Assembly (NCBI RefSeq): GCF_002007105.1
Contig: NZ_MVBC01000001.1
Location: 744,001-808,000, forward strand
Length of the DNA stretch: 64,000 nt
From: Hymenobacter sp. CRA2
GTDB taxonomy: Bacteria; Bacteroidota; Bacteroidia; Cytophagales; Hymenobacteraceae
Reading direction: 5' to 3'
Both the position numbers and the translations under genes were made by a program. Numbering within the stretch: the first letter of the stretch is position 1; each line of letters starts with the position of its first letter. Below the pieces are notes generated by a model. It was not told where the DNA came from, made no database searches, and saw only the letters and a list, made by a program, of their open reading frames with translations. This document shows, piece by piece, positions 1 to 64,000 of the stretch.

Positions 1-1
1 C

Positions 2-85
2 ACCCAACGGGGCTTTTTCGTGCGCCCAGCGTATCCTTCAGCGAATGGCCTGCGTTACGAGCCTGTACTGAGCTGGCCGGAGTAA
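2..85 (+). CDS. 3' end of an unidentified gene (cut by window edge)
   Basis: Only the last 27 codons and the TAA stop at 83-85 are present. The frame is open from base 2, reads in a GC-rich codon style like the neighbours, and ends in YEPVLSWPE. No family can be named from so little sequence. It lies 87 bases upstream of the DUF4382 lipoprotein on the same strand. The call rests only on the open frame and codon style, so it could be chance. Confidence 0.45.
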   Translation, partial: TQRGFFVRPAYPSANGLRYEPVLSWPE

Positions 86-172
86 ATGGTATATTTATTG
101 CCGGCGCTTTTGTCAGCATCGTGCAAAGCCTATATGGGCTTGCATTATTCATGTAACGACTTCTCCCCGCCG

Positions 173-1021
173 ATGAAACCGACCTTTTCTTTCCTGACCT
201 CAGCCCTGGCAATGGGCACCCTGCTGAGCCTGGCCAGCTGCGGCAAGGACAACGATAACGACAACGGGGCCGCTAAGCTGCAAATCCGCCTCACCGACGC
301 GCCCGGCGACTTCCGGGCCGTCAACCTCGATGTGCGCAGCATCGAGCTGCACCTGAACGCCGAAAACGACCCCAACGGCTGGCAGACGCTGCCCTTCACG
401 CCCCAAACCATCAACGTGCTGGAGTACGTGAACGGCCGCTCGGCCCTGCTGGTGGATACGGACTTCAACCCCGGCACGCCCCAGGAAATCCGCTTGGTGC
501 TCGGCCCCAACAACACGGTGCTGGCCCGTGATGGGCGCACCTACGCGCTGAAAACGCCCAGCGGCCAGACCTCGGGCGTGAAGCTCAAGCTGCAGAACGT
601 GAACCTGCAGGCCGGCCAGACCTACCAGCTGCTGCTCGATTTCGACGTGGCCAAGTCCATTGTGGAGCGCGGCAATGGCAATGGCAACAACCCCAACGAG
701 CGGTACCTGCTGAAGCCCGTCATACGGGTGGTGGCGCAGGAGCTGAACGGCGTCATCCGCGGCACCGTCACGCCTACAGCGGCCGCGCCGCAGGTGCTGG
801 CCATCCGCTCCAGCATCACCGTGCCTGATACCTTCAGCACCATGGCCGATGCCAGCGGCGCCTACCAGCTGCTGAGCCTGCCCGCGGGTACCTACACCGT
901 GAAGTACTTCCCCACTACTTCGGCCCCCGCCAACCAGACGCCCTACCGCGAAGTCACGCGCGCGGGCGTAACGGTGACCAACAACGCTACCACCGACCTG
1001 GGCTCCACGGCGCTGCAGTAA
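173..1021 (+). CDS. DUF4382 domain lipoprotein
   Basis: This is a 282-residue predicted lipoprotein. A short hydrophobic signal ends in a lipobox (LASC, Cys about residue 23), so it should be lipid-anchored in the envelope. The start at 173 gives a normal signal peptide; an upstream in-frame ATG at 86 would add a poor leader. Residues about 32-185 match DUF4382 (RLTDAPGDF near the start, VNVLEY-type strands). The C-terminal about 90 residues look like a carboxypeptidase-regulatory-like beta domain (GVIRGTVTP, GAYQLLSLPAGTYTVKY). The known family is surface or periplasmic and has no assigned reaction. A strong terminator follows at 1053-1085. Confidence 0.85.
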   Translation: MKPTFSFLTSALAMGTLLSLASCGKDNDNDNGAAKLQIRLTDAPGDFRAVNLDVRSIELHLNAENDPNGWQTLPFTPQTINVLEYVNGRSALLVDTDFNPGTPQEIRLVLGPNNTVLARDGRTYALKTPSGQTSGVKLKLQNVNLQAGQTYQLLLDFDVAKSIVERGNGNGNNPNERYLLKPVIRVVAQELNGVIRGTVTPTAAAPQVLAIRSSITVPDTFSTMADASGAYQLLSLPAGTYTVKYFPTTSAPANQTPYREVTRAGVTVTNNATTDLGSTALQ

Positions 1022-1052
1022 GCCTTAGTGGTACACTTTGATTAAGCCAAAC

Positions 1053-1085
1053 GGCCCGGCTGGTAGTACCAGCCGGGCCTTTTTT
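1053..1085 (+). terminator. Rho-independent terminator after the DUF4382 gene
   Basis: A 12-bp GC-rich stem (1053-1064 with 1068-1079) has a 3-base AGT loop and runs straight into six T residues at 1080-1085. It lies between the + strand DUF4382 gene and the convergent pirin gene. Confidence 0.9.
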
Positions 1086-1104
1086 GTGTGTTAAGCCGGA
1101 CCGC

Positions 1105-1815
1105 CTAATGATTGATGGGCACTTCGATGATCAGAAACTGGCTTTCCGTCCGGCTCTCGATGCTGAACTCAGCCGTGTCCCACAGCCCGAGGGCGTCGCG
1201 CTGCGGCACCGTGTCGTCGCCGATGCGGATTTCGCCCTCGATGACGAAAACGAACACGCACTTGTTGGTCGGGTTCAGCGCGTACGTCACCGTGCGGCCA
1301 GCCTCGAAGTAACCGAGGCTGAGCTTGGCGTTCTGGTTGATCCAGCAGTGCACCTGCCCCTCCTCGTTCGAGACGACGGTGGTAAGCTGGTTGCGCCGCT
1401 TCTCGCGCGGAAACTGCCGGCGCTGGTAGCGCGGGTTGACGTTCTGCAGCTTCGGCTCAATCCAGATCTGCAGGAAGTTCACCGTGTCGTCGCCTACGTT
1501 GTGCTCCTCGTGGCGCAGGCCCGAGCCGGCACTCATGATCTGCACCCAGTCCTGCTGCACCACTTCCTTGTAGCCCAGCGAGTCGATGTGGTTCATCTGG
1601 CCGGCGAGCATCACCGAGATGATTTCCATGTTTTGGTGCGGGTGAATGCCGAAGCCGCCCCCTTGCTGCACAAAATCGTCGTTGAAGACGCGCAGCAGCC
1701 CAAACCCGGCCCGCACGGGGTTCGGATACGAGCTGAAGCTGAACGTGAAGTTGCTTTGCAGCCAGCCGATGTCTTTGAGGCCGCGCTCAGTGGCGGGGAA
1801 GCGTTGGGTGTGCAT
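1105..1815 (-). CDS. Pirin family protein (cupin)
   Basis: This is a 236-residue pirin-like bicupin. The metal-binding signature is present: HPHQNMEII in the first cupin (two His), then GSGLRHEEHN (His and Glu). Pirins bind iron or another metal and some act as quercetin dioxygenases or redox-linked regulators; which applies here cannot be told. The start at 1815 gives MHTQRFPATERG, the usual family N-terminus; longer in-frame starts up to 1887 would add unrelated Arg-rich sequence. It is followed, reading leftwards, by the terminator shared with the DUF4382 gene. The nitroreductase gene lies 81 bases upstream on the same strand. Confidence 0.9.
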   Translation of the reverse strand: MHTQRFPATERGLKDIGWLQSNFTFSFSSYPNPVRAGFGLLRVFNDDFVQQGGGFGIHPHQNMEIISVMLAGQMNHIDSLGYKEVVQQDWVQIMSAGSGLRHEEHNVGDDTVNFLQIWIEPKLQNVNPRYQRRQFPREKRRNQLTTVVSNEEGQVHCWINQNAKLSLGYFEAGRTVTYALNPTNKCVFVFVIEGEIRIGDDTVPQRDALGLWDTAEFSIESRTESQFLIIEVPINH

Positions 1816-1896
1816 GGAAGTAAGGGCATGTAGAGACGCCTGCTTGCGCCTCAATCGTTGGGCTGAATCCGCCGCGCGCCGGCGCAAGGCGCGTTT

Positions 1897-2484
1897 CTAG
1901 GCGGACAACTGGTTTTCGAACACGAACTCGTCGAGCGGCTTGCGCGAACGGCCGGCCAGCTCGCGCGAGCGGAACGGTTCCTCCAGCTGCTCGGCCGTGC
2001 CTACGTAGCCCAGCGCCAGGAACGTGGCCGGCTCCAGGTCGGTGGGCAGGCCGAACTCCTGCTGCGTTTTGGCCAAGTCAAAGCCGCCCATCACGTGGCC
2101 GTGGATGCCCATGGTGCCGGCCTGCAGCAGCAGGTTGGCGGTGGCCATGCCCACGTCGTGCAGGTAGTGGCGGTTGTCGGCGCCGTTGGAAGAGAAGCTC
2201 TTGCGGGCCAACACGATGACGAGCACCGCCGCGTTTTTGGCCCAGGGCTGATTGCCGGGCAGCAGGCAGTTCCAGACTTTCTGGAAGGCTTCCGTTTGCT
2301 CGCGGTGGGCGTAGATGAACTGCCAGGGCTGCTCGTTCATGGCGCTGGGGGCCCAGGCGGCGGCTTCGAACAGCGTGCGCAGCGCGTCGTCTTCGATGGG
2401 CTGCGACGTGAAAGCGCGTGGGCTCCAGCGGTGCTTAATAAAATCGGCGACGGGAAAGTGGGTTTGTGCGGGTTTGTGCGACAT
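1897..2484 (-). CDS. Nitroreductase family protein
   Basis: This is a 195-residue single-domain protein of the FMN-dependent nitroreductase fold. Visible signatures are HRWSPRAF near residues 18-25 (phosphate/FMN contacts), APSAMNEQPW around 46-55 and the C-terminal GYVG strand. Members reduce nitro compounds, quinones or flavins with NAD(P)H and usually work as cytoplasmic dimers. The substrate cannot be deduced. It may be co-transcribed with the downstream pirin gene, both being redox-related, but the 81-base gap makes that uncertain. The start at 2484 gives MSHKPAQTHFPVADFI, a normal length for the family. Confidence 0.9.
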   Translation of the reverse strand: MSHKPAQTHFPVADFIKHRWSPRAFTSQPIEDDALRTLFEAAAWAPSAMNEQPWQFIYAHREQTEAFQKVWNCLLPGNQPWAKNAAVLVIVLARKSFSSNGADNRHYLHDVGMATANLLLQAGTMGIHGHVMGGFDLAKTQQEFGLPTDLEPATFLALGYVGTAEQLEEPFRSRELAGRSRKPLDEFVFENQLSA

Positions 2485-2552
2485 GTAAAGAAGGAATACG
2501 ACCGGCCCACTTAGGCCGGGGGCGAAAAATCGGCCGAAAAATACAGGCTAGA

Positions 2553-3173
2553 TCAAGCAAGACGCTGCAACAGGCCCAGGATTTCCTGCTGGGTGCTGCG
2601 GGTTTTGTCCTTGGCGTACCAGCCGTGGAGCTGGGTCACGAATTCCTCGTAGGGCACCTGCTGGTCTTTCAGCGACTGAAACAGCTCCTGCGCCGGCGCG
2701 GGGCGCGGGCCCCAGGTGGCCACCTCCGTCAGGGTGTCGGCCTGCAGGATGATGAGCTTGGGAATGGAGCGGCCCCCACCCGTGAGGTAGCGGTCCATCA
2801 GGTCGAGGTTTTCGTCGCGCAGCAGGTAGTGGCTGGTCAGCTTGCCCTGGCTGGCCTGGGCAATGGCCTCGAGGGCGGGCACAATCTGGGCCGCGTCGCC
2901 GCACCAGCCTTCGGTGAGTACCAGCCACACGTAGCGGCCCTGCAGGCGCTGCAGCTCGGCCTGCACTTCGGGCAGCAGCTGAATGGTTTTGTCGATGCGC
3001 GACATGCGCTGCTCGTTGAGCTTGGCGTAGTGCAGCAGCGCTTCGGATTGGTTTTGGCCAGTGGTGCGGCCCTGGGCCAGCAGCTCGTCGATCATCTGGC
3101 GGTAGCTGGTATAGGTGTAGGCGCCGGCCAGGCGCTCAGGCGTCAGGACGGAAGCGGCAGTGGTTTCAGACAT
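2553..3173 (-). CDS. Thioredoxin-fold protein with WCGD motif
   Basis: This is a 206-residue protein. An N-terminal helical part (1-75) is followed by a thioredoxin-like domain with TEGWCGDAA. The usual CxxC is CGDA, so only one active-site Cys remains. This matches the Thioredoxin_9-type families common in Bacteroidota, which are not classical disulfide reductases; some may be thiol or bacillithiol-related. No signal peptide is seen, so it should be cytoplasmic. The start at 3173 (MSETTAAS) is preferred over the in-frame ATG at 3206, which falls in the terminator zone of the preceding gene. Function beyond the fold is unknown. Confidence 0.85.
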   Translation of the reverse strand: MSETTAASVLTPERLAGAYTYTSYRQMIDELLAQGRTTGQNQSEALLHYAKLNEQRMSRIDKTIQLLPEVQAELQRLQGRYVWLVLTEGWCGDAAQIVPALEAIAQASQGKLTSHYLLRDENLDLMDRYLTGGGRSIPKLIILQADTLTEVATWGPRPAPAQELFQSLKDQQVPYEEFVTQLHGWYAKDKTRSTQQEILGLLQRLA

Positions 3174-3202
3174 AGCAGGGGCGGAACGGGTCCGGGAAAA
3201 AG

Positions 3203-3237
3203 TCAATAAAAAACCCTTCCGGGGGCGGAAGGGTTTT
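3203..3237 (-). terminator. Terminator of the DinB gene
   Basis: A 12-bp stem (3210-3221 with 3226-3237) has a GGGG loop. On the minus strand it is followed by a T-rich run (complement of 3203-3213). It lies just downstream of the DinB family gene. Confidence 0.85.
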
Positions 3238-3266
3238 GAAAACGCAAAAAGCGGCTAAAGGATTAG

Positions 3267-3749
3267 CTAGTAGTTCTGTCCGGCTAGCTCGCGGCAATAC
3301 GTGATGAAGTCTGTATTGATGGGCTCCAGGCCGTTTTCGCGCAGGGTGGTGGCCACCTGGGCGCGGTGGTAGTTGGCGTGGATGCAGGCGTGGGTCAGAA
3401 TGTCCGACACCTGGCTGTCGTAGGCGTTGCCCTGCGAGTTGGAGTAGCTGATCATGCGGTGCAGCTCCGTGTCGTCGGCATCGCGGATGTACTGGTGCAG
3501 GGCGGGCGAGGTTTGCTGGTGCAGCTTGTGCAGGCCCTGCAGGTCGTGCTCCTGCCACACTTTCACCGGGCTTTGGGTGCCGGTGAGGCGGGCCAGCCAA
3601 ATGGCTTGAGCATTGAGTACGTGGCTGAACAGGCGCAGCGCCCGGGCCGGAAGTTCGTTGCCGCCGGCCACGAGGCCGTCGAGGTGAGCAAGCAGCTTGG
3701 TGTTGGCCCACACGTTGTAGGCGCCGAGCTTTTCGGTCGTGTTAATCAT
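3267..3749 (-). CDS. DinB family protein
   Basis: This is a 160-residue four-helix-bundle protein of the DinB/YfiT superfamily. It begins MINTTEKLGAYNVWAN, typical of the family, and has the spaced metal-binding histidines: one in LFSHVLNAQ and two in the C-terminal HACIHANYHR segment. Family members bind a divalent metal and include thiol-dependent S-transferases. The name comes from a damage-induced Bacillus gene and does not imply DNA repair here. It is cytoplasmic, with no signal. It ends 30 bases before its terminator. Confidence 0.88.
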   Translation of the reverse strand: MINTTEKLGAYNVWANTKLLAHLDGLVAGGNELPARALRLFSHVLNAQAIWLARLTGTQSPVKVWQEHDLQGLHKLHQQTSPALHQYIRDADDTELHRMISYSNSQGNAYDSQVSDILTHACIHANYHRAQVATTLRENGLEPINTDFITYCRELAGQNY

Positions 3750-3842
3750 GGAGTTGAAGAAGTGAGAATCGAGCCATGAGAAGTAAGCCGTCCGGCGGAC
3801 GGCGTTTCACTTCCTATGCCTCCCTGCTCATGTCTGGAAAAA

Positions 3843-4307
3843 TCAGCGTTGGTCCTCCCAAACCAGCTTTTCGGCGGTTCGGTTTTTGTCGAAATCGGGG
3901 CATTTGCCGTCACCACGGCCGGTCAGGCCACCATCGGGGGCGCAGAGTACGTTGCCCTTCGCGTCGTAGAGGGTCGTAAACTGGTCGCAGCAGCCGGCCG
4001 TTTCGTAGTACACCGTCTGGCCGCGGTACTGGTAGCTCAGGATGCGGATGCGCGGGTTTTGCGCCTCGGCCTGCATATGCTTCTGGATTTTCTCGTCCAG
4101 CCAGGTGGGGCGGTTGCGCTGATCGAAGGCCACCTGCTTGCTGTCGGGCACGGGAATGTTGGTGGGCGTGGTCGTCGGTGCTGGCGTTGAGGGGTTGGCC
4201 GTGGCCCGGGGCTCCGAGGTGTCGGTAGGCGTGGTCAGGTCGACGCGACGGGCGCAGGCCCCGGACAAGAGCAATGCGGCGAAGGCAAAAGCGGCAAAAC
4301 AGCGCAT
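3843..4307 (-). CDS. Small lipoprotein, DUF6970-like
   Basis: This is a 154-residue predicted lipoprotein. The signal ends LLLSGACARR with a lipobox Cys near residue 18. A Thr/Pro-rich linker (about 23-52) leads to a compact domain with WLDEKI, YQYRGQTVYYE and a Cys pair in AGCCDQF, then CAPDGG and GKCPDF. The four Cys probably pair in the periplasm. The pattern resembles DUF6970, a Bacteroidota family without known function; that match is from memory and moderately sure. A TACATTTG -7 box lies 23 bases upstream of the start. Confidence 0.75.
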   Translation of the reverse strand: MRCFAAFAFAALLLSGACARRVDLTTPTDTSEPRATANPSTPAPTTTPTNIPVPDSKQVAFDQRNRPTWLDEKIQKHMQAEAQNPRIRILSYQYRGQTVYYETAGCCDQFTTLYDAKGNVLCAPDGGLTGRGDGKCPDFDKNRTAEKLVWEDQR

Positions 4308-4330
4308 AGGCGTACTGCGAAGAAGGGCGG

Positions 4331-4338
4331 CAAATGTA
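4331..4338 (-). promoter_or_regulatory. Bacteroidota -7 box (TACATTTG)
   Basis: On the minus strand this reads TACATTTG, matching the TAnnTTTG consensus of Bacteroidota housekeeping promoters. It sits 23 bases upstream of the 3843-4307 lipoprotein start. No clear TTG -33 element was found. Confidence 0.55.
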
Positions 4339-4405
4339 CAACGGGCGGCCCGATGCCGCGCTGCCCGTTACCTTACGGCATTTTCCATACGCAACTGCCT
4401 TAGTT

Positions 4406-4957
4406 ATGGCTACCCCCGATCCGCACCGCAAGCTCAGCAAGTTTCTGTCCCTGGTGCTGCGCCACGAGCCGCAGGCCATCGGTCTTACCCTCGATGGCGC
4501 CGGCTGGACCGACGTGGACGAGCTGCTCACGCGCCTCCACCAGCACGGCCACGCCGTCGACCGCTCCTTGCTGGAGGCCGTGGTAGCTGGCAGCGACAAG
4601 CAGCGCTTCGCCTTCAGCCCCGACGGGCAGCGCATCCGGGCCAACCAGGGCCATTCGGTGGAAGTGGAGCTGGGCTACGCACCCCAGACCCCGCCCGAGC
4701 TGCTCTACCACGGCACCGCTGAGCGCAACGTAGCCGCTATTCAGGCCGAGGGCCTGGTGAAGCAGCAGCGCCATCACGTGCACCTCTCCCCCGACGTGGA
4801 AACCGCCCATAAAGTAGGCGAGCGGCACGGCCGGCCGGTAGTGTTTACGGTGCGGGCCGGCGAGATGCACCGGCAGGGCCACCAGTTTTATCGGTCCGAC
4901 AACGGCGTGTGGCTCACCGACGCGGTGCCGCCCCAGTTTATCGAGCTGCCGCAGTAG
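4406..4957 (+). CDS. kptA: RNA 2'-phosphotransferase (Tpt1/KptA family)
   Basis: This is a 183-residue protein of the Tpt1/KptA family. The family removes an RNA 2'-phosphate using NAD+, releasing nicotinamide and ADP-ribose 1'',2''-cyclic phosphate. The N-terminal winged-helix part begins [14 protein letters not shown], carrying the LRH motif. The NAD+-binding C-terminal part has [18 protein letters not shown] and VFTVRAGEM, with the expected spaced Arg/His residues. The start at 4406 (MATPDPHRK) is preferred over 4334, which would add a non-conserved leader. Bacteria lack yeast-type tRNA splicing, so the natural substrate is unknown. It is a stand-alone gene, convergent with the diacylglycerol kinase gene. 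Confidence 0.93.
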
Positions 4958-4979
4958 CCCAAACCGGCATACTGGTAGC

Positions 4980-5375
4980 CTAGCGGGCCAGCAGCGCCCA
5001 CAGCGGCGGCCCGAATACCAGCAGGCCCACTACCACCGCCGCCAGCGCCGTCATCAGCACGGCGCCGGCGGCTACGTCCTTGGCGCGGCCTGCCAGCGGG
5101 TGAAAGTCGGGCGAAACCAGGTCGATAATCGTTTCCACGGCCGTGTTCATCAGCTCGGCCGTCCACACCGCCCCGATGGACAGGGCCACCAGGGCCCAGT
5201 CGTAGCGGCTGATGCCGAGCCAGGCACCCAGCGCCACCGCGGCGGCCGTGGCCAAGGCGTGAAAGCGCAGGTGCGGCTCGGAGAGCAGCGCCTCCCGAAT
5301 GCCTTGCAGGGCATAGCCGAAGGAGGCTACCTCGTGGCGCCAGCGCTTACGCTGGCGAGGCGGAAGCTTAGCCAC
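4980..5375 (-). CDS. dgkA: Diacylglycerol kinase (DgkA-type membrane kinase)
   Basis: This is a 131-residue integral-membrane kinase with three predicted helices. It carries the family motif ELMNTAVETIIDLV (about residues 73-86), which holds the catalytic Glu and Asn. Members phosphorylate diacylglycerol or undecaprenol with ATP. The most likely start is the GTG at 5375 (VAKLPPRQRKRW): it overlaps the stop of the upstream GNAT gene by 8 bases, and no ATG exists before the catalytic motif except one 59 codons upstream inside the GNAT gene. The overlap suggests translational coupling. Gram-positive homologues prefer undecaprenol; substrate choice is not decidable here. Confidence 0.88.
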   Translation of the reverse strand: MAKLPPRQRKRWRHEVASFGYALQGIREALLSEPHLRFHALATAAAVALGAWLGISRYDWALVALSIGAVWTAELMNTAVETIIDLVSPDFHPLAGRAKDVAAGAVLMTALAAVVVGLLVFGPPLWALLAR

Positions 5376-5964
5376 GGCTGTCGAATTCGCGGAAAACGGA
5401 CTGACGCAGCTTGTCCCACTCGGGGCGCAGAATGCTGAAGTACACCGTGTCGCGGCGCCGACCGCCCTGGGTGTAGCAGTGGCTGCGCAGGGTGCCCTCC
5501 TCCACCGCGCCCATGCGCCGCATGGCCTCCTGCGACTGGTGGTTGCGGGCATCGGTCTTGAGCTCCACCCGCTCGCAGTTCAGCTCCCCGAAGGCGTACT
5601 TGAGCAGCAGGTGCTTGGCCGCCCGGTTCAGGCCGGTGCGCTGAAAGTCCTTGCCCAGCCACGTCCAGCCGATTTCCAGGCGCCGGTCGGGCATGGCGAA
5701 GGAGCCGTAGCTGGTGCTGCCTACCACGCGGCCCGTCTGCAGGTCGATGATGGCGAAGGGGTAGCGCCGTCCGGCCTCGCGCTCCTGCAAGGCCTGGCTT
5801 AGGTACGCGGCCAGCCCTACGTTGTCCTGCGGTGCGGGCGTAAGGGTGTAGCGCCAAATATCGGCGTCGAAGGCAATCTGCTTTAGCGCTTCAAAATCCG
5901 ACGCTTCGAGCGGGCGCAGGCGCACGCGGCTGTTTTCAAGCGTAATCGGGCGGGTGCAGTCCAT
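5368..5964 (-). CDS. GNAT family N-acetyltransferase
   Basis: This is a 198-residue acetyltransferase of the RimJ/RimL-like GNAT subgroup. Visible features are the N-terminal VRLRPLEASDFEAL strand-helix, the central strand EIGWTWLGKDFQRTGLN (acetyl-CoA pyrophosphate-binding region A, about 97-113) and ERVELKTDARNHQSQEAMRR. This subgroup acetylates protein N-termini or small amines; no substrate can be assigned. It overlaps the downstream kinase gene by 8 bases, so the two probably form one transcript. A nested-hairpin repeat (5998-6110) separates it from prfA. Confidence 0.88.
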   Translation of the reverse strand: MDCTRPITLENSRVRLRPLEASDFEALKQIAFDADIWRYTLTPAPQDNVGLAAYLSQALQEREAGRRYPFAIIDLQTGRVVGSTSYGSFAMPDRRLEIGWTWLGKDFQRTGLNRAAKHLLLKYAFGELNCERVELKTDARNHQSQEAMRRMGAVEEGTLRSHCYTQGGRRRDTVYFSILRPEWDKLRQSVFREFDSRG

Positions 5965-5997
5965 GGGCGAGTGCAGCGGGAAGAACCAGAATAAAAA

Positions 5998-6110
5998 AGA
6001 ACGTCATTCCGAGCGAAGCCGAAGCATCTCTACCGCTGACGTTGGGATAGTAAAGTTACTATCTATCGTCAGCACGCAAGATTCCTCGGCTTCGCTCGGA
6101 ATGACGTTCT
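5998..6110. repeat. REP-like nested inverted repeat, copy A
   Basis: Perfect 25-base arms (5998-6022 and 6086-6110) contain GTCATTCCGAGCGAAG. Inside them sit two further inverted pairs: GCTGACG/CGTCAGC (6035-6041 with 6067-6073) and TAGTAA/TTACTA (6048-6053 with 6056-6061). The whole spacer can fold as one long hairpin. Related copies lie at 56888-57015 and, more diverged, at 12699-12876, 13809-13847 and 40853-40976. Confidence 0.9.
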
Positions 6111-6133
6111 AAATGCAATAACTGCCGCCTGGC

Positions 6134-7207
6134 TTAGGCCGTGGTGCCTTCCTTCAGGCGCTCGGCGTTTTCGGCGATGCGCAGCTGTTCGATGAAGTCT
6201 TCAATGCCGCCGTCCATCACCGCGCTCAGGTTGTACACCGTGTAGCCGATGCGGTGGTCGGTCACGCGGCCCTGCGGGTAATTGTAGGTGCGGATTTTGT
6301 CCGACCGGTCGCCGCCGCCAATCATGCTCTTGCGGGCAGCGCCTTCGGCCTCGTTCTTTTTGGCCAGCTCGATTTCGAAAATGCGCGAACGAAGCACCTG
6401 CAGCGCCTTGTCGAAGTTCTTCAACTGCGACTTCTGGTCCTGGCACTGGGCCACGATGCCCGTCGGGATGTGCGTCAGGCGCACGGCCGAGTAGGTCGTG
6501 TTTACCGACTGCCCGCCCGGGCCCGACGACATGAACAGGTCCTTGCGGATGTCGTTCATATCCAGCTCAATGTCGAATTCCTCGGCTTCGGGCATCACCA
6601 CCACTGAGGCTACGGAGGTGTGAATGCGGCCCTGGGTTTCGGTAGCCGGCACGCGCTGCACGCGGTGCACGCCCGATTCGAACTTCATCTTGCCGTACAC
6701 GTCTTCGCCGCGCATGGCCAGGATAATTTCCTTGTAGCCGCCCGCGGTGCCTTCCATGGCGTCGACTAGTTCCATCTTCCAGCCCTGCTTTTCGGCGAAG
6801 CGCATGTACATGCGCTGCAGGTCGCCGGCAAACAGCGCGGCTTCGTCGCCGCCGGCCCCGGCCCGGATTTCGAGGATAATGTCCTTCGAATCGTTCGGGT
6901 CTTTCGGAATCAGCAGGTCTTTGATGATGCCTTCCAGGCGCTCCTGCTCGGGCAGCAGCGTTTCCAGCTCGTCCTTGGCCATCTGCCGGAAGTCCTCGTC
7001 CTTCTCGGTTGCAATGACTTCGCGCGCCCCTTCGATGTTGGACAGGACGCTCTGGTACGCCTTGTACTCGACCACAATCTTGTTGAGGTCTTTGTATTCT
7101 TTGTTCAGGGCCTTGTAGCGCTTCATGTCGCTCATCACGTCCGGGTCCAGCAGTTGCTGGCCCACGTCGTTGAAGCGCTGGTTGATAGCCTCTAATTTGT
7201 CAAGCAT
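6134..7207 (-). CDS. prfA: Peptide chain release factor 1
   Basis: This is a 357-residue class-I release factor, normal full length. The GGQ catalytic motif is present (SSGPGGQSVNTTY, GGQ near residue 230). The tripeptide anticodon PAT near 187 in RVQRVPATETQGR marks it as RF1 (UAA/UAG) rather than RF2 (SPF). It terminates translation by driving peptidyl-tRNA hydrolysis in the ribosome. The prmC gene that methylates the GGQ Gln is not adjacent. A TACCTTTG -7 box lies 35 bases upstream of the start at 7243-7250. Confidence 0.97.
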   Translation of the reverse strand: MLDKLEAINQRFNDVGQQLLDPDVMSDMKRYKALNKEYKDLNKIVVEYKAYQSVLSNIEGAREVIATEKDEDFRQMAKDELETLLPEQERLEGIIKDLLIPKDPNDSKDIILEIRAGAGGDEAALFAGDLQRMYMRFAEKQGWKMELVDAMEGTAGGYKEIILAMRGEDVYGKMKFESGVHRVQRVPATETQGRIHTSVASVVVMPEAEEFDIELDMNDIRKDLFMSSGPGGQSVNTTYSAVRLTHIPTGIVAQCQDQKSQLKNFDKALQVLRSRIFEIELAKKNEAEGAARKSMIGGGDRSDKIRTYNYPQGRVTDHRIGYTVYNLSAVMDGGIEDFIEQLRIAENAERLKEGTTA

Positions 7208-7242
7208 CGGTCGTTGGGGTCCGGAATTGGGCGGTACTTTTG

Positions 7243-7250
7243 CAAAGGTA
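7243..7250 (-). promoter_or_regulatory. Bacteroidota -7 box of prfA (TACCTTTG)
   Basis: A perfect TAnnTTTG match on the minus strand, 35 bases upstream of the prfA ATG. A convincing -33 TTG is not visible. Confidence 0.65.
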
Positions 7251-7301
7251 CAAAACCCGGCGGGGCCATGGGAGGTTCCGCGTACGTAGTCTGTCTACTA
7301 T

Positions 7302-7949
7302 ATGCGCCGACGCTTATTCTGGCTGGCCCTGCCCCTGCTGCTGGCCGCCTGCCGCCCCGACCAGGTCGAACACCTCGATAATACCAAGGAACTGGCCCGC
7401 GAAGCCGAAAACTGGCAGCCCAAGCTCATCAAGCCGGCGCAGCTGCTGCAGGCCGCCCGCTGGGGCGCCGATTCGCTCCTGCATACCGCCGACCGCGGCT
7501 GGCGGGCCCAGCTGAACGAGCGGCTGGCCGCCGGGGGCGTGGCCGCGGCGCACCCCTACTGCCAGCCCGAAAAGCTGCCCGCCGTGGTAAAGCTGGCCCG
7601 CGAGCTGGAAGCCAGGCCCGCCCGGGAGCTGATCAGCCCACCGCGCTTCATCGCCGAGGACGACTCCGTCCGGACCACGCGCCCGAACCAGGACCAGTTT
7701 CTGGTGCAGGAGCCGCTGGTGCTGCTGCCCACTGATGCCATGTGCCTGCGCTGCCACGGTCAGGTCGGCACCGACGTCAAGCCTGAAGACGCCAAGCTGC
7801 TGGCTACTACCTATCCCGGCAAGCCGCTCACCGGCTACCAGCCCGGCCAGCTCATTGGCCGCTGGACGGTGCCGATGACGCGCAAAGGCGTGGCCGAGTT
7901 CTACACCCAGAAGACGCGCAAGATTCCGAAGCGGCGCCGGTTGTGGTAA
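7302..7949 (+). CDS. DUF3365 lipoprotein with heme-type CxxCH
   Basis: This is a 215-residue predicted lipoprotein with a signal ending LLLAACRP (lipobox Cys near 17). The body matches DUF3365 (Tll0287-like): conserved QPEKLP and LISPPRF segments, FLVQEPLVLLPTDAMCLRCHG, and the C-terminal GQLIGRWTVPM. CLRCH is a CxxCH motif (about 148-152), the usual covalent site for c-type heme, so a periplasmic mono-heme sensor or electron carrier is likely. In other bacteria this domain sits in sensor proteins; here it stands alone. It ends in a basic tail (KIPKRRRLW). Confidence 0.85.
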   Translation: MRRRLFWLALPLLLAACRPDQVEHLDNTKELAREAENWQPKLIKPAQLLQAARWGADSLLHTADRGWRAQLNERLAAGGVAAAHPYCQPEKLPAVVKLARELEARPARELISPPRFIAEDDSVRTTRPNQDQFLVQEPLVLLPTDAMCLRCHGQVGTDVKPEDAKLLATTYPGKPLTGYQPGQLIGRWTVPMTRKGVAEFYTQKTRKIPKRRRLW

Positions 7950-8083
7950 TGTGAATGGGCTGCTAAACGCCGTAGTTACTCATTATACAGGCCAATCTGC
8001 CCTTAGCCATGGAAACAGGACGTTCTGCCTTATCGTCGCGGCTGTGGTACAAGCTTAATTCTGCGCTTACCCGTTAACTGCAC

Positions 8084-8635
8084 ATGCCGGATTTGTCTCC
8101 TGAGCTGCTGGCCCGCACTGGTCCGGCCCTGCGCCGCGGCGAGTTTGTGCACCCCGACGATACTTTGCTTTGCCTCCCTGTGGTAGTCGAGCCAGCAGCC
8201 GACTTGTCCAGTACTTTGCCAAACTACACCTGGTCTCACCCTGATCAGCTGCTTATCACGGGTGCGCTGGTGTTGAGCCCGGATGCTGCCTATCGGGAAG
8301 CGGCCGGCCGGTGGGAACGGCAGGAGCTGTCGGCCAGCGCAGGCGTACGGGTGGAGCTTCATGGCCCCACGCACTACCCGTACCACCGGACCAGTTATGA
8401 ACCCGAATGGCAGCTGGCCAACCGCATCCGGGTGGGGAGCTGGCCGATGCTCGGCGTGTGGCTCCGCCTGCTGCACGAGCAGGAGCGACTTATCCGACTG
8501 CTACAGACGTGGTATGAGCGCCGCGTGCCGGTGCAGGAGCTATACCAGCACCAGCGCACCTTCCTGCTCGATCCGGATATGAGCTACGAAGAAATTCAGG
8601 CTTTCAAGCGCCGCTACGGCGTGACGCTGTATTAA
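8084..8635 (+). CDS. Conserved-looking hypothetical protein
   Basis: This is a 183-residue soluble protein with no signal peptide, membrane helix or recognised motif. It has a Trp- and Tyr-rich middle (GPTHYPYHRTSYEPEW) and a C-terminal helical part rich in Arg and Leu ending KRRYGVTLY. Codon use matches the neighbours and the start at 8084 has no better alternative. It stands alone between the DUF3365 gene and an FAD oxidoreductase on the same strand. I do not recognise the family. Confidence 0.7.
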   Translation: MPDLSPELLARTGPALRRGEFVHPDDTLLCLPVVVEPAADLSSTLPNYTWSHPDQLLITGALVLSPDAAYREAAGRWERQELSASAGVRVELHGPTHYPYHRTSYEPEWQLANRIRVGSWPMLGVWLRLLHEQERLIRLLQTWYERRVPVQELYQHQRTFLLDPDMSYEEIQAFKRRYGVTLY

Positions 8636-8685
8636 GCCCAGCAGCTAGCTTAACCTTCGCCGCCATTTTGCAGTTTGGGCAGGGT

Positions 8686-9957
8686 ATGAATGCTGCCGAT
8701 ACCTCCTTGCAAGCTCCCGTCCTCATCATTGGCGCCGGCATGGCCGGCCTCACCTGCGCCTGCTACCTGCACCGGGCCGGCCGCGCCGTGCGCGTGCTCG
8801 AAGCCGCCGACGCCGTGGGCGGTCGGGTGCGCACCGACGTGACGCCCGACGGTTTCCGCCTCGACCATGGCTTTCAGATTCTGCTTACGCGCTACCCGGA
8901 GGTGCAAAGGCTGATGGACTACGGCGCCCTGCAGCTGCAGAAATTCACCTCCGGCGCTGTCATCCGGCTGTCTTCGAGCCGCGAAACGACCCTGCGCAAC
9001 CCGCTGCGGCAGCCGCTGCTGGGGCTGAAGGCGGCCACCTCTCCCATCGGCACGCTGGCCGATAAGCTGCGGCTGGTGAGCCTGGCCCAGCACGTGAGCC
9101 AGCACAGCCACGAGGAGCTGCTGGCGCGCCCAGCCACCGACACGCTCAGCTTTCTGCGCCGCTACGGCTGGAGCGAGCAAATCATCGACACGTTCTTCCG
9201 GCCCTTCTTCGGCGGCATTTACCTCGACCGGGAACTGAGCACGGCCAGCAACTTCTTCGAATTCGTATTCAAGCAGTTCGTGGAGGGCGACGCAGCCCTG
9301 CCTGCCCGCGGCATCCAGGAAATCCCCCGGCAGCTGGCCGCCCGCCTGCCTGCCGGCGCGGTGGAGCTCCACGCCCGCGTAGCCGCCATCGAGGGCCACA
9401 CGGTGCGCCTGGCCGACGGGCGCACGCTGGAAGGCAGCGCCGTGGTACTGGCCACCGATGGGCCGGCCCTGCGGCAGCTGCTGCCCCAGCTCAGCGCCGA
9501 CGAGCCCACCGCGGCCCGGCGCACCACCTGCACCTATTTCGCCGCCGATGGCCGCTCGCCCGGCCGCGGCGACAAGCTGCTGCGCCTGAATGCGGCCCCC
9601 GGCGCGCTGGTGCACAACGTAGCCTTCCCCAGCGACGTGGCCCCCGAGTACGCCCCGGTTGGCCAGACGCTGGTATCGGTGAGCACCCACGGCGCGCACG
9701 GCCTCTCGGATGAGGAGCTGGCCCTGCGGCTGCGGCAGGAGCTGGCTACGTGGTTTGGCGCGCAGGCTAATGCGTGGCGCCGCCTCGGCACCTACCACAT
9801 CGAGCACGCCCTGCCGGTGTACGCGGCCGGGCAACCAGTCCAGCTGCCCTTGCAGCTAGGCGAAGGCCTGTACCGCTGCGGCGACTGGGTTTCGTACCCG
9901 TCGCTGAACGCGGCTATGGCTACGGGGCGTCAGGTGGCCGAAGCCATTTTGGGGTAG
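8686..9957 (+). CDS. FAD-dependent amine oxidase/desaturase-like oxidoreductase
   Basis: This is a 423-residue flavoprotein. The N-terminal dinucleotide fold has IIGAGMAGLTCACYL followed by LEAADAVGGRVRT, the GG-R motif of the monoamine oxidase, protoporphyrinogen oxidase and phytoene desaturase group. The C-terminal FAD motif is GLYRCGDWVSYPSLNAAMATGRQVA. The substrate is not clear; related short proteins are usually annotated only as NAD(P)/FAD-dependent oxidoreductases. The start at 8686 (MNAADTS) is preferred over 8668 because the fold begins soon after; the choice is not certain. It converges with the DUF5872-like gene with only 5 bases between stops. Confidence 0.85.
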   Translation: MNAADTSLQAPVLIIGAGMAGLTCACYLHRAGRAVRVLEAADAVGGRVRTDVTPDGFRLDHGFQILLTRYPEVQRLMDYGALQLQKFTSGAVIRLSSSRETTLRNPLRQPLLGLKAATSPIGTLADKLRLVSLAQHVSQHSHEELLARPATDTLSFLRRYGWSEQIIDTFFRPFFGGIYLDRELSTASNFFEFVFKQFVEGDAALPARGIQEIPRQLAARLPAGAVELHARVAAIEGHTVRLADGRTLEGSAVVLATDGPALRQLLPQLSADEPTAARRTTCTYFAADGRSPGRGDKLLRLNAAPGALVHNVAFPSDVAPEYAPVGQTLVSVSTHGAHGLSDEELALRLRQELATWFGAQANAWRRLGTYHIEHALPVYAAGQPVQLPLQLGEGLYRCGDWVSYPSLNAAMATGRQVAEAILG

Positions 9958-9962
9958 TAACG

Positions 9963-10400
9963 CTATTCTTCGTCGGTGGCGTGCTGGCGCGCCTGCCGGG
10001 CGGCTTCCGTGTTGGGCACGTGCTGGTGCCCAGCGCGGGAACCGGCTTGCTTTTGGGCGTTGGTAGCCTTGCGCTGCGCGGGGCTAAGCTCGGTCCAGGC
10101 CTGCTTGGGCAGGTAGCGCGTGGTGCCGCCGGCGCGCTCGGCGGGCTGGCCGTCGGCGGTTTGCCAGTCCTGCTGCGTCCAGTCGTCGAGGTGCTGCTGA
10201 GCGGGGCTGCGCTTAGCGAAGGTGTAGCCCCCGCCGGCCTGCTTGTACTCGTGAGCGAGAAGCTGAGCTTTGCGGGCGCTCCACTCGCCGGGGGCGCCGC
10301 CCTGGTCGCCGACCAGGATTTCCTGCTTGAGCTGCTGGCGCAGCTCGGGCTGGGTGTAGATGCGCGGGCCTGATTCGGCGGAGGTGTGGTGCTTATTCAT
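9963..10400 (-). CDS. Small hydrophilic protein, DUF5872-like
   Basis: This is a 145-residue, very polar protein rich in Gln, Ala, Arg and Lys. It has two recognisable blocks: WSARKAQLLAHEYKQAGGGY with QQHLDDWTQQDW, and TTRYLPKQAWTELSPAQRKAT leading to a conserved HVPNT. This pattern fits DUF5872, found in cyanobacteria and other bacteria with no known function; the family name is from memory. No signal peptide or Cys is present. The AT-rich region upstream (10401-10470) may hold its promoter, but no clear TAnnTTTG box was found. Confidence 0.75.
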   Translation of the reverse strand: MNKHHTSAESGPRIYTQPELRQQLKQEILVGDQGGAPGEWSARKAQLLAHEYKQAGGGYTFAKRSPAQQHLDDWTQQDWQTADGQPAERAGGTTRYLPKQAWTELSPAQRKATNAQKQAGSRAGHQHVPNTEAARQARQHATDEE

Positions 10401-10523
10401 GCGGCGTGGCGGTGGAATAAATGGATGGTAGTTAACGTATTGTTAAGTAGATGGTTAGCTTTTGTCTGGAATTAGTGTCAGAACTGCCGTCTGCGCATCG
10501 GTAGCTACAGACCTCCCACGAAA

Positions 10524-10562
10524 GCACCACGCCCAAGGTCGGCGGGGCCTTGGGCGTGGTGC
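10524..10562 (-). terminator. Terminator of the erythromycin-esterase-like gene
   Basis: A perfect 15-bp stem (10524-10538 with 10548-10562) lies 19 bases past the stop of the minus-strand gene. On that strand it is followed by TTTCG. Confidence 0.75.
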
Positions 10563-10581
10563 GTGTAAAATGCGCGGCGTA

Positions 10582-11868
10582 CTATACGCCCCACGGATAC
10601 ATATCCGGCGGCACGTGCTCGTCGGTGGGCGTGGGCAGCGGGTGCAGGGCCCGGGTCTGGTCGAGGTACAGAAAGGCGTCGTAGCGCTCCGGTATTACGG
10701 TGGGCACGTAGTTGCCGTACTTCTCGCGCTCCGGCCGGTACACCACCCCGATGGCCCGGTGGTTGAGGTGGTCCTGCAAGGCCGGCACCGTGCGCAGCTC
10801 GCTGGAAAGCAGCAGGGCGTCGCGCCCAATATCGGTGTGCAGCAGAGCTTCCCAGGAGTTGTTGCGGGCTTCGGGCACGGGCATCACCTCCAGCGGCGCG
10901 CCCCAGCTTTTGCCCGCAATGACGGAGCCTTGGTACGAGCCGAAGCCCACGATGTACACCTGCTCGCGGCCGAACTGCTGGCGGGCGAGCTGGCCCACGT
11001 TCACCATGCCGTCGGCCACCATGTCGGTATAGCGGGCGTCGCCCACGTGGGTGTTGTGCTCCCACACAATGGCCTTGCTGTCGGGCCCGTGCAGATCGAG
11101 CAGGCGCTGCAGGGTTTCCATCATGTGATGGTCGCGCACGTTCCACGACGAGCCGCCGCCGCGCAGCATGGCCTTGTAGTACCGCTCGGCATTCACGGCC
11201 ACCAAGGCATTTTGCTCGGTGGCGAAGTCGATTTCCTTTTCCAGGCCGTCGGGGCCGGGCGTGGGGGTGCGGCGCTGCAGCGCGCGCAGCATGTTCAGCA
11301 CCTCATCTTCGCAGTCCTCGCTCACGAAGGCCACGGCCTGGGCATACTCCTGCGGATCGGCGCTGTAGGGCTCGAAGCAGTGGTAGGCCCGCTGAGCGGC
11401 CTGGGCGGCGGCTTCGCCCTTCTGCCCCGCGTACTGCACAATCTGCTCCAGCGACTCCCAGAGCGAGTACACATCCAGCCCGTAGAAGCCCACCTTTTGC
11501 TCCGAGGGCAGCGCGGCGTTGTGCTGGCGCAGCCAGTCGACGAGGGCGGCAATTTCCCAGTTGCCCCACATCCAGGTCGGCCAGCGGTTAAAGGTCTTCA
11601 GCAGCTGGGCGGCGGGCTTGCCGTCGGGCTGCTGCTTCACGGCCAGGTTTACCTCGAAGCAGTCGGGCCAGTCGCCTTCCACGGCCACGAACCGAAAGCC
11701 TTTTTCCTGTATGAGGCGCTTGGTGAGGGCCGCGCGCCAGGTGTAGTACTCATGGGTGCCGTGCGAGGCTTCGCCCAGCAGCACCACGCGGGCGTCGCCG
11801 ATCTGGGCCAGCAGCGGGTCGAGGTCGGCGGCGGATTGCAACGGGTGATGGGGTAGTTTGGGAGTCAT
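10582..11868 (-). CDS. Erythromycin esterase family protein
   Basis: This is a 428-residue cytoplasmic protein of the erythromycin-esterase/succinoglycan-biosynthesis EreA-like superfamily. Signature segments are VLLGEASHGTHEYY near 27-40, FRFVAVEGDWPD near 58-69 and IVWEHNTHVGDARY around 273-286. EreA and EreB hydrolyse macrolide lactones, but most family members in environmental Bacteroidota have no proven substrate, so resistance should not be assumed. The start at 11868 (MTPKLPHHPLQ) is preferred over 11931, which would add a poorly conserved leader. It is followed by a strong terminator. Confidence 0.88.
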   Translation of the reverse strand: MTPKLPHHPLQSAADLDPLLAQIGDARVVLLGEASHGTHEYYTWRAALTKRLIQEKGFRFVAVEGDWPDCFEVNLAVKQQPDGKPAAQLLKTFNRWPTWMWGNWEIAALVDWLRQHNAALPSEQKVGFYGLDVYSLWESLEQIVQYAGQKGEAAAQAAQRAYHCFEPYSADPQEYAQAVAFVSEDCEDEVLNMLRALQRRTPTPGPDGLEKEIDFATEQNALVAVNAERYYKAMLRGGGSSWNVRDHHMMETLQRLLDLHGPDSKAIVWEHNTHVGDARYTDMVADGMVNVGQLARQQFGREQVYIVGFGSYQGSVIAGKSWGAPLEVMPVPEARNNSWEALLHTDIGRDALLLSSELRTVPALQDHLNHRAIGVVYRPEREKYGNYVPTVIPERYDAFLYLDQTRALHPLPTPTDEHVPPDMYPWGV

Positions 11869-11903
11869 AGCGTACGAGGGAATAGCGGCAACAGAACACA
11901 AAA

Positions 11904-11955
11904 CCGCGCCGCCAGCGGGCTGCTTCCCCAAGGGAAGGTTCCGGTGGCGGCGCGG
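11904..11955 (-). terminator. Two-stem terminator of the PRPP-synthetase-like small gene
   Basis: An outer 10-bp GC stem (11904-11913 with 11946-11955) encloses a smaller CTTCCC/GGGAAG stem. On the minus strand the structure runs into a TTTT stretch (complement of 11900-11903). It lies 27 bases past the stop of the 11982-12323 gene. Confidence 0.75.
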
Positions 11956-11981
11956 ACTAAACGGGCAGTAGCGGTGTGGGG

Positions 11982-12323
11982 CTACTTGTGGGCTTTGTCG
12001 AGGTTCTTGCCCAGGTCCTCAACCTTGCGCAGGAAAGCGTCCACGCCCTCGTCGGCGTAGGTACCGAAGGCGTTGGAAATGGTGCCGCGCGTGCCGTCGT
12101 TGGCCTCGATGGCGTAGAGGATGGACATGTCGTCGGGGTTCGATTCGCCCTCGAAGCGGTAGAAGTCCACGATGGTTACTTCCTCCGGGCCGTAGCTGCG
12201 GTTCGAGTCGGTGTCCATGGTGTGCAGGCGGCCGTCGGTAACGGTAAAGTCCTTGGTAAAGCCGTCGGCCGTAAGCTTGCGTTCCACGTTGACGAGGGCG
12301 CGTTCTTCTTCTTTGTCTTGCAT
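11982..12323 (-). CDS. Small conserved protein (PRPP-synthetase-annotated family)
   Basis: This is a 113-residue acidic cytoplasmic protein. It matches a small Bacteroidota family with segments GFTKDFTV, EVTIVDFYRFEGESNPDDMSI and ILYAIEANDGTRGT. Databases often label it phosphoribosylpyrophosphate synthetase, but it is far too short and lacks the PRPP loop, so that name is almost certainly wrong. True function is unknown. The start at 12323 gives MQDKEEERALVN; the upstream extension to 12443 is Pro/Arg-rich and covers a terminator. The Cys-rich membrane protein gene lies upstream on the same strand. Confidence 0.8.
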   Translation of the reverse strand: MQDKEEERALVNVERKLTADGFTKDFTVTDGRLHTMDTDSNRSYGPEEVTIVDFYRFEGESNPDDMSILYAIEANDGTRGTISNAFGTYADEGVDAFLRKVEDLGKNLDKAHK

Positions 12324-12379
12324 GACGGAGGGGTGCTTTGGAGTAGATGGGATTGAGAGAAGGAAACCGGGCAGCCCGA

Positions 12380-12425
12380 AAACGCGCCGCCCCGCCCGGG
12401 CTATACGCAGCCACGGGCGGGGCGG
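12380..12425 (-). terminator. Terminator of the Cys-rich membrane protein gene
   Basis: A 12-bp GC-only stem (12387-12398 with 12414-12425) is followed on the minus strand by CGCGTTTTCG. It lies 27 bases past the stop of the 12453-12653 gene. Confidence 0.75.
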
Positions 12426-12452
12426 GTTATATGGTCGAACCAAAATGCTCGG

Positions 12453-12653
12453 TTAGGCCGGCTGTTGGTTCTGCTGTTGGGCTTTTTCGATGGTTCGCTG
12501 CAAGGCATCCACGTTGATGGTGCCGCACGCGCCGCCGCAGCCTTTGGGGCAGGCGCCTTCGGATTTGGCAAAAAAGCTCTGCCACAAGCGGCGCCCGACG
12601 TAGAACGCCGCGCCGAGGAACAGAACCAGAATGATGAGCTGCTGAACGATCAT
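12453..12653 (-). CDS. FeoB-associated-like Cys-rich membrane protein
   Basis: This is a 66-residue protein with one N-terminal membrane helix (IVQQLIILVLFLGAAFYVGR), a basic stretch, then a Cys cluster CPKGCGGACGT and a Gln-rich tail. This is the layout of the small FeoB-associated Cys-rich membrane proteins linked with ferrous iron uptake, but no feoA or feoB is nearby. The Cys cluster would face the cytoplasm if the N-terminus is outside. The start at 12653 is favoured by the family layout and by a TAGTTTTG -7 box 8 bases upstream. Confidence 0.8.
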   Translation of the reverse strand: MIVQQLIILVLFLGAAFYVGRRLWQSFFAKSEGACPKGCGGACGTINVDALQRTIEKAQQQNQQPA

Positions 12654-12661
12654 AACGCTGG

Positions 12662-12669
12662 CAAAACTA
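12662..12669 (-). promoter_or_regulatory. -7 box (TAGTTTTG) 8 bases from a start codon
   Basis: A minus-strand TAnnTTTG match ends 8 bases before the ATG at 12653. The transcript would be leaderless or nearly so. Confidence 0.55.
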
Positions 12670-12698
12670 GCGAGATGGAGAAAAAGTTGCCGGCGCCG

Positions 12699-12876
12699 GC
12701 TGTCATTGCGAGCGAAGCGCGGCAATCTTTCCTGCAGTAGCACCGCCGCTGGATTCCCTGTTACCCAAAAACAGCACCGCCCGAAACTGCAAACGCTAGT
12801 CTCGGGCGGTGCTCATTTCACTGTCAGCACATTGTACAGGACCGATTGCTTCGTCATCCTTCCTCGCAATGACAGC
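12699..12876. repeat. REP-like inverted repeat, copy E (GTCATTGCGAG type)
   Basis: The arms start GCTGTCATTGCGAG at 12699 and end with its complement at 12876. The homology extends inward with GAAG, GCAATC and CCTG blocks in both arms. The loop holds a separate 12-bp hairpin (12773-12813). It resembles the CATTGCGAG repeats seen across Bacteroidota genomes. Confidence 0.75.
12773..12813. terminator. Hairpin downstream of the inositol-monophosphatase-like gene
   Basis: A perfect 12-bp stem (12773-12784 with 12802-12813) has a 17-base loop. It lies 122 bases past the stop of the minus-strand gene at 12935, inside repeat copy E. It could terminate either strand, but no strong T-run follows. Confidence 0.5.
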
Positions 12877-12934
12877 GAGGGGCCAGCGTCGGCGTTAAGC
12901 AGCAGAATCTTCGTGCTGCCTGGCCATGAGCCCC

Positions 12935-13732
12935 TTACTGCCAGAACTGCCCAATCACGCCCTGCATTTCGGCGTGCACGGCGCCGTTGCTGGCCACGAT
13001 TTCGCGGCCGAACACCGGGTCCCCATCGATGAGGAACTGCGTGACGCGGCCGCCGGCTTCGCGCACCAGCAGTACGCCCGCGGCCACGTCGTAGGAGTTG
13101 ATGTTGAACTCGAAGTAGCCCTCAAAGCGGCCGGCGGCTACCCAAGCCAGGTCCACGGCGGCCGAGCCCACGCGGCGCACGCCGTTGGTGGCGCGCATAA
13201 ATTCCTTCAGAATCGGCAGGTAGGTGTCGATTTTGGCGAAATTGCTGTAGGGGAAGCCCGTGGCAATGAGCGAGTGGTTCAGGTCGGCCGCCGCCGAGAC
13301 GTGAATGCGCTTTTCGTTGCAGAAGGCCCCGCCGCCGCGCACGGCCCGGAAGCATTCGTCCTGATTTACCTCGTACACCACCCCGATGACCAGCTCCGCG
13401 CCCTGCATCAGGGCAATGCTGACGGAGTAGCAGGGCAGACCGTGGATGAAGTTGGTGGTGCCGTCGAGCGGGTCGATAATCCAGGTGAATTTCTCGCTGC
13501 GGTCAGGCGCGCCGGCCGTGCCTTCTTCGGTGATGAAGCCGGCACCGGGCAGCAGCTCGCGCAGCCCCGCCACCACCAGCTTCTCCGATTCCTGGTCAAC
13601 GTACGACACCATGTCGTGCAGGCCCTTGTTCTCGACGCGGCCGCGGTCGAAGTTGGCGGCTTCCTGCCGGATAAACTGACCGGCCCGGCGGGCGAGTTCG
13701 GCTACTTCGAGACTGAGTTGGATGAAATCCAT
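12935..13732 (-). CDS. Inositol monophosphatase family protein
   Basis: This is a 265-residue Mg2+/Li+-dependent phosphatase. The metal-site motifs are present: ITEEGTAG (Glu near 70), IIDPLDGTTNFIHG (around 86-98) and C-terminal SYDVAAGVLLVREAGG. Family members dephosphorylate myo-inositol phosphates, 3'-phosphoadenosine 5'-phosphate or other sugar phosphates; the bacterial substrate is often unknown. The start at 13732 (MDFIQLSLEVAEL) is the family-typical one; in-frame sequence further upstream overlaps lnt and is non-conserved. It lies 128 bases downstream of lnt on the same strand, with a repeat arm between them. Confidence 0.92.
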   Translation of the reverse strand: MDFIQLSLEVAELARRAGQFIRQEAANFDRGRVENKGLHDMVSYVDQESEKLVVAGLRELLPGAGFITEEGTAGAPDRSEKFTWIIDPLDGTTNFIHGLPCYSVSIALMQGAELVIGVVYEVNQDECFRAVRGGGAFCNEKRIHVSAAADLNHSLIATGFPYSNFAKIDTYLPILKEFMRATNGVRRVGSAAVDLAWVAAGRFEGYFEFNINSYDVAAGVLLVREAGGRVTQFLIDGDPVFGREIVASNGAVHAEMQGVIGQFWQ

Positions 13733-13808
13733 GGGGTTGGAAGAAGGAATTGGACGGAGACTTTTCCTCGGATGAGGGAAGCGGCCGGAGGCGTTGAACG
13801 AATACGTA

Positions 13809-13847
13809 AGTCCGTCATGCCGAGGCGTAGCCGAAGCATAACGGACT
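13809..13847. repeat. REP-like repeat, solo arm D
   Basis: GTCATGCCGAGGCGTAGCCGAAGCAT resembles the left arm of copy A but has no matching right arm. It is bracketed by a 7-base inverted pair, AGTCCGT/ACGGACT. It lies between lnt and the phosphatase gene. Confidence 0.6.
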
Positions 13848-13860
13848 ACTGAGCCAGGGG

Positions 13861-15513
13861 TTACTTCGCGAAGCGCCGCACCACCAGGAGCCCCAGCAGC
13901 AGGACGGCCAGAATCTGAGCCGCATGGCCCAGCAGCTCGCCGTAGCGGGTGAAGAAAGTCAGCTCGTCGTTGAGGTGTACGGTGTAGCGGCTGGCGCCCG
14001 GCACCCACCAGCCCAGCTGCTGCACAATGTCGCCGCGCTGGTTCACGAAGGCCGACACGCCGGTGTTGGCGGCGCGGGCAATGTCGCGACGCGTCTCGAT
14101 GGCGCGCAGGCGGCCGTAGGTCAGGTGCTGCTTGTAGCCAGGCGAGTCGGACCACCAGCCGTCGTTGGTGATGATGCCGATGAGCGTGGCCCCGCGGCGC
14201 ACGTACTCGCTCACGTAGTCGGAGTACACCGATTCGTAGCAGATAACCGGGGCCACGCGCAGGGAGCTATCCGTGGCCGCCGAGGCCGAGCGGAACACTG
14301 CCCGGTACTCCTGGCTGCCGTAGGAGCCCACCACGCCGCCGAGGTTGATGGTGCCCAGGGCCGAGTTCAGCCAGCCCGGCACCTTCTCCACGCCCGGCAC
14401 CAGCTTGGACTTGTGGTACACCTGCAGGGGGCCACTGGCGCCGTCCACGTGCAGGGCGGCGTTGAACACGTCGTAGTAGCCGAGGTCGTCGCGGAAGCGG
14501 GCAGTGGGCGAGGCGGCTTCCTTGGAGGGGTATTCCGCCACCGACGTCATGCCCGACATCAGCCGCAGCCCCGGGTGCTGAAGCAGCAGCTGCCGGATGC
14601 GCTGCACGTCGGGGTTGAGGGGCAGGTTGTTTTCGAAGTGTACTTCCTCCAGCGAGGTTTCCGGCCAGAGCACCAGCTTGGTTTGCGGCGTCACGGTCTG
14701 CTCCGTCAGCTGAATCATCCGCTCGCGCTGCTGCAGGGGAGTGATATAGCGCGCGCCGCCCTCAAACTTCTCCTCGAACGGGTCGATGTTGGGCTGCACC
14801 ACCACCACTTCGGCGGCCGGGCCTTTCTCCTGCCAGCGGCTGCCGATGAGGTAGGAAACGAGCAGCGGTACGGCTACGGCCGCGGCCGGCAGCAGCCACC
14901 GGGTAGCCGGTGACTGGCTTTTCGGGGCCGATACTTGGTCAGGGGCGACTGAGGCCGAACCGAACAAAGTGCGGAACAGGGCCAGGTTGGTCAGCAGCAC
15001 CCACAAGGAGCCGCCGAGCTGCCCGGTGTACTCGTACCACTGCACCCAGCCGGGTACCATGGCAAAGGCGTTGCCCAGCGTCAGCCAGGGCCACGACAAA
15101 TCCCAGGTGAGGTGCAGCTGCTCGAAAGCCAGCCAGTACACCACGAAGGACAAGTAGCCGACGGCGCGGCCCGCCAGGCGGCGCGTGTGCCAGAACGCCA
15201 GCAGCGGCAGGCTCTGCAGGGCCGCATTCAGCACGTTGGCCGCAATGCCGCCGCCCACCGTGCTGTAGGCCACCCAGTAGGTAGTCAGCACGTTCCAGAG
15301 CAGCAGGTAGAGGTAGGTCCAGCGCCAGAAGCGGCCCCCAGAGGCGCCTTGGGCGCGCAGCACCTGGGCTAGGCGTAGCAAGGGCACTAGCCCCACCAGT
15401 AAGAGCAACGGGGCCGGCGCCGGGTGCACCGGCCAGCCCGCCCACAGCAGTAGCGGCCCGAGTACCGTGAGTACCCAGGGCTTATTCGCGAAGTCCTTGA
15501 ACGACAATGACAA
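13861..15513 (-). CDS. lnt: Apolipoprotein N-acyltransferase
   Basis: This is a 550-residue inner-membrane enzyme that adds the third acyl chain to lipoproteins. The N-terminal half (about 1-225) holds the usual membrane helices. The C-terminal half is a nitrilase-like domain with the expected triad: Glu near 285 (WPETSLEE), Lys near 370 (VYHKSKLVPGVEKVP) and Cys near 425 (VICYESVYSDYV). A last helix follows near the C-terminus. Its 5' end overlaps the 3' end of rsmI by 32 bases, so the two are probably co-transcribed. Several lipoproteins in this window are potential substrates. Confidence 0.95.
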   Translation of the reverse strand: MSLSFKDFANKPWVLTVLGPLLLWAGWPVHPAPAPLLLLVGLVPLLRLAQVLRAQGASGGRFWRWTYLYLLLWNVLTTYWVAYSTVGGGIAANVLNAALQSLPLLAFWHTRRLAGRAVGYLSFVVYWLAFEQLHLTWDLSWPWLTLGNAFAMVPGWVQWYEYTGQLGGSLWVLLTNLALFRTLFGSASVAPDQVSAPKSQSPATRWLLPAAAVAVPLLVSYLIGSRWQEKGPAAEVVVVQPNIDPFEEKFEGGARYITPLQQRERMIQLTEQTVTPQTKLVLWPETSLEEVHFENNLPLNPDVQRIRQLLLQHPGLRLMSGMTSVAEYPSKEAASPTARFRDDLGYYDVFNAALHVDGASGPLQVYHKSKLVPGVEKVPGWLNSALGTINLGGVVGSYGSQEYRAVFRSASAATDSSLRVAPVICYESVYSDYVSEYVRRGATLIGIITNDGWWSDSPGYKQHLTYGRLRAIETRRDIARAANTGVSAFVNQRGDIVQQLGWWVPGASRYTVHLNDELTFFTRYGELLGHAAQILAVLLLGLLVVRRFAK

Positions 15514-16180
15514 TTTCTCCTTTAATGGCCGAACGGCTCCCGAAATTCTGCGCCAGGGCGGCCAGCGTATCGGTTACCGTTTCTTCGAATAATTTGGTTA
15601 GCTCCCGGCTCACCGAAGCCGGCCGCTCGGGGCCCAGCACTTCGGCCAGCTGCTCCAGGGTTTTCACGATGCGGTGCGGCGACTCGTAGAAAATCATGGT
15701 GCGGGTTTCCTGGGCCAGCTCCCGCAGGCGCGTCTGCCGGCCCTTCTTCACCGGCAAAAAACCCTCGAAGGTGAACCGCTCGGCTCCGAAGCCTGACTTG
15801 AGCAGCGCCGGCACGAAGGCTGTAGCCCCGGGCAGGCACTCCACTTTCAGGCCCTTGGCCAGGCACTCCCGCACCAACAGAAAGCCCGGGTCCGAAATTC
15901 CCGGCGTGCCGGCATCCGATACCAAGGCCATCCGCTCGCCCTTTTCCAGCCTATCGAGCACGCGCTGCACCGTCTGGTGCTCGTTGTGCAGGTGGTAGCT
16001 GAGCATGGGCTTCTTGATGTTCAGGTGTTGCAGGAGCCGGCCGCTGGTGCGCGTGTCTTCGGCCAGCACCACGTCCACTTCGCTCAGCACGCGGATGGCC
16101 CGCAGGGTGATGTCCTCCAGGTTGCCGATGGGCGTGGGCACAAGGTACAGGGCGGTGGCGGGCTGATCGGTAGGCTGCAT
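15482..16180 (-). CDS. rsmI: 16S rRNA (cytidine(1402)-2'-O)-methyltransferase
   Basis: This is a 232-residue SAM-dependent enzyme of the tetrapyrrole methylase fold. It begins ALYLVPTPIGNLEDITLRA, the RsmI hallmark, with VVLAEDTRTSGRLL, LVSDAGTPGISDPG (SAM site) and MIFYESPHRIVKTL. It 2'-O-methylates C1402 in the 30S decoding centre. The C-terminal extra domain of longer homologues is absent, as is common in this phylum. A TACCTTTG box lies 5 bases upstream of the ATG, implying a leaderless mRNA. lnt follows with a 32-base overlap. Confidence 0.95.
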   Translation of the reverse strand: MQPTDQPATALYLVPTPIGNLEDITLRAIRVLSEVDVVLAEDTRTSGRLLQHLNIKKPMLSYHLHNEHQTVQRVLDRLEKGERMALVSDAGTPGISDPGFLLVRECLAKGLKVECLPGATAFVPALLKSGFGAERFTFEGFLPVKKGRQTRLRELAQETRTMIFYESPHRIVKTLEQLAEVLGPERPASVSRELTKLFEETVTDTLAALAQNFGSRSAIKGEIVIVVQGLRE

Positions 16181-16185
16181 GAGGG

Positions 16186-16193
16186 CAAAGGTA
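16186..16193 (-). promoter_or_regulatory. -7 box of rsmI-lnt (TACCTTTG)
   Basis: A perfect TAnnTTTG on the minus strand, ending 5 bases before the rsmI ATG. No -33 TTG is evident. Confidence 0.65.
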
Positions 16194-16376
16194 GACTGCC
16201 GAGGCGGACGGACGCGCGAATGACTACCACAGATGCGTGGCCGCCCGGGAACCGGGCCGCAGAGGCTGAATAGCAGAGTTATTATGGCTGCGTTTCGGGT
16301 TTGGTTGCAGCTAAGGGCCGGAAACGGTGTTTGTCGTTGCTGTAACCCCGTCCATACCCTCTATTTCTATCTCGAC

Positions 16377-18134
16377 ATGCATTTACGTGTACCCGTGCGG
16401 CCGCTGGCTGCGCAGGCGGCCCGCTGGGCTTTGCCCCTGCTGGTAGCTGGCCTGACCACTATTTCGGTGCAAGCCCAAACCCCGGCTGCATCCGATACCG
16501 CGTTTCAGCGCGGCTCCCGCGTGCCATTGCCCAAGCTCAACGCCCGGCAGACGGAAAGCCTGGCCTTGCTGGGCAAGGTGTGGGGCTTCGCCAAGTACTA
16601 CCATCCCGCCGTGGCTGCCGGCAAGTACAATTGGGACGCCGAGCTGTTTCGGGTGATGCCCCAGGTGCTGGCCGCCCCCGGCACGAAGGCGCGCAACGCC
16701 GTGCTCAGCGCCTGGCTGACGTCGCTGGGGGCCGTGCCGGCCTGCGCCGATTGTGCCAAGGCCAGTGCGCAGCCGGTGCACCAGCAGCCCGATCTGGCCT
16801 GGCTGACGGACAAAAAACTGCTGGGCGCGGCGCTAAGCCAGCAGCTGGTGCACCTGCGCGACAACCGCCACCAAGGGGCCGGCTATTACATCAAGCAAGG
16901 CGGGGCGGGCAACCCGGACTTCACCCACGAAGCCGGCTACGGGCACATGACCAGCCCCGACGCGGGCTACCGCCTGCTGGCCCTGTTCCGGTACTGGAAC
17001 ATGGTCCAGTACTTCTTCCCCGACAAATACCTCATCGGCGAAGACTGGAATAAGGTGCTGCCCGAATTTGTACCCCGCTTCGCGCAGGCCGCCACGGCCG
17101 AGCAATACCGTCTGGCCGTGCTGGAGTTGGTGGCGCGCATTCACGATACGCACGGCGTGGTGTCGGAGAAAGATGCGGGCATCAGGCGCATCTGGGGCGA
17201 CTACGTGAGCCCGGTGCTGGTGTGCTGGGTGCAGGAGCAGCCCGTGGTGGCCAAAATCAGCCTGACCACGTTTGGTGTGCAGACGCCCCTGCAGAAGGGC
17301 GACGTGGTGACGCGCGTCGACGGCGTGCCCGTGGCTAGCATCATCAAGCGCTGGCGGCCCCTGTTTTCGGCTTCCAACGACATGGCGCTGATGACCCTGA
17401 TCTGCCAGAACCTGCTGCGCGGCAACACCGCCCAGGCCCAGATAGACGTGCTGCGCGCCGGCAACCCCTTGCAGCTCAGCGTTACGCGCTACCTGCCGGA
17501 TGCCATTGCGGCGGCTCCGCTGGCCGTGGCTTCCACCGACAGCAGCTACCGCATTCTGCCGGCCAACATCGGCTACATCCACATGGGCCGGCTGCTGCCC
17601 TCGCAGGTGGCGCGCACCATGCAGGCGCTGAAAGACACCAAAGGCATCGTGATTGATTTGCGGGCCTACCCGAACTTCAACACCTTCCGCCTGCTGCCGG
17701 GGTACTTCCTGCAGCAAGCCGCGCCGTTTGCCAAGTTTACCGAACCGGACTTATCGTTTCCCGGCCGCTTTGTACAGTCCGCCGTGGTAAGCGTGACGCC
17801 CAACCCCAGCCAGTTCTACACCGGCAAGGTGGCGGTGCTAGTAAACGAGGACACGCGCAGCCTAGGCGAATACACCACTATGGCGCTGCAGCTCAATCCG
17901 CGCGCCACCGTGCTCGGCAGCACCACGGCCGGCGCCGATGGCAACGTGTCCCCCATCGTGCTGCCCGGCGACCTGACCACCCGCTTCAGCGGCTTGGCCG
18001 TGTTCTACCCCGACGGGCGCGAAACCCAGCGCGTGGGCATCATCCCGACGGTGAAAGTCGCGCCCAGCGTCGAGGGCGTGCGGGCCAAACGCGACGAGGT
18101 GCTGGAAAAAGCCGTGGCGCTGCTTTCGCAATAG
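16377..18134 (+). CDS. Secreted S41 family peptidase
   Basis: This is a 585-residue protein with a signal peptide (LPLLVAGLTTISVQAQ) and therefore exported. The N-terminal region (about 55-240) has WGFAKYYHP, a segment common to Bacteroidota S41 proteins, and a CADC pair. A PDZ-like part lies near 290-330 (LQKGDVVTRVDGVPV). The C-terminal S41 tail-specific protease core has IGYIHMGRL, GIVIDLRAYPNF and VNEDTRSLGEYTT, where the Ser matches the family nucleophile, then TTAGADGNVSPIVLP. It probably cleaves proteins in the periplasm or outside. The start at 16377 is chosen for the signal peptide. The gene stands alone and converges with the pterin dehydratase gene. Confidence 0.9.
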   Translation: MHLRVPVRPLAAQAARWALPLLVAGLTTISVQAQTPAASDTAFQRGSRVPLPKLNARQTESLALLGKVWGFAKYYHPAVAAGKYNWDAELFRVMPQVLAAPGTKARNAVLSAWLTSLGAVPACADCAKASAQPVHQQPDLAWLTDKKLLGAALSQQLVHLRDNRHQGAGYYIKQGGAGNPDFTHEAGYGHMTSPDAGYRLLALFRYWNMVQYFFPDKYLIGEDWNKVLPEFVPRFAQAATAEQYRLAVLELVARIHDTHGVVSEKDAGIRRIWGDYVSPVLVCWVQEQPVVAKISLTTFGVQTPLQKGDVVTRVDGVPVASIIKRWRPLFSASNDMALMTLICQNLLRGNTAQAQIDVLRAGNPLQLSVTRYLPDAIAAAPLAVASTDSSYRILPANIGYIHMGRLLPSQVARTMQALKDTKGIVIDLRAYPNFNTFRLLPGYFLQQAAPFAKFTEPDLSFPGRFVQSAVVSVTPNPSQFYTGKVAVLVNEDTRSLGEYTTMALQLNPRATVLGSTTAGADGNVSPIVLPGDLTTRFSGLAVFYPDGRETQRVGIIPTVKVAPSVEGVRAKRDEVLEKAVALLSQ

Positions 18135-18140
18135 CACCGC

Positions 18141-18398
18141 TTAGCTGATGACTTCGCCGCCGTACTCCGCGGCCAGCTTGTCAATGGCCTCGGCCAGCCG
18201 CTGGTCGCGTTTGGTTACGGTGTTGCCCGCATCGTGGGTGCGCAGTCGAAATTCCACCGTGTTGTACTCGTTGGCCCACCACGGGTGGTGGTCCTGATGT
18301 TCGGCTTCCTCGGCCACGTCGGTCATGAAGCAGAAGGCGACCTGAAAATCCTTGAAGCGGAAGGTGCGGCGCAGAGAGTTGTCGGTTTCGGTCCACAT
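18141..18398 (-). CDS. phhB: 4a-hydroxytetrahydrobiopterin dehydratase (pterin-4a-carbinolamine dehydratase)
   Basis: This is an 85-residue single-domain protein. The active-site segment EHQDHHPWW (about 31-39) and the later RTHDAGNTVTKRDQRLAEAID are the family signatures. The enzyme regenerates quinonoid dihydrobiopterin after aromatic amino acid hydroxylation; some homologues take part in molybdopterin or folate metabolism instead. No phenylalanine hydroxylase is in the window. It follows the NADAR gene by 13 bases on the same strand, so the two probably share a transcript. Confidence 0.93.
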   Translation of the reverse strand: MWTETDNSLRRTFRFKDFQVAFCFMTDVAEEAEHQDHHPWWANEYNTVEFRLRTHDAGNTVTKRDQRLAEAIDKLAAEYGGEVIS

Positions 18399-18411
18399 AG
18401 CGGAAAAGGGG

Positions 18412-18990
18412 TTAAGCAGCTTGTAAACGGGCGCGCACTTCCATCAGGGCGAAGCCCAACAGGTTTAACCCGCGCCAGGCGGCTGGGTTTAGCGCCCGCG
18501 CGTCATTCTGGGCCAGCCCAATGCCCCAGATGGCATCCACGGGGCTGGCCTCGACGAGAATACGCTCGCCCGAGGCCAACAGAAACTCTCGCAACGACGG
18601 GTGCTGGCTGAACTTGGCTTCGTTGCCGCGCACCACGATGCCGAAGCGTTCGGCTTCCCAGCGGTCCGCATCAAAATGCCCTACCTGCCGGCCCAGCCGC
18701 TTGGCTTGATCGGGGTGCGCGGCGGCAATGATGGCGTCGCGCGTGGCTTCGTCGCCGAACAGCCGGGCTTTCTCGGCCATCATGTAGTGCTCGGTGGTGG
18801 CATAGCGGCGGCCGTCCAGCTCGAAGGGTGCGGGGTACCACTGGCTCAGGCACTCCTTGCCCACGCCCGTGGCCTTGCCGGCCGGGGTGTGGCCCCAGAA
18901 AAACAAGTACTTGGCCTGATAACCCGTAACGAGGCGCTGCAACAGGGTATCTAGGTCGGTTATCGGAGCTGACAGGGCGGAATCAGGCAT
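18412..18990 (-). CDS. NADAR family protein (YbiA-like)
   Basis: This is a 192-residue protein of the NADAR/YbiA superfamily. Signatures are YLFFWGHTP, CLSQWYPAPFELDGRRYATTEHYMM (about 47-71) with the conserved Glu and Met, and the C-terminal DAIWGIGL and NLLGFALMEVR. YbiA-type enzymes hydrolyse toxic riboflavin-pathway intermediates (N-glycosidase), while other NADAR proteins remove ADP-ribose from guanine in DNA; sequence alone does not separate these. It lies 13 bases upstream of the pterin dehydratase gene, which weakly favours a pterin/flavin housekeeping role. Confidence 0.92.
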   Translation of the reverse strand: MPDSALSAPITDLDTLLQRLVTGYQAKYLFFWGHTPAGKATGVGKECLSQWYPAPFELDGRRYATTEHYMMAEKARLFGDEATRDAIIAAAHPDQAKRLGRQVGHFDADRWEAERFGIVVRGNEAKFSQHPSLREFLLASGERILVEASPVDAIWGIGLAQNDARALNPAAWRGLNLLGFALMEVRARLQAA

Positions 18991-19119
18991 ACGAACGCGG
19001 CACTAATGCGAATGGCCGCCCCAACATACGCAGGGGCGACCATTCGGCAACCCAAAGCCGCCGCTCAGAGTACACTTGACCAAAGACCTCTTTCCCCACA
19101 CAACCGCACCTCTCTGACT

Positions 19120-19704
19120 ATGTCTATCGACCCGAAGAACCGCCCCGTGCGGGAAATTCCCAACGATACCACCAACGAAGAACTGGCCGCGGGCCACATC
19201 ATTCCCGGCGCCGATCCGCCCAAGAACGAGGACGCCCGCGGGGGCTTCGGCAACCGCGACGGTAAGCAGGGCTTCGGCACCGATTCGTCGGACGGCATTT
19301 CGGCCGTATCGGTAAACGAAGACGCCGACAAGCCCGGCCACCCCGCCGACAACATGCGCTCCGACGACGAAGGCCGCCCGGTGGTACCCAACGAGGACAT
19401 GCCCACCCCGGACGTGATAGACCCGCGCCGCCTGCCCGCGCCCATCGACGAAATCGACGGCGACACGGCCCGCGCCCGCAACGCCGACGAGGACCTCACC
19501 GACGAAGACGACTTTGCCGACGTGGATAGCCGCAACGACGCCGGCGAGGACGAAGACGGTGACTCCGACGATGACTCGGCCGCGGGCCGCAGCACCGGAG
19601 CCGCCATCAACTACAACTCCAAAGCCAGCGACGCCCGCCCCGACACCAACGCCGACCTTACCGACCCCGACGCGCAGGAATCCGGCATTGCCAAGGGCTT
19701 CTAG
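19120..19704 (+). CDS. Acidic disordered hypothetical protein
   Basis: This is a 194-residue, highly charged protein dominated by Asp, Glu, Asn, Pro, Gly and Ala, with long acidic runs (TDEDDFADVD, DEDGDSDDDS) and no Cys or Trp. No signal peptide, membrane segment or globular motif is visible, so it is probably intrinsically disordered. The start at 19120 (MSIDPKNRP) follows a short leader without a clear promoter box. A second hydrophilic gene follows 62 bases downstream on the same strand. A stress or desiccation role is inference only. Confidence 0.75.
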   Translation: MSIDPKNRPVREIPNDTTNEELAAGHIIPGADPPKNEDARGGFGNRDGKQGFGTDSSDGISAVSVNEDADKPGHPADNMRSDDEGRPVVPNEDMPTPDVIDPRRLPAPIDEIDGDTARARNADEDLTDEDDFADVDSRNDAGEDEDGDSDDDSAAGRSTGAAINYNSKASDARPDTNADLTDPDAQESGIAKGF

Positions 19705-19766
19705 GCGCTGACCCCACCCTAGTTGCCGCGCTTTCCCTTTCGTACCACCCCAAACGCCTCATTGTC

Positions 19767-19991
19767 ATGCCTTACAAGAGCAATAACACCAACCAGCAGT
19801 CGAAGGAAAACAAAGGTGGCCCTGCCGCTGCCGAGCAACCCAAAGCCGCCGGCCAACTGCCGGTGAACGACCGCGACGAGCAAACCGAAAACCGGCTGGA
19901 GCAGGAAGCCATTGATGCGCCCCAGCGCCACCCCAACCGCAACCTTGAAAAGCCCGAACTCGACAAGCCGAGCTACGGCGGCGGCCATTAG
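19767..19991 (+). CDS. Small hydrophilic disordered protein
   Basis: This is a 74-residue protein rich in Asn, Gln, Glu, Pro and Lys, without Cys, Trp or Phe and with a Gly/His tail (YGGGH). It is almost certainly unstructured in isolation and resembles hydrophilins in composition. It follows the acidic protein gene by 62 bases and is closed by a strong terminator, so the two may form a short operon. No family recognised. Confidence 0.72.
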   Translation: MPYKSNNTNQQSKENKGGPAAAEQPKAAGQLPVNDRDEQTENRLEQEAIDAPQRHPNRNLEKPELDKPSYGGGH

Positions 19992-20001
19992 GGTCCTCTG
20001 A

Positions 20002-20044
20002 AAAAGCAAAAGCCCCGGCCTGATTGGTCGGGGCTTTTGCTTTT
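20002..20044. terminator. Rho-independent terminator after the hydrophilic gene pair
   Basis: An uninterrupted 19-bp stem (20002-20020 with 20026-20044) has A-rich and T-rich feet and a 5-base TGATT loop. It lies 10 bases past the stop of the 74-residue gene. Confidence 0.9.
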
Positions 20045-20134
20045 CCGGGGGTAATGAAGAATCAGGAATAACACGTTTCGGTAACCCCACCTAGTAAAAG
20101 GAGCGTAGCCATTCATCCTTACCTACCACAAGCT

Positions 20135-20833
20135 ATGCGCTACGCCACTACCGACCTCCACGGATGCCTGCACACTTTTCGTCACTTGGTGGAGCAGCGC
20201 CTGCGCCTCACGCGTGAGGATGCGCTCTACGTGCTTGGTGACTACGTCAACAAAGGGCCGGATACGCGCGGCGTACTCGACTACCTGATGCAGCTGCAGG
20301 CCGATGGGTACCAAGTGCACTGCCTGCTCGGCAACCACGACCTGGAGTTGCTGGAAGCGGCCCGCGGCAAGCGGCCCATGGCCAACTGGACCTCCGTCGC
20401 CGATTACGACATGACCCTGCGCAGCTTCGGGGTGGAGCGCACCGAGGATATTCCGGAACCCTACTTGCGCTGGATAGAGGCACTGCCGTTGTCGCTGGAG
20501 CTGCCCGACTTCGTGCTTGTGCACGCCGGGTTCAACTTCCGCCTGCCGCCCGAGCAAATGCGTCATGATCGGCGTTCCATGCTCAACATCAAGGACTTTA
20601 CCTTCGATGCTTCGCGCTTGCAGGGCAAGCGGCTGGTCCACGGCCACAATCCGAAGCCTACTGACTATCTGCGGCGGCAAGTCAAGCAGCGTAGCGGTGC
20701 CATCGACCTGGATACCGGCTGCGTGTACCGCCACAACCCCGAACTGTGCCACCTCGCGGCTCTTAATCTGGATACGTGGGAGTTAACGCTGCAGGAAAAC
20801 ATCGAGCCCCCTTACCCTATCGGCACGCGCTAA
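20135..20833 (+). CDS. Metallophosphoesterase (Ser/Thr phosphatase-like)
   Basis: This is a 232-residue PPP-type metallophosphatase. All core motifs are present: DLHGC (7-11), GDYVNKGPDTRG (about 41-52), LLGNHD (65-70) and later LVHAGF and VHGHNP. Two metal ions would be held by these Asp, His and Asn residues. PrpA/PrpB-type phosphatases act on phosphoproteins, while ApaH-type ones cut dinucleoside polyphosphates; the short length and motif spacing fit the PrpA-like group, but the substrate is unproven. Cytoplasmic, stand-alone gene, followed by a 539-base AT-rich gap. Confidence 0.9.
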   Translation: MRYATTDLHGCLHTFRHLVEQRLRLTREDALYVLGDYVNKGPDTRGVLDYLMQLQADGYQVHCLLGNHDLELLEAARGKRPMANWTSVADYDMTLRSFGVERTEDIPEPYLRWIEALPLSLELPDFVLVHAGFNFRLPPEQMRHDRRSMLNIKDFTFDASRLQGKRLVHGHNPKPTDYLRRQVKQRSGAIDLDTGCVYRHNPELCHLAALNLDTWELTLQENIEPPYPIGTR

Positions 20834-20999
20834 AGTCTCCTGGGCAAACCCTAAAAGTAGGATTGTAACGTTTTTACTTGCGCCGTTTGTAGTTAATTCG
20901 ATACCGCTGCTGCAATATGCTGACTAGTTTGTGTTGGTTTGTTTATATAAAACTGTTGTTGCTACACTAATTGGGTACTGCAAGGTTAATGCAAAATCA

Positions 21000-21019
21000 T
21001 TATTCTGCATGCAGAATAA
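21000..21019. promoter_or_regulatory. Perfect 20-bp palindrome, candidate operator
   Basis: TTATTCTGCA is followed at once by its exact reverse complement. It lies 126 bases upstream of the only promoter-like box in this AT-rich gap. A dimeric regulator site is plausible but not shown. Confidence 0.45.
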
Positions 21020-21144
21020 ATATCGGGGGTATAGTGTTGATAACTAGTAGTTAATTGGTGTTAGTTGTCTGCGCGTAAAACAAGGTGTTGTCCTATTATT
21101 AGAAAATTAATCTAAGCTGTATTAGGATTGATTAGGCGCGGCGC

Positions 21145-21152
21145 TATATTTG
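21145..21152 (+). promoter_or_regulatory. -7 box (TATATTTG) for the T9SS surface protein
   Basis: A TAnnTTTG match 220 bases upstream of the ATG at 21373. A TTG at 21128-21130 is closer than the usual 19-21 base spacing. It would give a leader of about 210 bases. Confidence 0.45.
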
Positions 21153-21372
21153 GTTTGTGACAATTTACTCCATATGGTTATGTGGGTAATGAAATGTCAC
21201 TATTTCACTGCAAGCCTATGGTAGCTTAACTACTTCCCCCTCTCTTCCTGCTCTCTTTCACTGGTCCGGTCACTGCCTTCAAGGCGCTGACTAGCTGGTT
21301 TCAGCGGCTTTCAAGCTGCTGACCGTCACTGCTTTGCCCTACTGCTCCCGCTTCCGATGCCCTTTCTGAGCC

Positions 21373-23919
21373 ATGAAACAAACTTTACCTTCCTCTTCAA
21401 CTTCTGAGCGTGCCACCCTGGTTACGCGCCAGCAAGCGTCCTTAACTATGTGGCTGCTGCTGCTCTCGGCCCTCGTGCTGCTGCTGGTGCAGCGTGCGCA
21501 AGCCCAAGCGCCGGTGGTATACCGCGTGGGCACTGGCGGCACCTACCCGACTCTGACGCAAGCCCTGGCGGCAGTGCCTGCCACGCTCAACGCCCCTTAT
21601 GAGCTGCAGCTGACCAGCGGCAGCACGTTTGAAGAAAACGTCCTGATTGCGCGGGCCGGCAGCGCAAGCAATACCCTAACCATCAAGCCAGAAGCGGGTG
21701 CTACGGGCATCGTCATTACCGGCACCGTCACCTTCGGGGGCGGCACGCGCTACGTAACGCTCAGCGGCCACAACGGCAGCAGCTCGCGGCAGCTCACGCT
21801 GAAGCAGCTGAGCACGGGGCTGCCCACGGTAGCCCTCACTGGCGACGTGCAGCACGTAACCATTCGCGACGCGCGCCTGCTGGGCAGCAACGCCTCGCTC
21901 GCGGGGGGGGTGGTGGAAATGGATGGCGGGAGCAGCACCGGCAATGATGACAACACATTGGTGAGTAATTACATCGGTAATGCTGCCAGCGGACAGCTGC
22001 CGGCTCACCTCGTGTACGCGGCGCTCAGCACTGGTGCGTCGGCCAACGACCGGGTGGCCCTGCTCAGCAACGAATTGACCAACTACGCCCTGTGCGGGGT
22101 GAAAGTGGAAAGCGGCAACGGCGACGGATGGATTATCCGCGACAACAGCTTCTACTACTCCCTGGGCACGGCGCCCACCTCGGCCCAGACGGCCATCAGC
22201 TTTCAGCCCGGCGCTGCCTCCGACAACAACTCCGTAAGCGGCAACTACATCGGCGGCACGGCCCCGCAGGCCGCCGGAGCGGCCTGGGTTAACGCTGGTA
22301 CGCAGGACTTCCGGGGTATAGTGGTGAGCTGCGGCACGGCTACGGGTGCGGCAGCTAATGTGTTGGAGAACAACGTGGTGCGCAACATCAGCCTTTCGCA
22401 GCCCAGCACCCAGGCCTTCCAGGCCATGCTCCTGGCCGGCGGCCGCAGCGAGCTGACGGCTAATACCGTGGCCGCGGTAACCAACAACGGCACCGACGGC
22501 GTGAACTCGCTCGTGTCGCAGGCGCAGACGGTGCTCAACAGCTTCACGGTAGCGCCGGGGCAGGTGATGTCCATTCAGAGCGGGCAGACGCGGGTAACCG
22601 GCAACCTCACCATCCAGGGCACGCTGAACCACACCGGCGGCGACATCGTGGTGAATGGCGACTTCACCAATGCCGGCGCCTTCGCCCAGACGCTGGGCAA
22701 CCTGGAAGTGCAGGGCAACATGATCAATAACGGCGTGTTCAGCTGCACCACGGGCGGCGTGCTGCTGACCGGCAACGGCCCCCAAACCGTGAGCGGCGGG
22801 CTGTACTACAACCTGGAAGTGCGTGGTGCGGGCGTCAAGACCCTGACCGATGACCTGACGCTGGCCAACAACCTAGTGATGAACGGCGGTGTGCTGGATA
22901 CCGGCCCAATGAACAAGATTCAGCTGAACGCCGACGCCCTGCTCACCGAAACGGCCACCAGCTACGTGCTCGGCCGCGTAATGGCCCGCCGTACGCCCCG
23001 CGCCGGCAGCGCCGAGATTTTCGGCAACCTGGGCCTAACCATGACGCCGGCCGCCGGCTCCCTGCTGCCGGGCGTTACCACCGTGGCCCGCACCACGGGC
23101 ACGGCAGCCACCATCAACGGCACGCCGGGCATTAAGCGCTACTTCGATATATCGGCTGCCACCAACACCGGCCTGAACGTGGAGCTGCGCGTGGATTACC
23201 TCACCACCGAGCTGAACGGGCTGGCCGCCAACGACCTGGCCTTCTTCAAATCGACGGACAACGGCCTGACCTGGCAGCCCAAGGGCCTCAGCAGCAGTGG
23301 GCGCGGCTTCGCCACCCTCAGCGGCGTCGATGGCTTTTCGCGCTGGACGCTGGGCGAGCAGTCGGCTCCGCTGCCCGTGGGCCTCACCGCCTTTCGGGCC
23401 CAGCGGCAGCAGCAAGCCGCCGTGCTGACGTGGACCACCGCCACCGAGCACAGCAGCCGCGGCTTTGGCGTGGAAGTATCCACCGACGGGCGCACCTTCC
23501 GCCAGCTGAACTTCGTGGCCAGCCCGACGCCCAACAGCACCAACGCCCGCAACTACCGTTACGTCGATACGGAACCGGGCAAACACGGCCTGCGCTACTA
23601 TCGCTTGCGCCAGGACGACCTCGACGGCAAAACCACCTACTACGGGGCCCGCACTGTGGCTTTCGACAACCGCCCGGCCCTGGCTGCTTACCCCACGGCG
23701 TTTGACCAGAGCTTCGAAGTGGAATTTGTGGCGCCCGGCACCGGCAATGCCGTGCTGACTTTGACTGACGCCCTCGGCCGCGTGGTATGGACGCAGCAGC
23801 AGGAAGTAATGGCCGGCCCGGCGCACCTGCGCGTGGCTCCGCACTGCCCCGCCGGCAACTACCTGCTCACCGCTTCCGTGGATGGGCAGCACTACCAGCA
23901 GCGTCTGGTGCGGAAGTAA
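21373..23919 (+). CDS. T9SS-secreted beta-helix surface protein
   Basis: This is an 848-residue exported protein. The N-terminus has a hydrophobic signal (about 26-45, LLLLSALVLLLVQRAQAQA). Residues about 50-460 show Asn/Gly-rich strand repeats typical of a right-handed parallel beta-helix (GSTFEENVLI, VVEMDGGSSTGNDDN, YIGNAASG). A later part reads like an adhesin-type domain with LTDDLTLANNLVMNGG. The last about 80 residues (YPTAFDQSFEVEF, LTLTDALGRVVW, AGNYLLTASVDG, QRLVRK) form a type A T9SS sorting domain, which sends the protein across the outer membrane. It may bind or cut polysaccharide or act in adhesion; no catalytic residues could be assigned. Confidence 0.9.
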   Translation: MKQTLPSSSTSERATLVTRQQASLTMWLLLLSALVLLLVQRAQAQAPVVYRVGTGGTYPTLTQALAAVPATLNAPYELQLTSGSTFEENVLIARAGSASNTLTIKPEAGATGIVITGTVTFGGGTRYVTLSGHNGSSSRQLTLKQLSTGLPTVALTGDVQHVTIRDARLLGSNASLAGGVVEMDGGSSTGNDDNTLVSNYIGNAASGQLPAHLVYAALSTGASANDRVALLSNELTNYALCGVKVESGNGDGWIIRDNSFYYSLGTAPTSAQTAISFQPGAASDNNSVSGNYIGGTAPQAAGAAWVNAGTQDFRGIVVSCGTATGAAANVLENNVVRNISLSQPSTQAFQAMLLAGGRSELTANTVAAVTNNGTDGVNSLVSQAQTVLNSFTVAPGQVMSIQSGQTRVTGNLTIQGTLNHTGGDIVVNGDFTNAGAFAQTLGNLEVQGNMINNGVFSCTTGGVLLTGNGPQTVSGGLYYNLEVRGAGVKTLTDDLTLANNLVMNGGVLDTGPMNKIQLNADALLTETATSYVLGRVMARRTPRAGSAEIFGNLGLTMTPAAGSLLPGVTTVARTTGTAATINGTPGIKRYFDISAATNTGLNVELRVDYLTTELNGLAANDLAFFKSTDNGLTWQPKGLSSSGRGFATLSGVDGFSRWTLGEQSAPLPVGLTAFRAQRQQQAAVLTWTTATEHSSRGFGVEVSTDGRTFRQLNFVASPTPNSTNARNYRYVDTEPGKHGLRYYRLRQDDLDGKTTYYGARTVAFDNRPALAAYPTAFDQSFEVEFVAPGTGNAVLTLTDALGRVVWTQQQEVMAGPAHLRVAPHCPAGNYLLTASVDGQHYQQRLVRK

Positions 23920-23993
23920 GGGAAGTTGCGAGTTGGCAGCGGGGCTGTTACCCCCTGTCAATTCGCAGCTACTATCCAGGTTGGTTGAAGGGG

Positions 23994-24031
23994 AACCCGT
24001 CCGGGGCATCTGCCGCTCCGGACGGGTTTAT
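23994..24031. terminator. Bidirectional terminator between convergent genes
   Basis: A perfect 11-bp stem (23994-24004 with 24018-24028) is followed by TTTATGC on the plus strand. It lies between the T9SS gene and the convergent sigma fusion gene. Confidence 0.75.
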
Positions 24032-24035
24032 GCTT

Positions 24036-25319
24036 TTATCGGAGGTTCTGCAGGGCCTCGCGCGCTTTGGTGCGGTGCGGATCGGTGGCCTGCCGAGCCG
24101 CGCGCTGCAGTGCCTGCCGGGCCTCCGGGAGCTTTTGCTGCTGCCAGTACACCAGCCCGAGGTAGAACTGGGCCGGCCCGGCCAGCGCGGAGCTGGGCAT
24201 GCGGCTGACGCGCTCAAAGTAGCTTTCGGCCTGCTCGGGCTGCTCCTGGCGCAGCAGCATCAGCCCGTTGTAGTACAGAAAGGTGTCCTGGCCCAGCGCC
24301 TGGGAGGGCAGGCGGCGCAGCGTGTGCAGGGCGGCCGGGTAGCTGCCCTGGCGGTACTGCTCCATGCTTTGGGTCAGCAGGGGGCGGCCATCCGTCAGCG
24401 CGGCCGATAGGCCCGGGTCAGCCACGTCGAAGGAACGCCAGGCCCGGTCGGAGGCGCTCCGACGCGGCAAGAGCAGCACGGCGGCCGCAATCAGCAGGGC
24501 CAGCACGGCCGCGGCCAGCAAGCCGATGCGCAGGCGCTGGCGCTGCTGGCGGCGCCGGATGCGCAGCTGCGCAGCCGTGCGCTGGGCCACGCGCCGGTCA
24601 AGCGACTCCAGCCGCAGGCGCAGGTTTTCGCGGCCCGCCGCCCAGCGCAGGTCGGCCGAGTACTGCTCGTAGGCCAGGCAGGCTTGGCGCAGCTCGCCGT
24701 CCACGAGCAGCTGCGCGTCGAACTCTTCCTGCTCCGACTCGCTCATGCGCGCATCGGCGGCGCGCTCCACTTCGGTGAGATGGGCCAGCAGCTCGGCCGT
24801 GCCGCCGGCCCCGGCGCGGTTCAGGGCTTCGTAGAGCTTGCGCAGTGCGTCGGATTTCTGGCGCCGGGCCACGGAGGCGTTGGCGTAGCCCAGCTTGCCG
24901 GCCAGCGTTTCGAAGTTGGAGCCGCGGAAGTAGAACTGGTGGAGCACCAGCTGGCTGTCGGTGGGCAACTGCACCAGCGTGCGCAGCACCAACTGGCGCC
25001 GCGCGGCCTCCGATTCGGGCAGGGGCTGCTGTTCGGGCAGCAGCGTATTGGTGTTGACGGCGGTGAGCTGCTGGCGGGCCGCGCCGTACAGGTAGGCTTT
25101 CAGGTCGGCGGGCCAGCGGCTAAGGCGCCCGTCCGTGGCTTCGTCGTAAAAATCAAGCAGCTGGTGGCGCAGCACGTCGTAGGCCTGATCGGCGGGCGTG
25201 CCAAACTGCCGCCGCGCCCAGCGGGCAAAGACGTCGCGCTGCTGGGCGTAGAAGTCGGTGAGCGGCGTAAGGGTGCCGGTGCGCAGGCGGGCCAGTTGTT
25301 CCGACAGAAAGGGGCTCAC
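24036..25319 (-). CDS. Sigma-70-like domain fused to membrane anchor and TPR domain
   Basis: This is a 427-residue protein with an unusual layout. Residues about 18-95 resemble ECF sigma region 2 (FYAQQRDVFARWARRQFG, LKAYLYGAARQQL). Residues 108-165 resemble region 4, with a helix-turn-helix in SNFETLAGKLGYANASVARR. Residues 190-245 look like the N-terminal cytoplasmic part of the TPR proteins usually encoded next to such sigma factors. One membrane helix spans about 265-284 after a very basic stretch, and TPR-like repeats fill about 305-427 outside. The GTG at 25319 is the likely start; in-frame sequence further upstream to 25565 is non-conserved and overlaps repeats. The reading frame is continuous. 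Function inferred: a membrane-held regulator that needs release to act. Confidence 0.78.
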   Translation of the reverse strand: MSPFLSEQLARLRTGTLTPLTDFYAQQRDVFARWARRQFGTPADQAYDVLRHQLLDFYDEATDGRLSRWPADLKAYLYGAARQQLTAVNTNTLLPEQQPLPESEAARRQLVLRTLVQLPTDSQLVLHQFYFRGSNFETLAGKLGYANASVARRQKSDALRKLYEALNRAGAGGTAELLAHLTEVERAADARMSESEQEEFDAQLLVDGELRQACLAYEQYSADLRWAAGRENLRLRLESLDRRVAQRTAAQLRIRRRQQRQRLRIGLLAAAVLALLIAAAVLLLPRRSASDRAWRSFDVADPGLSAALTDGRPLLTQSMEQYRQGSYPAALHTLRRLPSQALGQDTFLYYNGLMLLRQEQPEQAESYFERVSRMPSSALAGPAQFYLGLVYWQQQKLPEARQALQRAARQATDPHRTKAREALQNLR

Positions 25320-25329
25320 GGTGGGGCGG

Positions 25330-25608
25330 GGCAGGAATAGAATGAGGAATGACGAAGGAGGAATGGCGACCGGCCATTCCCGTCTAATCGGTAGCAGCGG
25401 CCCGGCGCATGGGCGCGGTGCCGGCGTCATAACGGCGGAGCCGGGGTTTCGGTTGGTGGATAAGGTACGGACAAAGGCGGAAGTCCCCGCCAGACCACCC
25501 GGAGGCCATGTTTCTGACCGCGGGCAATGGGGCCGGAGGCCCGGGTTCCACCGTTCGCGGCGCATTCCTTATTCTATCGTTCCTCACCCCTCATTCTTCA
25601 TAGATTCC
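25330..25608. repeat. Inverted ATTC-rich repeat pair between sigma fusion and glyA
   Basis: The left arm (25332-25380) is built of GGAAT and GAATGA words; the right arm (25562-25606) carries the complementary ATTCC, TTCT and TCATTC words at 7- to 8-bp steps. The arms are imperfect complements. The right arm ends just before the glyA promoter box. This is the weakest-periodicity member of the group. Confidence 0.6.
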
Positions 25609-25613
25609 CTGCC

Positions 25614-25621
25614 TACCTTTG
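25614..25621 (+). promoter_or_regulatory. -7 box of glyA (TACCTTTG)
   Basis: A perfect TAnnTTTG ending 4 bases before the glyA ATG, implying a leaderless transcript if used. The -33 region would fall in the repeat arm. Confidence 0.65.
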
Positions 25622-25625
25622 AAGC

Positions 25626-26921
25626 ATGGAAACCACGACCCGTACCCTCGCCCCCGATACCGTTGTGTTTGACCTGATCCGCCAGGAGAAGGAACGTCAG
25701 ACGCACGGCCTGGAACTCATTGCTTCGGAAAACTTTGTGTCGGAGCAGGTGATGCAGGCGCAGGGCTCCATCCTGACCAACAAGTATGCCGAGGGCCTGC
25801 CCGGCAAGCGCTACTACGGCGGCTGTGAAATCGTCGACCAGATCGAGCAGCTGGCCATCGACCGCGTGAAGGAGCTCTTCGGCGTGGAGTGGGCCAACGT
25901 GCAGCCGCACTCCGGCGCCCAGGCCAACGCCGCGGTGATGCTGGGCGTGATTAAGCCCGGCGACAAAATCCTGGGTTTCGACCTCTCGCACGGCGGCCAC
26001 CTCACGCACGGCTCGCCGGTAAACTTCTCCGGCAAGCTCTACGTGCCCTCGTTCTACGGCGTGGAGGCTGAAACCGGCCTCATCGACTGGGATAAGGTGA
26101 AGGAAACCGCCCGCCGCGAGCAGCCCAAGCTCATCATCTGCGGCGCCTCGGCCTACTCGCGCGACTGGAATTACCAGGCCCTGCGCGAAGCCGCCGATGA
26201 AGTAGGCGCCCTGCTGCTGGCTGACATTTCGCACCCGGCTGGCCTGATTGCCAAAGGCCTGCTCAACAACCCCTTTGAGCACTGCCACATCGTGACGACG
26301 ACCACGCACAAAACCCTGCGCGGCCCGCGTGGGGGCCTCATTATGCTGGGCCGCGACTTCGAGAACCCGCTGGGCCTGAAGACGCCCAAGGGCGAAATTC
26401 GGATGATGTCGTCGGTGCTCGACGGCGCCGTATTCCCTGGCACCCAGGGCGGCCCGCTGGAGCACGTCATCGGCGCCAAGGCCGTGGCTTTCGGCGAAGC
26501 CCTAACGGATAGCTACGCCGAGTACACCCGCCAGATCATCAAGAATGCCCAGGCGCTGGCTGCGGGCTTCGTGAGCCGCGGCTACCAGATCATTTCGGGC
26601 GGCACCGACAACCACCTGATGCTCATTGACCTGCGCAGCAAAGGCCTGACCGGCAAGCTGGCCGAAAACACGCTCATCAAGGCTGACATCACCATCAACA
26701 AAAACATGGTGCCCTTCGACGACAAGTCGCCGTTTGTCACCTCGGGCATGCGCATCGGCTCGGCCGCCGTCACGACGCGCGGCCTGAAGGAATCGGACAT
26801 GGACACCGTGGTGGACCTGATTGATCAGACGCTGATGAACCACGACAACGACTCGCGCATTGCGGACGTACGCCGGCAGGTCAATGCCCTGATGAGCGAG
26901 CGGCCGCTTTTTACAGTTTAA
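25626..26921 (+). CDS. glyA: Serine hydroxymethyltransferase
   Basis: This is a 431-residue PLP enzyme that converts serine and tetrahydrofolate to glycine and 5,10-methylene-THF, the main source of one-carbon units. The N-terminal [15 protein letters not shown], the [11 protein letters not shown] substrate loop and the PLP-lysine motif [14 protein letters not shown] (Lys near 229) are all present. Length and C-terminus are normal for a bacterial cytoplasmic dimer. A TACCTTTG box lies 4 bases upstream of the ATG, so the mRNA may be leaderless. Flanked on both sides by inverted-repeat spacers. Confidence 0.97.
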
Positions 26922-27079
26922 GAGTTAAGGAGTTAAAGAGTTTGTGAGTTAAGTGCGCGCCGTCACCATCTGTTCCGGAGGCGGCCGCGTATTTATTCGG
27001 CTGAGCAATAGGGCCAACAGCTCTTACCCTCACCCCTGACAACTCTTAAACTCCTCAACTCATTAACTCATAAACTCTT
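26922..27079. repeat. Inverted octamer-periodic repeat (AACT word), glyA-tatC spacer
   Basis: The right arm (27040-27079) is a run of 8-base units all ending AACT or AAACT (CTTAAACT, CCTCAACT, CATTAACT, CATAAACT). The left arm (26922-26953) has the complementary GAGTT/AGTTAA words. About 85 unrelated bases separate the arms. Confidence 0.85.
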
Positions 27080-27961
27080 TTGGAGTCTCCTACCCAAAAA
27101 TTTCAGCAGAACCGCGCTGCGGCCGAAGGGGCCGAAATGTCGTTTATCGACCACCTGGAGGCGCTGCGCTGGCACATCATCCGGGCCGCCATTGCCGTGG
27201 TGGTGTTTGCTACCACGGCCTTTCTGGCCAAGGATTTCCTGTTTCACGACCTGATTCTGGGGCCCTCACGCGCTGACTTCTGGACGTACCGCATGTTCTG
27301 CAAGCTCGGGCAGGCACTTAACAACGCCGACCTGTGCATGGACAAGGTGGGCTTCATCATTCAGAACCGCGAGATGAGCGGGCAGCTGACCATGCACATC
27401 AGCACCTCGTTTATCGTGGGGCTGGTGCTGGGCTTTCCGTACTTGTTCTGGGAAGTCTGGCGCTTCGTGAAGCCCGGCCTGTACCCGCACGAGCGGGCCA
27501 ACTCGCGCGGGGCGGTGTTCTTTGTGTCGCTGCTCTTCGCTTTTGGCCTGCTGTTCGGCTACTACATTGCCGCGCCGCTGAGCATCAACTTTCTGGCTTC
27601 GTACACGGTGGACCCCACCATCGAAAACCAGATTGACCTGCAGAGCTACCTGTCCACGCTCACCACGATGTCCCTGTCGTGTGCCTTCGTGTTCGAGCTG
27701 CCCATGATTGTGTTCTTCCTGGCCAAGGCCGGGCTGATTACGCACGAAATCATGCGCATGTACCGCAAGCACGCTATTGTGGTCATCCTCATTGTGGCGG
27801 CCGTGATTACGCCGCCCGATGTATCGTCGCAGATCATCGTGACGCTGCCCATCCTGGCGCTGTACGAGCTGAGCATCCACATTGCCCGCGTGGTGCGCCG
27901 CAAGAACGTGGAGCGCTTGAATCAGCAGCTGGCCGATAATCAGGGCGTTGTCGAGGGGTAG
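27080..27961 (+). CDS. tatC: Sec-independent protein translocase TatC
   Basis: This is a 293-residue inner-membrane protein with six predicted helices. The conserved N-terminal MSFIDHLEALRWHIIRA and the FPYLFWEVWRFVKPGLYPHER loop are TatC hallmarks; this part recognises twin-arginine signal peptides. With TatA, encoded elsewhere, it exports folded proteins. The TTG at 27080 (LESPTQKF) gives the longer form; the ATG at 27137 (MSFIDHLEAL) gives a shorter 274-residue protein that keeps all conserved parts. The TTG abuts a repeat arm, so the true start is open. Confidence 0.95.
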   Translation: MESPTQKFQQNRAAAEGAEMSFIDHLEALRWHIIRAAIAVVVFATTAFLAKDFLFHDLILGPSRADFWTYRMFCKLGQALNNADLCMDKVGFIIQNREMSGQLTMHISTSFIVGLVLGFPYLFWEVWRFVKPGLYPHERANSRGAVFFVSLLFAFGLLFGYYIAAPLSINFLASYTVDPTIENQIDLQSYLSTLTTMSLSCAFVFELPMIVFFLAKAGLITHEIMRMYRKHAIVVILIVAAVITPPDVSSQIIVTLPILALYELSIHIARVVRRKNVERLNQQLADNQGVVEG

Positions 27962-28094
27962 TGTGCCAATGGGATAGAATGTGCTGACGTGCTGATGGAA
28001 CCTGACCTCATTGGCACGTCAGCACATTTTCGCATACGGCCATTCCCTCATTAGCACCTCCGCTCATTTCATCACATTAGCACACATTGACAGA
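27962..28094. repeat. Inverted octamer-periodic repeat (CAT word), tatC-rpiB spacer
   Basis: The right arm (about 28008-28090) steps by 8 bases with CAT or CAC at fixed phase (CCTCATTG, GCACATTT, TCGCATAC, GGCCATTC, CCTCATTA, GCTCATTT). The left arm (27962-28000) has the complementary AATGTGCTGACGTGCTGATG. The inner arms pair over about 20 bases with few mismatches. Confidence 0.8.
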
Positions 28095-28529
28095 ATGAAA
28101 CCTCTCGCCATCGGCTCCGACCACGCCGGCTTTGCTTACAAGGAACTGCTGAAACCCTGGCTGAGCGAGCAAGGCTACGATGTGAAGGACTTCGGCACGC
28201 ACTCCGCCGAGTCGGCCGATTACCCCGACTTTGCTCACCCCCTGGCCGCGGCGGTGGCCGCCGGCGAGTTTGCGCAGGGCATCCTGATCTGCGGCTCGGC
28301 CAACGGCGTGTGCATCACCGCCAACAAGCACCAAGGGGTGCGCGCCGCCATTGCCTGGTTGCCCGAGCTGGCCGCCCTGGCCCGTCAGCACAACAACGCC
28401 AACGTGCTCTGCCTGCCCGCCCGCTACGTGAGCGAAGACGAGGCCAAGCAGATTGCCACGCAGTTTTTGACCACCGCCTTTGAGGGCGGCCGCCACCAGA
28501 CCCGCGTCGGCAAGATTGACGCTTGTTAA
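28095..28529 (+). CDS. rpiB: Ribose-5-phosphate isomerase B
   Basis: This is a 144-residue cytoplasmic enzyme that interconverts ribose 5-phosphate and ribulose 5-phosphate in the pentose phosphate pathway. It opens with IGSDHAGFAYKELL and carries the active-site Cys66 in LICGSANGVCITANK, plus HNNANVLCLPARYV. The usual GTGIG loop is replaced by GSANG, which is common in this branch. The start at 28095 follows the repeat arm directly; a longer in-frame start at 28011 would translate the repeat and is rejected. Confidence 0.95.
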   Translation: MKPLAIGSDHAGFAYKELLKPWLSEQGYDVKDFGTHSAESADYPDFAHPLAAAVAAGEFAQGILICGSANGVCITANKHQGVRAAIAWLPELAALARQHNNANVLCLPARYVSEDEAKQIATQFLTTAFEGGRHQTRVGKIDAC

Positions 28530-28680
28530 GTGGTAAACTGGTGAGTTGACGTTCAGGCGGCACCTCATTGGCCATCGGCCCTCTTAGCCAAACGGCCCCG
28601 GCAACATTGGTTGCCGGGGCCGTTGCGCGTTGACGGTTTTGAACGTCAACTCACCAGTTCACTATTTCACCACCTCACCA
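28530..28680. repeat. Inverted octamer-periodic repeat (TCAC word), rpiB-membrane protein spacer
   Basis: The arms 28536-28555 and 28640-28659 are perfect 20-base complements. The right side continues as 8-base units ending TCAC (CAACTCAC, CAGTTCAC, TATTTCAC, CACCTCAC). The terminator-like hairpin 28591-28624 sits in the loop. The right arm runs up to the stop of the convergent minus-strand gene. Confidence 0.85.
28591..28624. terminator. Bidirectional terminator between rpiB and the membrane protein gene
   Basis: A perfect 15-bp GC-rich stem (28591-28605 with 28610-28624) has a 4-base ATTG loop. It lies between convergent stops and has no strong T-run. Confidence 0.7.
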
Positions 28681-30086
28681 CTCAGCCGGTATACCCGCCG
28701 CGTGCTGGTGCGCTCGTAGCGCCCGAAGGTGCCGGGCAGCTTGTAGCGCAGCTCGGGCAGCAGGCCGGCCTCATCGATGAGGTAAGGCGGGGGCTGCGGA
28801 ATGTTATGGGCGAGGCGGAATATGGCCGCGTACTCGTTCAGGTGTCCAAAATCCCGCTTGGCCAGTTCCCAGTCGATGTAGGGCGTGGCGGTGTAGTTCT
28901 CGACGTAGGCCCCGCGGCCGGCCCCGAGCACCAGCACCTGTTGGCCCTTCAGGGCGGCGTAGCGCGGCTCTGGCCGGGCCGCATAGTTGGCTTCCGAGGG
29001 CAAGTGCAGCGCCGTGGTCAGGCCCAGCACTTGCCGGTAGCGCACCCCCACCACGGCCGCCACCACTACCAGCAGTAGTACCTCGGCTATCCAGACGCGG
29101 CGGGTGCGCTGCCACAGAAACAAGCCGAAATACGCGGCCGGCGGCAGCATCACGAGCAACAGACCCGGCGCCGAGGCGCGCAGCGCCGCCCCCACTACCA
29201 GTGCCACCGCCAGCCACACCAGCATCAGCTGCTGAAACTTCACCTGAAATACCAATCCCAGCGAGGAGGTGAACATGCGCAGCAGGCTGGCTACCACCAC
29301 TAAGCCGGGCAGTACCAGCAGGCCGAGCTGCAGGGAGCGGGGCAGGGCATCGGCCCCGGCGGCCCAGTTCAGCATGGGCTCCAGGTGCAGCTGCCGGAAC
29401 AGGGGCAGCGTGTCGGTGTAGAGAAAGAACGTGGCCACGGCCGCGTAGGGGAAGGCAAAGCCGCAGAGCAACAGCAGGAAGCTGCGGAAACTGTTGGCGG
29501 CGAAGCTGATAACGGCAAACAAGCCCAGCAGCAGCAGCCAGGCCAACGGCAGGTAGCACAAAGCCGCCACGCCCAGCAGAAAGCCCGCCCGAAACAAGCG
29601 GCTGCTGTCGTAGCCCTCGCGGGAGGTGGGTAGCAGGGCACTCAGGGCAAACACCACGAACGTCTGCCCCAGCAGCAGGGGCGAAAGTGTGTCCAGCTCC
29701 GCCGTGACGCTGGCCAGCAGCACGTACATGAGCGCCGCCAGGTAGCCGCGCTCGGGGTGCACGTTGTAGCGATTCAGCACCACGCTCAGGCGCACGGCCT
29801 GCGTCAGGACCAGCGCCAGGGCCAGCAGCCGGTACAAAAGCCAGGAGCGCGGCAGGGCCAGATCGAGCAACCCGTACACGGCGGCGGCCAGCGGGGCGGT
29901 GTGGTCGTATACGTCGCGGTAGAGCAGGGCGCCGGCGTGCAGCCGCTCGCCCACCAGCCAGCCGCGCAGCTCGGCCAGGCTCAGCGGCACCTCGCCCAGC
30001 CACAGCAGCGGCAGGCGCAGGCCCAAGGCCAGCAATACCAGGAGCACTAGACGGGAGGGCAGCGTACTTCGGAAAAACTCCAGCAA
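28662..30086 (-). CDS. Polytopic membrane protein, possible GT-C glycosyltransferase
   Basis: This is a 474-residue protein with about ten predicted membrane helices over residues 1-350 and a soluble C-terminal tail (about 375-474). The first loop contains GERLHAGALLYRDVYDHTAPL, a pattern seen in GT39/dolichyl-phosphate-mannose-type enzymes just after the first helix. The expected acidic catalytic pair is not clear, so the glycosyltransferase call is tentative. The tail has QQVLVLGAGRGAYVENYTATPYIDWE. It converges with rpiB and starts beside the 30090-30310 repeat. Confidence 0.65.
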   Translation of the reverse strand: MLEFFRSTLPSRLVLLVLLALGLRLPLLWLGEVPLSLAELRGWLVGERLHAGALLYRDVYDHTAPLAAAVYGLLDLALPRSWLLYRLLALALVLTQAVRLSVVLNRYNVHPERGYLAALMYVLLASVTAELDTLSPLLLGQTFVVFALSALLPTSREGYDSSRLFRAGFLLGVAALCYLPLAWLLLLGLFAVISFAANSFRSFLLLLCGFAFPYAAVATFFLYTDTLPLFRQLHLEPMLNWAAGADALPRSLQLGLLVLPGLVVVASLLRMFTSSLGLVFQVKFQQLMLVWLAVALVVGAALRASAPGLLLVMLPPAAYFGLFLWQRTRRVWIAEVLLLVVVAAVVGVRYRQVLGLTTALHLPSEANYAARPEPRYAALKGQQVLVLGAGRGAYVENYTATPYIDWELAKRDFGHLNEYAAIFRLAHNIPQPPPYLIDEAGLLPELRYKLPGTFGRYERTSTRRVYRLSGEVVK

Positions 30087-30089
30087 TGC

Positions 30090-30310
30090 AGTCGGTGAGT
30101 TAAGGAGTTTGTGAGTGTAGGAGTTTGTGAGTTTAAGAGTTAGTCAGGTAGACTACTCTACTGATTTTACTCACCAATCGGTGCTCAAAGGTAGCGCCGC
30201 CCAGCCGCTGTACGGCGCATTGCACGACGGGGCTCGTGGGCCGGTTTCCTTAACTCTTAAACCCACAAACCCCTAAACTCGATAACTCCTAAACTCAATA
30301 ACTCTCAACC
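30090..30310. repeat. Inverted octamer-periodic repeat (ACTC word), membrane protein-rbfA spacer
   Basis: The right arm (about 30248-30312) is seven clear 8-base units: TTAAACCC, ACAAACCC, CTAAACTC, GATAACTC, CTAAACTC, AATAACTC, TCAACCTC. The left arm (30095-30145) has complementary GAGTT, GGAGTTTGTGAGT words. This is the clearest case in the window. Confidence 0.88.
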
Positions 30311-30315
30311 TCCTT

Positions 30316-30323
30316 TACCTTTG
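30316..30323 (+). promoter_or_regulatory. -7 box of rbfA (TACCTTTG)
   Basis: A perfect TAnnTTTG ending 8 bases before the rbfA ATG. The octamer arm occupies the -33 region. Confidence 0.65.
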
Positions 30324-30331
30324 CGCATTCT

Positions 30332-30745
30332 ATGGATAGCAAACGACAGCAGAAATTCGCCAGCCTGCTTACTAAAGAACTGGACGAGGTGTTTCGGCGC
30401 GACATGCCGCACCTGTTTGCCGGCACGCTGCCGCCGAGCATTACCGCCTTGCGCGTCAGCCCCGACCTGGGCGTGGCCAGCGTGTACCTGAGCGTGCTGC
30501 TGAGCCAGAACCCGCAGCAACAGGTGCAGCTGATTCAGGACAACACCAAGGAAATCCGCTTTGCCCTGGCCAAGCGCGTGCGCAACCAGATGCGCGTGGT
30601 GCCGGACCTGCGCTTCTTCCTCGACAACTCGGCGGCCTACGCCACGCACATGGATAAGGTCATTTCGGACCTGAACATCCCGCCCGCCCCGCCCGAAGAA
30701 GACGACCAGCCCCAGCGCCCCCGCCTCTTCAACGACGAAGAATAA
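30332..30745 (+). CDS. rbfA: 30S ribosome-binding factor A
   Basis: This is a 137-residue KH-fold protein needed for late 16S rRNA maturation. Visible features are KFASLLTKELDEVFRR at the start, TALRVSPDLGVASVYLSV in the beta sheet, and RNQMRVVPDLRFFLDNS near 88-104, the RbfA signature. A short acidic/Pro tail (PPAPPEEDDQPQ) follows. It probably starts from the TACCTTTG box 8 bases upstream, giving a near-leaderless mRNA. A methyltransferase gene follows after another repeat spacer. Confidence 0.94.
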   Translation: MDSKRQQKFASLLTKELDEVFRRDMPHLFAGTLPPSITALRVSPDLGVASVYLSVLLSQNPQQQVQLIQDNTKEIRFALAKRVRNQMRVVPDLRFFLDNSAAYATHMDKVISDLNIPPAPPEEDDQPQRPRLFNDEE

Positions 30746-30846
30746 GCCAAAGGTGAAATTGTGAAAGGTGAAGTTGTGAAGGCCGATAGGCGGCCCGCAC
30801 GCTCCACTTCACAATTTCACAAGTTCACAAATTCACCTTTACCTCC
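30746..30846. repeat. Inverted octamer-periodic repeat (TTCAC word), rbfA-methyltransferase spacer
   Basis: The right arm (30804-30842) steps by 8 bases: AATTTCAC, AAGTTCAC, AAATTCAC after CACTTCAC. The left arm (30751-30786) has the complementary GTGAAATT, GTGAAAG, GTGAAGTT words. The arms nearly pair (AAAGGTGAA with TTCACCTTT). Confidence 0.85.
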
Positions 30847-31656
30847 TTGCACTACGACCCGATTAAACGCTCCCTGGGCAACGTATTCAACCGCACGCCC
30901 TGGCTGCGCCGGCTGTTTTACAATATGCTCGACCTGCTGCTGCTGCGCACCTGGCACGTGCACCGCGAGCTGCGCCAGTGGGCCAAGGGCCGCCATGACC
31001 AGGCGCTGAATATCCTCGACGCCGGCGCCGGCTACGGCCAGTACACCTACTGGCTGTCGGGCATGAGCCCCAAGTGGCAGATTCTGGCCGTGGATGTGAA
31101 GGACGAGCAAGTAGCCGACAGCAACAACTTCTTCCGCCAGATCGGGCGCCGCAACGTGCAGTTTGCCGTGCAGGACCTCGTGCTCTACCAGCAGCCGAAC
31201 TCCTTCGACCTGGCCCTGAGCATCGACGTGATGGAGCACATCCTGGAAGACGTGGAAGTGATGACCAACCTACACGCCTCGCTCAAGGATGGCGGCATGC
31301 TCATCATCAGCACCCCTTCCGACCAGGGCGGTTCCGATGTGCACGGCGCCGAAGATGCCTCCTTTATTGAGGAGCACGTGCGCGACGGCTACAACATCGA
31401 CGAGATTCAGCAGAAGCTGCGCACCGCCGGCTTCGACCGCATCGAGGCCAAGTATTCGTACGGGCTGCCCGGTCAGATTTCCTGGCGCCTGAGCATGAAG
31501 TGGCCCATCCTGATGCTGGGCATTTCGAAAGTGTTTTTCATCCTGTTGCCGTTCTACTACCTCGTTACTTTCCCGCTCTGCCTGCTGCTGAACTGGCTCG
31601 ACAGCACGTCGCGCCACGATTCGGGCACGGGCCTGATCGTGAAAGCATGGAAATAA
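30847..31656 (+). CDS. Class I SAM-dependent methyltransferase
   Basis: This is a 269-residue protein. Its Rossmann-type methyltransferase core runs from about 57 to 190: ILDAGAGYGQYTYWL (motif I), ILAVDVKDEQV (motif II) and FDLALSIDVMEHI (motif IV). A C-terminal hydrophobic helix (VFFILLPFYYLVTFPLCLL) suggests membrane attachment and perhaps a lipid or quinone substrate. The TTG at 30847 gives the family-like N-terminus HYDPIKRSLGNVF; the next in-frame ATG is 26 codons later and would remove it. The start directly follows a repeat arm. Substrate unknown. Confidence 0.88.
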   Translation: MHYDPIKRSLGNVFNRTPWLRRLFYNMLDLLLLRTWHVHRELRQWAKGRHDQALNILDAGAGYGQYTYWLSGMSPKWQILAVDVKDEQVADSNNFFRQIGRRNVQFAVQDLVLYQQPNSFDLALSIDVMEHILEDVEVMTNLHASLKDGGMLIISTPSDQGGSDVHGAEDASFIEEHVRDGYNIDEIQQKLRTAGFDRIEAKYSYGLPGQISWRLSMKWPILMLGISKVFFILLPFYYLVTFPLCLLLNWLDSTSRHDSGTGLIVKAWK

Positions 31657-31660
31657 GAAC

Positions 31661-31699
31661 CCGGCCGGTAGTTACTCGTAAGCTACCGGCCGGACACTT
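31661..31699 (+). terminator. Terminator after the methyltransferase gene
   Basis: An 11-bp GC-rich stem (31661-31671 with 31683-31693) extended by an inner TTAC/GTAA pair, followed by ACACTTTTAG. It begins 4 bases after the methyltransferase stop. Confidence 0.75.
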
Positions 31700-31737
31700 T
31701 TAGTTCGATGCTCATTGTTTGAGCCCGCCTCCGCCGC

Positions 31738-32970
31738 ATGAACGTCCCCTACCTGATAGCCTGGCGCTACTTCCGCTCGAAGAAAAAGCGCAACATCATC
31801 AGCATCATCTCCAACATCTCGATGATTGGGGTGGCTGTGGGCACGATGGCGCTGATCATTGTGCTGTCGGTGTTCAACGGGCTTGAAGACCTCGTCCGCT
31901 CGCTCTATAGCAAGTCCGACCCCGACCTGAAAATCACCGCTATGCAGGGCAAGTCCTTTCCGGTGGATGCCTTTCTGCTGGGCCGGGTGCGGGCCGTGCC
32001 CGGGGTGCAGCTGGTGACCGAAGTAATCGAGGACAACGCCCTGCTGCGCTACCACGAGCGGCAGATGGTGGTGAAGCTCAAGGGGGTATCCGAAAATTAT
32101 TACCAGCAGAGTGAAATCGACTCGGCCATTGTGGACGGCACCCACGAGCTTCGCCGCAACGGGGAGGACTTTGCCCTCATCGGCGCCGGCGTACAGCACG
32201 AGCTGAGCATCGCGCTGGAAAACCGCTTTTCGCCCTTGCAGCTGCTCTACCCGCGCAATACGCCGGGCAAGCGCACCCTAAGCATCAACCCCGAAAACGC
32301 CTTCAATCAGGAGCCCATTCTGGCCGGCGGCGTCTTTGCCATCGAGCAGCACGTCGACGACAGCTACATCTTCGTACCGCTACCGTTTGCCCAGCGCCTG
32401 CTGCGCTACGACAACCGCCGCACCGCGCTGGAAGTAAAGGCCAGCCCGCAGCGCGCCCTCGAAGACACCAAGGCCGAGCTAAAGCAGGTGCTCGGCCCCG
32501 GCTTTGCCGTGCTCGATTCCGACGAGCAGCACGTGTCGCTGCTCAAGGCCATCAAGGTGGAGAAGATGTTCGTCTTCATCACCTTCGCTTTTATCCTGCT
32601 CATTGCCTCGCTCAACATCTTCTTCTCGCTCTCGATGCTGGTCATCGACAAGCGCAAGGACGTGGCCATCCTGATGGCTATGGGCGCCACGCCCAACATC
32701 ATTCGGCGGGTGTTCCTGATGGAAGGCGCCATCGTGGCGCAGGTTGGGGCTGTGGTAGGCCTGGGCCTGGGCGTTAGCATTTGCTGGCTGCAGCAGCGCT
32801 TCGGGCTCGTCTCGATGGGCATGGCGACCAGCGTAGTCAACGCTTACCCGGTAAAAATGCAGGTGGCCGACGTGATATGGGTCGGCATTGCCATCGTGTT
32901 GATTACCATTGCGGTATCCATCCGCCCGGCGCTGAACGCCCCCCAGATTGACCTGCGGGAGAACCTGTAG
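31738..32970 (+). CDS. FtsX-like ABC transporter permease (LolC/LolE type)
   Basis: This is a 410-residue inner-membrane protein. One helix lies near the N-terminus (IISIISNISMIGVAVGTMALIIVLSV), followed by a large periplasmic domain (about 55-265) and three C-terminal helices. The conserved C-terminal FtsX segment has DKRKDVAILMAMGATPNIIRRVF. This is the layout of LolC/LolE, which extract lipoproteins for transport to the outer membrane, but MacB-like roles share it. No ATPase gene is adjacent, so the partner is elsewhere. It lies downstream of the methyltransferase terminator. Confidence 0.88.
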   Translation: MNVPYLIAWRYFRSKKKRNIISIISNISMIGVAVGTMALIIVLSVFNGLEDLVRSLYSKSDPDLKITAMQGKSFPVDAFLLGRVRAVPGVQLVTEVIEDNALLRYHERQMVVKLKGVSENYYQQSEIDSAIVDGTHELRRNGEDFALIGAGVQHELSIALENRFSPLQLLYPRNTPGKRTLSINPENAFNQEPILAGGVFAIEQHVDDSYIFVPLPFAQRLLRYDNRRTALEVKASPQRALEDTKAELKQVLGPGFAVLDSDEQHVSLLKAIKVEKMFVFITFAFILLIASLNIFFSLSMLVIDKRKDVAILMAMGATPNIIRRVFLMEGAIVAQVGAVVGLGLGVSICWLQQRFGLVSMGMATSVVNAYPVKMQVADVIWVGIAIVLITIAVSIRPALNAPQIDLRENL

Positions 32971-33171
32971 GCCGCCACAATTCGTTGATTGAGGACGCAA
33001 CCCAAACAGCTTTTTCGCTGTATTTGGCCGGGACTACTTGTCTTTAGGTCATGGAAATCAGCAGCTTAGTAGGCTTATATAAATATTATCAGATTTTATT
33101 TTAATTTTTCCAAAAAAATAAAGAAGTTAGCATTTGTTCCTACTTTCGACGTTGCTTTTGCTGCTGCTGCT

Positions 33172-36111
33172 ATGAAGGTTTCTACCGCACAGCCTTTTCA
33201 AATTGTTTACTCGCTGCTCGCGCACGAGTACTTAGGCTACCTGTTTGAGTCTTACGTAGTTCAGCTCAGCCCCAAAGGCCAGCTGACGCTGCAGCACCAA
33301 AACGTGTCGGCGATGAACGCCGCCGAGTTTGCCGACGGGCTTGATGAAAGGGACTTTGAACTGATTGCTCTGACCGACCAGATTCAGCAGGACGCGGTCA
33401 TCAAGGAGTTCTGGTCGAAGAAGACCACGCCAGCCGATTTCTTCCTCAAGCAGTACGACGCCGAGAAGGGCGACAAGGCCTTGCAGGAGCGCATCAGCCA
33501 GTACGTGCAGCAGCGCATGGGCCAGATCCTGCAGCGCTTGAAGGGCAAGCAGGTATTCATCATGGGCAAGGACGGCGAGCCGACCTGGAAGGAAATCCAG
33601 GTGGCGCCCGAGCCGGCTTCGGTGCTCTTCCACTTCCGCCGCAACCCCGAGAATACCCACTACTTTCCCACCATTCAGTACCGCGGGCAGAAGCTGGACT
33701 TCCAGCAGCGCGACGCGGTGATGGTGTGCTGCCAGCCGGCCTGGATGCTGCTCGACGGCATGCTCCACAACTTCCGCAACGATGTGGACGGCAAGAAGCT
33801 GCAGCCCTTCCTGACAAAGAAGTTCATCATCATTCCGCGGCAGGTAGAAGACAGCTACTACCAGCGCTTCGTGGCACCTCTGGTAGAGTCGTTCGACGTG
33901 CACGCCCGCGGCTTCGATATCCGCTCGGAGCGCTACCAGGCGAAGCCCCACCTGATCTTCTCCGATGTGCCCAGCAGCGGCGGCACCACGGTGTACGAAA
34001 CCGAAGACAACCGCCGCAGCACCACCACGGCCGACGCCGGCTCGGAGCAGATTCATTTCGATGTGGCGTTTCAGTACGGCAACCACATCGTGCGCAACCA
34101 CGACAAGCGCGTGAGCGTGCAGCTGGAAAAAACCTCCGACTCGTACGTATTCCACCGTCTCATCCGCGACCTGGAAAACGAGCAGGTGTTTATCCGGGAG
34201 CTGCAGGACCGGGCGCTGGAAGTGCGCAACGGCCGCGCCGTGCTCGAAAAAGCCACCGCTTTCAAGTGGCTGCACTCGCACGCCGAGGAACTGGCCCGGC
34301 TGGGCTTCACCGTGCAGCAGGGCTCCAACTCGGGCAAGGACTACTTTATCGGCACGGTCACCGTCAAGGTGGGCATCACCGAAAACAACGACTGGTTCGA
34401 CATCCACGGCACGGTGCGCTTCGGGGAGTTCGAAATTCCCTTCGTGAAGCTGCGGCCCTACATCCTGCAGAAGCGCCACGAGTTCAAGCTCCCGAACGGG
34501 CAGATTGCCATCATTCCGGAGGAGTGGTTTGCGCAGTACCTGGAGCTGTTTGCCTTTTCGGAGGAGCACCACCACTCGCTCACGCTCAAGAAGCACCACG
34601 TAGCGCTGGTATCGGACCTGGAGAATGGCAACCTGGCCACCGTGACCATGAGCCGCAAGCTGGAGCGCCTGCGGGGCTTCGAAGTGGTGGAAGACCGGCC
34701 GTTGCCGGCGGGCTTCCAGGGCACCTTGCGCCCCTACCAGCAGGCGGGCTACAACTGGCTGCACTTCGTGCAGGACTATCACTTTGGTGGCTGCCTGGCC
34801 GACGACATGGGCCTGGGCAAGACGGTGCAGACCTTGGCCATGCTGCTGCAGCGCAAGGAAAGCGGTGCGGCCGGCGGTGCCGCTTCGCTGCTGGTGATGC
34901 CCACGTCGCTGGTGTACAACTGGCTGAACGAGGCGCAGAAGTTTACCCCGGGCCTGCGCGTGCTCACCTACACTGGCACCTACCGCGACAAAAACGTGGA
35001 GCAGTTTGCCGACTATGACCTCATTCTGACCTCGTACGGCATCGTGCGCCTGGATGCGGAACTGCTCAAGACTTACAAGTTCGACTACGTTATCCTGGAC
35101 GAGTCGCAGGCCATCAAGAACCCCGGCTCCACGACCTCGCAGGCCGTGCGGCACCTGCACTCCCGCCACCGCCTTATCCTGACGGGTACGCCGGTGGAGA
35201 ACAGCACCATGGACCTCTGGTCGCAGATGTCGTTCATCAACCCCGGCCTGCTCGGCTCGCAGACGTTTTTCCGCAAGGAGTTCCTCAAGCCCATCGAGAA
35301 AGACAAGGACGAGGTGAAGACGCGTCGCCTGCACGCGCTCATCAAGCCCTTCATCCTGCGCCGGCACAAGGCCCAGGTGGCCACGGAACTGCCGGAGAAG
35401 ATTGAGAACCTGAGCTACTGCCGGATGACTGAGGAGCAGGAAAGCTGCTACGAGGAAACCAAAAGCTACTACCGCAACAAGATTCTGCAGAGCATCGAGG
35501 AGCACGGCACGGCCAGCACGCAGTTTATGCTGCTGCAGGGCCTCACCAAGCTGCGCCAGATTGCCAACCACCCCAAGATGGCCGACGAGCAGTACGAGCA
35601 CGAGTCGGGCAAGCTGCGCGAGGTGGTGCGCATGATCAAGGGCGTGGTGGCCGAGGGGCACAAGGTGCTGGTATTTAGCCAGTTCGTGAAGCACCTGGAA
35701 ATCGTGCGGCACGCCCTGGACGAAAAGCAAATCGAGTACGCCTACCTCGACGGCAACACCCGCGACCGGCAAAAAGAAGTGGCGCGCTTCCAGGAAACGG
35801 AGGACCTACGTGTGTTCCTGATCAGCCTGAAAGCCGGCGGCGTGGGCCTGAACCTGACCGCCGCCGACTACGTGTTCATTCTCGACCCGTGGTGGAACCC
35901 CGCCGTGGAAGCCCAGGCCGTGGACCGCGCCCACCGCATCGGGCAGGAGCGCACGGTGTTCACCTACAAGTTCATCACTAAGGGCACGGTGGAGGAGAAA
36001 ATCCTGGCCCTGCAGAACCGCAAGATTCAGCTGGTGTCCGACTTGATTACCACCGACGAGGCCATCATCAAGAGTCTCACCAAGGAGGATATCGAGGAGT
36101 TGCTGGGCTAA
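33172..36111 (+). CDS. SNF2-family DNA helicase/ATPase
   Basis: This is a 979-residue cytoplasmic protein. The first about 520 residues are Bacteroidota-specific with no named domain. The SNF2 ATPase core then begins at LRPYQQAGYNWL (about 521) with Walker A DMGLGKTVQT near 545 and Walker B LDESQAIKN near 640 (DESQ in place of DEAH). The helicase C-terminal half runs from about 815, with KVLVFSQFVKHLEI and the terminal DRAHRIGQERTVF (about 918). Such enzymes move on duplex DNA or remodel protein-DNA complexes; the bacterial role is not defined. It is preceded by an AT-rich 201-base gap. Its stop overlaps the convergent 36108 gene by 4 bases. Confidence 0.93.
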   Translation: MKVSTAQPFQIVYSLLAHEYLGYLFESYVVQLSPKGQLTLQHQNVSAMNAAEFADGLDERDFELIALTDQIQQDAVIKEFWSKKTTPADFFLKQYDAEKGDKALQERISQYVQQRMGQILQRLKGKQVFIMGKDGEPTWKEIQVAPEPASVLFHFRRNPENTHYFPTIQYRGQKLDFQQRDAVMVCCQPAWMLLDGMLHNFRNDVDGKKLQPFLTKKFIIIPRQVEDSYYQRFVAPLVESFDVHARGFDIRSERYQAKPHLIFSDVPSSGGTTVYETEDNRRSTTTADAGSEQIHFDVAFQYGNHIVRNHDKRVSVQLEKTSDSYVFHRLIRDLENEQVFIRELQDRALEVRNGRAVLEKATAFKWLHSHAEELARLGFTVQQGSNSGKDYFIGTVTVKVGITENNDWFDIHGTVRFGEFEIPFVKLRPYILQKRHEFKLPNGQIAIIPEEWFAQYLELFAFSEEHHHSLTLKKHHVALVSDLENGNLATVTMSRKLERLRGFEVVEDRPLPAGFQGTLRPYQQAGYNWLHFVQDYHFGGCLADDMGLGKTVQTLAMLLQRKESGAAGGAASLLVMPTSLVYNWLNEAQKFTPGLRVLTYTGTYRDKNVEQFADYDLILTSYGIVRLDAELLKTYKFDYVILDESQAIKNPGSTTSQAVRHLHSRHRLILTGTPVENSTMDLWSQMSFINPGLLGSQTFFRKEFLKPIEKDKDEVKTRRLHALIKPFILRRHKAQVATELPEKIENLSYCRMTEEQESCYEETKSYYRNKILQSIEEHGTASTQFMLLQGLTKLRQIANHPKMADEQYEHESGKLREVVRMIKGVVAEGHKVLVFSQFVKHLEIVRHALDEKQIEYAYLDGNTRDRQKEVARFQETEDLRVFLISLKAGGVGLNLTAADYVFILDPWWNPAVEAQAVDRAHRIGQERTVFTYKFITKGTVEEKILALQNRKIQLVSDLITTDEAIIKSLTKEDIEELLG

Positions 36112-36638
36112 CGAGCCGGCGGTTTCGCTAACAATTGTTGCAGCTCCTGCGCTTCGGCCAGGAGCTGCTGCTGTTTTTGGGGATAGGCAGAGACAGAGGT
36201 TGGAACCGCTTGATTTTGGTCTTGGAGCCAGCGAACTAGGCAGCCTTCGCTGAAGTAATAGCGGCGGGTACTACGCGTAGAGCCGGCTAGGGAAGGACGC
36301 TGCTGCAGGTGTACGGCATAGTTTTGCGCCCGTTCGAGTACGAAAATCAGCTGACCCTGCGCAAAGTAGTAGCCGGTGTGCATCTGGCCCATCTCGCCGT
36401 AAACGTCAGCCTCAACCAGCCGCAGCTCCTGCCGCTGAAAGTAGCCCGTAGCGGCAGCGCCCTCCGTGGACCAATCTAACAAGTCAATCCTGCGCCTACG
36501 CATAGTAGGCAAGGCCTGTCGGGTGGCGGCATATTGCTGGCGAATAAAGGCAATATCCGTGTCCGGGTTATTTGCTAGAGGTACCAAGGTGCTGAAAAAG
36601 GCGGTGCAGGTAGCAATGGTAATAGGTAGCGTCAGCAT
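36108..36638 (-). CDS. Hypothetical exported protein
   Basis: This is a 176-residue protein with an N-terminal hydrophobic segment (LTLPITIATCTAFFSTLVP) that could be a signal peptide. The mature part has a central beta-rich stretch (TGYYFAQGQLIFVLERAQNYAV) and a Gln-rich helical end (LLAEAQELQQLLAKPPAR). No motif or family is recognised. Its 3' end overlaps the 3' end of the SNF2 gene by 4 bases on the opposite strand. Codon use looks somewhat less GC-rich than that of its neighbours. Confidence 0.72.
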   Translation of the reverse strand: MLTLPITIATCTAFFSTLVPLANNPDTDIAFIRQQYAATRQALPTMRRRRIDLLDWSTEGAAATGYFQRQELRLVEADVYGEMGQMHTGYYFAQGQLIFVLERAQNYAVHLQQRPSLAGSTRSTRRYYFSEGCLVRWLQDQNQAVPTSVSAYPQKQQQLLAEAQELQQLLAKPPAR

Positions 36639-36725
36639 GGCTTAGGATAATGAGTTAGTGATTGATGGCTTGTGGGCGTTAGTCTCAGTGAGCAAGTAAG
36701 CCCGGTGCCGGGATTGGGAAGACGC

Positions 36726-37799
36726 TCAAGTTAGTATCGTCGCTGCAAACTCCGTAGCTAGAGCCGCTATGCGCGTCACGTCGGCTCGCGTGTGCAGGGC
36801 CGATAATACCACCCGCGTAATGGGCGGGTCGGTGGGCGTAGGATAGTGCAAGCTAGAAATCAGCACGCCCCGCATTTCCATAAACTCGCCCAGCTGCACC
36901 TGTGGCGTGTAGAACACGGGAAAGTCGGGCGCTGATTGGAACAGCCCCAGCTTCGTCGTAGCCGCCCGAAACTGCCCAGTATTAGTCTGCAGCTGCGCCC
37001 GCGCCTGCTGGTACAGCTCTTTGGCCCGCACGAATGCGTAGAGGTACGCCGGTACCACGGGCGAGGAAGCACCGAAAAAAGCGCTACGCCGTAGCTCTTC
37101 GATAAACCGCTCGTCGGCCAGCACCACGCCGCCGGGAATACCGCAGGCTTTGCCCAGGGAGCTGACGATGACCAACTGCACGCTCGGCGGCACCTGAATT
37201 TCGCCGCAGATACCCGTGCCATCGGGGCCAATGACGCCCAGGCCGTGCGAATCATCAATGAGGAGGGTGAGGGGGCGGTCGGTAGGCAGCTCCTGGGCCC
37301 AGCCGAAGTCGTAGCGCTGCACGCGCAGCGGGTCCAGCGAATTAGCCACGATGACCACCGGCTGGGGCGTTTCGTGGCGCAGGCGGCGCAGCAGGTGCTG
37401 GGCCCAGTCGTCGAAGGTGCGGGTAGTAGCAGCCGGCGCGGCGTGCTCCGTCAGCCACGCGGCGGGGTGGGTGCCGGGGGCGTATTCAAAGCGGCCGGCG
37501 CGGGCCAGGGCCTTCACCGCCATCTGCCCGGCCAGGTAGCCCGAGGATACCGTGAGAGCCGCGGGCAGGCCCACCCAGGTGGCTAGGAAGGCTTCGGCTT
37601 CCTCGTACACGCGCAACCGCAAGGAGCCGTGCCGGGAGCTGCCGTAGTTGGTGCCGTAGCGGCTCAGGCCCTCGGCCAGCAGGGCGGCAAACTCCGGGTT
37701 GCGGGCCATGCCCAGGTAGCTAGTACCGCTGCAGTACAGATACTCGCGGCCATCCGGGGCGAGGAGGGTGCGGCTAGGCAGGGAATCAGCGTGCAGCAT
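36726..37799 (-). CDS. AONS/KBL-like PLP-dependent acyltransferase
   Basis: This is a 357-residue aminotransferase-fold enzyme of the alpha-oxoamine synthase group (BioF, Kbl, CqsA). Visible are YLGMARNPEF near the start, YGTNYGSSRHG at the active site, LIDDSHGLGVIGPDGTGI and the PLP lysine in SSLGKACGIPGG (Lys near 217). Members join an acyl-CoA to an amino acid with loss of CO2. It is shorter than BioF (about 380-390) and not next to biotin genes, so the product is open. Stand-alone gene, divergent from the SRPBCC gene. Confidence 0.85.
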   Translation of the reverse strand: MLHADSLPSRTLLAPDGREYLYCSGTSYLGMARNPEFAALLAEGLSRYGTNYGSSRHGSLRLRVYEEAEAFLATWVGLPAALTVSSGYLAGQMAVKALARAGRFEYAPGTHPAAWLTEHAAPAATTRTFDDWAQHLLRRLRHETPQPVVIVANSLDPLRVQRYDFGWAQELPTDRPLTLLIDDSHGLGVIGPDGTGICGEIQVPPSVQLVIVSSLGKACGIPGGVVLADERFIEELRRSAFFGASSPVVPAYLYAFVRAKELYQQARAQLQTNTGQFRAATTKLGLFQSAPDFPVFYTPQVQLGEFMEMRGVLISSLHYPTPTDPPITRVVLSALHTRADVTRIAALATEFAATILT

Positions 37800-37897
37800 G
37801 GAAGACGAGGAATAAGCCGCGCAAAGAGCAGCTTCAACTTACAAGCTTTCGGCCAGCTGCGCCAACCAAGTGCCGCCCCGCGTAGTTAGCCAGCTGT

Positions 37898-38353
37898 ATG
37901 CACTTGCTCCTGCGCACCACCGTTGTCCAACCGCCCGCCCAGGTCTGGGCCGGCTTCACCCGCCAGCTTTTCCTCGACCTGGCCCCGCCCCTGCCCCAGA
38001 TGCGGCTGCACCGCTTCGACGGCTGCCGGCGCGGCGACGTGGTCGAAATCGAGCTGCACCTGGGCCCGCTGAGCCTGGGCCACTGGACTTCGCTGATTAC
38101 CGAACACGGGGAGCTGCCCGGCGACGGGCGTTACTTTGTGGACGAGGGCCAGCAGCTGCCCGGCCCGCTACGCTTCTGGCGGCACCGCCACCTGCTGGAG
38201 GCGGCCCCCGACGGCGGCTGCGTCATCGTGGAAGACCTGGAGTACCGTACCCCGCTGCGCCTGCTCGATTGGCTGGCCTACCCCTTGATGTGGGCGCAGT
38301 TTGCCTGGCGGCGGCCTATTTACCGCCGCTACTTCGGCCAGCCGCGGGGCTAG
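37898..38353 (+). CDS. SRPBCC (START-like) family protein
   Basis: This is a 151-residue small cytoplasmic protein with the START-like fold: N-terminal strand HLLLRTTVVQPPAQVWAGF, a middle beta sheet (VVEIELHLG, GPLRFWRHRHLLEAA) and a C-terminal helix (LLDWLAYPLMWAQFAWRRPIY). Such proteins bind hydrophobic ligands; none can be assigned. It is divergent from the AONS-like gene. Its stop overlaps the stop of the GNAT gene on the other strand by 4 bases. Confidence 0.82.
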   Translation: MHLLLRTTVVQPPAQVWAGFTRQLFLDLAPPLPQMRLHRFDGCRRGDVVEIELHLGPLSLGHWTSLITEHGELPGDGRYFVDEGQQLPGPLRFWRHRHLLEAAPDGGCVIVEDLEYRTPLRLLDWLAYPLMWAQFAWRRPIYRRYFGQPRG

Positions 38354-38826
38354 TGCAGCGGCAGCACCATGCGTATATCGGCCCGCTGGTACTCCGAGGC
38401 GGGCAGCGGCGCCTCCACGAAGCCCAGCTTGCGGTACAGACTCAGGGCCGGGGCCAGCTTGCGGTTGGAAAGCAGCTCGATTTCGTGGGCGCCGATTTCA
38501 CGGGCTTTTTGAATGGCCGCTTGCCCCAGTAGCCAGCCGATGCCAAGGCCCTGGGCGGCCGGCGTCACTGCCATCTTGGCCAGCTCGTACACGCCCTCGT
38601 GCTCCTTGATGAGGGCGCAGGTGCCCACCAGCTCGCCTTGGTGCCGGGCCATGAAGATGTAGCCGCCGGGCGCGAGAATGTAGCCCTCGGGGTCGTCGAG
38701 CATGCGGCGGTCCAGGTCTTCAAGGGCGAAGTAGCGCGTAATCCACTCCACGTTCAGGTCGCGGAAGGCGGCGCGGTGTTCGGGCTGGTAGGGCAGAATA
38801 TCGACGGAGGCAACGGGCGTGTGCAT
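38350..38826 (-). CDS. GNAT family N-acetyltransferase
   Basis: This is a 158-residue protein with the core GNAT features: VDILPYQPEHRAAFRDLN at the start, GTCALIKEHEGVYELAKMAVTPAAQGLGIGWLLGQAAI (acetyl-CoA loop QGLGIG near 96-101) and a C-terminal ALSLYRKLGFVEAP, typical of PhnO/RimI-like enzymes. The acceptor is unknown. It shares 4 bases at its stop with the SRPBCC gene. Confidence 0.88.
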   Translation of the reverse strand: MHTPVASVDILPYQPEHRAAFRDLNVEWITRYFALEDLDRRMLDDPEGYILAPGGYIFMARHQGELVGTCALIKEHEGVYELAKMAVTPAAQGLGIGWLLGQAAIQKAREIGAHEIELLSNRKLAPALSLYRKLGFVEAPLPASEYQRADIRMVLPLH

Positions 38827-38905
38827 GGGGCGAAAAGCGTAATGAGGCGGCGAAGGACGCCCGTAAATGCACGCCGGGCAAGAACGTACACGCGCTGCGG
38901 GCTAC

Positions 38906-39277
38906 TTACACCGAGGTAAGTTTTGGCTCCATTTGCCCGGTGGGGCTTTGGTAGACCCCGGTCAGCGCCTGTTTTTTTTGCTTGCGGTACGCGTGGCCCC
39001 AGTACCACATCTGCTTCAGCACCGGGCACAGGGTGTAGCCGTAGGCCGTGAGGCTGTACTCCACCCGCGGCGGCACCTCCGCAAACACCTGCCGCTGCAC
39101 CAGGCCAGCGGCTTCCAGCTCGCGCAGCTGCTTGGTCAGAATCCGCTCGCTGACGGCTTCGCCCAGGTGGCGGCGCACGTCGCTAAAGCGGCGCGGGGCG
39201 GGGTTCAGGTACATCAGGATATCGGCTTTGTGCTTGCCCTTGATGAGTTGAACGAGGACATCAATGGGGTTTTCCAT
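38906..39277 (-). CDS. HxlR family transcriptional regulator
   Basis: This is a 123-residue winged-helix protein. The HxlR core KGKHKADILMYLNPAPRRFSDVRRHLGEAVSERILTKQLRELEAAGLVQR (about 13-62) and the wing residues PPRVEYSLTAYGYTL are clear. HxlR proteins act as dimers and often sense redox or aldehyde stress through a Cys; here a single Cys sits in TLCPVLKQM. Targets are not known. A 13-bp inverted repeat (39279-39291) lies immediately upstream of its start, which would suit autoregulation. A 21-bp tandem array lies further upstream. Confidence 0.92.
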   Translation of the reverse strand: MENPIDVLVQLIKGKHKADILMYLNPAPRRFSDVRRHLGEAVSERILTKQLRELEAAGLVQRQVFAEVPPRVEYSLTAYGYTLCPVLKQMWYWGHAYRKQKKQALTGVYQSPTGQMEPKLTSV

Positions 39278-39278
39278 G

Positions 39279-39291
39279 GCGTAGCATACGC
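39279..39291. promoter_or_regulatory. Short inverted repeat at the HxlR gene start
   Basis: GCGTA-GCA-TACGC, a 5-3-5 inverted repeat adjoining the HxlR start codon. Candidate autoregulatory site; short enough to be chance. Confidence 0.3.
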
Positions 39292-39319
39292 AAAACGGCC
39301 CGCTCCCGGGCGGCCACGG

Positions 39320-39508
39320 GCCGGAATCGGGCCGGGTAGGCCCGAAATAGAGGGTCGGACCCTCGAAATCGGGCTAACCTGGCTCGGAATCGACTTAAAG
39401 TGGACCGTAATGCATCCAATCTGGTTCAGAAAGGAGCTAAAATGGCTCGAATCGAAGCTAAGCTGGCTCGGGAGCGGGCCAAAGTGGTTCGAAATCGGAG
39501 GTTCGCCC
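39320..39508 (+). repeat. Degenerate 21-bp tandem repeat array
   Basis: Nine consecutive 21-base units at exact 21-base steps, starting at 39320, 39341, 39362, 39383, 39404, 39425, 39446, 39467 and 39488. Most units begin TCGAAATCG or a close variant, carry GCTAA or a variant in the middle and end TGG. Two plus-strand frames are open through it. It fills most of the 351-base gap between the HxlR gene and rlmI. Confidence 0.85.
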
Positions 39509-39628
39509 CCGATTTGCTAAGTCTGACTCCTGATTTTGGGCCTGCTTCACCGGGCAAGGCGGCCAGGGTAGCGGCCGTCACGCGGCGGTTAACGAACTTT
39601 GTGGTTTGCTACTTGCGTTGCCCCGTCT

Positions 39629-40828
39629 ATGCCTCAACCCGCTGCCTCCGTCACCCTCAAGCCCGGTAAAGATCAATCCCTGCGTCGCCTGCACCCCTGG
39701 GTATTTTCGGGCGCCATTGCCCGCATGCAGGGCGAAGTGCTGGAAGGCAACGTGGTAGCGGTACACGCCCACAACGGCGAGCTGCTGGGAGCGGGGCACT
39801 ACGCGCCCGGCTCCATTGCGGTGCGCATGCTGGCCTTCGGCGAAGCCGCCGCCGCGCCCGTCGACGAAGCCTTCTGGGTGGAAAAGCTGCGCAACGCCTA
39901 CCAGCTGCGCCACAGCCTGGGCCTGACGGGCCAGGGCAAGACCAACGTGTACCGCCTCGCCCACGCTGAGGGCGACGGGCTGCCTGGCCTCATCATCGAC
40001 GTGTACGGCGACGTGGCCGTGGTGCAGGCCCACAGCGCCGGCATGTACCAGGCCCGCGAAGCCATTGCTGCGGCCTTGCAGCAGGCCGTGCCCGGCCTGC
40101 GCGCCATCTACGACAAGAGCAGCGAAACCGTGCCCGCTAAGGCCGCGCCCGGCGCCCAAAACGATTACCTCTTTGGCCAGAGCACCGGCACGGAGCACGT
40201 GGTGGAGGAAAACGGCCACCGCTTCGCCGTGGATTGGGAAACGGGCCAGAAAACCGGCTTTTTCATCGACCAGCGCGACAACCGCGCCCTGCTGGCCCGC
40301 TACGCCCCCGGCCGGCGCGTGCTGAATACGTTCTGCTACACCGGCGGCTTCTCGGTATACGCCCTGCAGGCCGGCGCCGAGCTGGTGCACTCCGTCGATT
40401 CGAGCAAAAAGGCCATCGAACTGACCAACCGCAACGCCGAGCTGACCGGCCTCGCGGACAAGCACGAGGCCTACGCCCAGGACGTATTCAGCTTCCTCAA
40501 GGACCGCCACAACCAGTACGACCTCATCGTGCTCGACCCGCCGGCCTTTGCCAAGCACCTCTCGGCCCGCCACAACGCGCTGATGGGCTACAAGCGCCTG
40601 AACGTGGCCGGCATCAAGCAGATTGCGCCCGGCGGGCTGCTCTTCACGTTCAGCTGCTCGCAGGTGGTGAGCATGGAGCTGTTTGAGGGCGCCATCATGG
40701 CCGCCGCCATCGAAGCCGGCCGCCCGGCACGCATCCTGCACCGCCTCACCCAGCCCGCCGACCACCCCGTGAGCCTGTTCCACCCTGAGGGTGAGTACCT
40801 GAAGGGCCTGGTGCTGGCGGTAGATTAA
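39629..40828 (+). CDS. rlmI: Class I SAM-dependent rRNA methyltransferase (RlmI-like)
   Basis: This is a 399-residue enzyme with an N-terminal PUA RNA-binding domain (about 8-80, KPGKDQSLRRLHPWVFSGAI), an EEhEE-type middle (VVEENGHRFAVDWETGQKTGFFIDQRDNR) and a C-terminal methyltransferase (VLNTFCYTGGFSVYAL, then VLDPPAFAK near 302). This is the RlmI/RlmK layout; RlmI methylates C1962 of 23S rRNA. The start at 39629 (MPQPAASVTL) is preferred over 39599, which adds a non-conserved leader. It is preceded by the 21-bp array and followed by an inverted repeat. Confidence 0.9.
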   Translation: MPQPAASVTLKPGKDQSLRRLHPWVFSGAIARMQGEVLEGNVVAVHAHNGELLGAGHYAPGSIAVRMLAFGEAAAAPVDEAFWVEKLRNAYQLRHSLGLTGQGKTNVYRLAHAEGDGLPGLIIDVYGDVAVVQAHSAGMYQAREAIAAALQQAVPGLRAIYDKSSETVPAKAAPGAQNDYLFGQSTGTEHVVEENGHRFAVDWETGQKTGFFIDQRDNRALLARYAPGRRVLNTFCYTGGFSVYALQAGAELVHSVDSSKKAIELTNRNAELTGLADKHEAYAQDVFSFLKDRHNQYDLIVLDPPAFAKHLSARHNALMGYKRLNVAGIKQIAPGGLLFTFSCSQVVSMELFEGAIMAAAIEAGRPARILHRLTQPADHPVSLFHPEGEYLKGLVLAVD

Positions 40829-40852
40829 GAGAACTGGTGACGTTGTTTACCC

Positions 40853-40976
40853 TGTCATCCTTGATCCAGCGTCTGCAACGCGAAGGACCTTCCCACGTGT
40901 GAACGAGTCGTTGTTACGATTATCGTTCTGCGGTGAGAAGGGCCTGGTGCGGACGCCAGATCAAGGATGATAGACA
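40853..40976. repeat. REP-like inverted repeat, copy C (GTCATCC type)
   Basis: The arms TGTCATCCTTGATC (40853-40866) and GATCAAGGATGATAGACA (40959-40976) are complementary with one extra base. Inner blocks GCGTCTGC/GCGGACGC and AAGGACCTT/AAGGGCCT also pair roughly. Same nested plan as copy A, different sequence. Confidence 0.75.
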
Positions 40977-41005
40977 TGTTACGGCTAGAGGTCGTAACTA
41001 GCTCC

Positions 41006-41893
41006 TTACTGCTTGCCCGGCTGCGGCATCTGCATCAAGAACTGGCTGCCGCCCGCGCCGCCGGTGTACGTGGGCACCTGGCTGCCGCCCTTTTCCCAGG
41101 CCTCGATCCAGCGCATCTGCACCAGCAGCGGCGTGAGCGACTGCTGCTGCTTTTCGTTGGCGTAAGCCTGCGCGTCGGCGGCGATGCGGATGGCTTTGGC
41201 GCGGCCCTCGGCCTCGGCGATGTTGATGCGGGCCTGGGCTTCGGCCTGGCGGATGCGGTTTTCGGTCTGCAGGCCGGTTTGCACGGCCGTGTTTTTGGCG
41301 TCGATGGCGGCCTTGAGGCTGGCGGGCGGCTCCAGCTTGGTGGTGATTTGCTGCACGGTGATGCCCACGCCTTGCAGCTGGTTGATCAAGGCGGCTTTGA
41401 CCTGCGCCTCGTAGCTGCCGCGGTTGCTGATGAGGCTGTCGGCGGTGTAGCGGTTGGTGGCCACGCGGTAAGCCTCGTACACGGCCGTTTTCAGGAAGCC
41501 GTTTTCGATGTCGGGCAGCGGGCGGCGGTACTGGCGGAAGATGTCGTCCACCTTGTCCTGCTGGATGAAGTAGTTCAGGCTGGGCGCCACGCCGAAGCCC
41601 GAGCCGTCCTTGCTCTGCACCTCAAACTCCTCGTACTCCTTGTGCTGGGTGTACACCGGAAACTCGTACACGGCCGTGCTCAGGGGCGAGTAAAATACCC
41701 AGCCGGTGGTGTAGGTAATATCATCGACGCCGCGGCCTGAGCCGGTCAGGTTCACTTTGATGCCCACGTTGCCGGCGTCGATGCGCTCCACCTTCACCAG
41801 GCTGCACGCCGCAATGAAGGCGACAAACACGAGGCCCACGAAAATCAGAGGACGCAGCCAGCGGCGGCTGGCGGGAGAGTAATCTTGGTTCAT
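41006..41893 (-). CDS. SPFH/prohibitin-family membrane protein
   Basis: This is a 295-residue protein with one N-terminal membrane helix (PLIFVGLVFVAFIAACSLV) and an SPFH domain (about 35-200, VERIDAGNVGIKVNLTG, YFIQQDKVDDIFR). A coiled, Ala/Glu-rich segment follows (ENRIRQAEAQARINIAEAEGRAKAIRIAADAQAYA). Prohibitin-like proteins assemble into large membrane rings and often regulate proteases. The start at 41893 (MNQDYSPASRRW) is favoured; the upstream extension to 41989 is in the next gene's region. It is followed by repeat copy C. Confidence 0.9.
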   Translation of the reverse strand: MNQDYSPASRRWLRPLIFVGLVFVAFIAACSLVKVERIDAGNVGIKVNLTGSGRGVDDITYTTGWVFYSPLSTAVYEFPVYTQHKEYEEFEVQSKDGSGFGVAPSLNYFIQQDKVDDIFRQYRRPLPDIENGFLKTAVYEAYRVATNRYTADSLISNRGSYEAQVKAALINQLQGVGITVQQITTKLEPPASLKAAIDAKNTAVQTGLQTENRIRQAEAQARINIAEAEGRAKAIRIAADAQAYANEKQQQSLTPLLVQMRWIEAWEKGGSQVPTYTGGAGGSQFLMQMPQPGKQ

Positions 41894-41924
41894 ACGCACA
41901 AGGAAAAGAATCAGGAAGAAAGGC

Positions 41925-42149
41925 TTAGCGCGGGGGCAACCGGCGCAGCAGGGCCCGCCCGGCCTGGTAGAACGACGCGGCCACGCCAAACAGCAGCGCG
42001 CCGAGCCCCAGCAGGCCGGCGGCTACCGCCCAGTTGGAGGGCCGGTTGAGCAAATCGAGGCAACGCGGCAGCAGCAGGGGTACGGCCCCGGCGTAGAACA
42101 GCAGCCAGCCGAGCAGCCGCCAGTGAACGGGACGAATAAGCGGGGGCAT
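41925..42149 (-). CDS. Small membrane protein
   Basis: This is a 74-residue protein with two predicted membrane helices (WRLLGWLLFYAGAVPLLL and WAVAAGLLGLGALLFGVAASFY) joined by a short loop and ending in a basic tail (ALLRRLPPR). It is upstream of the SPFH gene on the same strand with a 31-base gap, so the two may be co-transcribed. No family recognised. The start at 42149 (MPPLIRPVHW) is chosen over 42212. Confidence 0.65.
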   Translation of the reverse strand: MPPLIRPVHWRLLGWLLFYAGAVPLLLPRCLDLLNRPSNWAVAAGLLGLGALLFGVAASFYQAGRALLRRLPPR

Positions 42150-42351
42150 GACCTCGGGCAGAAAAAACAGGGCGGCGAATGGATGAGCCAATATCCGAAG
42201 TGTGCCGCACAATGCCGAGCAGGAAGCCGGGCGACACGGGCGACCCGGCTTTGGAGACGCATGAGTACCTTGCCGGACGCTGCAGAGTGGTGCGTACCGG
42301 CGCGGCCCGCGCTGCTGTCGACTGCCCTCAAGCGCGTTTTGCCGCCAAGTT

Positions 42352-43614
42352 ATGTCCGTATTTCAGTCAGCCATTCGCCTGCCTTACCTGCCGCTGCTCG
42401 CTGCACTCCTCGTAGCTTGCGGCGAGCAGCGTCGTCCTGCCGAAAAGCCCGCTGCCGCACCTGCAGTGGACAGCACGGCGCGGGCACCTGCTCCGGCTCC
42501 ACCCGATACCGTGGATGCCAGCCAGACGAGCTTCAGCTTCGGCGGCGGGCGCGACACCTCGTTTACGCTCAACGGGCAGCGTTACCGCCTGCTGCTACGC
42601 GCCGAAACTGACTCGGCCAAGCCGCTGACGGCCGTATCAGAGGGCATAGTCGGTGAGGCCTTCGCCGCCGATACCGCTACTTTCGCGCAAACGCAGCTGG
42701 TGCGTGGCTACGAGGGCGCCCAGCTTATCACCCTGCTCGATCCTGCTGGCCGTCAGGTATTCCGGCGTCGGTTGCCTAAGTCAGCTTTCTTCGCCGTAGC
42801 CGGCCGCGACGTGGTGACGGTAAGCGAGCCGCAGCGGCCGCGCTTCATCGGCGCCCACGGTCCTAGCCAGACGCTGGCTTTTACCATCGACATCGGCGTG
42901 CCCGGCAGCGACGTAAGCGAGCAGTGCGTGCTGCTGTTGGGCTTCGACGGGAATGTAAAGCGGCTGGCTATCAGCTACGCCTCCAGCTTCGGGGCGGCTG
43001 ACTGCTCACCGCGCCTACTGCCCGATGGCACCGTGCTTACCTGCCAGGAGTTGATTTGGCCCGGCGGCATGTCGCACCTGGTTAAGCGCGAGTCTGAGCT
43101 GATTGCGGCCTTTATGCTTTCCGATACCACTTTGTGTACTGTGTACCGATACGGGGCATACAAAGCCGTCGAAACCAGTACCGGCAGCCCGACGGAGTAC
43201 GAACCGTTGGACGACCTCGCCAGTGCCGGCTTCGCGGAGACGCAATGGGTGGAGAAAAAGAGCATGCGTAACTCCCCCAACGCATTCGTAATCAATACCA
43301 GAGGCCAGGTGCGCCGGGCTTTCCGCTACGAGGGCTATCAGGGGGCCATTGCCCACGCCGTGCCGCGGCGCTACGTATGGCAGACTCATTCTTACTACCT
43401 GCTCGATGAAGAGCGCGGCCTGTACGTGCTCGACAAGCACAACCCCACGCAGGGCGGTGAAATACGATTTAAGCAAATGCAGCGCTTCCGCAAGCCGCAA
43501 CGGCCGCAGGAGGTGCGCTTCGTTATCGGCACCGAAACCCGCACCTTCGCTTTTTACGTCGATCCGGCGAAGCCAACCCAACTGCGCTACGAGCGTATCG
43601 AACGGCGCGACTAG
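42352..43614 (+). CDS. Large hypothetical lipoprotein
   Basis: This is a 420-residue predicted lipoprotein. The signal ends ALLVACGEQ with a lipobox Cys near 23. A Pro/Ala-rich linker (about 27-55) leads to a mature domain of about 360 residues rich in beta strands (VLLLGFDGNVKRL, VINTRGQVRRAFRYEG), reminiscent of a beta-propeller, though no repeat motif is exact. No enzyme signature is visible. It lies 63 bases upstream of crtD on the same strand, so it may be co-expressed with the carotenoid genes; that link is inference only. Confidence 0.78.
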   Translation: MSVFQSAIRLPYLPLLAALLVACGEQRRPAEKPAAAPAVDSTARAPAPAPPDTVDASQTSFSFGGGRDTSFTLNGQRYRLLLRAETDSAKPLTAVSEGIVGEAFAADTATFAQTQLVRGYEGAQLITLLDPAGRQVFRRRLPKSAFFAVAGRDVVTVSEPQRPRFIGAHGPSQTLAFTIDIGVPGSDVSEQCVLLLGFDGNVKRLAISYASSFGAADCSPRLLPDGTVLTCQELIWPGGMSHLVKRESELIAAFMLSDTTLCTVYRYGAYKAVETSTGSPTEYEPLDDLASAGFAETQWVEKKSMRNSPNAFVINTRGQVRRAFRYEGYQGAIAHAVPRRYVWQTHSYYLLDEERGLYVLDKHNPTQGGEIRFKQMQRFRKPQRPQEVRFVIGTETRTFAFYVDPAKPTQLRYERIERRD

Positions 43615-43677
43615 CGGCGCAAACGAACCACCCCCGTTGCCGGTTTACCCCAGTCGTCTTACTCGCCGCCTCCTGCC

Positions 43678-45198
43678 ATGTCCGTTTTGCCTGCCGGCCG
43701 CAAGCTGCGCCAAGCCTCGTCTTTGAAGCAACCCGTTGCCGTGGTGGGCGCCGGCATCGGCGGCATTGCCGCGGCCGTGCGTCTGGCGGCCACCGGCCAC
43801 GCCGTGACGGTGTTCGAGGGTCGCGACTCCTTCGGGGGCAAGATGCACCAGTTTGAGCTGCCCGGCGGCTACCGCTTCGACGCCGGTCCGTCGCTCTTCA
43901 CCTTGCCGGGGCTGGTCGACGAGCTGTTTCGCCTGGCCCAGCGCGACCCGCAGGACTACTTCCGCTACGAGCGGCTCGACCCTATCACCCAGTATTTCTT
44001 TGCCGACGGCACGCGCCTGACGGCCTGGGCCGAGGAGGAAAAGTTTGCGGCCGAAATCGAGCAGAAGCTGCAAGTACCGGCCGCCGAGGTACGGCGTTTC
44101 CTGCGCAGCTCCCAGCGCGCCTACGAAGCCACCGCGCCTACGTTCCTGCACAAGTCGCTGCACCGGGCCAAGAGCTACCTGAGCCCCGACACGCTGCGGG
44201 CCGTGGCCGAAATGCCGCGCCTGGGCCTGCTCAGCACCATGCACGCCCGCCACGCGCGTGCCTTTCCGCAGGATGCGCGCCTGGTGCAGCTCTTCGACCG
44301 TTTTGCCACCTACAACGGCTCCGACCCCTACCAGGCCCCGGCCACCCTCTCGCTGATTCCGCACCTGGAGCACGGCCTCGGCGCCTACTACCCCGAGGGC
44401 GGCATCTACAGCATTGCCAGCAGCTTGGTGCGCCTGGCCGAGGAGCTGGGCGTGCAATTCCGCTACCAGGAGCCGGTGGAGGAAATCCTGACCGCCGGCG
44501 GCCACGTGACGGGCGTGCGCACGGCGCAGGATATCTACGATTTCGGCGTGGTGGTCAGCAATATGGACGTGGTGCCCACCTACCGCCGCCTGCTGCCCCG
44601 GCAGCCCGCGCCCGAGCGTACCCTGGCCCAGCCCCGCTCTTCCTCGGCCCTGATTTTTTACTGGGGTATCGCGCGCGAATTTCCGGAGCTGGGCGTGCAC
44701 AACATCTTCTTCTCCAAGGATTACCAGCGCGAGTTCGAGGCCATCTTCCGCGACAAAACTGTGGCCGACGACGTGACCGTGTACGTGAACATCACCTCCA
44801 AGAAGACGCCCGCCGACGCGCCGTCCGGCCACGAAAACTGGTTTGTGATGGTGAACGTGCCCCACGACGAAGGCCAGGACTGGGAAGCGCTGCGCCGGCA
44901 GACGCGCGCCGCCGTGCTGCGCCGCCTGAACCAAGCCCTCGGCCTCGACGTTGCCCCTTTGATCCGGGCGGAGCGGGCTTGGACGCCGCCGGGCATTGCC
45001 GCCGATACGTCCTCGTTCGGCGGGGCGCTGTACGGCAGCTCCAGCAACACCATGCTGGCCGCCTTCCTGCGTCACCCCAATTTTTCGCGCCAACTCAATG
45101 GCCTGTACTTTTGCGGCGGCTCGGTGCACCCCGGCGGCGGCATTCCGCTCTGCCTGCTCTCGGCCCGCATAGTTGCTGACTTAATTAATGAGGAATGA
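43678..45198 (+). CDS. crtD: 1-hydroxycarotenoid 3,4-desaturase (CrtD-like)
   Basis: This is a 506-residue FAD-dependent carotenoid desaturase. The FAD motif VVGAGIGGIAAAVRLAATGH lies near 20-41 and EGRDSFGGKMHQ follows. Later segments FDAGPSLFTLPGLVDELF and FATYNGSDPYQAPATLSLI are typical of Bacteroidota CrtD rather than phytoene desaturase CrtI. The C-terminal SVHPGGGIPLCLLSARIVADLI is the carotenoid-desaturase signature. CrtD adds a 3,4 double bond to 1-hydroxy carotenoids. It lies 79 bases upstream of cruF, which makes the 1-hydroxyl group, so the pair fits one pathway. CrtI remains an alternative reading. Confidence 0.85.
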   Translation: MSVLPAGRKLRQASSLKQPVAVVGAGIGGIAAAVRLAATGHAVTVFEGRDSFGGKMHQFELPGGYRFDAGPSLFTLPGLVDELFRLAQRDPQDYFRYERLDPITQYFFADGTRLTAWAEEEKFAAEIEQKLQVPAAEVRRFLRSSQRAYEATAPTFLHKSLHRAKSYLSPDTLRAVAEMPRLGLLSTMHARHARAFPQDARLVQLFDRFATYNGSDPYQAPATLSLIPHLEHGLGAYYPEGGIYSIASSLVRLAEELGVQFRYQEPVEEILTAGGHVTGVRTAQDIYDFGVVVSNMDVVPTYRRLLPRQPAPERTLAQPRSSSALIFYWGIAREFPELGVHNIFFSKDYQREFEAIFRDKTVADDVTVYVNITSKKTPADAPSGHENWFVMVNVPHDEGQDWEALRRQTRAAVLRRLNQALGLDVAPLIRAERAWTPPGIAADTSSFGGALYGSSSNTMLAAFLRHPNFSRQLNGLYFCGGSVHPGGGIPLCLLSARIVADLINEE

Positions 45199-45272
45199 AG
45201 AAGACGTCAGGAGGAATAGCCACACGACTACTCCTGCCTCCGCATTCTTCCCTCCGCATTCTTCCTTAGGAT
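45190..45272. repeat. Inverted ATTC-rich repeat, crtD-cruF spacer
   Basis: The left arm has GAGGAATGAAGAAG and GGAGGAATAG. The right arm is two copies of a 14-base unit (CTCCGCATTCTTCC) after CTCCTGC. The arms are complementary in words. The period here is 14, not 8. Confidence 0.65.
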
Positions 45273-45277
45273 ATCCC

Positions 45278-45973
45278 ATGCCCCAACCAGATCAACTGAC
45301 TACGCCCGTGGCTTCGCCGGCTGCTTCGGCCCCCGCGCCGCGCCGCCGGCTACTGGCGCAGTTCGTGCTGCTGCTCTTCTACGCTACCGGTTTTGTCGGT
45401 CTGGGCTTCTCGGATGACCCCGGCTTCTACCTGCAGTTCATGCCGCTCACCTTGCTGCTCACCGCGGCCGTGCTGCTCGGCTTCGACCGCCACAGCCCGG
45501 CACCCATGTTCGGCTGGTTTGCCCTCACGGTGATGCTGGTGGGCTTCTTCGTGGAAGTGGCCGGCGTGCAGACCAATGTCATCTTCGGGCACTACAGCTA
45601 CGGCACCACCATGGGCCCCAAGCTGCTGGACGTGCCCATTATCATCGGGCTGAACTGGCTGATTCTGACCTACGTGACCGGCGGACTGGCCCAGCGCCTG
45701 CCCCTGCCGGGCTTCGTGCGGGCCCTGGTAGCGGCCTTGCTCATGGTGGGCATGGACGTGTGCATCGAGCCCGTGGCCGTGCACTTCGGCTGGTGGACCT
45801 GGTTTGCCGACGTGATACCGATGCAGAACTTTAAGGCGTGGTTCGCGGTGTCGCTCATTCTGCAGGTGTACCTGAACCGCAGCAACGTACAGCCGGGCCG
45901 CAACCCGCTGGTGCCGTTCGTGTACATGCTGCAACTCCTGTTCTTTTTTGGATTGGGCTGGCTGATCGGCTAA
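45278..45973 (+). CDS. cruF: Carotenoid 1,2-hydratase CruF
   Basis: This is a 231-residue membrane protein with six or seven predicted helices, of the DUF422/carotenoid biosynthesis family. Characteristic segments are WFALTVMLVGFFVEVAGVQTNVIFGHYSYG and MVGMDVCIEPVAVHFGWWTW. In Bacteroidota, CruF adds water to the terminal double bond of gamma-carotene or a related chain. The start at 45278 (MPQPDQLTTP) follows the repeat spacer. It works with CrtD to produce hydroxylated carotenoids. A TetR gene follows 38 bases downstream. Confidence 0.9.
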   Translation: MPQPDQLTTPVASPAASAPAPRRRLLAQFVLLLFYATGFVGLGFSDDPGFYLQFMPLTLLLTAAVLLGFDRHSPAPMFGWFALTVMLVGFFVEVAGVQTNVIFGHYSYGTTMGPKLLDVPIIIGLNWLILTYVTGGLAQRLPLPGFVRALVAALLMVGMDVCIEPVAVHFGWWTWFADVIPMQNFKAWFAVSLILQVYLNRSNVQPGRNPLVPFVYMLQLLFFFGLGWLIG

Positions 45974-46011
45974 CTTTAACAGCTGCCGTTCCCCTTCTCT
46001 TTCCCCTGAGT

Positions 46012-46626
46012 ATGAGTCTGACCCTGCGCGACACGCTTCTGGAAGAAGCGCGTCAACTATTTATGCGGAACGGCATTGAGAGCCAGTCGCTGGAGCAAAT
46101 CACCGCGGCCCTCGACATCTCGCCGGTCACCTTTCGCGAGATGTTTCACGACAAGGCCGACCTGGTGATGCAGGTAACGCAGCACGACATCGAGCGGCAG
46201 AAGCGGGAGCACGCGGAGCTGTTTGAGCGCGTGCCCAACCCCGTCGGGCGGCTGCTGGGCCTGCTGGAAATGGGCATCCGCGACCTGCAGCAAGTCACCG
46301 CCCCCACCTACTTCACCGACCTGATTCAGCACTACCCCGAGGCCTGGGAGGCCGGGCAGCAGCACCTGATGACGTACTCACACCCGCAGCTGCAGAGCCT
46401 GCTCAACGACGGGGTGCGCCAGAAGTTTATGCGCGGCGACATCAACATCGGCCTGGTCAGCAAAATCATCATCGAGCAGCTCAACATGATGCTCAACGAG
46501 CAGATTTTTCCGTCGAGCCGCTACAACATTGCCGAGGTATTCCGTAGCGTGTACCTGTACTACATCCGCGGCCTGTGCACCGAAGATGGCATTCAGGCCG
46601 CCGCCGCGCACTTCTCCCGCATGTAG
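46012..46626 (+). CDS. TetR/AcrR family transcriptional regulator
   Basis: This is a 204-residue regulator. The N-terminal helix-turn-helix (about 4-52) shows EEARQLFMRNGIESQSLEQITAALDISPVTFREMFHDKADLV, normal for TetR proteins. The C-terminal domain (LLEMGIRDLQQVT, LIQHYPEAWEAGQQHLMTY) is the ligand and dimer part with no named ligand. It is only 38 bases after cruF on the same strand, so it may be co-transcribed with, and perhaps regulate, the carotenoid genes. A perfect palindrome follows its stop. Confidence 0.9.
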   Translation: MSLTLRDTLLEEARQLFMRNGIESQSLEQITAALDISPVTFREMFHDKADLVMQVTQHDIERQKREHAELFERVPNPVGRLLGLLEMGIRDLQQVTAPTYFTDLIQHYPEAWEAGQQHLMTYSHPQLQSLLNDGVRQKFMRGDINIGLVSKIIIEQLNMMLNEQIFPSSRYNIAEVFRSVYLYYIRGLCTEDGIQAAAAHFSRM

Positions 46627-46648
46627 CGCCCACCTAGCCCGAATCCTT

Positions 46649-46708
46649 ACGCGCCCAACGCCAAACGCCCTTCCGGAGCTCCGGAAGGGCGTTTGGCGTT
46701 GGGCGCGT
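46649..46708. terminator. Perfect 60-bp palindrome between convergent genes
   Basis: Bases 46649-46678 are exactly the reverse complement of 46679-46708, with no loop. It is GC-rich and centred on GAGCTC. It lies 22 bases after the TetR stop and 11 bases before the stop of the convergent DUF6952 gene, so it probably serves as a bidirectional terminator. No T-run flanks it. Confidence 0.7.
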
Positions 46709-46719
46709 GGTACAGCTGC

Positions 46720-46962
46720 TTAGCTGATCGACACGCGCACTTTCTTGGTGTACTCGCGCAGGGCGGCGGTAAACTCCACGTTGTGGTCCTTCATGTGGTT
46801 GAGGATCCAGATGGCGGCAAAAACGTGGGTAAGCTGCTCGCCCTCGTCGCTGCCTTCCACCTCGAAGGAGGGCTGCCGCTCGTCGAGCAGGGCCTCTTCG
46901 GCTTCTACTAGGGTTTGCAGGGTCTGGCTTTCCACCAGGCGCTTGATGGCTGGGACTTTCAT
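46720..46962 (-). CDS. DUF6952 family protein
   Basis: This is an 80-residue cytoplasmic protein beginning KVPAIKRLVESQTLQTLVEAEEALLDE, with FEVEGSDEGEQLTHVFAAIWI and a C-terminal REYTKKVRVSIS. These features match DUF6952, a Bacteroidota family without known function. It lies 13 bases downstream of a thioredoxin gene on the same strand; my recollection that this pairing is common cannot be checked here. A redox-linked role is therefore likely but unproven. Confidence 0.85.
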   Translation of the reverse strand: MKVPAIKRLVESQTLQTLVEAEEALLDERQPSFEVEGSDEGEQLTHVFAAIWILNHMKDHNVEFTAALREYTKKVRVSIS

Positions 46963-46975
46963 AGCTCGGCGCGGA

Positions 46976-47293
46976 CTAGCGGATTTTGTCGATAAGAGCG
47001 GCTACGGCTTCTTCCTTGCTGGCGGCCACGCTGTCCACGAACTCACCGTTCTTGAACACGGCAAAGAAGGGCAGGTTGGTCACGTTGGCAGCTTTGCGGG
47101 CCTCCGGGCTTACTTCGGCGTTGATGTCGAGGAAGGCCACGTCGGTGTTGCCTTCGGCATCGGAGAGGCGCTTGAACTTGGGCGAGAACAGGCGGCAGTT
47201 GCCGCACCAGTCGGCGTAATACTTCACCACGACTTTGTCGTGCTGCTGCAGGAGTTGCTGAAAATCGGCGTCGGTGGCTTTGGTAACGGCCAT
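46976..47293 (-). CDS. Thioredoxin
   Basis: This is a 105-residue cytoplasmic thioredoxin with the active site WCGNC (about 28-32) in KYYADWCGNCRLFSPKF, and the cis-Pro in NLPFFAVFKNG. It would reduce protein disulfides. It is first in a two-gene operon with the DUF6952 gene. The start at 47293 (MAVTKATDADF) is the normal one; the longer open frame upstream overlaps the promoter. A TAGGTTTG box and a 21-bp inverted repeat at the predicted transcription start suggest repressor control. Confidence 0.93.
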   Translation of the reverse strand: MAVTKATDADFQQLLQQHDKVVVKYYADWCGNCRLFSPKFKRLSDAEGNTDVAFLDINAEVSPEARKAANVTNLPFFAVFKNGEFVDSVAASKEEAVAALIDKIR

Positions 47294-47327
47294 TATTGGG
47301 AGAAAGTGGGTTGAAGCGAAATGTGGT

Positions 47328-47348
47328 AGATAAGAACGATTCTTATCT
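47328..47348. promoter_or_regulatory. Inverted repeat operator at the thioredoxin promoter
   Basis: AGATAAGAA-CGA-TTCTTATCT, a perfect 9-3-9 inverted repeat. It begins 5 bases downstream of the -7 box, so it covers the likely transcription start of the thioredoxin-DUF6952 operon. Its half-sites resemble iron- or peroxide-regulator sites in general form, but no named match can be claimed. Confidence 0.6.
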
Positions 47349-47353
47349 GAGCG

Positions 47354-47361
47354 CAAACCTA
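47354..47361 (-). promoter_or_regulatory. -7 box of the thioredoxin operon (TAGGTTTG)
   Basis: A minus-strand TAnnTTTG match 60 bases upstream of the thioredoxin ATG, next to the inverted repeat operator. Confidence 0.6.
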
Positions 47362-47522
47362 AAGCGTTTTGACTAGAAAAAAGTTTGACCGGCCGCTCAA
47401 TGGTTGAATCAATGCGGGCCGTGGCGCAGCAAGCAGGAAAGCTCTGCCTGCGCTGACCCTGGTGCGGCGGCGCAAAGCTGCGCCTTAACAACCGTGGCCC
47501 CCGGCCCCGCCGTACAGGCAGC

Positions 47523-48212
47523 ATGGTCTTCCGCTTCCTGCTGCCGCTGATACTGGTTTTGCTGAGTCTGAGTTGCTCATCGCCGGACAAGCCCACCGGC
47601 GGGGCGGCGGAGGCAGCTCCTGCTCCCCCGGTTATGCGCAACATCGTCTTCTTCGGTAACTCCCTCACGGCGGGCTACGGCCTGCCCGCCCCGCAATCAT
47701 TTCCCTCGCTGATTCAGCAGAAAATCGACTCGCTGGGGCTGGCCTGGCAATGCATCAACGCGGGCGTGAGCGGCGAAACCACCGCCGGCGGCCTGCAGCG
47801 CCTGCCTACGGTGCTCAGCAAGCGCCGGCCGGACGTGTTCGTGCTGGAGCTGGGCGCCAACGATGGCCTGCGCGGCATCCCGGTGCGCGAAACCACCCAG
47901 AACCTGCAGCGCATCATCGACGCGGTGAAGCGCCAATACCCCGACTGCCGCATCGTGCTGGTGGGCATGGAGTTTCCCTTCGATCTGAGCGCCTTCGGCG
48001 GACACCAATACGGCCGCTACGCCGAGGATTTCAAGGCGCAGTTCCGGCCCTTGGCCGAGAAAAACCAGCTTGATTTTGTGCCCTTCTTGCTACAGGGCGT
48101 GCTCGGCCGCCCCGAGCTGAACCTGCCCGACCGCGCCCATCCCAATGCCGCTGGCTACCGCATCGTGGCCGAAAACGTGTGGGCAGTGCTGCAGCCGGTG
48201 CTGCAAAGGTGA
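47523..48212 (+). CDS. GDSL/SGNH-type esterase lipoprotein (TesA-like)
   Basis: This is a 229-residue predicted lipoprotein. The signal ends LLSLSCSSPD with a lipobox Cys near 18. The SGNH hydrolase blocks are all present: FFGNSLTAGYGL (nucleophile Ser near 46), GVSGETTAGG, LELGANDGLRG and the C-terminal DRAHPNAAGY (Asp/His). This is the arylesterase/TesA subgroup, hydrolysing acyl or aryl esters in the envelope. The substrate is unknown. Divergent from the thioredoxin operon; a terminator and an inverted-repeat spacer follow. Confidence 0.9.
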   Translation: MVFRFLLPLILVLLSLSCSSPDKPTGGAAEAAPAPPVMRNIVFFGNSLTAGYGLPAPQSFPSLIQQKIDSLGLAWQCINAGVSGETTAGGLQRLPTVLSKRRPDVFVLELGANDGLRGIPVRETTQNLQRIIDAVKRQYPDCRIVLVGMEFPFDLSAFGGHQYGRYAEDFKAQFRPLAEKNQLDFVPFLLQGVLGRPELNLPDRAHPNAAGYRIVAENVWAVLQPVLQR

Positions 48213-48425
48213 GATGGTGAACTTGTGAAATGGTAAAGTGAGGTTCTGGCTCGCCCAACCGCCCTCGCTCCGACGAATAGAAAAAGCCCCAGTTGCGTTT
48301 GCAGCCGGGGCTTTTTCTATTCGTGAACAACGACGTTAAAGGTCAACTTGAGCGGACGCAGGCGCAACGAGGCCCAGTTGCTGATTCGTGAACAACAACG
48401 TTGAACGTCATTCACAACTTCACCC
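48213..48425. repeat. Inverted TTCAC/GTGAA repeat, esterase-phosphorylase spacer
   Basis: The left arm (48209-48245) has GGTGAGATGGTGAACTTGTGAAATGG. The right arm (48400-48425) has CATTCACAACTTCACCC, its rough complement. The loop holds a terminator (48274-48323) and a 27-base direct duplication (48319-48345 and 48384-48410, three mismatches). Confidence 0.65.
48274..48323. terminator. Terminator after the esterase gene
   Basis: A 17-bp stem (CGAATAGAAAAAGCCCC, 48274-48290, with 48307-48323) has A-rich and T-rich feet and a 16-base loop. It lies between convergent genes and can serve both strands. Confidence 0.85.
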
Positions 48426-48430
48426 TTGCC

Positions 48431-50089
48431 TTAGGCGTTGTACATCAGCTCGTAGTACTCCGTAGCCATGCGGCCCGACTCGAACTGCGGCTCGACTTCG
48501 CGCATGGCGGTCTGCACGATTTTCCAGTAGTCGTTGGTTTTGCCGTAGTACAGGGGCAGGATTTCGTTCTGGAGCACGTCCAGCGTGCCGGCCGCTTCTT
48601 CGCGGTCCTTCTGCTCGTCGGGCGCGTCCAGGTCGGCCAGCGGGATGAGGAAGCCGTTTTCGCCGTGGCGCACGAACTCCGGAATCCAGCCGTCGGGGAT
48701 GCTCAGGCTCAGGGAGCCGTTCATGGCGGCCGTCATGCCCGAGGTGCCGGAGGCTTCGCGCGGGAAGCGCGGGGTATTCAGCCAGATGTCGGAGCCCTTC
48801 TTGAGCAGGGCCGACAGGCCGAGCTCGTAGCCCACCAGTACAGCGCAGTTTTTCAGGTGCTTGGTGCGGGTAATCAGCTCGTTGAACAGGCTGATGGCGC
48901 CCTGGTCCTTGGGGTAAGGCTTACCGGCCCAGATGACCTGCACCGGGCGGTCAGTATTATTCACCAGCTCCTCGAAGCGGGCGAAGTCGTTCATAATCAG
49001 GTTGGCGCGCTTGTAGGCGGCGAAGCGGCGGGCCCACACCACCGTCAGCACGTCCGGATCGAGGAGCTTGCCGGTCTGGTTGGCCACTTCACGAAACAGC
49101 TCCTGCTTCAGCTCGCGCTTGCGAGCCTTCAGGTTCTTCACCGCGCTGCTGCTGGCCGAGTTCAGGGCCTTGTGCAGCTGCGCGTCGCGCCAGTAGGTGC
49201 CGTTCTGCGAGTTGGTGATGTGCACGATGGGGCACACGCCCGCGTAGTGGTTCCACATCTCGCGGGCCACGCGGCCGTGCACTTCCGACACGCCGTTGGC
49301 AATGCGCGCTAGGCGCAGGGCGGTGAGCGTGTAGTTCAGCTTGTCGTGCTCCACCATGCCCAGCTCACGCACTTCCTGGCCCGAGATGCCCGCGAAGAAG
49401 GTCATGTCTTCGAGCAGCTGCATGGGGTGCTCCTCGTTGCCGGCCAGCTCGGGGGTGTGCGTGGTGAACACCAAACGCTTCTGCACCTCCGTGAGGCTGC
49501 GGCCGTGCTTTTCATAGAGGTAGAAGCCCAGCGGCAGGCCGTGGCCTTCGTTGAGGTGGTACACCTCCGGCGTGCGGTTGATCAGGTCGAGCAGCTTGCC
49601 GCCGCCCACGCCCAGCAGGATGCTCTGGGCCACGCGGGCGGCCGTGTCGGCGTCGTAGAGGTGGTGGGAGATGGTGCGCGAGAGGTGGTCGTTTTCGGGG
49701 ATGTCCGTGGTCAGGAAGAACATCGGGCAGGTGCCGAACACCTCCGGAGCGAGGTAAAAGGCCTTCACCTTCACCGGGGCCGAGTGGATGGTGATGTCGA
49801 ACACGAAGCCGGTATCCTGCAGGAAGCTGTAGTGCTTCTCGGTGAAGTCGGCGCGCATGGTCTGATCTGCCTGCCGGCCCTGGTCGTAGTAGCCGTAGCT
49901 CCAGAGGATGCTAATGCCGATCAGGTTCTGCTTCAGCTCGTAGGCCGAGCGCATGTGCGAGCCGGCCAGAAAGCCCAGGCCGCCGGAGTAGGTCTTAAGA
50001 GCTTGGTCGATGGCAAATTCCATCGAGAAATACGCCGCCGACTTGCTGAACTCGGGGGCGGGTTGGTAGGAGGAGTAAGTAAAAGCCAT
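48431..50089 (-). CDS. glgP: Alpha-glucan phosphorylase-like protein (short type)
   Basis: This is a 552-residue cytoplasmic protein of the short GT35 phosphorylase family, which normally cuts alpha-1,4-glucan with phosphate to glucose 1-phosphate using PLP. Family blocks present are YFSMEFAIDQALKTYSGGLG at the start, VFTTHTPELAGNEEH, NGVSEVHGRVAREMW and WARRFAAYKRANLI, which supplies phosphate-site basic residues. In the last block, SGTSGMTAAMNG, the position that carries the PLP lysine in classical members is Thr453. Either PLP binds differently here or the protein has another role. The start at 50089 is set by the conserved N-terminus. A TAGGTTTG box lies 53 bases upstream. Confidence 0.88.
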   Translation of the reverse strand: MAFTYSSYQPAPEFSKSAAYFSMEFAIDQALKTYSGGLGFLAGSHMRSAYELKQNLIGISILWSYGYYDQGRQADQTMRADFTEKHYSFLQDTGFVFDITIHSAPVKVKAFYLAPEVFGTCPMFFLTTDIPENDHLSRTISHHLYDADTAARVAQSILLGVGGGKLLDLINRTPEVYHLNEGHGLPLGFYLYEKHGRSLTEVQKRLVFTTHTPELAGNEEHPMQLLEDMTFFAGISGQEVRELGMVEHDKLNYTLTALRLARIANGVSEVHGRVAREMWNHYAGVCPIVHITNSQNGTYWRDAQLHKALNSASSSAVKNLKARKRELKQELFREVANQTGKLLDPDVLTVVWARRFAAYKRANLIMNDFARFEELVNNTDRPVQVIWAGKPYPKDQGAISLFNELITRTKHLKNCAVLVGYELGLSALLKKGSDIWLNTPRFPREASGTSGMTAAMNGSLSLSIPDGWIPEFVRHGENGFLIPLADLDAPDEQKDREEAAGTLDVLQNEILPLYYGKTNDYWKIVQTAMREVEPQFESGRMATEYYELMYNA

Positions 50090-50454
50090 GTGGAGAGAGG
50101 GGTGAAACGACGTCGGCCGGCTGCGGCCAGCCAACGAGTCGGCAAACCTAAAAAAATGACGCAACAAAAACGTCTTTGGGCCTGTCGCGACCGGAAGTAC
50201 GAAAGGCAAATAAACAGCCGCAGGCCATATGGCGGCGGGCGCGTGCCGAAACCTGCCACCGTAAAGCCCTTGCGCTACGCGCCGTAACCGCTTTTTGCGC
50301 TGGAATGCCCTGGCTACAGGGAGGGTGCTGACGGGATAAGCGACTCAGAACGAAATAATTTGGTGAACCAAACGTAAGGCCGCGCACGTAACGGCGGAGT
50401 TGGACGCCGCTAGCCTGGCGCCCTGTTCTCCCCATCCCCTCCATACCCAACCGT
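50090..50454. other. Intergenic region between glgP and the 50455 lipoprotein gene
   Basis: These 365 bases lie between divergent genes. They contain the glgP -7 box (50143-50150), a second minus-strand TACGTTTG at 50369-50376 and an overlapping 6-2-6 inverted repeat (TTTGGT-GA-ACCAAA, 50359-50372). No supported gene or RNA was seen. Confidence 0.6.
50143..50150 (-). promoter_or_regulatory. -7 box of glgP (TAGGTTTG)
   Basis: A minus-strand TAnnTTTG match 53 bases upstream of the glgP ATG. TTG trinucleotides lie upstream but not at the ideal spacing. Confidence 0.6.
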
Positions 50455-51924
50455 ATGCGCATTTTTTCCCGCTTGTGGGCCGCGCCCCTGCTGGCGCTGG
50501 CCGTGCTGGCCTGCTCCAAAAACGACCTGACGCCGAGCAACGGCATCACGCCCGGCACGGCCGTGGTCACGGCCGATGCTTCGGCTGCTGGCTTCCCCGA
50601 GGGCTTTAACACCGGCACCAAGACGGCCTACGCCGCGGGTACGGTGAGCTTCGGCTCCGGCGCGTGGACGCTCGACGACGCGCTGCTGGGCAATACCTCG
50701 GCCGACCCCAAAACGGGGGCGCAGTCGGTGCGCATCCGTAATGTGGGCAAGCTGTCGATGAACTTCGACGTGAGCAGCGGCGCCAGCACCGTGAGCATCG
50801 CCCACGCCGTGTACGGCACCGACGGGGCTTCCACCTGGGAGCTGTGGAAATCGGTGGACGGGGGCGCCAGCTACAGCAAAGTAGGCTCGACCATCACCAC
50901 GAGCAGCACGGCGCTGCAAACGGCCACTTTCACCGTGAACCAGGCCGGGGCGGTGCGCTTCCAGATCCGCAAGGTGTCGGGCAGTACCAACCGCATCAAC
51001 CTCGACGACGTGGACGTGCAGGCCTACAGCGGTAGCACCACCGGCTCGACGACGGGCAGCACTACCGGTACCACCACGGGCGGCACGACCATGGGCCCGA
51101 AGAAATTCCTCATCGACGGGGCGCACGGCGAGCTGGCCGGCAACGCCGACTGGGTGCTGGACGTGAACAGTGGCGTGGCCTCGCAGTTTCCTTCGCCGGC
51201 GGCCTCAGGCATCAGCAGCACTACCGCCGAGACGTACTGGACGGGCGCTATTTCCGCCTGGGGCGTGAGCCTGGTGAAGCTGGGCCACTCGGTGGAGCAG
51301 TTGCCCAGCGGCACGTTCACCTACGGCACCACCGGCACCCAGGACCTGAAGAATTACCACGTAGTCATTATCGACGAGCCGAACGTGCGCTTCAGCACGG
51401 CCGAGAAAACGGCTCTGCTGCAGTTTGTGCAGGACGGCGGCGGCCTGTTCATGATTTCGGACCACACCATCTCGGACCGCAACAACGACGGCTGGGACTC
51501 GCCCGACATCTGGAACGACCTGATGGCCGGCAACCCCTTCGGCATCACCGTCAACAAGGATAACGTGGTGGAAAACAGCACCAACGTGCTGGCCTCGTCT
51601 ACCAATGCCATTCTGAGCGGTCCGCAGGGCGCCGTGTCGCAGCTCTCGTACCACAACGGCGCCACGGCCACGCTCAGCACCGCCGCCAACGCTTCGGTGA
51701 AAGGCCTGATCTGGCGCCTCTCCACCACGCAGGGTGCCTCGAACGTGATGTGCGCCTCAGCCACCTACGGCGCGGGCCGCATCGTATTCGTGGGGGATTC
51801 GTCGCCGGCCGACGACGGCACCGGCTCGCCCGGCAACACGGTGTACGACGGCTGGAACGAAAACCCCAGCCACGCGCGCCTGCACCTGAATGCCTCGCTT
51901 TGGCTGGCCAAAGTGACCAACTAA
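50455..51924 (+). CDS. Hypothetical lipoprotein with C-terminal GATase-like domain
   Basis: This is a 489-residue predicted lipoprotein; the signal ends LAVLACSKND (lipobox Cys near 21). Residues about 35-190 form a beta-rich domain resembling the jelly-roll domains of secreted nucleases and hydrolases (STWELWKSVDGGASYSKVG, RINLDDVDVQAY). A Gly/Ser/Thr linker (191-212) follows. The C-terminal domain (about 215-489) starts KFLIDGAHGELAG and contains YHVVIIDEPNVRFSTAEKTALLQFVQDGGGLFMISDHT, like class I glutamine-amidotransferase-fold domains without a catalytic Cys. No function is known. It lies between the phosphorylase and a secreted GH13 gene, so a carbohydrate role is possible. Confidence 0.8.
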   Translation: MRIFSRLWAAPLLALAVLACSKNDLTPSNGITPGTAVVTADASAAGFPEGFNTGTKTAYAAGTVSFGSGAWTLDDALLGNTSADPKTGAQSVRIRNVGKLSMNFDVSSGASTVSIAHAVYGTDGASTWELWKSVDGGASYSKVGSTITTSSTALQTATFTVNQAGAVRFQIRKVSGSTNRINLDDVDVQAYSGSTTGSTTGSTTGTTTGGTTMGPKKFLIDGAHGELAGNADWVLDVNSGVASQFPSPAASGISSTTAETYWTGAISAWGVSLVKLGHSVEQLPSGTFTYGTTGTQDLKNYHVVIIDEPNVRFSTAEKTALLQFVQDGGGLFMISDHTISDRNNDGWDSPDIWNDLMAGNPFGITVNKDNVVENSTNVLASSTNAILSGPQGAVSQLSYHNGATATLSTAANASVKGLIWRLSTTQGASNVMCASATYGAGRIVFVGDSSPADDGTGSPGNTVYDGWNENPSHARLHLNASLWLAKVTN

Positions 51925-51983
51925 GGCCCGGAGCCAGACGAGTTTCTGGATTTCATGGAGTTGGTGCACAATCCGCTCCTGCG

Positions 51984-52014
51984 TGGTGCCACGACTTGCA
52001 AAGTCGTGGCACCA
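51984..52014. terminator. Hairpin downstream of the 50455 lipoprotein gene
   Basis: A perfect 14-bp stem (51984-51997 with 52001-52014) has a GCA loop. It lies 60 bases past the lipoprotein stop, with no T-run, and may be a terminator or a mobile hairpin. Confidence 0.5.
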
Positions 52015-52175
52015 CTGCGTTTGAGCCGGTGGGTGAGGCCGTTGCGGCTGAAGCTCTGATGCTTTGTCTGTGGCTTGTAATCAAGCGCCAGGAAAGCCCG
52101 GTTTTGATGCCGAAGGGCAAACTATCTACCTTGCAGCAGCGCCGGGTCGGCGCCGATTTCTTGCGTTGTTTGTTT

Positions 52176-54086
52176 ATGCTCCGACTGCCCCGCATTCCCG
52201 CCTGGCTGCCCCTGCTGCTCCTGCCGCTGGGTGCCCCCTCTTTCGCCGCTGCCGCCACTGAGCTGGAGGCCGCTACGCCTGCTCCGGCCACCAAAGCCGG
52301 CATCACCCGCATCGACCCCACATTCTGGTGGGTGGGCATGAAAAACCCGGAGCTGCAGCTGCTGGTGTACGGCCCGGGCATCGGGCAGAGCACGGCCAGC
52401 ATCGAGGGCACGTATGCCGGTGTGACCATCACGGGGCAGCAGAAGCTGGAAAACCCTAACTACCTGGTGGTGAACCTGCGTGTGGAGCCCACCGCCGCGG
52501 CTGGCAAGCTGCCGCTGAGCTTTACGGGCGGCCCCAAAAAGCTGAAGTATCAGTACGAGCTGCGCGCCCGCAACACCACCGATAAGAGCCGGGTGCAGGG
52601 CATCAACAGCTCGGACTTCATTTACTTCCTGATGCCGGACCGCTTCGCGAACGGTAACCCGAAGAACGACGTGGTAAAGGGCCTGCGCGAGCATACCGTG
52701 GCCCGCGACTCCATGTACTCGCGCCACGGCGGCGACCTGAAGGGCATCGAGAACCACTTCGACTACCTGAAGTCCATGGGCGTGACGGCCATCTGGCCCA
52801 CCCCGGTGACCCTCAACGACATGCCCAAGGCCAGCTACCACGGCTACGCCCTCACCGACTACTACACCGTGGACCCGCGCTACGGCTCGAACGAGGAGTA
52901 TGTGCAGTTTGTGCAGAAGGCCCACCAAAACGGGCTGAAGGTGGTGCACGACGTGGTGCTCAACCACATCGGCAGCTACAGCCAGCTGCAGCTCGACCCG
53001 CCCGCCAAGGACTGGGTACACCAGTGGCCCAAGTTTACGCGTAGCAACTACAACTCGCAGGCGCTCAACGACCCGTACCGCGCCCAGCTCGACAGCAAGC
53101 TCTACAACGACGGCTGGTTCGACACCACCATGCCCGACGTGAACCAGTCGAACCCGCTGGTGGCCAAGTACATCATCCAGAACTTCCTGTGGTGGGTGGA
53201 GTACACCGGCCTCGACGCGTACCGCATCGATACCTATCCGTACTCCGACACGAAGTTTCTGATGGACTGGGGCCAGGCCCTGCTCGACGAGTACCCCAAG
53301 CTGGGCATGTTTGGCGAAGCCTGGGTGGGCAGCACGGCCCAGCAGGCCTTCTTCGCCCGCAACATCTTCGCGCCGGTGAACGGCTTCAAGTCCAACCTGC
53401 CGGGCGTGCTCGATTTCCAGTCGCAGGGCGCCATTCAGGACGCGCTGAAGAAAGACAGTCCGAACCCCACGAAGCTCTACGACGCCTTGCAGGGTGACTG
53501 GATGTACGAGGACGCGACGCGCAACGTGGTGTTCATGGACAACCACGACATGAGCCGGGTGTATTCGGTCATCGGCGAGGACCTCGGCCGCATGAAGATG
53601 GGCTACGCCTGGCTGCTGACCACGCGCGGCATCCCGCAGCTGTACTACGGCACGGAAATTCTGATGAAGAACTTCAGCAACCCCGACGGCAAGGTGCGCG
53701 AGGACTTCCCCGGCGGGTTTCCCGGTGACAAAACCAACAAGTTTACCGCCGCCGGCCGTACGCCCCAGGAAAACGAGGCCTTCGACTACGTGAGCAAGCT
53801 GGGCCTGTACCGCAAGGCGCACCCGGTGCTGCAAACCGGCAAGCTGATGCAGTTTATCCCGCAGGACGGCGTGTACACCTACTTCCGCTACGACGCGGCC
53901 GGCAACACGGTGATGGTGATGATGAACACGGCCAAGGATGCCAAGATGGTGGACGGGGCCCGCTTCGCGGAGCGCACCAGCGGCTACACTTCCGGCACCG
54001 ACGTGGTGACGGGCGCTACCGTAGCGGACCTGAAATCCTTCAACATTCCGGCACAGACGGCCTGGGTGCTGGAGTTGAAAAAGTAA
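52176..54086 (+). CDS. susA: Secreted GH13 enzyme, neopullulanase/cyclomaltodextrinase type
   Basis: This is a 636-residue exported GH13 enzyme. It has a signal peptide (LLLLPLGAPSFAAAA), an N-terminal beta domain (about 40-140, WWVGMKNPELQLLVYG) and a TIM-barrel. Catalytic residues are visible: nucleophile Asp352 (YRIDTYPYSD), acid Glu381 (FGEAW) and transition-state Asp458 (MDNHDMSR). A small C-terminal beta domain follows. This is the SusA/neopullulanase layout, which cuts alpha-glucans to small maltooligosaccharides in the periplasm. The symbol susA indicates family only. It lies upstream of an SDR gene and another GH13 gene. Confidence 0.9.
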   Translation: MLRLPRIPAWLPLLLLPLGAPSFAAAATELEAATPAPATKAGITRIDPTFWWVGMKNPELQLLVYGPGIGQSTASIEGTYAGVTITGQQKLENPNYLVVNLRVEPTAAAGKLPLSFTGGPKKLKYQYELRARNTTDKSRVQGINSSDFIYFLMPDRFANGNPKNDVVKGLREHTVARDSMYSRHGGDLKGIENHFDYLKSMGVTAIWPTPVTLNDMPKASYHGYALTDYYTVDPRYGSNEEYVQFVQKAHQNGLKVVHDVVLNHIGSYSQLQLDPPAKDWVHQWPKFTRSNYNSQALNDPYRAQLDSKLYNDGWFDTTMPDVNQSNPLVAKYIIQNFLWWVEYTGLDAYRIDTYPYSDTKFLMDWGQALLDEYPKLGMFGEAWVGSTAQQAFFARNIFAPVNGFKSNLPGVLDFQSQGAIQDALKKDSPNPTKLYDALQGDWMYEDATRNVVFMDNHDMSRVYSVIGEDLGRMKMGYAWLLTTRGIPQLYYGTEILMKNFSNPDGKVREDFPGGFPGDKTNKFTAAGRTPQENEAFDYVSKLGLYRKAHPVLQTGKLMQFIPQDGVYTYFRYDAAGNTVMVMMNTAKDAKMVDGARFAERTSGYTSGTDVVTGATVADLKSFNIPAQTAWVLELKK

Positions 54087-54099
54087 GCCTCGCCGTAGA

Positions 54100-54133
54100 A
54101 AAGCGCCGCCGGAAGAACCTCCGGCGGCGCTTT
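54100..54133 (+). terminator. Terminator after the GH13 gene
   Basis: A perfect 14-bp stem (54100-54113 with 54120-54133) has an AGAACC loop and T-rich foot. It lies 14 bases after the GH13 stop and so separates it from the SDR gene. Confidence 0.85.
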
Positions 54134-54166
54134 CGTATATTCTGCAAGCACAACTCTCACCGCATT

Positions 54167-54874
54167 ATGACCGACCTAACCAACCAAGTTGCCATCGTAA
54201 CCGGTGCCTCGCGCGGCATCGGCCGTGCCATTGCCACCTTGCTGGCCCTGCAGGGCGCCCAGGTAGTGTGCGTGGCCCGCTCCGAGGACGAGCTGGTAGA
54301 AGTAGCCCACAAGGTGAACGGCCTGGCCATCGTAGCCGACGTGAGCGACGAGCAGGACGCCCAGCTCGTGGTAGGCGGGACCTTGAGCCGCTACGGCCGC
54401 CTCGACATCGTGGTGTGTAACGCCGGCGTGGGCTCGTTTAACCTGCTCGAAAACTTCAGCAGCGAGGAGTGGGACCGGATGTTCGACGTGAACGTGAAGG
54501 GCACCTTTCTGCTCTGCAAAGCCGCCCTGCCACACCTGAAGGAGCAGCGGCGAGGGCACATCGTGGGCATAGCCTCCGACGCCTCGAAGCGCACCTTCGT
54601 GCACGGCACGGCCTACGGGGCCAGCAAATACGCCCAGCACGCCGTGCTCGATGCCTTGCGCAGGGAAGCCCGGCCGCACGGCATCAAAGTCAGCGTGATA
54701 TACCCCGGGCTGGTGGACACGCACTTCAACGAATCCAAGCCCGGCGCGCCGGAAAAGGAGAAGACCCACCTGCAGCCGCTGGACGTAGCCCAGGCCGTGC
54801 GCTACGTGCTGGAAGCGCCGGCCCACGTGGCGGTGGATGAGCTAATGCTCCATCCCATGACGCAGGAATGGTGA
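54167..54874 (+). CDS. SDR family oxidoreductase
   Basis: This is a 235-residue short-chain dehydrogenase/reductase. The NAD(P) motif TGASRGIGRA is near 12-21 and NAGVG near 86-90. Ser in GIASDAS and the YGASK motif (catalytic Tyr and Lys) are present. The C-terminal PGLVDTHFNESKPG is typical. It reduces or oxidises a hydroxyl or keto group; the substrate is unknown. Its place between two GH13 genes does not by itself show a sugar role, and a terminator separates it from the first. Confidence 0.92.
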   Translation: MTDLTNQVAIVTGASRGIGRAIATLLALQGAQVVCVARSEDELVEVAHKVNGLAIVADVSDEQDAQLVVGGTLSRYGRLDIVVCNAGVGSFNLLENFSSEEWDRMFDVNVKGTFLLCKAALPHLKEQRRGHIVGIASDASKRTFVHGTAYGASKYAQHAVLDALRREARPHGIKVSVIYPGLVDTHFNESKPGAPEKEKTHLQPLDVAQAVRYVLEAPAHVAVDELMLHPMTQEW

Positions 54875-55015
54875 TTTTTAGCACTTTGGGGCCAAAGTTC
54901 AGCATGGGGCTTAACCAGCGCAGTGGCTGCGGCAAATGAAACCGCAAAAAAATGCGCAAGAAAACGCCGTTCTCTTCCGGCGCTAAAGCCCCCGAATGCC
55001 TAAATTACGGTCCTT

Positions 55016-56869
55016 ATGCGACGTCAAATCCTGCTGCCGGCTGCCCTCCTCTCTCTTGGCCTGGCGGCGTTTACCCCTCCCCCAGCGGCGGCCCCGCCTA
55101 TGGCGCACTACCTCGACCCCGCCCCCGGCGACCCCAACACCACCGACGAGCCGGTGCAGGACCACAAGCTCATCATCTACCAGGTGATGGTGCGCCTGTT
55201 CGGCAACCAGAAAACCCTGAACAAGCCCTACGGCACGCTGGCCGAAAACGGCGTGGGCAAGTTCAACGACATCAGCGCCACGGCCCTGCAGGAAATCAAG
55301 AAGCTGGGCGCCTCGCACGTGTGGTACACCGGTGTGCTGGAGCACGCCACCATGACGGACTACTCGAAGTTCGGCATTGCCCTCGACGACGCCGACGTGG
55401 TGAAGGGCCGCGCCGGCTCGCCCTACGCCGTGAAGGACTACTACGACGTGGACCCCGACCTGGCCGTGAACGTGCCCAAGCGCATGCAGGAGTTTGAAGC
55501 CCTGGTAAAGCGCACCCACGACAGCGGGCTAAAAGTCATCATCGACTTCATTCCCAATCATGTAGCGCGCAGCTATAAGTCGGATGCCAAGCCCGCGGGC
55601 GTGGTGGACCTGGGCGAAAAGGACGACAAGACCAAGGCCTTCGCGCCCAGCAACAACTTCTACTACCTGCCCGGTAAGGCCTTTGTGGTGCCCAAGGGCG
55701 CCGACCCGCTGGGCCCCGCCGCCAAAGGCCCGAAGGAAGACAGCAAGTACCTCGAAACGCCCGCCAAAGCCACCGGCAACGACGTGTTTTCGGAGACGCC
55801 TAAGATTGACGACTGGTACGAAACGGTGAAGCTCAACTACGGCGTGGACTACCAGAACAGCCGCCAGCTGCACCTGAACCCCGTGCCCGACACCTGGCTG
55901 AAGATGCGCGACATCCTCGTGTTCTGGGCCCAGAAGGACGTGGACGGCTTCCGCTGCGACATGGCCGAAATGGTGCCGGTGGAGTTCTGGGCCTGGGTAA
56001 TTCCGGAGGTGAAAAAAGTGAAGCCGGGCATCATCTTTATGGGCGAAGCCTACAACGCCAAGGAGTACCGCACCTACCTCGAAAAAGGCCAGTTCGATTA
56101 CCTCTACGACAAGGTGGGCCTCTACGACGGGCTGCGCCGCCTGATGACGGGCAACGGCAAAACCGACGACATCAACTACGTGTGGAGCCGGGAAAGCCGC
56201 GGCTACTCCTCGCGCATGCTGCGCTTCCTCGAAAACCACGACGAGCAGCGTATTGCCTCCAAGGACTTTGCCGGTGACACCAAGCCGGCCATTCCGGCCA
56301 TGACGGTGACGGCCACCCTGGGCTCGGGCCCGGTGATGGTGTACTGCGGGCAGGAAGTGGGCGAGCCGGGCCGCGGCGCCGAGGGCTTCAGCTCCGAAGA
56401 CGGCCGCACCACCATTTTCGACTACTGGGGCGTGCCCGAGCACCAGAAATGGATGAACGGCGGCAAGTTCGACGGCGGCAAGCTCAGCCTGCAGCAGAAG
56501 CAGCTGCGCGACTTCTACCAGCGCCTGCTCACGCTCTGCGCCAACAACGAAGCCCTGCGCAAAGGCCGCTTCTACGAGCTGCAGGACGCCAACAACCTCA
56601 GCAAGGAATACGACGACAAGAAGCTCTACAGCTACCTGCGCTTCACCGACAAGCAGCGCATGCTCATTGTGGCCAACTTCAGCCCGACGCAGACCTACGT
56701 GCCCACGCTCAAGATTCCGGACGGGGCCTGGAAGCTGATGGGCCTGGACCCGCTGCGCGCCCAGTTTACCTACACCGACGTGCTGAACGGCCGCGCGGTC
56801 AACAACACCCCGCGCATCACGCTGCCGCCCTACTCGGCCGCCATCCTCGATATCACGCCGCTGCAGTAG
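55016..56869 (+). CDS. Secreted GH13 alpha-amylase family protein
   Basis: This is a 617-residue exported GH13 enzyme with a short signal (LLPAALLSLGLAAF). It lacks the N-terminal beta domain of its neighbour. The barrel shows DFIPNHVAR, nucleophile Asp315 (FRCDMAEM), acid Glu344 (FMGEAY) and Asp409 (ENHDEQR). A long insert around 195-270 (PAGVVDLGEKDDKTKAF, KEDSKYLETP) is unusual. A C-terminal beta domain ends ILDITPLQ. It should act on starch-like glucans in the periplasm or outside the cell. The next gene is the MFS transporter, after a repeat-filled gap. Confidence 0.9.
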   Translation: MRRQILLPAALLSLGLAAFTPPPAAAPPMAHYLDPAPGDPNTTDEPVQDHKLIIYQVMVRLFGNQKTLNKPYGTLAENGVGKFNDISATALQEIKKLGASHVWYTGVLEHATMTDYSKFGIALDDADVVKGRAGSPYAVKDYYDVDPDLAVNVPKRMQEFEALVKRTHDSGLKVIIDFIPNHVARSYKSDAKPAGVVDLGEKDDKTKAFAPSNNFYYLPGKAFVVPKGADPLGPAAKGPKEDSKYLETPAKATGNDVFSETPKIDDWYETVKLNYGVDYQNSRQLHLNPVPDTWLKMRDILVFWAQKDVDGFRCDMAEMVPVEFWAWVIPEVKKVKPGIIFMGEAYNAKEYRTYLEKGQFDYLYDKVGLYDGLRRLMTGNGKTDDINYVWSRESRGYSSRMLRFLENHDEQRIASKDFAGDTKPAIPAMTVTATLGSGPVMVYCGQEVGEPGRGAEGFSSEDGRTTIFDYWGVPEHQKWMNGGKFDGGKLSLQQKQLRDFYQRLLTLCANNEALRKGRFYELQDANNLSKEYDDKKLYSYLRFTDKQRMLIVANFSPTQTYVPTLKIPDGAWKLMGLDPLRAQFTYTDVLNGRAVNNTPRITLPPYSAAILDITPLQ

Positions 56870-56887
56870 CGGTGGTTTTCAAGTCAT

Positions 56888-57015
56888 TCCAGCACGTCGT
56901 TCCGAGCGAAGTCGAGGAATCTCGCCCGATAGTAATCTTACTCGTTGCACGACACAGTTACTATTGGGCATCAGCACGCGAGATGTCTCGGCGGCGCTCG
57001 ACATGACGGTCTGGA
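56888..57015. repeat. REP-like nested inverted repeat, copy B
   Basis: The outer arms TCCAG/CTGGA enclose CGTCGTTCCGAGCGAAGTCGAGGAATC and its imperfect complement. TAGTAA (56930-56935) and TTACTA (56958-56963) lie inside, as in copy A. It fills the gap between the GH13 gene and the MFS transporter gene. Confidence 0.8.
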
Positions 57016-57066
57016 GCGGCTTTGCTCTCCCCGACCAGCCCCACGCATTCCCACACTCCGTATCCT

Positions 57067-58680
57067 ATGGCTTCCGGCGCCGCCGTCACCTCCTCCGCTA
57101 CCACGCGCAAGCCGCGGCTCTCGTTCTGGCAAATCTGGAACATGAGCTTCGGCTTCCTGGGCATTCAGTTCGGCTTCGAGCTGCAGAACTCCAACGTCAG
57201 CCGCATCTTCGAGACGCTGGGGGCCAACAAGGACGACATTCCGATTCTGTGGATTGCCGCGCCGGTCACGGGCCTGCTGGTGCAGCCCATCATCGGCTAC
57301 CTCTCCGACCGCACCTGGAGCCCCCGGCTGGGCCGGCGGCGGCCATTTTTCCTGATCGGGGCCATTCTGGCGTCGCTGGCGCTGCTGGTGATGCCCAATT
57401 CTTCGGCCCTGTGGATGGCCGGCGGCATGCTGTGGATCATGGATGCCAGCATCAACGTGTCGATGGAGCCCTTCCGCGCTTTCGTGGGCGACAAGCTGCC
57501 CTCGGAGCAGCGCACCTCGGGCTTTGCCATGCAGTCGTTCTTTATCGGGGTGGGCTCGGTGGTGGCGGCGCTGCTGCCCTGGATATTCACCAACTGGCTG
57601 GGTCTGAGCAATACCGCCCCGGCCGGTGAGATTCCGCCCTCGGTGAAGTGGGCTTTCTACGTGGGCGCGGCGGCTTTCCTGCTCTCGGTGCTCTACACGG
57701 TGCTGACCAGCAGCGAAACGCCGCCCGAGGACATGGAAGCATTTCGGGCCGAAAACGCCAAAGTGGGCATGTGGGACGGGCTGCGCGAGTCTTTCGCCGG
57801 TATCTTCCACATGCCGCCGGCCATGCGCCAGCTGGCCGTGGTGCAGTTCTTCACCTGGTTTGCGTTGTTTTCGATGTGGATTTACGCCACCAACGCCGTG
57901 ACCAGCAACATCTACAACATGCGCGTGGACGCGCCGCTGTACCAGAAGCTGAAGGCGCAGATTACCGGTGCCCCAGCTGCTGCCGCAGGTGCTAAGGAGT
58001 TGGACGGCCTGCAGCGCGACGTGGCCGAAATCGACCAGTTTCAGGCCGATAAAGCCGACAAGGTCATCACTCTGAACATGGCTAACTACGCCGTGGACAA
58101 AGGCCAGCTGAGCGACGCGGAAAAGGCCACGACCAAGCGCGTGCAGCAGCAGTACAACGACGGCGCCGACTGGCTGAGCCTCTGCTCCTCGGTGCGCAAC
58201 GGCGTAGCGGCCGTCTTCGCCTTTATCATTCCGCTGATTGCGGCCCGCACCAGCCGCCGCCGCACCCACATGCTCTGCCTGCTGCTCGGTGGTCTGGGGC
58301 TGGTGTCGCTGAAGTTCATTTCCAATCCGGACTTCATCATCGTATCGATGGGCCTGGTGGGCATTGCCTGGGCCAGCATCCTGTCGATGCCCTACGCCAT
58401 CCTGGCCGGCTCCCTGCCCGCCAACAAGATGGGCTACTACATGGGCGTGTTCAACTTCTTCATCGTGATTCCGCAGATTGTGGCGGCCACCATCCTGGGC
58501 TACTTCACGGTGCACATCTTCCAGGGCAACACCCTGAACACGCTGGTGCTCGGCGGGGCCAGCATGGTGTTGGCTGGTCTGCTCACCCTGCGCGTGCGCG
58601 ACGACGACGACACCCACGTAGCCGCCGTGATGGAAAACCCCGGCTTCGACACGCCGGTGCTGACCAATCCGCAGGCCTAG
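57067..58680 (+). CDS. MFS sugar transporter (SLC45/maltose-type)
   Basis: This is a 537-residue inner-membrane carrier with about 12 predicted helices. Typical SLC45/GPH-like segments are MSFGFLGIQFGFELQNSNVSRIFETLG at the start and PIIGYLSDRTWSPRLGRRRPFFLIGA (the RTWS-GRRRP loop after helix 3). A long, charged central loop lies around 290-380 (QITGAPAAAAGAKELDG). Such carriers bring in maltose, sucrose or similar sugars with protons. Its place after two secreted GH13 genes makes maltooligosaccharide import likely. The start at 57067 (MASGAAVTSS) is chosen over 57022. A strong terminator follows. Confidence 0.9.
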   Translation: MASGAAVTSSATTRKPRLSFWQIWNMSFGFLGIQFGFELQNSNVSRIFETLGANKDDIPILWIAAPVTGLLVQPIIGYLSDRTWSPRLGRRRPFFLIGAILASLALLVMPNSSALWMAGGMLWIMDASINVSMEPFRAFVGDKLPSEQRTSGFAMQSFFIGVGSVVAALLPWIFTNWLGLSNTAPAGEIPPSVKWAFYVGAAAFLLSVLYTVLTSSETPPEDMEAFRAENAKVGMWDGLRESFAGIFHMPPAMRQLAVVQFFTWFALFSMWIYATNAVTSNIYNMRVDAPLYQKLKAQITGAPAAAAGAKELDGLQRDVAEIDQFQADKADKVITLNMANYAVDKGQLSDAEKATTKRVQQQYNDGADWLSLCSSVRNGVAAVFAFIIPLIAARTSRRRTHMLCLLLGGLGLVSLKFISNPDFIIVSMGLVGIAWASILSMPYAILAGSLPANKMGYYMGVFNFFIVIPQIVAATILGYFTVHIFQGNTLNTLVLGGASMVLAGLLTLRVRDDDDTHVAAVMENPGFDTPVLTNPQA

Positions 58681-58695
58681 AAAGCTTACAGGCTG

Positions 58696-58741
58696 AAACG
58701 ACAACGCCCCGGCTGCAGATGCAGCCGGGGCGTTGTCGTTT
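58696..58741. terminator. Bidirectional terminator after the MFS transporter gene
   Basis: A perfect 21-bp stem (58696-58716 with 58721-58741) has an AGAT loop and A/T-rich feet. It lies between the MFS gene and the convergent 58758 gene. Confidence 0.92.
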
Positions 58742-58757
58742 GCTACCGTAGCTACTT

Positions 58758-59174
58758 TCAGGTGCCCATCTGCAGCCAGTGCTGGGCGGGTAGCTCTTCG
58801 ATGAAGGTGCGTATATCGGCGCCGCGGCGGACTTCCTCTGCCACCAAGGGCTCCTGCGCGTGCAGCCGTGCATCAATCAGCTCGGCGTGGTAAGGCGTGA
58901 CGAGGTAGGTTATGCGGCGCGGCGCGGGCAGCACGTCGCGCAGTTGCTGGCGAAATGTGGTCAGTACCCAGTCGAAATCTTCAGCCGACGCCAGTCCGCG
59001 GGCGCGCAGATCCACCAGCCAATGGCCGCACTGGTGCGCCTGGGCCATGACCAGGGCTGCCTCGTAGCCGGCGCGGTGCTCGGCCGAGGAAACTGCCCGC
59101 GACCAGCGCAGAAAGAGCAGGTGCAGATCCGGGCGGTACGAGAGGCGCAGGTACTCCTGATCGACGGTTTCCAT
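58758..59174 (-). CDS. Small hypothetical protein, STAS-like fold possible
   Basis: This is a 138-residue cytoplasmic protein with an alternating strand-helix pattern: LRLSYRPDLHLLFLRWSRAV, ALVMAQAHQCGHWLVDLRARGLAS, FDWVLTTFRQQL and ITYLVTPYHAELID. This resembles the SpoIIAA/STAS-like proteins often found in Hymenobacter and relatives, with no known role. A longer in-frame start at 59183 adds only MPA. The gene converges with the MFS gene. Confidence 0.75.
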   Translation of the reverse strand: METVDQEYLRLSYRPDLHLLFLRWSRAVSSAEHRAGYEAALVMAQAHQCGHWLVDLRARGLASAEDFDWVLTTFRQQLRDVLPAPRRITYLVTPYHAELIDARLHAQEPLVAEEVRRGADIRTFIEELPAQHWLQMGT

Positions 59175-59321
59175 AGCGGGCAACTAACGTGGAAAAGGAT
59201 GATGTCGTGGTGAAAATGCAGATAAAGGTAACCGGCCGGGGCCTTTGCCCGACACGGCGGTAACAGTTGCCCCCAAAACACACGTACAGCAAGGGCCGCG
59301 CCCACTCCCTTAGCGTTCCTT

Positions 59322-60431
59322 ATGCTGCTCGTTCACGGCTTCTTCGCTGGTTTCTTCGCTATCTGCCTGTTCATGCTCTGGCGCCTGCTGGTGCGGCAGC
59401 GGCCGCCGCGCGCAGCGGTAGCCCGGCCGCGGGTGAGCATTCTGCTGCCGGCCCGCAACGAAGCCCACCACATCGAGCGGTGCCTGCAGCGGCTGGCTGC
59501 CCTGAACTACCCCGCCGATAAGCTGGAAATCCTCATCGGCGACGACCACAGCACCGACGACACCGCCGCCGTGGTGCAGCGCTTCATCGAAGACAAGCCG
59601 CAGTTTCGGCTGGTGCGCATCGGGGCGCCGGTGGGTTTGGCCAAGGGCAAAAGCAACGCCATTGCCCATCTCTGCCGCCAAGCCACCGCGGACTACTTTC
59701 TGCTCACCGACGCCGACATGGCCCTCTCGCCCGACTGGGTGCAGTACATGCTCGGGGCGGCCGATATCGATGGCGAAGGCCGCGTGGGCGTGGTAACGGG
59801 CGCTACCACGGCCGAGGGCGGCCTGTTCGGCCGCCTGCAGGGGCTGGACTGGCTGTTCGGACTGAGCGTCATCCGGCTGCTGTCCGATGCCGGGCTGCCC
59901 GTGACGGCCGTGGGCAACAACATGCTCGTGACGCGCGCGGCCTACGACTCCATTGGGGGCTATGAGGCGCTGGCGTTTCAGATTACCGAGGATTTGCAGC
60001 TGTTCCGCTGCATCGTGGATGCCGGCTGGGACTACCGCAACCTCTGGCACCGCCACGTGCTGGGCGTATCGGCCCCGCAGCCCACGGTGCAGTGCCTGCT
60101 GGAGCAGCGCAAGCGGTGGATGCGCGGCACAGGCCGCCTGCCGTGGTATTTGTCGGGCCTGTTCGGGCTGTACGGCGTGTTCTACGCGGTGCTGTTCTTC
60201 CCGCCGCTGGTGTCGTGGCCGTTTACGCCGCTGGTTTTCCTGCTGAAAGTGGCGCTGCAGACGCTGTTTCTGCACCTGAGCCTACGGCAGGTGGGCCGGC
60301 GCGAGCCGCTATGGGTGCTGTTGGTGTACGAGTACTACCTGGCCCTGATGTCGGTGCTGGTGCTGGTGTACACCCTGCTGCCGGGCCATATCCGCTGGAA
60401 GGAGCGCCGCTACGTGTGGGCCGAGGTATAA
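59322..60431 (+). CDS. Family 2 glycosyltransferase (membrane)
   Basis: This is a 369-residue processive-type GT2 enzyme. An N-terminal helix (LLVHGFFAGFFAICLFMLW) is followed by the GT-A domain: VSILLPARNEAHHIERC, IGDDHSTDDT, LLTDADMAL (DxD) and the later TED and QRKRWMRG (Q/RxxRW). Three or more helices close the C-terminus. Such enzymes build polysaccharide or glycolipid from nucleotide sugars; substrate and product are unknown. It lies 60 bases upstream of the GHL10 gene, so the two may be co-transcribed. Confidence 0.9.
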   Translation: MLLVHGFFAGFFAICLFMLWRLLVRQRPPRAAVARPRVSILLPARNEAHHIERCLQRLAALNYPADKLEILIGDDHSTDDTAAVVQRFIEDKPQFRLVRIGAPVGLAKGKSNAIAHLCRQATADYFLLTDADMALSPDWVQYMLGAADIDGEGRVGVVTGATTAEGGLFGRLQGLDWLFGLSVIRLLSDAGLPVTAVGNNMLVTRAAYDSIGGYEALAFQITEDLQLFRCIVDAGWDYRNLWHRHVLGVSAPQPTVQCLLEQRKRWMRGTGRLPWYLSGLFGLYGVFYAVLFFPPLVSWPFTPLVFLLKVALQTLFLHLSLRQVGRREPLWVLLVYEYYLALMSVLVLVYTLLPGHIRWKERRYVWAEV

Positions 60432-60491
60432 GGCTGGCGGGAAAAGCGGCGCAGTCGTATACTTGCTGACTAACTGCTTCATTCCCACCAT

Positions 60492-62330
60492 ATGAAACAA
60501 ACTTACTTACGCTGGCGCCGCCTCTGCGGTGCCCTCCTGCTGCTGTGCTCCTGGCTGAGCGCCCAGGCCCAGGCCCCCAGCCAGCCCAAGCGCGAAATGC
60601 GCGCCGTGTGGGTGGCTCACGTGTTCAACCTCGACTGGCCGCGCTCCAAAACCCTCACGCCGGCCCAGCAGCGGGCCGACTTCATCAGCCTGCTCGACCG
60701 GCACCGCGCCAACGGCATCAACGCGGTGGTGGTTCAGATTCGCGCCTCAGCCGATGCCATTTACCCCAGCACCCTGGAGCCGTGGAGCGAGTGGCTGACG
60801 GGCACCCAGGGCGTGGGCCCGCAGCCCGCCTACGACCCATTGCAGTTCATGATTCGGGAGGCGCACCGCCGCGGGCTGGAGTTCCATGCCTGGATCAACC
60901 CCTACCGGGCCGTGACCAATGCCAACACCTCCAGTATTGCCGCCAACCACGTCTCGCGCCTGCACCCCGACTGGATTGTGCCCTTCGGCACCCTGCGCGT
61001 GCTCAATCCCGGCCTGCCGCAGGTGCGCCAGTACCTCACGCGGGTGGTCATGGACGTGGTGCGCCGCTACGATGTCGACGCCATTCACTTCGACGACTAC
61101 TTCTACCCGGCGCCGCAGTCGGGCGTGACCTTCGACGACGACGCAGCCTTTGCCGCCGACCCGCGCGGCATCACCACCAAAGCCGACTGGCGCCGCGACA
61201 ACATCGACCTGTTCGTGCGCACCGTGTCGGACAGCATCCGCACGGCCAAGCCGCGGGTGAAGTTCGGCATTTCGCCGCCCGGCGTGTGGCGCAACGGCAC
61301 CAGCGTGGGCGGCACCGCCACCACCGCTTTCCAGAGCTACACCGACATCTTCGCCGACTCGCGCAAGTGGCTGCAGCAGGGTTGGGTGGATTACCTGGCC
61401 CCGCAGGTGTACTGGACGCCCACGACCACCGCCGCCCGCTACGACCTCATCGTGCCGTGGTGGAACCAGCAGGTATCAGCCACCACGCCGCGCCACGTGT
61501 ACATCGGGCATGCCGCCTACAAGGTCAGCGCCACGGCCACCGACGCCTTCAACCAGCCCACGCAGATTCCCAGCCAGATCCGGCTGCTGCGTCAGCAAGC
61601 CAATGTGCGCGGCAGCATCTTCTACAAGAGCACCGAGCTGCTGAACAACCCGCTGGGCGTGGCTGACTCGCTGCGCACCAATTTCTACCGCTACAAGGCC
61701 CTGGTGCCCACCATGCCGTGGAAAGACAACGTGCCGCCTACCATGGTGCAAGGCTCGCAGAACAACAACCTGCTGACGGGCATGACCGAGCTGAACTGGC
61801 GGCCCGGCGCGCCGGCTACCGATGGCGAAACGGCGCGCTGGTACGTGGTGTACCGCCTGAGCAACGCCGCGCCCGGCCCCATCACCGCCGCCCAACTCAC
61901 CGACCCGGCCAACATCGTGGCCATTACCGACACCACGTACTACCGCGAAATGTGGCAGGGCAGCACGCCCCCGCCCTACCGCTACACCGTCACGGCCCTC
62001 GACCGTCTCTACAACGAAAGCGACCCAGCCCAACTGCTACTGGTGCTGCCTACCAAAACGGCCGCCGCTACTGCTGCCCTGGAGCCGGCTTTCCCCAACC
62101 CCTTCTCGGAGCGCACGCAGCTTAGCTTCCGCCTTGGCGCGGCCACGCACGCCACCGTGCAGGTATTCGACCTCACCGGCCGCGTGGTCAGCCGCCTCGC
62201 CGATGGCGACTTCAGCGCCGGCCGGCACACGCTGACTCTGACTGCGGGCACGCTACCGGCGGGCGTGTACGTCATCCGCCTGAGCACTGAAACCGGTAGC
62301 TGGCAGCAGAAAGTGCTGCTGACGCGGTAA
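60492..62330 (+). CDS. T9SS-secreted GHL10-family glycoside hydrolase-like protein
   Basis: This is a 612-residue exported protein. A signal peptide (LLLLCSWLSAQAQ) precedes the GHL10 (DUF187) barrel, about 35-380, with MRAVWVAHVFNLDWP, FHAWINPYR and AIHFDDYFYP. A fibronectin-III-like stretch follows (about 420-520). The final about 85 residues (PAFPNPFSERTQLSFRLG, VFDLTGRVVSRL, AGVYVIRLSTETGSW) are a type A T9SS sorting domain. The enzyme family acts on glycans, in some cases on peptidoglycan-like or poly-glucosamine chains; the substrate is not certain. Confidence 0.9.
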   Translation: MKQTYLRWRRLCGALLLLCSWLSAQAQAPSQPKREMRAVWVAHVFNLDWPRSKTLTPAQQRADFISLLDRHRANGINAVVVQIRASADAIYPSTLEPWSEWLTGTQGVGPQPAYDPLQFMIREAHRRGLEFHAWINPYRAVTNANTSSIAANHVSRLHPDWIVPFGTLRVLNPGLPQVRQYLTRVVMDVVRRYDVDAIHFDDYFYPAPQSGVTFDDDAAFAADPRGITTKADWRRDNIDLFVRTVSDSIRTAKPRVKFGISPPGVWRNGTSVGGTATTAFQSYTDIFADSRKWLQQGWVDYLAPQVYWTPTTTAARYDLIVPWWNQQVSATTPRHVYIGHAAYKVSATATDAFNQPTQIPSQIRLLRQQANVRGSIFYKSTELLNNPLGVADSLRTNFYRYKALVPTMPWKDNVPPTMVQGSQNNNLLTGMTELNWRPGAPATDGETARWYVVYRLSNAAPGPITAAQLTDPANIVAITDTTYYREMWQGSTPPPYRYTVTALDRLYNESDPAQLLLVLPTKTAAATAALEPAFPNPFSERTQLSFRLGAATHATVQVFDLTGRVVSRLADGDFSAGRHTLTLTAGTLPAGVYVIRLSTETGSWQQKVLLTR

Positions 62331-62378
62331 AGTTGATATTGTGGTACATAGGCAGGCGCATGAACTGCTCCCAGCAAG

Positions 62379-62386
62379 TAAATTTG
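62379..62386 (+). promoter_or_regulatory. -7 box (TAAATTTG) before a leader hairpin
   Basis: A TAnnTTTG match 39 bases upstream of the ATG at 62426. The hairpin 62387-62415 begins at the next base, so it would overlap the transcription start and form the 5' leader. Confidence 0.5.
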
Positions 62387-62415
62387 AAGGGCCCGGCAAC
62401 GTTAGCCGGGCCCTT
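62387..62415 (+). terminator. Hairpin between the GHL10 gene and the 62426 gene
   Basis: A perfect 11-bp GC-rich stem (62387-62397 with 62405-62415) has an AACGTTA loop, ending CCCTTCCCTT. It may terminate GHL10 transcripts or act in the leader of the next gene. Confidence 0.6.
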
Positions 62416-62425
62416 CCCTTATGTT

Positions 62426-62872
62426 ATGCGTCGAATATTTCTGCTTAGTGCTTTGGCAGTAGCCGCCAGCAGCTCGAGCGCCGTTGCGCAGAGTGCTACG
62501 GCCGCTGCTACGCTGCCGCCCCTCGCGTCGCTGCGCTATTCCGCAGCCGATACCATCCGGGCCGTGCAGCATTTGTTTACCCGCCGCCTGAAAGGGGCCG
62601 CCGGGTACGTGGGTGGCGGCAGCGCCACGCTCAGCAAAGCCGCCGTGGGCATGGCCCTGCGCAACGACAGTACCTCGCAGGGCCAGCGCATCGATACCAA
62701 CCAGGATGTGCTGGGCGGCGGGCTGATGCTGGGCTACGGCCTATGGCGCACCCAGCGCTTCGGCCCCGAGCGTTACGCCCAGATTGTGGCTGCTTACCAG
62801 CAGGGCGAACCGCTGCCCGGCTACGTGCGCCGGCGCCTCAAGACCAAGTACTTCCGCTACCGGGCCTTTTAG
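62426..62872 (+). CDS. Hypothetical exported protein
   Basis: This is a 148-residue protein with a clear signal peptide (RRIFLLSALAVAASSSSAVAQ). The mature part is basic, with a Gly-rich stretch (GYVGGGSATLSK, VLGGGLMLGYGLW) and a C-terminal YVRRRLKTKYFRYRAF. The RRL/KTKYFRYR end is reminiscent of small Bacteroidota periplasmic proteins, but no family was recognised. It may be expressed from the TAAATTTG box 39 bases upstream. It converges with the M28 peptidase gene. Confidence 0.75.
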   Translation: MRRIFLLSALAVAASSSSAVAQSATAAATLPPLASLRYSAADTIRAVQHLFTRRLKGAAGYVGGGSATLSKAAVGMALRNDSTSQGQRIDTNQDVLGGGLMLGYGLWRTQRFGPERYAQIVAAYQQGEPLPGYVRRRLKTKYFRYRAF

Positions 62873-62901
62873 CGCCTGACTTGGCTGAGGCACCGACACG
62901 A

Positions 62902-62931
62902 AAAAGCCCGGGAATCAACTCCCGGGCTTTT
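62902..62931. terminator. Bidirectional terminator between convergent genes
   Basis: A perfect 12-bp stem (62902-62913 with 62920-62931) has an ATCAAC loop and A- and T-rich feet. It lies between the 62426 gene and the M28 peptidase gene. Confidence 0.9.
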
Positions 62932-62952
62932 CTTGTGCCAGCTCAAGACGGA

Positions 62953-64000
62953 TTAGGTCCTGGGCTTTTCCGCGAGGCTTTTCTCGCGGATGGCTTTGAA
63001 CTCCGAGCCTGCTTTCCACTGCGGGAAGGTCGTCTCGCCGGCCAGGCGCTGCCCGATGCGGTAGAGCAGGCGCGCATCCTGCTCCATGCCGCCCAGGTCA
63101 CGGTCGGGGCTATACTCGTCGCTGGGCTGGTGGTAGTGCTGCGCTTCGTAGGCCTCGTTCTGCTCGCGGGCGAATTCTTTGCCCTTGGCGCGGCTCTCCA
63201 GGCGGCCCGAGGCGTAAAGCGCCGGCACGCCCACGTGGGCCAGGCTGAAGTGGTCGGAGCGGAAGAAGTGACCCTGTTCGGGCGTCTGGTCGGGCACGAT
63301 GTAGCGCTCCTGCTCCTTGGCCGCGGCCGTGGCGTAGTCATCCAGCTCCGACTGCCCGTAGCCCACCACCGTCAGGTCCTTCATCGGGCCGAAGTCGGCC
63401 AAGGCGTCCATGTTCAGGTCGGCCACCGTTTTGTTGAGCGGAAACAGTGGATGCGCGGCGTAGTAGGCCGAGCCCAGCAGGCCCTGCTCCTCGCCCGTCA
63501 CGGCCAGAAATACGATGCTGCGCTTGGGCTTTTCCTTCGCCTGCGCAAAAGCCTGGGCAATGTTGAGCAGCGCGGCGCAACCCGAGGCGTTGTCCACGGC
63601 GCCGTTGTAGATGGAGTCGCCCTGCACCGCCGGCCCGATGCCGAGATGGTCCCAGTGCGCCGAGTAGAGGATGTATTCCTCGGGGCGCTCGGAGCCGGGC
63701 AGCATGGCCACCACATTTTTGGAGGCCGTGCGGCGGGTGGTGGTCGTCAGCGAGGTAGTCAGGTTCAGGCCCAGCGGCACGGGCCGGAAGCCGGGCTTGT
63801 TGGCCGCCGCCTGCAGGGCGTCGAAGTTCTGGCCGGCGTTCTGCATCAGGCGCTTGGCCGCATCCAGCGTCATCCAGCCTTCCAGCGCGCACTTGGAAGC
63901 GCCCTTGTCGTCGGACTGCGGAAACAGCTGCGAACCGCTCCAGCTGCTCTGCACCACCGACCACGGGTAGGAGGCCGGCCGCGTGTCGTGCACGATGATG
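62953..64000 (-). CDS. M28 family metallopeptidase (5' end cut by window edge)
   Basis: Only the C-terminal about 349 residues are present; the frame runs open past base 64000 (IIVHDTRPASYPW at the edge). The zinc-site motifs are complete: SAHWDHLG (His), AVDNASGCAALL (Asp), VTGEEQGLLGS (Glu, Glu), LNMDALAD (Asp) and QHYHQPSDEY (His). Such enzymes remove amino acids or dipeptides from the N-terminus of peptides, usually in the periplasm or outside. The segment upstream of the core (VVQSSWSGSQLFPQS) resembles the PA-domain end found in longer homologues. The signal peptide, if any, lies outside the window. Confidence 0.92.
   Translation of the reverse strand, partial: IIVHDTRPASYPWSVVQSSWSGSQLFPQSDDKGASKCALEGWMTLDAAKRLMQNAGQNFDALQAAANKPGFRPVPLGLNLTTSLTTTTRRTASKNVVAMLPGSERPEEYILYSAHWDHLGIGPAVQGDSIYNGAVDNASGCAALLNIAQAFAQAKEKPKRSIVFLAVTGEEQGLLGSAYYAAHPLFPLNKTVADLNMDALADFGPMKDLTVVGYGQSELDDYATAAAKEQERYIVPDQTPEQGHFFRSDHFSLAHVGVPALYASGRLESRAKGKEFAREQNEAYEAQHYHQPSDEYSPDRDLGGMEQDARLLYRIGQRLAGETTFPQWKAGSEFKAIREKSLAEKPRT

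Follow-up and report, generated by a model that had tools for sequence, protein, structure and literature searches.

Does a protein that joins a sigma-like body, a membrane helix and a TPR domain in one chain still act as a sigma factor, or has the sigma fold been turned to another use? The question is raised by one gene of Hymenobacter sp. CRA2, located in the window (the whole stretch of 64,000 nucleotides of DNA analysed here). The gene occupies 24036..25319 on the minus strand, from a GTG start at 25319 to a stop at 24036-24038; its frame of 427 residues is free of internal stops and orthologues align with it. The first-pass annotation had described a single continuous frame of this length without giving its strand, and this description holds. 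A plus-strand reading of the same interval contains an internal stop and no gene, and was rejected. The divergent neighbour glyA (25626..26921, plus strand) marks this locus in relatives of both the split and the fused kind and is regarded as context outside the proposed system. The convergent neighbour (21373-23919, plus strand) encodes a protein of 848 aa whose N-terminus looks like a signal peptide and whose C-terminal tail is similar to type IX secretion sorting domains; Pfam gives it no match at E<=0.001.

The reading preferred here, with a probability of about 0.45, is that the gene encodes a sigma-derived, single-chain sigma/anti-sigma membrane regulator which does not perform ordinary initiation.

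Domain layout of the chain

Regions 2 and 4 of a sigma factor had been proposed for the N-terminal half, and profile and fold comparisons support both, although Pfam is blind to this half: TPR repeats are all that it finds in the fusion protein, with no Sigma70 family match at E<=1. The NCBIfam sigma70-ECF model matches the window protein weakly (0.02, residues 84-166), and a profile of 17 fused orthologues compared with PDB sequences has SigL of M. tuberculosis as its best match (6.6e-4). Moreover, the same broad NCBIfam model detects 68 of the 75 members of the clade in which the parts are encoded by two genes, so that homology to sigma factors is not in doubt. AlphaFold2, supplied with 91 window and locus sequences, models the entire protein with a mean pLDDT of 94.1. 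Since a fold search with the full-length model is swamped by TPR proteins, the cytoplasmic part (residues 1-240) was modelled separately (pLDDT 93.5, pTM 0.86). The top PDB matches of this model in Foldseek are ECF sigma factors (best E 1.2e-3, probability 1.00), either as part of a holoenzyme or in complex with an anti-sigma factor, including the SigL initiation complex, AlgU-MucA, SigH, RpoE-RseA, SigK-RskA and SigW-RsiW.

The predicted sigma2 fold covers residues 2-90 (25050..25316, minus strand, as are all domains below), with helices at 3-13, 18-39, 43-63 and 73-90. It is delimited by the AlphaFold2 model, by residue counts and by a match of residues 2-99 to SigE of R. sphaeroides (2q1z; second aligner, Z 6.8, 3.5 Å, 93 aligned). 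A coil of 11 residues (91-101, 25017..25049), assigned by DSSP of the model and by length comparison, links it to the putative sigma4 or -35 domain (residues 102-168, 24816..25016). The latter is placed by the model, by conservation and by a match to region 4 of SigL (3hug; second aligner, Z 9.1, 1.6 Å over 73 residues, residues 100-173), and its conserved recognition helix comprises residues 148-168. On the modelled structure, the presence of the sigma2 and sigma4 folds of an ECF sigma factor in the window protein is confirmed.

The segment that follows had been taken for a helical linker. It is helical in the model, with helices at 174-188 and 194-206 and one long helix running from 208 into the membrane, but it is probably not a mere linker. 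Its position, its adjacency to a cognate sigma and a weak NCBIfam antisigma match (0.006, residues 192-286) agree and fit an anti-sigma-like domain (residues 174-262, 24534..24800), which is also delimited by the AlphaFold2 model and by its equivalent in split relatives. Class I anti-sigma factors have a bundle of three helices and a fourth helix that lies on sigma2. In these relatives the second gene begins just upstream of the equivalent of residue 174 (MSPAELRPFLDELERFADGQ...) and encodes the helical domain, a transmembrane helix and TPRs; the helical domain is conserved to an equal degree in this separate gene. Both halves are present and adjacent in every clade genome listed with a match. 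If the linker is indeed an anti-sigma-like domain, the protein would be a sigma/anti-sigma fusion, a kind already known from IutY.

The single membrane helix proposed at about 265-284 is recovered by hydropathy at residues 264-284 (24468..24530). The best 19-mer is 265-283, with a Kyte-Doolittle mean of 2.96, the runner-up elsewhere in the protein reaching 0.69. The 20 residues that precede the helix include seven K/R and no D/E, which places the N-terminus inside and the TPR part outside. The TPR domain (residues 290-427, 24039..24452) is thus predicted to be periplasmic, in agreement with the first-pass annotation, and contains a Pfam TPR_16 match at residues 355-411 (5e-10). Its closest folds are the TPR domain of YbgF (2xev, Z 15.8, 2.1 Å) and BamD (2yhc, Z 14.4), model matches that speak to fold only.

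Fused and split forms of the gene

The uninterrupted fusion is found in 9/9 genomes of the genus group, including H. gummosus, its members being 58-79% identical to the window protein, which rules out chance and a sequencing frameshift. Most of the sister group of Hymenobacteraceae is split, with 76 loci made up of two adjacent genes and eight fused, bringing the fused total to 17 genomes across two groups. Split pairs keep the gene order of the fusion, and those inspected in the sister group lie at the same glyA-divergent locus, as expected from the proposed derivation of the chain from separate genes for a sigma factor and a membrane TPR protein. It had also been reasoned that the fusion might reflect a lost stop or a frameshift if close relatives encoded two proteins. 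Such relatives exist; the artefact does not follow, since every genome of the genus group carries the fusion, which is moreover recurrent. An assembly frameshift or lost stop confined to one genome was ruled out by the 17 fused genomes.

In a careful tree of 52 loci, from which the junction columns were left out, the fused and split states must change four times (4-4 in bootstraps), and three times in a wider quick tree; both counts come from unrooted trees and do not tell gain from loss. A single fused clade, that is, a single origin of the fusion, is rejected (p-AU 5.9e-7). Outside the clade, each distant pair examined consists of two genes, and no other uninterrupted fusion in the order is listed among 291 genomes drawn evenly and considered at E<=1e-15 only. 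Judged from sequence comparison, the fusion is a lineage-fixed, recurrent joining of an ECF sigma factor with an anti-sigma of the cognate type.

At least nine split pairs of one subclade (L012, L097, L098, L099, L102, L106, L107, L108, L110) show a 4-base ATGA overlap between the sigma stop and the anti-sigma start. These overlaps suggest translational coupling, beside lineages that fused.

Two further arrangements concern other sigma/anti-sigma pairs. A gene for a large CHAT (caspase-like) and TPR protein lies next to the split sigma/anti-sigma-TPR pair in three further genera of the family (L143 3606-6647, L144 6383-9277, L145 2907-5825), and the CHAT protease could be an activator of the split pairs in those genera; the window genome has one CHAT gene, on a different contig. 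The window genome also contains a second, ordinary pair (L141 1226-3007; contig C11 about 465.7-467.5 kb) in which an ECF sigma factor (Sigma70_r2 8e-8) is followed by a membrane protein that is a predicted protease: its N-terminus is anti-sigma-like, and it contains a trypsin-like domain (Trypsin_2 1e-25).

A decaying pseudogene, or an artefact of assembly or frameshift, might be suspected from the blindness of Pfam to the N-terminal half and from the split state of the sister group. It is refuted at the sequence level and retains next to no probability, as the fusion occurs in 17 genomes of two groups and all domains are under purifying selection. Median pairwise dN/dS values in the genus group, calculated by NG86 without codon-bias correction, are 0.17 for both sigma4 and the anti-sigma domain, 0.23 for sigma2, 0.30 for the periplasmic part and 0.31 for the linker, values which indicate that every cytoplasmic domain is under purifying selection. 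It is also very improbable that the frame yields two products, with an internal start restoring a separate anti-sigma-TPR protein. Possible in-frame start codons do occur near the junction in several genomes, but none is conserved. The candidate put forward in the first-pass annotation, the Met of MSESEQEEF (Met192), lies within the anti-sigma domain and is replaced by Leu in the majority of relatives, while a GTG at position 150, present in most genomes, sits within the sigma4 recognition helix.

Initiation features of the sigma body

The sigma2 domain of the whole clade, fused or split, departs from that of ordinary ECF sigma factors. With identical settings, Pfam Sigma70_r2 at E<=0.01 is detected in 18/18 ECF sigma factors of the window genome and in 8/9 of the distant split homologues, but in 0/92 clade members (0/17 fused, 0/75 split); models of PhyR are among the Pfam control matches. 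The Pfam signal of region 4 is weak in the clade. The asparagine involved in -10 melting (N88 of SigH) is replaced by Gln, Glu or Leu in 92/92 clade proteins, the tryptophan beside it by His, Tyr or Phe, and the isoleucine by Ala, Val, Met or Leu, so that W/I/N reads Y/A/Q in the window protein. In SigH of M. tuberculosis, substitution of W81, I85 or N88 by alanine impairs transcription, and removal of the linker abolishes it (PMC6411747). A basic patch is lost as well: over the 14 residues that follow the -10 asparagine, the net charge is about 0 in the clade against +3. A minority of members, by contrast, retains the region 2.2 glutamine (18/75 split, 8/8 sister-group fused). Ordinary ECF sigma factors also vary at the W, I and N sites, and single substitutions are not decisive; the weight of this sequence evidence lies in the combination, found in every member.

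The distance between sigma2 and sigma4 is also altered. From the -10 asparagine to the first turn of sigma4 there are 27-36 residues in the clade versus 42-63 in ordinary sigma factors, which makes the linker 12-20 residues shorter; in solved structures the distance is 48 in SigL, 51 in Mtb SigE, 58 in SigW and 58 in AlgU. The linker of an ECF sigma factor has to reach through the active-site cleft and the RNA exit channel. That of SigL passes through the RNA exit channel (PMC6372665). At 3.5 Å per residue, an extended coil of 11 residues spans at most about 38 Å, and the modelled linker looks too short for a SigL-like path through RNA polymerase, as judged from its length rather than computed on the polymerase. 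Since split members share the altered sigma2, loss of the initiation features most likely preceded fusion.

In the recognition helix of sigma4, the fused proteins show no variation at V150, R152, Q154, K155 and R160, and the split ones none or almost none. The surface of this helix is the binding site for helix 1 of class I anti-sigma domains (PMC7406223), so that this conservation may reflect anti-sigma packing as well as, or instead of, DNA binding.

The best point in favour of a working sigma factor is an ECF-like candidate promoter element, AAC-N17-CGTTA, upstream of the gene (25430..25454, minus strand). In its AAC-N16/17-CGTTA form it is the best conserved block of the region between glyA and the fusion gene, in 8/9 genus-group genomes, and would fit autoregulation. 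It is nearly absent from the sister group, with two scattered matches in 80 split loci. A search of the whole genome for a regulon with AACCN{13,14}GCCGTTA gave eight matches, equal to the eight of the reversed control and thus no enrichment, and no RNA element was matched by Rfam at E<=1 between the fusion gene and glyA.

Proposed output and known fused systems

The preferred regulator would have arisen by the joining of a sigma gene to the adjacent anti-sigma-TPR gene. In the resulting chain the anti-sigma-like domain would clamp the sigma2-sigma4 body in cis and continue as one helix into the membrane, and a signal would be received by the periplasmic TPR domain. A classical sigma factor set free from the chain is most probably not the output, the initiation features having probably been lost before fusion; upon opening of the clamp, the helix-turn-helix of sigma4 would more likely act from the membrane on DNA or on the RNA polymerase flap. 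Alternatively, the sigma body could serve as a protein-binding module. A sigma body that no longer needs to diffuse would lose nothing with its stop codon, which would explain why fusion recurs. The full course of events, in which sigma2 of the Hymenobacter clade lost promoter melting first and the sigma and anti-sigma genes then fused repeatedly into a membrane-tethered regulator that is no longer a sigma factor and takes its signal from a periplasmic TPR sensor, is proposed tentatively, somewhat short of an even chance.

Ranked after this tethered regulator is an IutY-like released sigma factor, a possible but less probable reading. The chain would then be a working ECF sigma factor inhibited in cis, and a periplasmic signal would cause the chain to be cut at its membrane helix by site-1 and RseP-type proteolysis, the N-terminal fragment transcribing a regulon of its own. 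The domain logic is that of IutY of P. putida, a substrate of Prc and RseP (PMC5411451), fold and purifying selection are intact, and the upstream element is present in 8/9 genus-group genomes. The genome also encodes two M50-family proteases (one at E 2.4e-62), although such proteases are near-universal and hence weak evidence. On the other hand, 92/92 proteins, fused or split, have lost the -10 residues, the basic patch and the usual length of linker, the sigma2-sigma4 coil has just 11 residues in the model, and the upstream pattern is unenriched genome-wide and missing from almost the entire sister group. A working sigma factor in need of proteolysis, as first suggested for this gene, therefore accords poorly with losses that are clade-wide and include unfused members. 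Third, and improbable, is a structural or decoy role, in which the sigma body is purely an interaction module, for example one that sequesters other anti-sigma factors or lends stability to the TPR membrane protein, without contacting DNA or RNA polymerase. Retention of the fold after loss of the sigma2 features is consistent with such a role, and PhyR, an established sigma-like domain that serves as an anti-sigma decoy, is a precedent. However, the invariance of R152, Q154, K155 and R160 in fused proteins, and their near-invariance in split ones, exceeds the needs of a scaffold, though anti-sigma packing could explain it.

About a hundred closely related species carry this sensor as one or two proteins and constitute a natural experiment on sigma-inhibitor fusion. 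If the sigma body has truly lost initiation while still under selection, it would show a route from a transcription-initiation subunit to a membrane regulator. It would also caution against taking every database 'sigma factor' encoded beside a membrane TPR protein for a genuine one.

In the open literature searched, no earlier description was found of the TPR sensor, of the lineage, of the recurrent fusion or of the altered sigma2. Within that literature, subscription papers being outside its scope, no paper was found that joins Hymenobacter, sigma factor, anti-sigma and ECF, that treats a degenerate ECF region 2, or that links CHAT, sigma and TPR in Bacteroidetes. Among the closest known systems are the split pairs of the Hymenobacteraceae and of the order, which have orthologous parts in the same order in two genes; outside the clade, unlike within it, these pairs keep an ordinary sigma2. 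ECF42 proteins likewise combine sigma and TPR in one chain (PMC8999054), where the TPRs are a protein-interaction extension of the sigma factor, whereas the TPR domain of the window protein lies beyond an anti-sigma-like domain and a membrane helix. Fused sigma/anti-sigma groups include ECF36, 48, 52 and 53 (PMC8999054). ECF48, ECF52 and ECF53 (e.g. SCO4117 of Actinobacteria; PMC8999054) share the C-terminal anti-sigma-like extension with a transmembrane helix, but have a zinc-finger anti-sigma domain and other extracellular domains, with no TPR described, and belong to a different phylum. IutY of P. putida (ECF243), a fused sigma/anti-sigma protein whose sigma part is freed by Prc and RseP cleavage (PMC5411451, PMC8999054), is similar in being a hybrid of normally separate proteins, with an ECF sigma domain, one transmembrane helix and an anti-sigma/sensor part in one uninterrupted chain. 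It is a proven sigma factor with a periplasmic cell-surface-signalling anti-sigma domain and a TonB-dependent partner receptor; the window protein, in contrast, would have a TPR sensor and a cytoplasmic anti-sigma-like domain, with no adjacent receptor and a sigma2 without the usual initiation features.
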